Positions 1 to 16,167 of a stretch of DNA of 16,167 nucleotides are shown here, in pieces (within the stretch, counting starts at the first letter, position 1; each line of letters begins with the position of its first letter). Where the stretch lies: assembly GCA_016234025.1 (NCBI GenBank), contig JACQLL010000056.1, forward strand, positions 1 through 16,167, written 5' to 3'. The notes under the pieces are model-generated. The model worked only from the letters and a program-made list of their open reading frames with translations, was not told where the DNA came from and searched no databases. This DNA is from Candidatus Pacearchaeota archaeon. GTDB lineage: Archaea > Nanobdellota > Nanobdellia > Pacearchaeales > GW2011-AR1. The translations under genes were made by a program, and so were the position numbers.

Positions 1-1
1 A

Positions 2-3000
2 AATGCCAGCGTTTTTGATACAAATGAGGATCAGATAGACGCATTCATCTACGGAGTTAATTTCTCGTCGACCGGAAAGTTTTACAAACACGGCCTGCTT
101 TATCGGCAAATCGACGCTTCGCCTGGAACTAATTTGAGTTACAACTGGACTTCGCCTGTGACTGTTCCTGATAAGTCGGTTGTTTATCTTTTACATTTGG
201 ATAATAATTCCCGTTATGACGAAAATGACTCTTTTGTTTATGACTTCAGCGATTACAACAGGAACAACGGAACAGCGTCGGGAAACGCATTTCCAAACAT
301 GAGCGGAGGCAAGTTCGGTGGGGGTTGGGAGTTTGATGGCAACGGAGATTACATAACTATTACCGACGGAGGAACAGAGCTTGATTTCGACGACGCACTA
401 GAGTATACATGGACGATGTGGGTGAGACTTAATAGCCTGGACAAAGACCATTGGCTTGTCAGCAAACAAAACGGAGGCGGATTATCTCAATTAGGATATA
501 TAATTTTAGTTGAAAATAACAACCAGGTTTCCATTGCCAAGCCAGACGGAACTGTTCCTACAGACGGAACAAATAATCAATTATCAAGTTCTTTAACGTT
601 ACAAAAAGGAAGATTTTATCATTTAGCCGTTGTCTTTGATAAAGAAACATCAACTATTTATATTAATGGAGTTTCTAATGCGACAGGCTCTGGTGCTTTT
701 GACGACGATACTTCTGATAATGTTTTGTTAGGAAATAGTGGCTCTAATAGAGCCATTAATGGAACTTTAGACGATGTTGCTTTCTGGAATCGAACATTGA
801 GTGCAACAGAAATTAATGATTTGTATAGATTAAATCTTGATAAATATTTCTGGAAAGTTAATGTTACGGATTTCTCGGGGAACAACAACGAATCAGAGGC
901 AAGGCAAATTGAGATACAAGAGTTAACTCCTCCAGGCGTTACGATAAACTTCCCAAAGAATAAAACATATGGTTATACGAGTTTGCATCTTAACTTTAAT
1001 GTTACTCTTAACGAAAATGGAAGCGTTCAGTATAGCCTGACAGGCGGAGCGAATAATATAACAATGTTCTCTTCCGAAAACAGAAATTTCAATCATACAA
1101 ATGGTTCAATCGCAGATGGGGGTTACAAGTTTAATGCGTATGCTAATGACACGGCAGGAAATAATAATTACACGACGAACATGGCGTTTAGTTTTAACAG
1201 CTCTGAATTATCTGCATGCGGTAATTTGGACGAGGCGAACAAGAGATATGTTTTGATTCAGAATGTTACGACAACGGGAACATGTTTCACAATCTCCGCA
1301 GATAACATCACTCTTGAAGGCAGAGGGTATATCGTGACAGGAGACGGGGGAGCTTCTGACAATGGAGTTAGCGTGACTTCAAAGTTGAATATAACAATAA
1401 ATAATCTTAATGTTACGAATTTTGCTCATGGAATTTACTCTTCGGGAATCAATAACTCTTTGATTTCCGGGAACTACTTGTATTCGAATGTCTTTAATGG
1501 AATATACATGACGGCAAGTTATAGAAATAAAATCGAAGATAACATAGCAAGCTCTAATTCTGATAGTGGTTTGAGTTTAGACAGTACTAATTCTTATAAT
1601 ACAGTCCGCAATAATTTTATGAATCTTAATTCTCTTTACGGATTTTCGATTGTAGCGAGTTCTAACAACGGATTTACCGATGATAGAATAAATGGCTCGC
1701 TGGGAGATGCGATACTGCTTAGCGGCTTGGTTAGTGACAACAACTTTACAAATACAACCATATCTAACACGCATAAATCTTTTTATGATTTGAAATTTGA
1801 AGACGAGCAGATAAACGGGACGCTGCTGATAGACATCCCTCACATAGGAAATTATACTTTTACAGGTCTTGGCGGGACTTTGATTGTCAGGGACAGCGAG
1901 TTTGGAGAAGTAAGTTATTTGAAGATAGTTAATGGGAGCGGAACTAACTTAACTAACGACATAAGAATAGGAAACAACTCTGTTACGGTGTTATCAAATT
2001 CTAATCTGGGATTAAATAGAAGTGCAAATGTTTCTTTGTTTGGTTCGCCTGGAGCGGGGTTTGTCGTTCCTAAAATACAGAGAGATGGCTCGGCTTGTGC
2101 TTCTTCTATTTGCGCCAACTATACGGCATTAAACGCCACGACGGTAATATTTAATGTTACACACTGGACTAATTACAGCATCGGAGAGGGTAACACTGCT
2201 CCTGTGAGTCCGACTCCATTGCTTAATTCTACCGACGGGACGAACAGAACTGCGCAGAACCTTCATTGTTCTGATACATTATCTGATGCGGATGCACATA
2301 GAATGAATGTCACGGTTATTTGGTATAACGGTTCATTACAACATTTGAAGGTTAACTTTAATAATAGTTACGTCAACGGAACTTATTTCACGGCAACTCT
2401 TAACTCCGGAAATACCACTAAAACACAAAACTGGACTTGTGGATTAAGAACATTTGACGGAGGTTATTACAGCGCTTGGTCGAATAGTTCTCTTCTTACT
2501 ATTCTGAATACTCCGCCGAGCGTCAGTCTTCTTACTCCTGCCAATGGGAACATTACAATCAACAGGACTCCTACTTTCACATGGAGTGGAAGTGACGACG
2601 ACAGCGACGCTCTAACTTATGAACTTAATCTCACTTGTCTTGGAGGATGCACCACACAAGACTCGAGATACGTTCAGTCAATTGGCGGAACCTCGCACAC
2701 TATATCGGGAGACCTGCAATATCTTTCTGATAATTCTTATTACTATAACTGGTCTGCCAGAGCCAGCGATGGAACGGACTTCGGAGATTGGGCTGTTTCC
2801 AGGAACATAAGCATACAAGCGCTCGTCGATGTAATTTTGCAGAGAAGCTCGGTAGATTTCGGAGGAATAGGAATACTCGGCACAAACGACACTACCGACG
2901 ACTCTCCTTTGCCTTTCTTAATTGAAAACTCCGGAAATTCTTTCGTGAATATTTCTATAAATTCAAGTAACTTGTGGAACTCCGCAGGCAACCCAAGCAG

Positions 3001-3241
3001 ATATTATCAGTTCAAGGTCGATAATAATACAGCAGAGAATTACTCCTTTAGTCAGTTGCTTTCAGTTACGACGTTCACTAACATGCCTCCTTTAACGCCT
3101 TCTCAACTTGCAATTGCTTTGCTGAATTATACCGACGCTACCGACAGCGCAGAGATAGATATTAATGTCAGCGTTCCTCCAAGTGAGGGGTCAGGAGTTA
3201 AAAGTTCGACGGTGTATTTCACCGCAAAATTGGCAGAATGA
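2..3241 (+). CDS. Giant mosaic cell-surface protein, 3' part only (5' end outside window)
   Basis: The frame is open from base 2 and enters from outside the window, so this is the C-terminal ~1079 residues of a longer protein; the in-frame TTG at 134 is not a convincing start. Modules by position: a LamG/concanavalin-like jelly roll at about 170-840 (WTMWVRL, FYHLAVVFD, LDDVAFWNRTLSATEI); an Ig-like module at about 900-1200; a right-handed beta-helix of NosD/pectate-lyase type at about 1210-1800, with repeated turns such as GIYSSGINNSLISGN; Fn3/Ig-like modules at about 2190-2820 introduced by APVSP and TPPSV; and a last beta module at about 2830-3241. N-x-S/T sequons are very common, fitting an exported, probably N-glycosylated protein. 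No C-terminal membrane segment is visible, so anchoring must come from the missing N-terminus or from partners. The stop overlaps the next start by 4 bp. Likely role: adhesion or glycan binding at the envelope; the function is inferred from domains only. Confidence 0.85.
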   Translation, partial: NASVFDTNEDQIDAFIYGVNFSSTGKFYKHGLLYRQIDASPGTNLSYNWTSPVTVPDKSVVYLLHLDNNSRYDENDSFVYDFSDYNRNNGTASGNAFPNMSGGKFGGGWEFDGNGDYITITDGGTELDFDDALEYTWTMWVRLNSLDKDHWLVSKQNGGGLSQLGYIILVENNNQVSIAKPDGTVPTDGTNNQLSSSLTLQKGRFYHLAVVFDKETSTIYINGVSNATGSGAFDDDTSDNVLLGNSGSNRAINGTLDDVAFWNRTLSATEINDLYRLNLDKYFWKVNVTDFSGNNNESEARQIEIQELTPPGVTINFPKNKTYGYTSLHLNFNVTLNENGSVQYSLTGGANNITMFSSENRNFNHTNGSIADGGYKFNAYANDTAGNNNYTTNMAFSFNSSELSACGNLDEANKRYVLIQNVTTTGTCFTISADNITLEGRGYIVTGDGGASDNGVSVTSKLNITINNLNVTNFAHGIYSSGINNSLISGNYLYSNVFNGIYMTASYRNKIEDNIASSNSDSGLSLDSTNSYNTVRNNFMNLNSLYGFSIVASSNNGFTDDRINGSLGDAILLSGLVSDNNFTNTTISNTHKSFYDLKFEDEQINGTLLIDIPHIGNYTFTGLGGTLIVRDSEFGEVSYLKIVNGSGTNLTNDIRIGNNSVTVLSNSNLGLNRSANVSLFGSPGAGFVVPKIQRDGSACASSICANYTALNATTVIFNVTHWTNYSIGEGNTAPVSPTPLLNSTDGTNRTAQNLHCSDTLSDADAHRMNVTVIWYNGSLQHLKVNFNNSYVNGTYFTATLNSGNTTKTQNWTCGLRTFDGGYYSAWSNSSLLTILNTPPSVSLLTPANGNITINRTPTFTWSGSDDDSDALTYELNLTCLGGCTTQDSRYVQSIGGTSHTISGDLQYLSDNSYYYNWSARASDGTDFGDWAVSRNISIQALVDVILQRSSVDFGGIGILGTNDTTDDSPLPFLIENSGNSFVNISINSSNLWNSAGNPSRYYQFKVDNNTAENYSFSQLLSVTTFTNMPPLTPSQLAIALLNYTDATDSAEIDINVSVPPSEGSGVKSSTVYFTAKLAE

Positions 3242-3756
3242 AAATGGTAAAAAATAAACATGTGGTTGCAATAGATTTCGTAATCATAGCAGCGACGCTA
3301 GTCTTTGCCTTGGTTCTCGTCGGCTATGCAAGACCTTTAATAATTGCTCCGGTTGATGAGCTGATTACGACTAATAGTTCTGTTTTGTTTGAATTCGAAA
3401 AGGGAGATTTTATACTTCTCGATAATAATCTTGATTTCAGTTCGCCCGAAAAGATTTATGCAGAGGATAATTTAATTATCAATTTAAAGCCGGGCGTTTA
3501 TTATTGGAGGGTTCAGGGAGCTCTAACGAGCGAGATAAGACAGCTTACAATTCAGTCGGAAGTTGAGTTGAAATTAAAAGAGTTTGCCGACGGGAAATTT
3601 AAGATAGTGAACGCAGGCAATACTAATCTGAACGTCGATGTTTATGAGAACGGCGAGCTGAATCAGACCCTGACTTTGGGAGTCGAAGAAGAGAAGGAAG
3701 TTTCCGGAAAGAAGTTCATTGCAAGAGAAGATGTTTCTGGAGGAGAGAATGAGTAA
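3238..3756 (+). CDS. Membrane-anchored beta-sandwich surface protein, 172 aa
   Basis: The ATG at 3238 overlaps the stop of the giant surface gene by 4 bp (ATGA), implying coupled translation. A basic N-terminus (MKMVKNK) leads into one hydrophobic segment at about residues 10-29, probably an uncleaved anchor, leaving about 140 residues outside. The first outer part (about 36-95) reads as an Fn3/Ig-like sandwich: it opens with APVDELITTNSSVLFEF and ends in the typical LKPGVYYWRVQG strand. A second short beta module (about 107-160) contains FKIVNAGNTNLNVDVYENG. An internal ATG at 3244 is an alternative start. I do not recognise a named family. By position it resembles the 137-aa protein at 6956-7369, and it may link the giant protein to the membrane; that role is inference. 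Confidence 0.8.
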   Translation: MKMVKNKHVVAIDFVIIAATLVFALVLVGYARPLIIAPVDELITTNSSVLFEFEKGDFILLDNNLDFSSPEKIYAEDNLIINLKPGVYYWRVQGALTSEIRQLTIQSEVELKLKEFADGKFKIVNAGNTNLNVDVYENGELNQTLTLGVEEEKEVSGKKFIAREDVSGGENE

Positions 3757-4948
3757 GCTTTTTGTGTCTATAGTTTTATTTGTATTTTTGATTTCAGGAG
3801 TTTTTGCTCTGGGAGTTACTCCCGGAAGAACTACTTTTGATTATGAGCCGGGAACGCAAAGAAAAGTTGATTTTTCCGTCGTTAATTCTGAAAAAGATGA
3901 TATTAACATTGTGGTTTTGGTTCAGGGAGAGCTTAATGAATCGATATCGCTTTCCGAAGTTTCTTTTAGCATGAGCAGTTCTGAACAGAGCAGGAATCTT
4001 CGGTATATATTAGACATGCCGCAGAATCTTGCGCCAGGAGCTCATTCTTCGGAGATTGTTATTTTGCAGTTGCCCGGCAGGTCTTCTGTCAGCGACGCTT
4101 TTGTCGGAGGAACTGTTGCAGTGGTGACAGAGGTTGTTGTTTTCGTTCCTTATCCCGGGAAGTATGCAGAAGCAGGGCTTAATATTATTGGTCCTGAAAA
4201 CGGCAAGGTTACTTTTGTTATTCCTGTGACGAGCAGAGGTGATTTGGATTTGGTGAGAGTCGGCGGGACAATAGACATATTTAGTTCTTTGAATGAGAAA
4301 ATCGCGACGGTTTCTACAAATGAGATTTCTATTCTTAGCAAGGAAAGAAAAGAGATAGTTGCTGAATGGGATGCGTCAAGCATACAACCGGGTCCTTACA
4401 GGGCTGTCGCGACGGTGATTTATGACGAACAGGTTTTGAAAGTTGAGAAAGAATTTAATGTCGGAGAGAGGAGATTAGGTTTAGAAGGGATAGAAGTTAA
4501 TGATTTTTCTCTCGGAGAAATAGCGAAATTTGAAATTTTGGTAGAGAACAAATGGAGTCAGGAGATAAAAGGAGCTTATGCAGAGATGCAGGTCTTTAAT
4601 TCCGACGGAGAAATCATGGCCGAGTTCAAGTCGCCTACTCAAGACATTCCTGCTTTAAGCAAGGCATTGATGATATCATTTTGGGATACTGAAGGAGTCA
4701 GAAAGGGAACTTATGATTCCACTCTATTCTTAAGATACGGAGCCAGTTCCGAACAACAATCTTTGAAATTAGAAATCTCTGAAAATGACATAAATGTAGT
4801 CGGAGTTGGTTATGTCATTTCGGAAAGCAGCGGAGGAAAAAGTTCAGGAGGTCTTACTACTATCTTAATCGCAGGGATAATAATTTTGGTGCTTGTCAAT
4901 TTAAGTTGGTTCTTGTTCTTTAGAAGGAAATTAAAACATAGACAATGA
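3749..4948 (+). CDS. Type I membrane protein with Ig-like ectodomain and basic tail (paralogue of 5862-6959)
   Basis: I place the start at the ATG at 3749 (399 aa). It lies 5 nt after a GGAGG Shine-Dalgarno (3739-3743) and is followed at once by a clear signal peptide (MSKLFVSIVLFVFLISGVFA, then LGVTPG); a TTG 30 nt upstream would put charged residues before it. The start overlaps the previous gene by 8 bp. The ectodomain looks like three beta-sandwich units of NEW3/COG1470 style: about 21-140, 141-240 and 241-345. The first ends with VVVFVPYPGKY (129-139). A Gly/Ser-rich spacer leads to a membrane helix at about 369-391 and the tail FRRKLKHRQ. The layout (signal peptide, two or more sandwiches, C-terminal helix, Arg/Lys tail) recalls the DUF916/DUF3324 proteins of Gram-positive WxL loci, but I cannot claim homology. 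Probably an envelope assembly or anchoring partner of the neighbouring beta proteins. Confidence 0.85.
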   Translation: MSKLFVSIVLFVFLISGVFALGVTPGRTTFDYEPGTQRKVDFSVVNSEKDDINIVVLVQGELNESISLSEVSFSMSSSEQSRNLRYILDMPQNLAPGAHSSEIVILQLPGRSSVSDAFVGGTVAVVTEVVVFVPYPGKYAEAGLNIIGPENGKVTFVIPVTSRGDLDLVRVGGTIDIFSSLNEKIATVSTNEISILSKERKEIVAEWDASSIQPGPYRAVATVIYDEQVLKVEKEFNVGERRLGLEGIEVNDFSLGEIAKFEILVENKWSQEIKGAYAEMQVFNSDGEIMAEFKSPTQDIPALSKALMISFWDTEGVRKGTYDSTLFLRYGASSEQQSLKLEISENDINVVGVGYVISESSGGKSSGGLTTILIAGIIILVLVNLSWFLFFRRKLKHRQ

Positions 4949-4955
4949 CGATAAA

Positions 4956-4967
4956 ACTTAAATAAGG
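4956..4967 (+). promoter_or_regulatory. Putative internal archaeal promoter (TATA box)
   Basis: The 54-bp gap after the gene ending at 4948 is the only real break in the surface-gene run. It holds CTTAAATAAG, a TATA-like box about 40 nt before the ATG at 5003. Initiation about 25 nt downstream would leave a leader of about 15 nt carrying the purine-rich AGAGAGG (4993-4999) ribosome-binding site. This would let the second set of surface genes be transcribed separately. Based on consensus and spacing only. Confidence 0.45.
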
Positions 4968-5002
4968 ATATGATTTGTTATATTTAATAAAGAGAGAGGA
5001 AG

Positions 5003-5203
5003 ATGGATACAAATCAAAAAGTTATTTTGGCAGTGTTGATACTCGCTATTGTCTTTTCTGTGGTCTCTATGTTTATCAGTTTGAGTTTGAGTGATTTGAG
5101 TTCTGATTTTAGACATGTTGTTTCCGGCAAGGTTAGCGATAACGGAGGAGCAGGTGTTTCTTTAGTTGTTGAGGGTGCATCTTCTGCGGGAGGAGGAGGA
5201 TGA
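5003..5203 (+). CDS. Tiny membrane protein with Gly-rich end, 66 aa
   Basis: A short N-terminus (MDTNQK) is followed by one hydrophobic helix at about 6-29 and about 37 outer residues. The outer part carries VVSGKVSDNGGAGVSLVVEG and ends in GGGG. The stretch from SGK to VVEG aligns by eye with ITGYATGEANLTVES in the next protein and ITGKGVVGILALIIEG in the 661-aa protein, so the three share an exposed motif just after the first membrane segment. Shine-Dalgarno AGAGAGG lies 3 nt before the ATG. The stop overlaps the next start (ATGA), and the four Gly codons themselves form the GGAGGAGGAGG ribosome-binding site for it. A minor filament subunit or accessory peptide of the beta protein is plausible but unproven; I recognise no family. 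Confidence 0.7.
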   Translation: MDTNQKVILAVLILAIVFSVVSMFISLSLSDLSSDFRHVVSGKVSDNGGAGVSLVVEGASSAGGGG

Positions 5204-5865
5204 AAGAAGACGGATTGCTTTTATTAGTGGCGGTTATAGCATTGATAGTTTCTGTATCTTCTGCAGGAATAACTTATCTTTCTTTCAGCAATTTAGTTTC
5301 TCAAATAACGGGTTATGCGACGGGAGAAGCGAACCTGACGGTTGAGTCAACTGTTTCGATAAATTTCTCTAATTCGTCGGTAAATTGGGGTTCCGGCAGA
5401 GTTAATACCGGACAAACGAAAGCTTACCTTGATACACAATCAGGGACGGTTACATTTGGAAATTGGACTGCTGTTAGCGGAGGTCTTGTTGTAGAAAATA
5501 CAGGGAATGTTAATTTAACACTGAATTTAACCGGTGGAAAGACGGCTGCGCAGTTTCTTTCCGGAACAAACCCTGCTTACAAATGGAATGTCAGCAATTT
5601 TGAAGTAGGGAGTTGTTTAAATGCTACTGGAGGTCCTCCACTTTACACACAATTTGGGAAATTCTCCGATGTAAACACGAGCACAGAACTAATTTGCAAT
5701 ACTTTTAGATTCGAGGCAGGTAATGACACGATACTAATTGCTTTTAACTTGACTGTTCCAGAAAATTCGCTCAAAGGTGCTCTTGGAGATATTATTACAG
5801 CGACCGCGTTCCAAGCCAGATTTTCACAAAAGTATAAAAATCTTTTTTTCCAAGTTAGAAGATGA
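5200..5865 (+). CDS. Membrane-anchored beta-domain protein, possible filament subunit, 221 aa
   Basis: Starts by a 4-bp overlap with the upstream 66-aa gene, with GGAGG repeats directly before it. A hydrophobic helix (about 5-27) could be a signal peptide (VSSAG near 20-23) or an anchor. The motif ITGYATGEANLTVES (36-50) follows, then a beta-rich domain with many N-x-S/T sequons, including VNWGSGRV (61-68) and VVENTGNVNLTLNLTG (97-112). C139 and C166 could form a disulfide. The end of the domain (IAFNLTVPENSLKGALGDIITATAFQA) matches in style the end of the giant protein (INVSVPPSEGSGVKSSTVYFTAKLAE). The order helix, short strand, then ENTGN-type sandwich recalls TasA/camelysin and the archaeal bundling pilin AbpA, whose subunits join by donor-strand exchange; this comparison is from memory. 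The last residues (KYKNLFFQVRR) look unlike the rest and may be an extension created by the overlap with the next gene. Confidence 0.8.
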   Translation: MKEDGLLLLVAVIALIVSVSSAGITYLSFSNLVSQITGYATGEANLTVESTVSINFSNSSVNWGSGRVNTGQTKAYLDTQSGTVTFGNWTAVSGGLVVENTGNVNLTLNLTGGKTAAQFLSGTNPAYKWNVSNFEVGSCLNATGGPPLYTQFGKFSDVNTSTELICNTFRFEAGNDTILIAFNLTVPENSLKGALGDIITATAFQARFSQKYKNLFFQVRR

Positions 5866-6959
5866 AAAAGGTTTTTATTATGGTGATATTTTTAATTTGC
5901 CTTGTGCAATTATCTAGCGCTAATTTAGGTTTGTCTCCATCCAAGAAATATTTTAATTATGTTCCGGGCGAGGAAATAATAGTCAAATATCATATTTTTG
6001 AAGACAATCCTGAAAGAAAACTTGACATTTCCGTCGAGGGAGACTTGAAAGATTATGTCCATCTTAGTAAGAATGAATTAACAGGAGGAGGGGATGTAAC
6101 GGTTACTATTGGTCTTCCTGAAAGTGTCGGGGAAATGCCCGGAGATAATGATATTAGTATCGTTGTCAAGCAGCAGCCATTTGAGAGCCAGTTTATAGGA
6201 ACTGCGATAGAGCTTTCTTCTACGATAACTATTTTCGTCCCTTATCCTGGGAAGTATATCCAGGCAGTTTTGCAGGTTCCGAACGGAAATGTTGATGATG
6301 AAATTCCTATCGAACTGAAGTTAACAAACCGAGGAAAGAGCGAAGCTGGCGTCAGCTCCAGAGTCGATATAAAGACAGAAGGAGAAAATAAAGGAAGCGT
6401 TAATTTTTCTCCTTTTATCCTTGCTGTTAACGAGGAGAAGACCTTGCAGGGGGTTTTAAATACTCAAGGCTATAGACCAGGAGATTATTTAGCAGATGCA
6501 TTCGTTAATTATGGAGATGGTGTTTCAAATGTTAATCAGACATTCAGGATTGGCTCTCTTTTTGTCAACGTAACGGATTTTAGCGACGAGCTTTCTCAAG
6601 GAGGCATCCAGAAATTTTTGATTGACGTCCAGAGTTTATGGAACTCTGATATAGATGATGTTTACGCAGATGTTAATATTTCTAACGAGGTTGAGAGCTT
6701 TGTTTTTAGAACGCCTTCTATCCCGCTTAATGCATGGAGTGAAGGAACGTTAGAGGGATTCTTGGACACCAGCGACATGAGCGGAGAGTATGAAACTGAA
6801 ATAACTTTGAATTATTTGGGAAGCAAGAGCTTAACTTCCGGAATTTTGTCGATTAAGAAATCCTCGATGATTATTGTGATAATTGTAATAGGGGTCATTT
6901 TAGCAGTCATACTACTGCTTGCATTAATTAGGAGAAAGAGAAAGCGGAGGAAAAGATGA
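5862..6959 (+). CDS. Type I membrane protein with Ig-like ectodomain and basic tail (paralogue of 3749-4948)
   Basis: Joined to the upstream gene by a 4-bp ATGA overlap. It begins with a signal peptide (MKKVFIMVIFLICLVQLSSA, then NLGLSP), parallel to LGVTPG in the first copy. Beta-sandwich units run at about 21-135, 136-235 and 236-330; the first ends in ITIFVPYPGKY (122-132), sharing FVPYPGKY with the other copy at the same place. Residues 334-356 form the membrane helix, followed by RRKRKRRKR at the inner face. The two proteins are clearly paralogues with the same topology but are well diverged, so the duplication is old or both sets arrived separately. The codons of the basic tail contain the GGAGG used to start the next gene. 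Its likely job is to hold or assemble the beta protein encoded just upstream; this is inference from gene order. Confidence 0.85.
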   Translation: MKKVFIMVIFLICLVQLSSANLGLSPSKKYFNYVPGEEIIVKYHIFEDNPERKLDISVEGDLKDYVHLSKNELTGGGDVTVTIGLPESVGEMPGDNDISIVVKQQPFESQFIGTAIELSSTITIFVPYPGKYIQAVLQVPNGNVDDEIPIELKLTNRGKSEAGVSSRVDIKTEGENKGSVNFSPFILAVNEEKTLQGVLNTQGYRPGDYLADAFVNYGDGVSNVNQTFRIGSLFVNVTDFSDELSQGGIQKFLIDVQSLWNSDIDDVYADVNISNEVESFVFRTPSIPLNAWSEGTLEGFLDTSDMSGEYETEITLNYLGSKSLTSGILSIKKSSMIIVIIVIGVILAVILLLALIRRKRKRRKR

Positions 6960-7369
6960 AGAAGTTTGCTTACTCGCTTCTTTTAGTTTCTTTTATTGTC
7001 TTGATAGCTTCTTTGCTGATTTTTTTTTGGAGAGGAACAATTCTTCAGAGCGATACATTTTACACTTCTGCTGATGTCAGTGATAAAAACATAGGACTTG
7101 ATGTTAATAGCAGTGCGCTGACTTTCGGTAAAATAAACAGAGGAGGAAGTTCTTCACGGAACATACTTTTAGAAAACGGCTATCCATTTCCGATCGTTGT
7201 TGAGTTGGAGGCGGATGGGGAGATAACGAAAATTTTGAATTATGAGGATACGATAGAAGTTGACAGAGGAGACAGCGTGGAAATAGCTCTAAGTGTTTAT
7301 GCAGATGAAAACACTGAACAGAAGTTTTACGAGGGCAATGTTAAATTAAATATTAAGCCGCTTATCTAG
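6956..7369 (+). CDS. Short membrane-anchored beta-domain protein, 137 aa
   Basis: Last gene of the surface run. It overlaps the upstream stop by 4 bp, with Shine-Dalgarno GGAGG at 6946-6950, 5 nt before the ATG. MKK plus a hydrophobic helix (about 6-24, ending LLIFFWR) gives an N-terminal anchor, leaving about 110 outer residues. These hold a compact beta module: LTFGKINRGGSSSRNILLENGYPFPIVVEL, then VDRGDSVEIALSVYA and YEGNVKLNIKPLI. The F-G-x-I-x-x-G ... L-x-N pattern is typical of ASH/HYDIN-like and other Ig-like modules, and resembles the start of the last module of the giant protein (VDFGGIGILGTND ... LIENSGNS). Its place in the second gene set corresponds to that of the 172-aa protein in the first. 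No specific function can be assigned. Confidence 0.8.
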   Translation: MKKFAYSLLLVSFIVLIASLLIFFWRGTILQSDTFYTSADVSDKNIGLDVNSSALTFGKINRGGSSSRNILLENGYPFPIVVELEADGEITKILNYEDTIEVDRGDSVEIALSVYADENTEQKFYEGNVKLNIKPLI

Positions 7370-7476
7370 AATTTTAATTTACTCCGCCGACGTTAATTCC
7401 ACCCGCTCTGAAAATAGTCGCCAACTATCCAACAATCCGCCCCCACCCTCCCACCCTAAAATTTGCTCCGCTAACC

Positions 7477-7591
7477 TTGCGGCTGCGGGATTTCGAACTC
7501 TCTATAAAATAAATTCCGCTGGCTTTAATCTACTCCGCCGGCGCTTCTGCTCTAAATCTAGCCGCAGATTTTGCGGCTGCGGGATTTCGAA
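7477..7591. repeat. Pair of exact 21-bp direct repeats
   Basis: The same 21 bases occur at 7477-7497 and 7571-7591, beginning TTGCGGCTGCGGG and ending ATTTCGAA, with start points 94 bp apart. A related pair lies outside and between them: TACTCCGCCGACG at 7380-7392 and TACTCCGCCGGCG at 7531-7543 (one mismatch). The combination suggests an imperfectly repeated two-part unit. Confidence 0.85.
7560..7578. other. 7-bp hairpin in GC-rich island
   Basis: AGCCGCA (7560-7566) and TGCGGCT (7572-7578) are perfect inverted repeats around the 5-nt loop GATTT. The right arm is part of the second 21-bp repeat. At the first copy the matching left arm is absent, so only the second repeat copy can form this hairpin. 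Confidence 0.7.
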
Positions 7592-7602
7592 GCCGCGCCC
7601 GC

Positions 7603-7688
7603 TTTGGCGACGGCGCGGCGACGGAGTTTTGGCGACGGCGCGGTGGCTTTGGAGGGACTTCTCTCCGCTCTTTTCAGTGACGGCGCGG
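7603..7688. repeat. Short tandem direct repeats with GACGGCGCGG core
   Basis: TTTGGCGACGGCGCGG is exact at 7603-7618 and 7628-7643 (period 25), and TGACGGCGCGG recurs at 7678-7688. They form the most GC-rich part of the island. Read from the sequence directly; function unknown. Confidence 0.8.
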
Positions 7689-7900
7689 CTCTAAATGAAC
7701 CTAGTCCCTGCCTTTTCCTTCGGCGTTGCGGCGTTGAACGAAACGCGTCCCCGCCTCCTCGCGACCACGCGCGCAATGAATCCCAAAGATACTCGTCGCG
7801 TAATCGCTCGCCAACCTTACCGCCTCCCGAGACGGCGACGCGACGACATCAGTCCCGCCCACCTGCCCCATGAGACGCGGCGGCGCGTTAGTTCACAAAT

Positions 7901-7911
7901 ATTTAAATACT
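7901..7911 (+). promoter_or_regulatory. Archaeal TATA box for the gene at 7931 (leaderless)
   Basis: ATTTAAATACT is a good archaeal TATA box centred near 7906, about 25 nt before the ATG at 7931. Transcription would start at or very near the start codon. No Shine-Dalgarno is present (TCTCGGAAAAAT precedes the ATG), which agrees with leaderless translation. Confidence 0.65.
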
Positions 7912-7930
7912 ACTTATCTCTCGGAAAAAT

Positions 7931-8614
7931 ATGACGAATGAAACGATAAAAGTCTCGATAAGAAAAAGCGTAGAAGGAAGAGCATTCGGGCCGGTGAGAG
8001 GTGATGTAGCTTTGAAAGAGTGCAGCGACGCTGGTTACGAGGCGCAGTTCATGCCGACCTTGATAGACACGAGAATTTATTCTAAGAAAGGTTCGGCTTT
8101 CTGGAATTTTTTGTGGAGAACTCCAAGCATCAAAGCGACAGGAAAAACAAAACAAGATAACCCAGTCGTAATATATGCTCACGTCCCAAATTATTTCTCA
8201 AAACACGAAAACATAACAGAGGCAATAGAAGTAGGTCTTGTAAAAGGAGCTGGAAAAATTCCAAGAGAAGAATTTCAGAGATTGCTTGATTTAGAAGACA
8301 AAGAAAGAGTTTTTGTCGTCGATTACGACGAACTAAAACGCTCAACTTCAGACTTAATTCCAGTCAAGAAAGCGCTGGCACACCCGCAAACGATTCCGTT
8401 TCTCGGCGGAAAAGACAGAGCAGAATTGTATCTACCAAAACACAAAGAAAACTACGGAGACCAAATCGGAATCTGGCATTCCGATGATTTGTGTGATGAG
8501 CCGTTAGCGAGATTGCTTTATGTTGGCGACGATTACTGCGACGGCTTGATTGCCAACTACCACTTGAACTACAGTGGGCGATTCTTCGGGGTGCCGAAGC
8601 TTAAGGAATTTTGA
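7931..8614 (+). CDS. Hypothetical soluble protein, 227 aa
   Basis: I do not recognise this protein. It has no signal peptide or membrane segment, so it is probably cytoplasmic, unlike the genes on both sides. The N-terminal half alternates charged and hydrophobic residues in a strand-like way (ETIKVSIRKSVEGRAFGPVRGD); residues 78-84 (PVVIYAH) and 126-131 (RVFVVD) look like core strands. The conserved-looking C-terminal part, from about 172 (ENYGDQIGIWHSDDLCDEPLA) to GRFFGVPK, contains H183, C188, C203 and H211, which could bind a metal or be part of an active site. It has its own leaderless-type promoter, and the next gene also has its own, so it is probably transcribed alone. Codon use is AT-rich like the genome and unlike the GC island just upstream. 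Confidence 0.75.
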   Translation: MTNETIKVSIRKSVEGRAFGPVRGDVALKECSDAGYEAQFMPTLIDTRIYSKKGSAFWNFLWRTPSIKATGKTKQDNPVVIYAHVPNYFSKHENITEAIEVGLVKGAGKIPREEFQRLLDLEDKERVFVVDYDELKRSTSDLIPVKKALAHPQTIPFLGGKDRAELYLPKHKENYGDQIGIWHSDDLCDEPLARLLYVGDDYCDGLIANYHLNYSGRFFGVPKLKEF

Positions 8615-8640
8615 TTGAGAATATTGCCTAACAAGACAAT

Positions 8641-8652
8641 GTTTTTATATTC
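8641..8652 (+). promoter_or_regulatory. Archaeal TATA box for the gene at 8671 (leaderless)
   Basis: GTTTTTATATTC holds a TATA-like box centred near 8647, about 24 nt before the ATG at 8671. The bases directly before the ATG are T-rich with no Shine-Dalgarno. Transcription probably begins at the start codon and covers this gene and the signal peptidase gene. The T-runs here could also terminate the gene ending at 8614. Confidence 0.6.
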
Positions 8653-8670
8653 CTTATTGTTTTTTTATTA

Positions 8671-10656
8671 ATGAAAAAGATAGTGATGTTAATCTTGGTT
8701 TTCTCTATTATTTTTAGTATAATTAATATTCTTTTTTTGGGGCTTGTGCCTGTCAAGGATTTTCAGTATATAACGGGAAAGGGAGTGGTTGGGATTTTGG
8801 CGTTGATTATCGAGGGAGATACATTGAATATCACTATTCTCCATCCGACGAACACGACTTATAATTTTTCTATTGGGGCTACCTATGCCATTAATCTAAA
8901 TGTTTCTTCAAATTATAATACGAGCAATTGGTGGTACACTCTGCGCGATGAGAGGCATAACCTCGTTGTCAATAACAGCATCTTATTTACCCCCAATACG
9001 ACGATTTACGCGGTCAGATGGGACAACAGGCTTCTTGTTTATGCAAATGACTCTTCGGGAGTTTCTGATAATAAGAATGTCACATTTTTTATTAATGTCC
9101 CTAATTCTGCTCCTGTTTTGGGAAGTGTCGACAATGAGATTTATGTCTGTGAGGGTTCTGCCCTTTCTTACTTCTTCAACGCCACTGACGTCGACGAAGA
9201 TAATCTTACTTTTGATATTATTCCGAAAAATCCGTTTTTTGTAAACACAAATCCAATTAATCAAACCATTAACTCTCAAAACACCACAGCTAAAAATGAA
9301 ATATTTTCAGGAGTGATAGGAAAGAACGACGTCAGGAATTATAGCGAAAATTTGTCGGTTAGTGATAGTTCGCTCGCCGACAGCAAGTCGATAAACATAA
9401 CAGCAATTGAGATAAACAATGCACCTGGCGTCGAGAACATAGGGGTCAAGACGATTTATACGCAGGGAGACAATCAAACTCTTTTTGAAGAGTGGGATGT
9501 CAGTGATGTTGAGAATGGCAATCAGAGCTCTGGTAATTTCACTTTCAATACTACATTCTCTTCGGGAAGTTGGATTTTTAATATAAGCCAGTCAGGAGTG
9601 ATAAACTTCACCGCAAATTCTACTTACGTCGGAGTTTATGACATAGCTGTTTGTGTTGTTGACCTTGGAATAAAGAATATACATCAAAACATAAGTGTTT
9701 GTGGACAGAGCGGAACAAATCGGTCAAGTTGTGATTCGTTCGAGCTTACTATCACGGGAGATAACAGAGCACCGACGATAACTTCTTATTCTCCTGTTAA
9801 CTTGGTGTTTGACGCGAGCAGCACCGAGAGTTTGCTCTTTAATGTTTCTGAAAGAGATCCGGATGGAAGCACGCCTGACACTTATTGGTATGTTGATGAG
9901 GTTCGTAAAGAGATTGATTCCGGAGCGACGTATGATACTTTTAGTTATAGTTTTGGTTGTGGTGTTTCGGGCGTTCATCGGATAAGAGTCGACACGACCG
10001 ACGGCTCTCTTAATGACAGCGTGCAATGGAACGCTACAATTTCCAAAGTTTCTTGTCCTGTGCAAAGTGCCGGAGCAGGCGGCGGAGGAGGCGGAGGCGG
10101 AGGCGGTGGAGCATCTTCGTCGGCTTGCGGGGTTAAGTGGGCTTGCCATGCATGGCAATTATGTCAGAACACAGAAAGGTCTTTTGAGATAGGCGTGATT
10201 TCGGGGGATCATTATAGAGAAGTAAGCGAAGAATGTTCTCTAAACGACTGGGACGATGATGTTTGTGGTTTTCAGATAAGAAACTGCGTAGATGTCAATG
10301 AATGTAATCGGGAATTTAACAAGCCGGGAGAAATTCAGGCGTGCTATTTCACCATTGCGCCGAGCTGTTTTGACGGAATTGAAAATTGTCACGATGGGGA
10401 ATGTGAATTTTTGGTAGATTGCGGCGGACCTTGTCTTGCCTGTTCTACTTGTTCTGACGGAGTTCAGAATCAGGGGGAAGAGAATGTAGATTGCGGCGGA
10501 CCTTGCCCCAACAGATGCCCTGTTGAAAAACCTTCAAGGGCGAGGCTTATACATTACCTGATTGTTGTTACTTTATTACTTGTTATATTATTAATTGTAA
10601 AACTTTACAGAGTTATTATGCTGAAAAAGACAAGAACCAAAAAGGTTAAAAAGTAA
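8671..10656 (+). CDS. Large surface protein: cadherin/Ig-like modules, poly-Gly linker, Cys-rich repeats, membrane anchors at both ends
   Basis: 661 aa. A first hydrophobic helix (about 4-24) is followed by ITGKGVVGILALIIEGD (34-50), the motif shared with the 66- and 221-aa proteins. Beta modules follow: about 50-145; a cadherin-like one at about 148-250 (APVLGSVDNEIYVCEG, ATDVDEDNLTFD); about 250-360; and 366-460 (APTITSYSPVN, ERDPDGSTPDTYWYVD). A poly-Gly linker (468-480) leads to a Cys-rich part: a thrombospondin-1-like module at about 486-558 (CGVKWACHAWQLCQN ... CVDVNECNREFNKPGEIQAC), then two DCGGPC repeats, 566-588 and 594-612 (CSDGVQNQGEENVDCGGPC). A C-terminal helix (about 627-645) and a Lys/Arg-rich tail follow. 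N-glycosylation sequons are frequent. If the first helix is cleaved, this is a type I protein; the signal peptidase gene follows 17 nt downstream. Probable role: a stalk or adhesin at the cell surface. Confidence 0.85.
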   Translation: MKKIVMLILVFSIIFSIINILFLGLVPVKDFQYITGKGVVGILALIIEGDTLNITILHPTNTTYNFSIGATYAINLNVSSNYNTSNWWYTLRDERHNLVVNNSILFTPNTTIYAVRWDNRLLVYANDSSGVSDNKNVTFFINVPNSAPVLGSVDNEIYVCEGSALSYFFNATDVDEDNLTFDIIPKNPFFVNTNPINQTINSQNTTAKNEIFSGVIGKNDVRNYSENLSVSDSSLADSKSINITAIEINNAPGVENIGVKTIYTQGDNQTLFEEWDVSDVENGNQSSGNFTFNTTFSSGSWIFNISQSGVINFTANSTYVGVYDIAVCVVDLGIKNIHQNISVCGQSGTNRSSCDSFELTITGDNRAPTITSYSPVNLVFDASSTESLLFNVSERDPDGSTPDTYWYVDEVRKEIDSGATYDTFSYSFGCGVSGVHRIRVDTTDGSLNDSVQWNATISKVSCPVQSAGAGGGGGGGGGGGASSSACGVKWACHAWQLCQNTERSFEIGVISGDHYREVSEECSLNDWDDDVCGFQIRNCVDVNECNREFNKPGEIQACYFTIAPSCFDGIENCHDGECEFLVDCGGPCLACSTCSDGVQNQGEENVDCGGPCPNRCPVEKPSRARLIHYLIVVTLLLVILLIVKLYRVIMLKKTRTKKVKK

Positions 10657-10673
10657 AGAGTAGCAGGATTTTT

Positions 10674-11144
10674 ATGAAAACGAGTAATTTTATCATGAAG
10701 GCAATTTATGCAGTGCTAATCTTTTTAGCCGGGTTTCTAAGTGCGCAGGCAGGAGGTCTGGCTTCTCCGAGCATAACTGGTTTTTCTGTGGACGCGCCTT
10801 CTGACTTTTTTCAGTTAGATAATGTTGTCGTTTATCAAGATAGAATTGTTATCAAGATAGATAATCCAATTGTGAGCAATTACGAGGACAGCGGAAGCAT
10901 GGTTCCTTTTCTAAACGCGAACGCAAATGGCATTGGTGTCTTGCCGAGTTCTGGAGAAGAGATTAATGTCGGAGATGTGATAACTTATGATAATGGGAAA
11001 GAGTTGGTTGTTCACAGGGTTATTGAAAAGGGCGAGGATAGCGAAGGTATTTATTTTATAACGAAGGGAGATAATTCTCCTGTGGTCGACGGTAAAGTGA
11101 GATTTTCCCAAGTCAAATCTGTGTTGGTTGGAGTGCTTTATTAG
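10674..11144 (+). CDS. Signal peptidase I, archaeal/ER type (family S26B)
   Basis: 156 aa. Removes signal peptides from exported proteins at the outer face of the membrane. One N-terminal helix (about 9-26) anchors it. The catalytic serine is S75 in SGSMVP (73-78), and the general base is H114 in VVHRVIE; the His in place of the bacterial Lys marks the S26B (SipW/Sec11) type. FITKGDNSPVVD (128-139) supplies the conserved Asp residues D133 and D139. About 45 residues separate the helix from the catalytic Ser (SITGFSVDAP ... VVVYQDRIVIKIDNPIV), more than in ordinary short enzymes of this type, and this stretch also carries the ITGF motif seen in nearby surface proteins. It lies 17 nt behind the 661-aa surface gene, with AGGA upstream of the ATG, so the two are probably co-transcribed and it may serve these substrates specifically. 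Its 3' end overlaps the opposing helicase gene by 32 bp. Confidence 0.85.
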   Translation: MKTSNFIMKAIYAVLIFLAGFLSAQAGGLASPSITGFSVDAPSDFFQLDNVVVYQDRIVIKIDNPIVSNYEDSGSMVPFLNANANGIGVLPSSGEEINVGDVITYDNGKELVVHRVIEKGEDSEGIYFITKGDNSPVVDGKVRFSQVKSVLVGVLY

Positions 11145-14061
11145 TTTTGTAAATATATTCCTCACAGAATTCGCAGTTTCTTTCGGTAGGACAAGGAATG
11201 AAACCGTTTTCCATTGCTTTAAGTATTGAGCCAGCGATTTCAGTAATCTCATCTTTTATTTTGTTTAAGTTGAACGTTATTTTTTTTGAGTTAATTTCTT
11301 TTGCATTTCCTTCTTCGTCTATTTCGAATTCTATCGGAGTATCGTGTCGCAGAAGGTCAATTGTTACCTTTTTTACTTTTCCTATTTTTCCTGCCGCGAG
11401 AGCGTAATAACCCAGCTGTACGTTTCTCTGACGAGGAGATATCATAGTTTTCCCGATTTTATAGTCGATTATTTCTATTCCTTCTTTTGTAAAATCAATT
11501 CTGTCCGCTTTTCCAACAAAATTCAGTCCCTGAAAATTCATCTTTAAATTTTTTTCAGTCAGCGAATTTTCTTTGTATTTATTTTTGTTTCTTTCAAAAA
11601 ATATTTTTATCAGATGCATTGCTTCTGATATATCAATGTTTTCCCACTCCGGTTTTAGGTGGACGTTCTTTGCCAAGTCGTGAAATTCCTTTAATGATTT
11701 TAGATTGTTTTTTACTCCTTTCTCTAGAGTTAGATGCATGAACGCTCCGAATTTTATGCTGTCCCAAGAAAAGCCCATTTTCTCCGGCATGTTTAATATG
11801 TACTTATATTCGAATTTCTTTTGGCATTCAAGGAAAGCCAGGAGAGAAGAAGGAGAGAAGACATACTCTTTGAAGTTTACGCCGATTTTTTCTGCTTTTC
11901 TTATCTTTTCCTGACTGATTGATTCTGCTTTCTCCTCTTCGTCTATCTCGAATTTTATTTCCGGATTCTCCATAAAATTTATTTCTTCGAGAAATCGAGA
12001 AGCACGATATTTTCTTCCTGAATATTCTTCGGCATATGTCAAGATGAGTTTCTTTTTTGCTCTTGTGAACGAGACGTAACACAGTCTTCTTTCTTCTGAC
12101 AGCAGTGATTTTTTTTCGGAGTTTTCTATTATCATGTCCGATTCTTCTTTAGTTAGATTTTCTACTTTGCTTTTTATTTCAGGGTAAAGTTCTTTTGGAA
12201 TCAAATCACTTTTTTGAGGATTGTTTATAGGGAATCTTCCTTCTGCGAGATTTGTTATTATTACTACATCGTATTCCAATCCTTTTGTTGAGTGAGAGGT
12301 CATTACTTTAACTCCTTTTTCTTCTCTTTCCGGAGCCTCTACCGAGATTCCTAATATTTCCATTACGTTGACATAATTGAGAAAAGAGTTTAATTCTGAA
12401 TCATTTCTTTTAGAAAAATTTTCTGCGAGTTCATAGAACTTATTAAGGTTTATTGTTATTTCTCTTTCTTCTTTTATTTTTAAGTTTCTTATTATCTGAT
12501 AGACCTTATTAATTGCGTCAAGAGCTTCGTTTGTTTCTTCCTCTGCCAGATGCTTTACTTGTTCGATTATATTTTCCGCAATTTTTTTATTGTTTAAATC
12601 GATAAACACTTCTTTTAAGTTTCTTAAAATTTCAGCATTTGAATTTTCATCCTGCTTTTTTATTGTTTCTCCTATCTTGGCCATATCTTTTTCGTCGAAA
12701 CCGTAATTATAGAATAATTCCCACAATATTCTTGTTCCAATTTTTTCATTTTGTTTCATTGAATTCAGGATTTTCAGATAATTCAAAGTCAGCTTTATTT
12801 CTTCGGTTTTCAGAAGAGATTTTGATTCTGCCGACGAGTAATTAATTCCTGATATTTCCAAGAATTTTTTTATAATTCTCGTCTGATTATGCGTTCTGCA
12901 CATTACACATATCTCATTTTCCGGAATTTTATTTTCTAATTCCTTTATTATTATATCTACGATTTTCCTTGCCTCTTCTTTTTCGTTTTTTAACCTATAT
13001 ACTTCTATTTCCTGCCCCTCGACTCCCCTAGCGTTTCTCGTGATGAAAAAATCTTCGGGATTTTCGTAATTTTTTATTATTAATGAGTTTGCTACTTTCA
13101 ATATTTTCTCCGGGCATCTGTATGACGAATGAATAGAGAAGATGTCTGATTTTTTTATGGCAAAATTTTTTTTAAATAATGAAATGTTTTCTTTGTATGC
13201 TCCTCTAAATTCGTAGATTGACTGGTTCATGTCTCCCACGACGGTAATGTTTCTTGCTCCGGATAGAGCATCCAATATTTCTAACTGAATTTTATTCGTG
13301 TCCTGAAATTCATCTACTATTATGTAATCGTAGTTTTCCGAAACTCTTGGGAATTTTTTTATTAACTCCAGCGCTTTTTGATTCAAGTCAGAGTAGTCCA
13401 TAAAATTTTTCTTTTCCTTAATTCTTTCGTAAGCTTTCCATGCATTTAGAAATTTTCTTAACTCAAATAACTTTTTTATTTCTCTTTCTTTTATCTCAAA
13501 ATTTTTCTTTTGTTCTTTATCTTTCTTCAGGCATAGCACCAGATGCAGAGATTCCAACTGGTCTTTTAGAAATTCTGCTTCTGTATTTTCAGCGGAGTTA
13601 TTTATGTAGGCCTCTATGTCTTCCGGTTTTATTCCGATGTCTTTCGCTATACCTATTGAATTTATATATCTGTGGCAATAAATTGGAGGGATTCTTAATC
13701 CGGAGCAGAGAGTTATTTTTGCTTCATCGGGATTCATTATTTGGAAATTTTTGTTTAGCTTTATTTTTTCTCCATGTTCTTTTAAGAGCAACGACGAGAA
13801 TGAATGGAAAGTTTTTACCAGTATTTCTTTGTCGTCGAATGATATGGTTTTTCTTATTCTCTTAAGTAAATTGTTAGCCGCATCGTTCGAGAACGTGATG
13901 CAGACGATTCTTTCAGGAGAGTAGATTTTATTTTCTACTATCCATTTTACTTTTTCAACAATTGTCTTTGTTTTTCCTGTTCCTGCTCCTGCAAAAATCA
14001 GACAGGGTCCTGTTGTCTTTTTAATTGCCAATTCGATATCATCTTTTCTTTTCGCTTCCAT
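11113..14061 (-). CDS. UvrD/PcrA-like SF1A helicase fused to RecB-like nuclease domain
   Basis: 982 aa. An ATP-driven DNA helicase-nuclease for repair or end processing. Helicase motifs: I GAGTGKT (25-31), Ia CITFSNDAANN, II VDEFQDT (249-255), III GDMNQSIYEFRGA (276-288), IV SSYRCPEKI (312-320), V TSHSTKGLEYDVV (588-600), VI RRLCYVSFTRAKKKL (658-672). The C-terminal part (about 735-970) is a PD-(D/E)XK nuclease of RecB/AddB/Cas4 type: GAFMHLTLEKG with H776, GKADRID with D853/D856, IIDYKIGK with D866 and K868, and QLGYYALAA. C746, C957, C963 and C966 could hold the iron-sulfur cluster known from AddB and Cas4, but the last three are spaced C-x5-C-x2-C, the reverse of the usual order. The start lies 26 nt after the aIF2 gamma stop; a TATA-like box across that stop suggests its own promoter. 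No partner subunit is visible, so it may act as a single-chain AddAB-like enzyme. Confidence 0.93.
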   Translation of the reverse strand: MEAKRKDDIELAIKKTTGPCLIFAGAGTGKTKTIVEKVKWIVENKIYSPERIVCITFSNDAANNLLKRIRKTISFDDKEILVKTFHSFSSLLLKEHGEKIKLNKNFQIMNPDEAKITLCSGLRIPPIYCHRYINSIGIAKDIGIKPEDIEAYINNSAENTEAEFLKDQLESLHLVLCLKKDKEQKKNFEIKEREIKKLFELRKFLNAWKAYERIKEKKNFMDYSDLNQKALELIKKFPRVSENYDYIIVDEFQDTNKIQLEILDALSGARNITVVGDMNQSIYEFRGAYKENISLFKKNFAIKKSDIFSIHSSYRCPEKILKVANSLIIKNYENPEDFFITRNARGVEGQEIEVYRLKNEKEEARKIVDIIIKELENKIPENEICVMCRTHNQTRIIKKFLEISGINYSSAESKSLLKTEEIKLTLNYLKILNSMKQNEKIGTRILWELFYNYGFDEKDMAKIGETIKKQDENSNAEILRNLKEVFIDLNNKKIAENIIEQVKHLAEEETNEALDAINKVYQIIRNLKIKEEREITINLNKFYELAENFSKRNDSELNSFLNYVNVMEILGISVEAPEREEKGVKVMTSHSTKGLEYDVVIITNLAEGRFPINNPQKSDLIPKELYPEIKSKVENLTKEESDMIIENSEKKSLLSEERRLCYVSFTRAKKKLILTYAEEYSGRKYRASRFLEEINFMENPEIKFEIDEEEKAESISQEKIRKAEKIGVNFKEYVFSPSSLLAFLECQKKFEYKYILNMPEKMGFSWDSIKFGAFMHLTLEKGVKNNLKSLKEFHDLAKNVHLKPEWENIDISEAMHLIKIFFERNKNKYKENSLTEKNLKMNFQGLNFVGKADRIDFTKEGIEIIDYKIGKTMISPRQRNVQLGYYALAAGKIGKVKKVTIDLLRHDTPIEFEIDEEGNAKEINSKKITFNLNKIKDEITEIAGSILKAMENGFIPCPTERNCEFCEEYIYKTNKALQPTQI

Positions 14062-14085
14062 TTTAACGGCTGAACTTTAAATTGA

Positions 14086-14095
14086 ATTTATATTA
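14086..14095 (-). promoter_or_regulatory. Putative TATA box for the helicase gene, overlapping the aIF2 gamma stop
   Basis: On the - strand AATATAAATT spans the TAA stop of aIF2 gamma, roughly 29 nt before the helicase ATG (14061). No Shine-Dalgarno precedes that ATG (AGCCGTTAAA), in keeping with a leaderless or nearly leaderless start. Read-through from aIF2 gamma remains possible. Confidence 0.4.
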
Positions 14096-15272
14096 TTTCT
14101 CCGTAGCCAATTAGTCTCCAGTGTCCATTAACATTTCTCGCAATTCCAACGTTCTCTTTTTTGAATAAAATTGTCGGAGTTTTAAGCTCAACTTTTAGCG
14201 TTTCTTTACTTATTGATTTTACCGTTCCTCCTGTTATAGAGGTATTTATACTCAACATTAAAATTTCGCCTTCTTTAATTTTTTCTACTTCAATGTGGCT
14301 TGAGATTCCAAAGACCTTGGAAAATAGAGAATACTTTAATTTTGTTTCGTTTGAAGGTTCCGGAAGTTTTCCGACTAATGATACAATGTTTCCTGAAAGT
14401 AAATCTCTTTTTCCAAGAGACATATCTAATTCCGTCTCTATGGACATGCTTCCTCCGGGAATTAGCTCTTCTACCTTTTTTGAACCTTTGAACAAACCGG
14501 ATATTTTTGTTTTTATAGGAATGTATTTTTTTTGATTTTCTTTTGAGATTGTTCTCCCGGGTTTTATTTCTATTTCATCTCCCAACTTTAATTTTCCTTT
14601 TTTTAATGTTCCGCCGAGAACTGCGCCGCTTAATTTTTCAGGAGGCGTTCCGGGCCTGTTTATGTCAAAACTTCTTGCAACTAAAAATATCGGGTCTGCG
14701 TTGATTTCTCTCTCGGGAATTTTTAACGAAGCCAATGAACTTAGTAACTTGTCTATATTTACTCCCTGTTGCGCAGACAGAGGAATAATCTCTGCATTTT
14801 TATATTTGCTTCCCAGAAATTCTTTAATTTCGTTGTAGGACTTTTTTGCCTGCTCTTTAGGAATCAAGTCTATTTTGTTTTGGACGACTATGACCCTTTC
14901 TACTTTTTTTGCCTGGAGGGTCATTAGATGCTCCCTTGTTTGAGGTTTTATGCCTTCATTTGCCGCGATGACTAAAATAGCTGCGTCGATTAATGTTGCT
15001 CCTGACAATGTTGTTGCCATAAGCATTTCGTGTCCAGGCGCGTCGATAAACGAAACGTGCCTGACAGGCACTCCCTCTTTTTCTGTGTTGAATTTATTTT
15101 TGTCCTTGTAGATTATTGTGTCTGCGTAACCTAGTTTTATTGTTATTCCTCTTTTCAATTCTTCGGAATGGGTGTCTGCCCATTTGCCAGTAAGTTGTTT
15201 TAACAAAGTTGTTTTTCCGTGGTCAATGTGTCCGAATATTCCGATGTTTATTGTTTCTAATTCCTTAGCCAT
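14088..15272 (-). CDS. eif2g: Translation initiation factor aIF2 subunit gamma
   Basis: 394 aa. The GTPase subunit of archaeal aIF2, which carries initiator Met-tRNA to the small ribosomal subunit. G motifs: G1 GHIDHGKT (14-21), switch I RGITIKLGYAD (41-51), G3 DAPGHE (77-82), G4 NKID (132-135), G5 SAQQG (166-170). Domain II begins near VARSFDINRPGTPPEKLSGAVLGG, and the protein ends with the family signature RLIGYGEII. That end, the length and the switch I sequence separate it from SelB and EF-1 alpha. Unusually, the zinc knuckle normally found between LGYAD and the G3 motif, with four Cys, is replaced by a short Cys-free stretch (about 54-69, YKDKNKFNTEKEGVPV). Proximity to S6e matches a common archaeal gene neighbourhood. 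It has no Shine-Dalgarno and a TATA-like box about 25 nt upstream, so it is probably leaderless. Confidence 0.95.
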   Translation of the reverse strand: MAKELETINIGIFGHIDHGKTTLLKQLTGKWADTHSEELKRGITIKLGYADTIIYKDKNKFNTEKEGVPVRHVSFIDAPGHEMLMATTLSGATLIDAAILVIAANEGIKPQTREHLMTLQAKKVERVIVVQNKIDLIPKEQAKKSYNEIKEFLGSKYKNAEIIPLSAQQGVNIDKLLSSLASLKIPEREINADPIFLVARSFDINRPGTPPEKLSGAVLGGTLKKGKLKLGDEIEIKPGRTISKENQKKYIPIKTKISGLFKGSKKVEELIPGGSMSIETELDMSLGKRDLLSGNIVSLVGKLPEPSNETKLKYSLFSKVFGISSHIEVEKIKEGEILMLSINTSITGGTVKSISKETLKVELKTPTILFKKENVGIARNVNGHWRLIGYGEII

Positions 15273-15292
15273 CGAATTAAGGAGAATGAAAG

Positions 15293-15302
15293 GGTTTTAA
15301 GG
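15293..15302 (-). promoter_or_regulatory. Putative TATA box for aIF2 gamma (leaderless)
   Basis: On the - strand CCTTAAAACC is centred about 25 nt before the ATG at 15272. The start codon is preceded by TTAATTCG, with no ribosome-binding site. A second AT-rich box, TTATTTATC (about 15335-15343), lies farther upstream and could be used instead. Confidence 0.5.
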
Positions 15303-15347
15303 TTTTCGGGGGAAGAGTCTTTTTCCGGTAGCTTGATAAATAATTGC

Positions 15348-15523
15348 CTACGGTTCTTCCCAGAATGAGTATTTCAAAATTCCCCAGTCATCGTCACAAT
15401 GTCCGTCTGCGATGTGATATAGCTCGTGTCTTAATACAGATTCTTTCTGATATTTTTCAGGAAGGGTTATTTCATATTCGTTCTCTTTAATTTTCTTAAC
15501 AAGCTCTTAGTTCTTTTGTTCAT
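15348..15523 (-). pseudogene. Frameshifted remnant of a small HExxH zinc-metallopeptidase gene
   Basis: Three nt after the S6e stop an ATG (15523) opens MNKRTKSLLRKLKRTNMK and then a stop. In the neighbouring frame (15348-15506) lies a convincing protein end without a start codon: KENEYEITLPEKYQ, then VLRHELYHIADGHCDDDWG, then ILKYSFWEEP and a stop. HELYH is the zinc-binding, catalytic HExxH motif of metallopeptidases, and DGH five residues on could supply a third ligand. The two frames join without loss if one base is added in the A-run at about 15491-15494, giving 58 residues. So this is either a recently broken gene, an assembly error, or (less likely) programmed frameshifting. Even when joined it is very short for a peptidase and may be only the C-terminal part of the ancestral domain. 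I cannot name the family. Confidence 0.55.
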
Positions 15524-15526
15524 TTT

Positions 15527-16024
15527 TTAAGTTGCTGGAACAGAAACTTCTTGAGATTGTTCTGTTTCTTTGACTTGTTTTTCTTTCGGAGCTTTCTCGC
15601 TTTGCTGCGGAGTTTTATTTTGCTCTGGGAAAATTTGGCTTAATGGGATGCTTCCTGCTTTCAGAACTTTGATGTTTACCTGTGAAATTGCTTCGGAGAT
15701 TATTTTTCCGCGGACGGTTTTTCTTAAGCGGAGACCCTTCGGCGTTTTTGATTTCTTTTTTTTCAGGCCCTTTGGCTTCTTGTGCATTCCCCAACCTTTT
15801 TTTAGAAGCAGTCTTTTTCTTCCTATTCCTTCGACGTTTTTCGACATTGGAAAACCGGAGGAATCGCTACCTCCTGTTATTTCGAGTTCGTAACCGTCGA
15901 GTTCTTTTTTTATTTCTTTTCCTTTTAGTTTGTCTCCGATTGATTTTCCGTTGATAAATCCTAGACTTTCTATTTCAAGCTTCCATGCTTTCCCTTTGTC
16001 TGATATGTTTAGTTTTAAAGTCAT
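15527..16024 (-). CDS. rps6e: 30S ribosomal protein S6e
   Basis: 165 aa. Small-subunit ribosomal protein shared by archaea and eukaryotes. It opens with the typical MTLKLNISDKGKAWKLEIE, and the family core is clear: GYELEITGGSDSSGFPMSKNV (44-64), followed by GRKRLLLKKGWGMHKKPKG and the basic RLRKTVRGKIISEAISQVNIKVLK (99-122), where RKTVRG is diagnostic. Residues after about 133 are a Gln/Lys/Glu-rich tail, probably disordered, longer than the minimal archaeal protein. Its promoter is leaderless-type (TATA-like box about 25 nt before the ATG). Downstream on the same strand are the broken peptidase ORF and aIF2 gamma. Confidence 0.93.
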   Translation of the reverse strand: MTLKLNISDKGKAWKLEIESLGFINGKSIGDKLKGKEIKKELDGYELEITGGSDSSGFPMSKNVEGIGRKRLLLKKGWGMHKKPKGLKKKKSKTPKGLRLRKTVRGKIISEAISQVNIKVLKAGSIPLSQIFPEQNKTPQQSEKAPKEKQVKETEQSQEVSVPAT

Positions 16025-16044
16025 TTAGATGAGAGAGATTAAGG

Positions 16045-16053
16045 GTTTAAAAG
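16045..16053 (-). promoter_or_regulatory. Putative TATA box for S6e (leaderless)
   Basis: On the - strand CTTTTAAAC is centred about 25 nt upstream of the ATG at 16024. The bases before the ATG (CTCTCATCTAA) contain no Shine-Dalgarno, so translation is probably leaderless. Confidence 0.55.
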
Positions 16054-16106
16054 ACTTACGTCTTTGACCCTCGGTTCTTACGAAGCTTCGAGTTTTAAGA
16101 TTTGTG

Positions 16107-16153
16107 ATTAGGTATAGTGAACCAACTAAGTTTCTCGGTGTTGGTTCCCTAAT
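16107..16153. other. Interrupted inverted repeat (possible structured RNA or terminator)
   Basis: The right arm GTTGGTTCCCTAAT (16140-16153) pairs fully with GAACCAAC (16119-16126) plus ATTAGG (16107-16112), the two left pieces being separated by a 6-nt bulge TATAGT; the loop is 13 nt. This gives 14 perfect base pairs. It lies upstream of the S6e promoter and close to the window edge, so the gene it belongs to may be outside. A separate 10-bp palindrome CGAAGCTTCG sits at 16081-16090. Confidence 0.55.
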
Positions 16154-16167
16154 AGTCCACCAATAAA

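Follow-up and report, generated by a model that had tools for sequence, protein, structure and literature searches.

The closest described systems are the WxL/WxLIP clusters of the Bacillota, in which a protein made of DUF916, DUF3324 and a transmembrane (TM) helix is encoded together with small and large WxL proteins (PMC9772566, PMC10599100). According to the accessible parts of PMC10599100, the commonest arrangement is one WxLIP with two WxL proteins (98 of 179 clusters), a hairpin strand of WxLIP domain 1 is predicted to fill a gap in the WxL protein, and the WxLIP TM helix is argued to enter the host cell, the bacterial membrane being out of reach.

The window analysed here, a stretch of 16,167 nucleotides, makes up contig C14 in a 663-kb draft genome; the named proteins of its nearest relatives belong mostly to Candidatus Pacearchaeota, the rest being labelled archaeon, Parvarchaeota, Woesearchaeota, Nanoarchaeota or Patescibacteria. 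Its plus strand carries, in order, A1, A2, A3, a 54-bp gap, B0, B1, B2, B3, an unnamed gene, C2 and a signal peptidase (Table 1), with gene starts as given by a simple ORF caller, while the minus strand genes are, presumably, a UvrD-like helicase, an aIF2-gamma-like and an S6e-like gene. The original prediction divided this run at 4949-5002 into two surface-assembly sets, and its gene positions and break are as it gave them. Set A comprises A1 (the large LamG/beta-helix protein), the short A2 and the type I protein A3; set B comprises B0 (66 aa), the small B1, the type I protein B2 and the short B3. Among relatives, the usual order is A1, (A2), A3, (B0), B1, B2, B3, (C2).

Table 1. Features of the two gene sets and their neighbours, in window coordinates.
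Feature	Position	Strand	Basis
A1, 1079-aa large adhesin-like protein, truncated 5' by the contig start	2-3241	+	LamG-like domain, right-handed beta-helix, Ig-like stretch, C-terminal module
A1 C-terminal module, homologous to B1	2789-3238	+	hhalign; B1 profile
A2, short protein with N-terminal TM	3238-3756	+	ORF, hydropathy
A3, type I clamp protein, WxLIP-related, 399 aa	3749-4948	+	sequence and model comparisons
A3 domain 1, residues 18-138, DUF916/PapD-N-like	3800-4162	+	hhalign, DSSP
A3 proposed donor strand, residues 124-133 in domain 1	4118-4147	+	DSSP; putative donor role
A3 domain 2, residues 139-240, DUF3324-like	4163-4468	+	hhalign
A3 domain 3, residues 241-346, homologous to domain 2	4469-4786	+	hhalign
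A3 C-terminal TM helix with basic end, helix 367-398 in model	4847-4942	+	model, hydropathy
B0, 66 aa: TM helix and short segment GVSLVVEG, alternating hydrophobics	5003-5203	+	sequence
B1, small module protein	5200-5865	+	AF2 model of P0121, alignment
B1 helix 4-35, TM or signal; beta-rich domain 54-205			AF2 model
B1 proposed donor strand, segment 36-53	5305-5358	+	model
B1 last 15 codons, peculiar to window's copy	5818-5862	+	alignment
Promoter-like TATAAAA 5833-5839, then run of seven T 5843-5849	5833-5849	+	sequence; enrichment in relatives
B2, set B type I clamp protein, 365 aa	5862-6959	+	homology, tree
B3, N-terminally anchored single domain resembling clamp domain 1	6956-7369	+	hhalign
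C2, large protein, N- and C-terminal TM	8671-10656	+	hydropathy, recurrence
Signal peptidase I, archaeal/SipW-like	10674-11144	+	profile matches below cut-off

The anchors and folds of both sets are predicted from sequence or model. Hydropathy gives each of A3 and B2 an N-terminal hydrophobic segment and a C-terminal TM helix, followed by basic tails ending in KLKHRQ and RKRKRRKR, respectively, in agreement with the type I membrane protein that the original prediction placed in each set; such a C-terminal helix is found in 122 of 125 full-length type I proteins. Homology extends along the length of A3 and B2 (phmmer E 1.3e-27, 26% identity) and also joins the A-type and B-type sets of type I proteins (hhalign probability 100, E 1.7e-70); by these comparisons A3 and B2 are paralogues. 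The type I proteins are also remote homologues of bacterial WxLIP. A WxLIP profile drawn from 24 of 55 bacterial stretches aligns collinearly with them over both domains (probability 98.2), and the match is domain-specific: domain 1 matches PGBD (DUF916) at 83.8 versus 2.2 for HBD, and domain 2 matches HBD (DUF3324) at 94.4 versus 9.7 for PGBD. Domain 3 is in turn related to domain 2 (98.9), and the A3 model agrees with the fold of a solved WxLIP. Pfam WxLIP_HBD is matched by 18 of 44 type I rows at E values up to 1. The window's A3 falls below the curated cut-off for PF11797 (13.0 vs 28.9), which is passed in 3 of 194 genomes (0 of 194 for PF06030); PF11797 is precomputed on 15 of 120 listed homologues. 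Neither NQIDK nor FDLK, both from the WxLIP first-domain motif NQIDKxxxYFDLK, occurs in any of 125 type I proteins. A tblastn search of plasmids with P0001 gave a sole match, at E 9.

The similar module attributed to each set was borne out: B1 aligns with the C-terminal 150 residues of A1-type proteins (hhalign probability 98.4-98.8, E 9.7e-15 at 98.4), and a B1 profile search of the genome recovers the A1 module at 2894-3229 of the window (E 4.0e-9). Upstream of this module, A1 matches PF13385 (1.2e-25), PF13229 (2e-11) and PF19077 (4.5e-6), its N-terminus being out of view where the gene runs off the contig start; module-bearing ORFs in relatives span 163-4027 aa, several of them cut by stretch ends. 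The AF2 model of B1 (pLDDT 91.5) was made on P0121, a 206-aa copy on another contig that is identical to the window's B1 except for a 15-aa tail, which is absent from 23 other aligned rows as well; the model appears weakly similar to donor-strand pilins. Every one of the 54 B1 rows contains two or more cysteines, and two of these occupy invariant columns; among A1-type modules, 3 of 26 have two or more. No Pfam family occurs in more than two of 24 B1 rows. Neither B1 profile matched a PDB sequence at E <= 10, and the A2 and A4 profiles matched none either. Two W-x-L motifs are present in one of 26 A1-type modules and in none of 54 B1 proteins, compared with all 34 bacterial WxL proteins, which were themselves picked by such motifs (34 of 45 WxL-like ORFs from the 55 bacterial stretches). 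Profile comparison of the module with these 34 small WxL proteins reached probabilities of only 0.9-1.9; no WxL chain appears among the B1 matches listed, an absence that excludes nothing.

The claim that the two sets are built alike holds for the type I and module parts, which are homologous, but the third parts differ and B0 is extra. A2 and B3 do have in common their small size and, by hydropathy, a hydrophobic segment at the N-terminus, but as a third homologous pair they were rejected (hhalign probability 30.4 over 21 columns). B3 instead matches type I domain 1 (93.6) and looks like a free copy of that clamp domain, while A2 lies between A1 and A3 in many, though not all, relatives. The N-anchored families A2 and C2 score 82.9 and 71.3 against the B1 profile; these scores are confounded by the TM helix, so we relied instead on the pattern after it, where C2 relatives carry a segment like that of B1, common to the B0 and C2 families. 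C2 is a recurrent neighbour and probably accessory. The signal peptidase matches TIGR02228 (3.5e-12; 46.5 bits, under the 51.85 cut-off) and NF046067 (1.7e-7; 31 bits, cut-off 190), and a SipW-like peptidase is a possible processing enzyme.

If the logic by which a WxLIP strand fills WxL is kept and the module swapped, the clamp would sit in the membrane and its domain 1 strand would enter the module. The reading we favour, with a probability of roughly one half, is that a membrane-anchored, WxLIP-related clamp lends the edge strand of its domain 1 and holds the module of an adhesin or small subunit at the surface. A3 and B2 would each complete and hold a predicted beta-sandwich module with this strand; going by their basic C-terminal tails, they are predicted to be anchored in the cell's own membrane and to expose their three Ig-like domains. 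The protein held by set A would be the large LamG/beta-helix adhesin and that held by set B the small subunit B1, whose free N-terminal segment could pass to a neighbouring module. With the post-TM segment common to their families, B0 and C2 would act as anchors that only donate a strand, and subunits could be trimmed by the SipW-like peptidase. It is an even question whether the clamp stays on, for display; its handing over to a growing fibre is possible, though less probable.

A donor-strand filament is a tentative alternative, to which we give appreciably less weight. B1 would be the shaft pilin and A1 a tip adhesin with a strand-accepting module, while the type I proteins would be transient tethered chaperones and not lasting anchors. 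The initial strand would come from B0 and C2 in the membrane, a role that has been proposed for TapA towards TasA; in FimH, the pilin-like module only accepts a strand. We are similarly doubtful of the broader version, a strand-complementation pilus found throughout the DPANN class, with a B1 shaft, giant A1 tips, B0 and C2 as donor-only membrane bases and two tethered WxLIP/PapD-like clamps that would feed and hold these parts. The filament or stalk put forward in the original prediction is still an inferred structure.

It is rather unlikely that the kit consists of ordinary multi-Ig surface proteins, such as an S-layer or envelope stalks, whose genes are co-transcribed and whose WxLIP likeness comes from a shared Ig-like fold only. 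The A3 model is indeed matched by many unrelated chains, and weak matches to CARDB, BsuPI and others occur among the 44 type I rows; however, the profile matches to WxLIP are collinear and domain-specific, reversed and shuffled controls were blank, and among the VIA rows covering domains 1 and 2 the highest Z belongs to WxLIP 9i1y. Furthermore, most sampled type I genes are accompanied by a module gene.

Within the order, A3 has relatives in 38 of 109 genomes, and the 44-row type I profile finds matches at E <= 0.001 in 191 of 279 genomes of a phylum-wide sample, many at E < 1e-50; all those listed lie in the window's class, and the weak ones may be other Ig proteins. Recurrence with partners, the test that the original prediction had proposed, is borne out; type I genes were counted from 280 aa and a score of 60 upwards. 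The order-level sample comprises 41 stretches (the window and 40 from stronger A3 matches, most weaker than about 1e-10 having been left out). There, 27 of 32 A-type and 27 of 29 B-type genes (54 of 61 pooled) have a module gene no more than 3 kb upstream; one gene of each type lacks it near a stretch end, and four A-type and one B-type lack it outright. For 20 class-level stretches not picked by neighbours (L159-L178), the counts are 11 of 14 and 8 of 11 (19 of 25 pooled), the remainder being one A-type and three B-type genes near an end and two A-type outright; over both samples, 6 of 86 genes lack a module near a stretch end. A further 20 stretches (L139-L158), chosen for two type I genes close together, have the module upstream of 18 of 20 A-type genes (one exception near an end, one outright) and 22 of 22 B-type. 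A clamp of the other type lies within 8 kb of 21 of 32 A-type and 18 of 29 B-type genes in the order; the two sets thus often, but not always, travel together. Pairing in L139-L158 is not independent, being the selection criterion, and the 5 of 14 and 5 of 11 in L159-L178 are biased low, since these are about every third strongly matching genome after the 20 with visible pairs had been removed. The original observation is largely right, confirmed in part and more general than claimed, and its interpretation is supported in part.

A quick, midpoint-rooted tree of 125 type I proteins (320-480 aa, score over 100) splits into 60 and 65 rows with SH-aLRT 98. The smaller side holds 55 rows of A context and 5 unclear; the larger holds 50 of B context, 9 unclear and 6 of A context, three of these exceptions sitting in a four-row group with A-like neighbours. 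Context changes 15 times on the tree (least possible 2); the mean after shuffling is 49.8, and none of 200 shuffles came down to 15. From this split, the A/B clamp pair appears to predate the sampled class, though with a midpoint root. A recent local duplication in this genome with no special paired function, which the adjoining of sets A and B and their two homologous parts might suggest, is made most improbable by this tree.

Of the six junctions in the run, said to be almost all ATGA overlaps, four are 4-bp ATGA overlaps; A2 and A3 overlap by 8 bp (ATGAGTAA, 3749-3756), and 54 bp separate A3 from B0. Across 81 stretches, 4-bp overlaps join A1-A3 in 12 of 30 cases, A2-A3 in 7 of 23, B0-B1 in 12 of 23 and B2-B3 in 14 of 49, but B1-B2 in 1 of 49, namely the window itself, whose overlap is therefore exceptional, an oddity of one copy; the B1-B2 gap exceeds 20 bp in 38 of 49, as does the gap from A3 to B0 or B1 in 30 of 30. 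TATA-like hexamers lie 20-34 nt before 27 of 48 B2-type starts (shuffled 8.8 ± 2.4), 8 of 15 B1 starts after A3 (2.2) and 12 of 16 C2 starts (3.0), less clearly before B0 (7 of 13; 3.1 ± 1.5), and near shuffle level at coupled junctions (0/21, 9/48, 1/23, 4/30 and 2/18). T runs of five or more occur in 23 of 40 B1-B2 spacers (shuffled 14.7 ± 2.6). The window's B2 has TATAAAA with its centre 26 nt ahead of the ATG; for B0, the nearest hexamer of this kind, TTAAAT (4958-4963), lies at a distance of 42 nt, beyond the range counted. These patterns make A1-A2-A3, B0-B1, B2-B3 and C2 the likely transcription units. The fixed stoichiometry originally deduced from the overlaps was rejected because of the promoter-like sites before many B2-type genes and the exceptional B1/B2 overlap.

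To our knowledge, how DPANN archaea attach to their hosts is largely open, and the kit, common in the class, supplies named parts of a candidate attachment device. The system is not wholly undescribed, as had been proposed, since its type I proteins are related to described bacterial WxLIP; nevertheless, the accessible parts of the WxL papers name no archaeal members, and the word archaea is absent from the main text of PMC10599100. Among the matches listed, the largely open-access literature on WxL/WxLIP, DUF916 and DUF3324 held no archaeal WxLIP-related kit, and that on Pacearchaeota/DPANN surface proteins nothing on the kit; a literature description of TLP-1 was looked for and none found. 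The basic, cytoplasmic-type tail of the archaeal relatives favours anchoring of WxLIP in the cell's own membrane. Should the clamp reading be true, adhesin display by strand lending would be common to archaea and bacteria; should the pilus reading be true, chaperone-assisted strand exchange would connect archaeal attachment organelles with TasA-type fibres and the WxL clusters of bacteria.

Compared with other strand-exchanging systems, TasA/TapA fibres, archaeal bundling pili and the cannulae protein CanA show no sequence match to the B1 profiles, and we know of no WxLIP-like clamps in any of them. TasA, AbpA and CanA polymerise by an N-terminal strand; in the kit, the shared post-TM segment is what the sequences show. 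Chaperone-usher pili (FimC/PapD, FimG/FimH) differ in that the archaeal clamps are made of three domains and are predicted to be membrane-anchored; no usher would be expected in single-membrane cells, nor peptidoglycan in these archaea. The archaeal type I proteins differ from WxLIP in their third Ig domain and the lack of NQIDK, and the kit from WxL clusters in partner modules without the paired WxL motif and in having a separate type I paralogue for each of the two module classes, where the commonest bacterial arrangement has a single WxLIP. They share with WxLIP the domain order (DUF916 then DUF3324) and the sequence profile match. Finally, as far as the accessible parts of PMC9772566 and PMC10599100 describe them, WxL clusters likewise combine a type I protein of tandem Ig-like domains with a large modular protein that ends in a C-terminal module and a small protein with a module of the same kind, and beta-helix domains occur in some large partners of both.

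The B1 protein of the window, the small protein homologous to the C-terminal module of the adhesin-like A1, carries a 15 aa C-terminal tail that is absent from P0121, an otherwise identical copy of 206 aa on another contig, and that is missing in all 23 relatives of the alignment. It is because of this extension that B1 and the type I clamp protein B2 overlap by ATGA in the window. Given its absence from these copies, the tail reflects a local change or an assembly error peculiar to the window copy.

One relative (L034) contains a 2294 aa open frame upstream of A3, the clamp of set A, which ends in a part resembling the short membrane protein A2 and reads as if A1 and A2 had been fused or a stop codon lost. 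Several stretches (L033, L034, L037, L039, and L042) share an extra gene block downstream of B3, the anchored single-domain protein, in similar order (genes of ~335-405, 335-350, 96-116, and 113-122 aa, often with another of 323-337 aa). In L144, from a genome of another family, a second B-type set lies ~8 kb past the first.

Features of the window and of two relatives
Feature	Source	Coordinates	Remarks
B1 tail	window	5818-5862
Interval between B3 and next gene	window	7370-7930	long; no convincing gene
Block of highest GC	window	7001-8000	0.485, top among 1-kb blocks
227 aa protein	window	7931-8614	no TM segments; separates two halves of surface locus
Open frame	L034	12115-18999 (-)
Second B-type set	L144		module proteins (761 and 199 aa), clamp, B3

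Searches with the 227 aa protein gave nothing in NCBIfam and nothing below E 0.05 in Pfam. The homologue P0060, on a 47,309-bp contig (equal in length to G080:C7), is labelled Patescibacteria by NCBI although the G080 genome is placed in the archaeal family of the window; the bin is therefore probably mislabelled. Finally, the cut-off for WxLIP_PGBD (PF06030), the first domain of bacterial WxLIP, was also passed in the control Thermotoga maritima, which lies outside the Bacillota.
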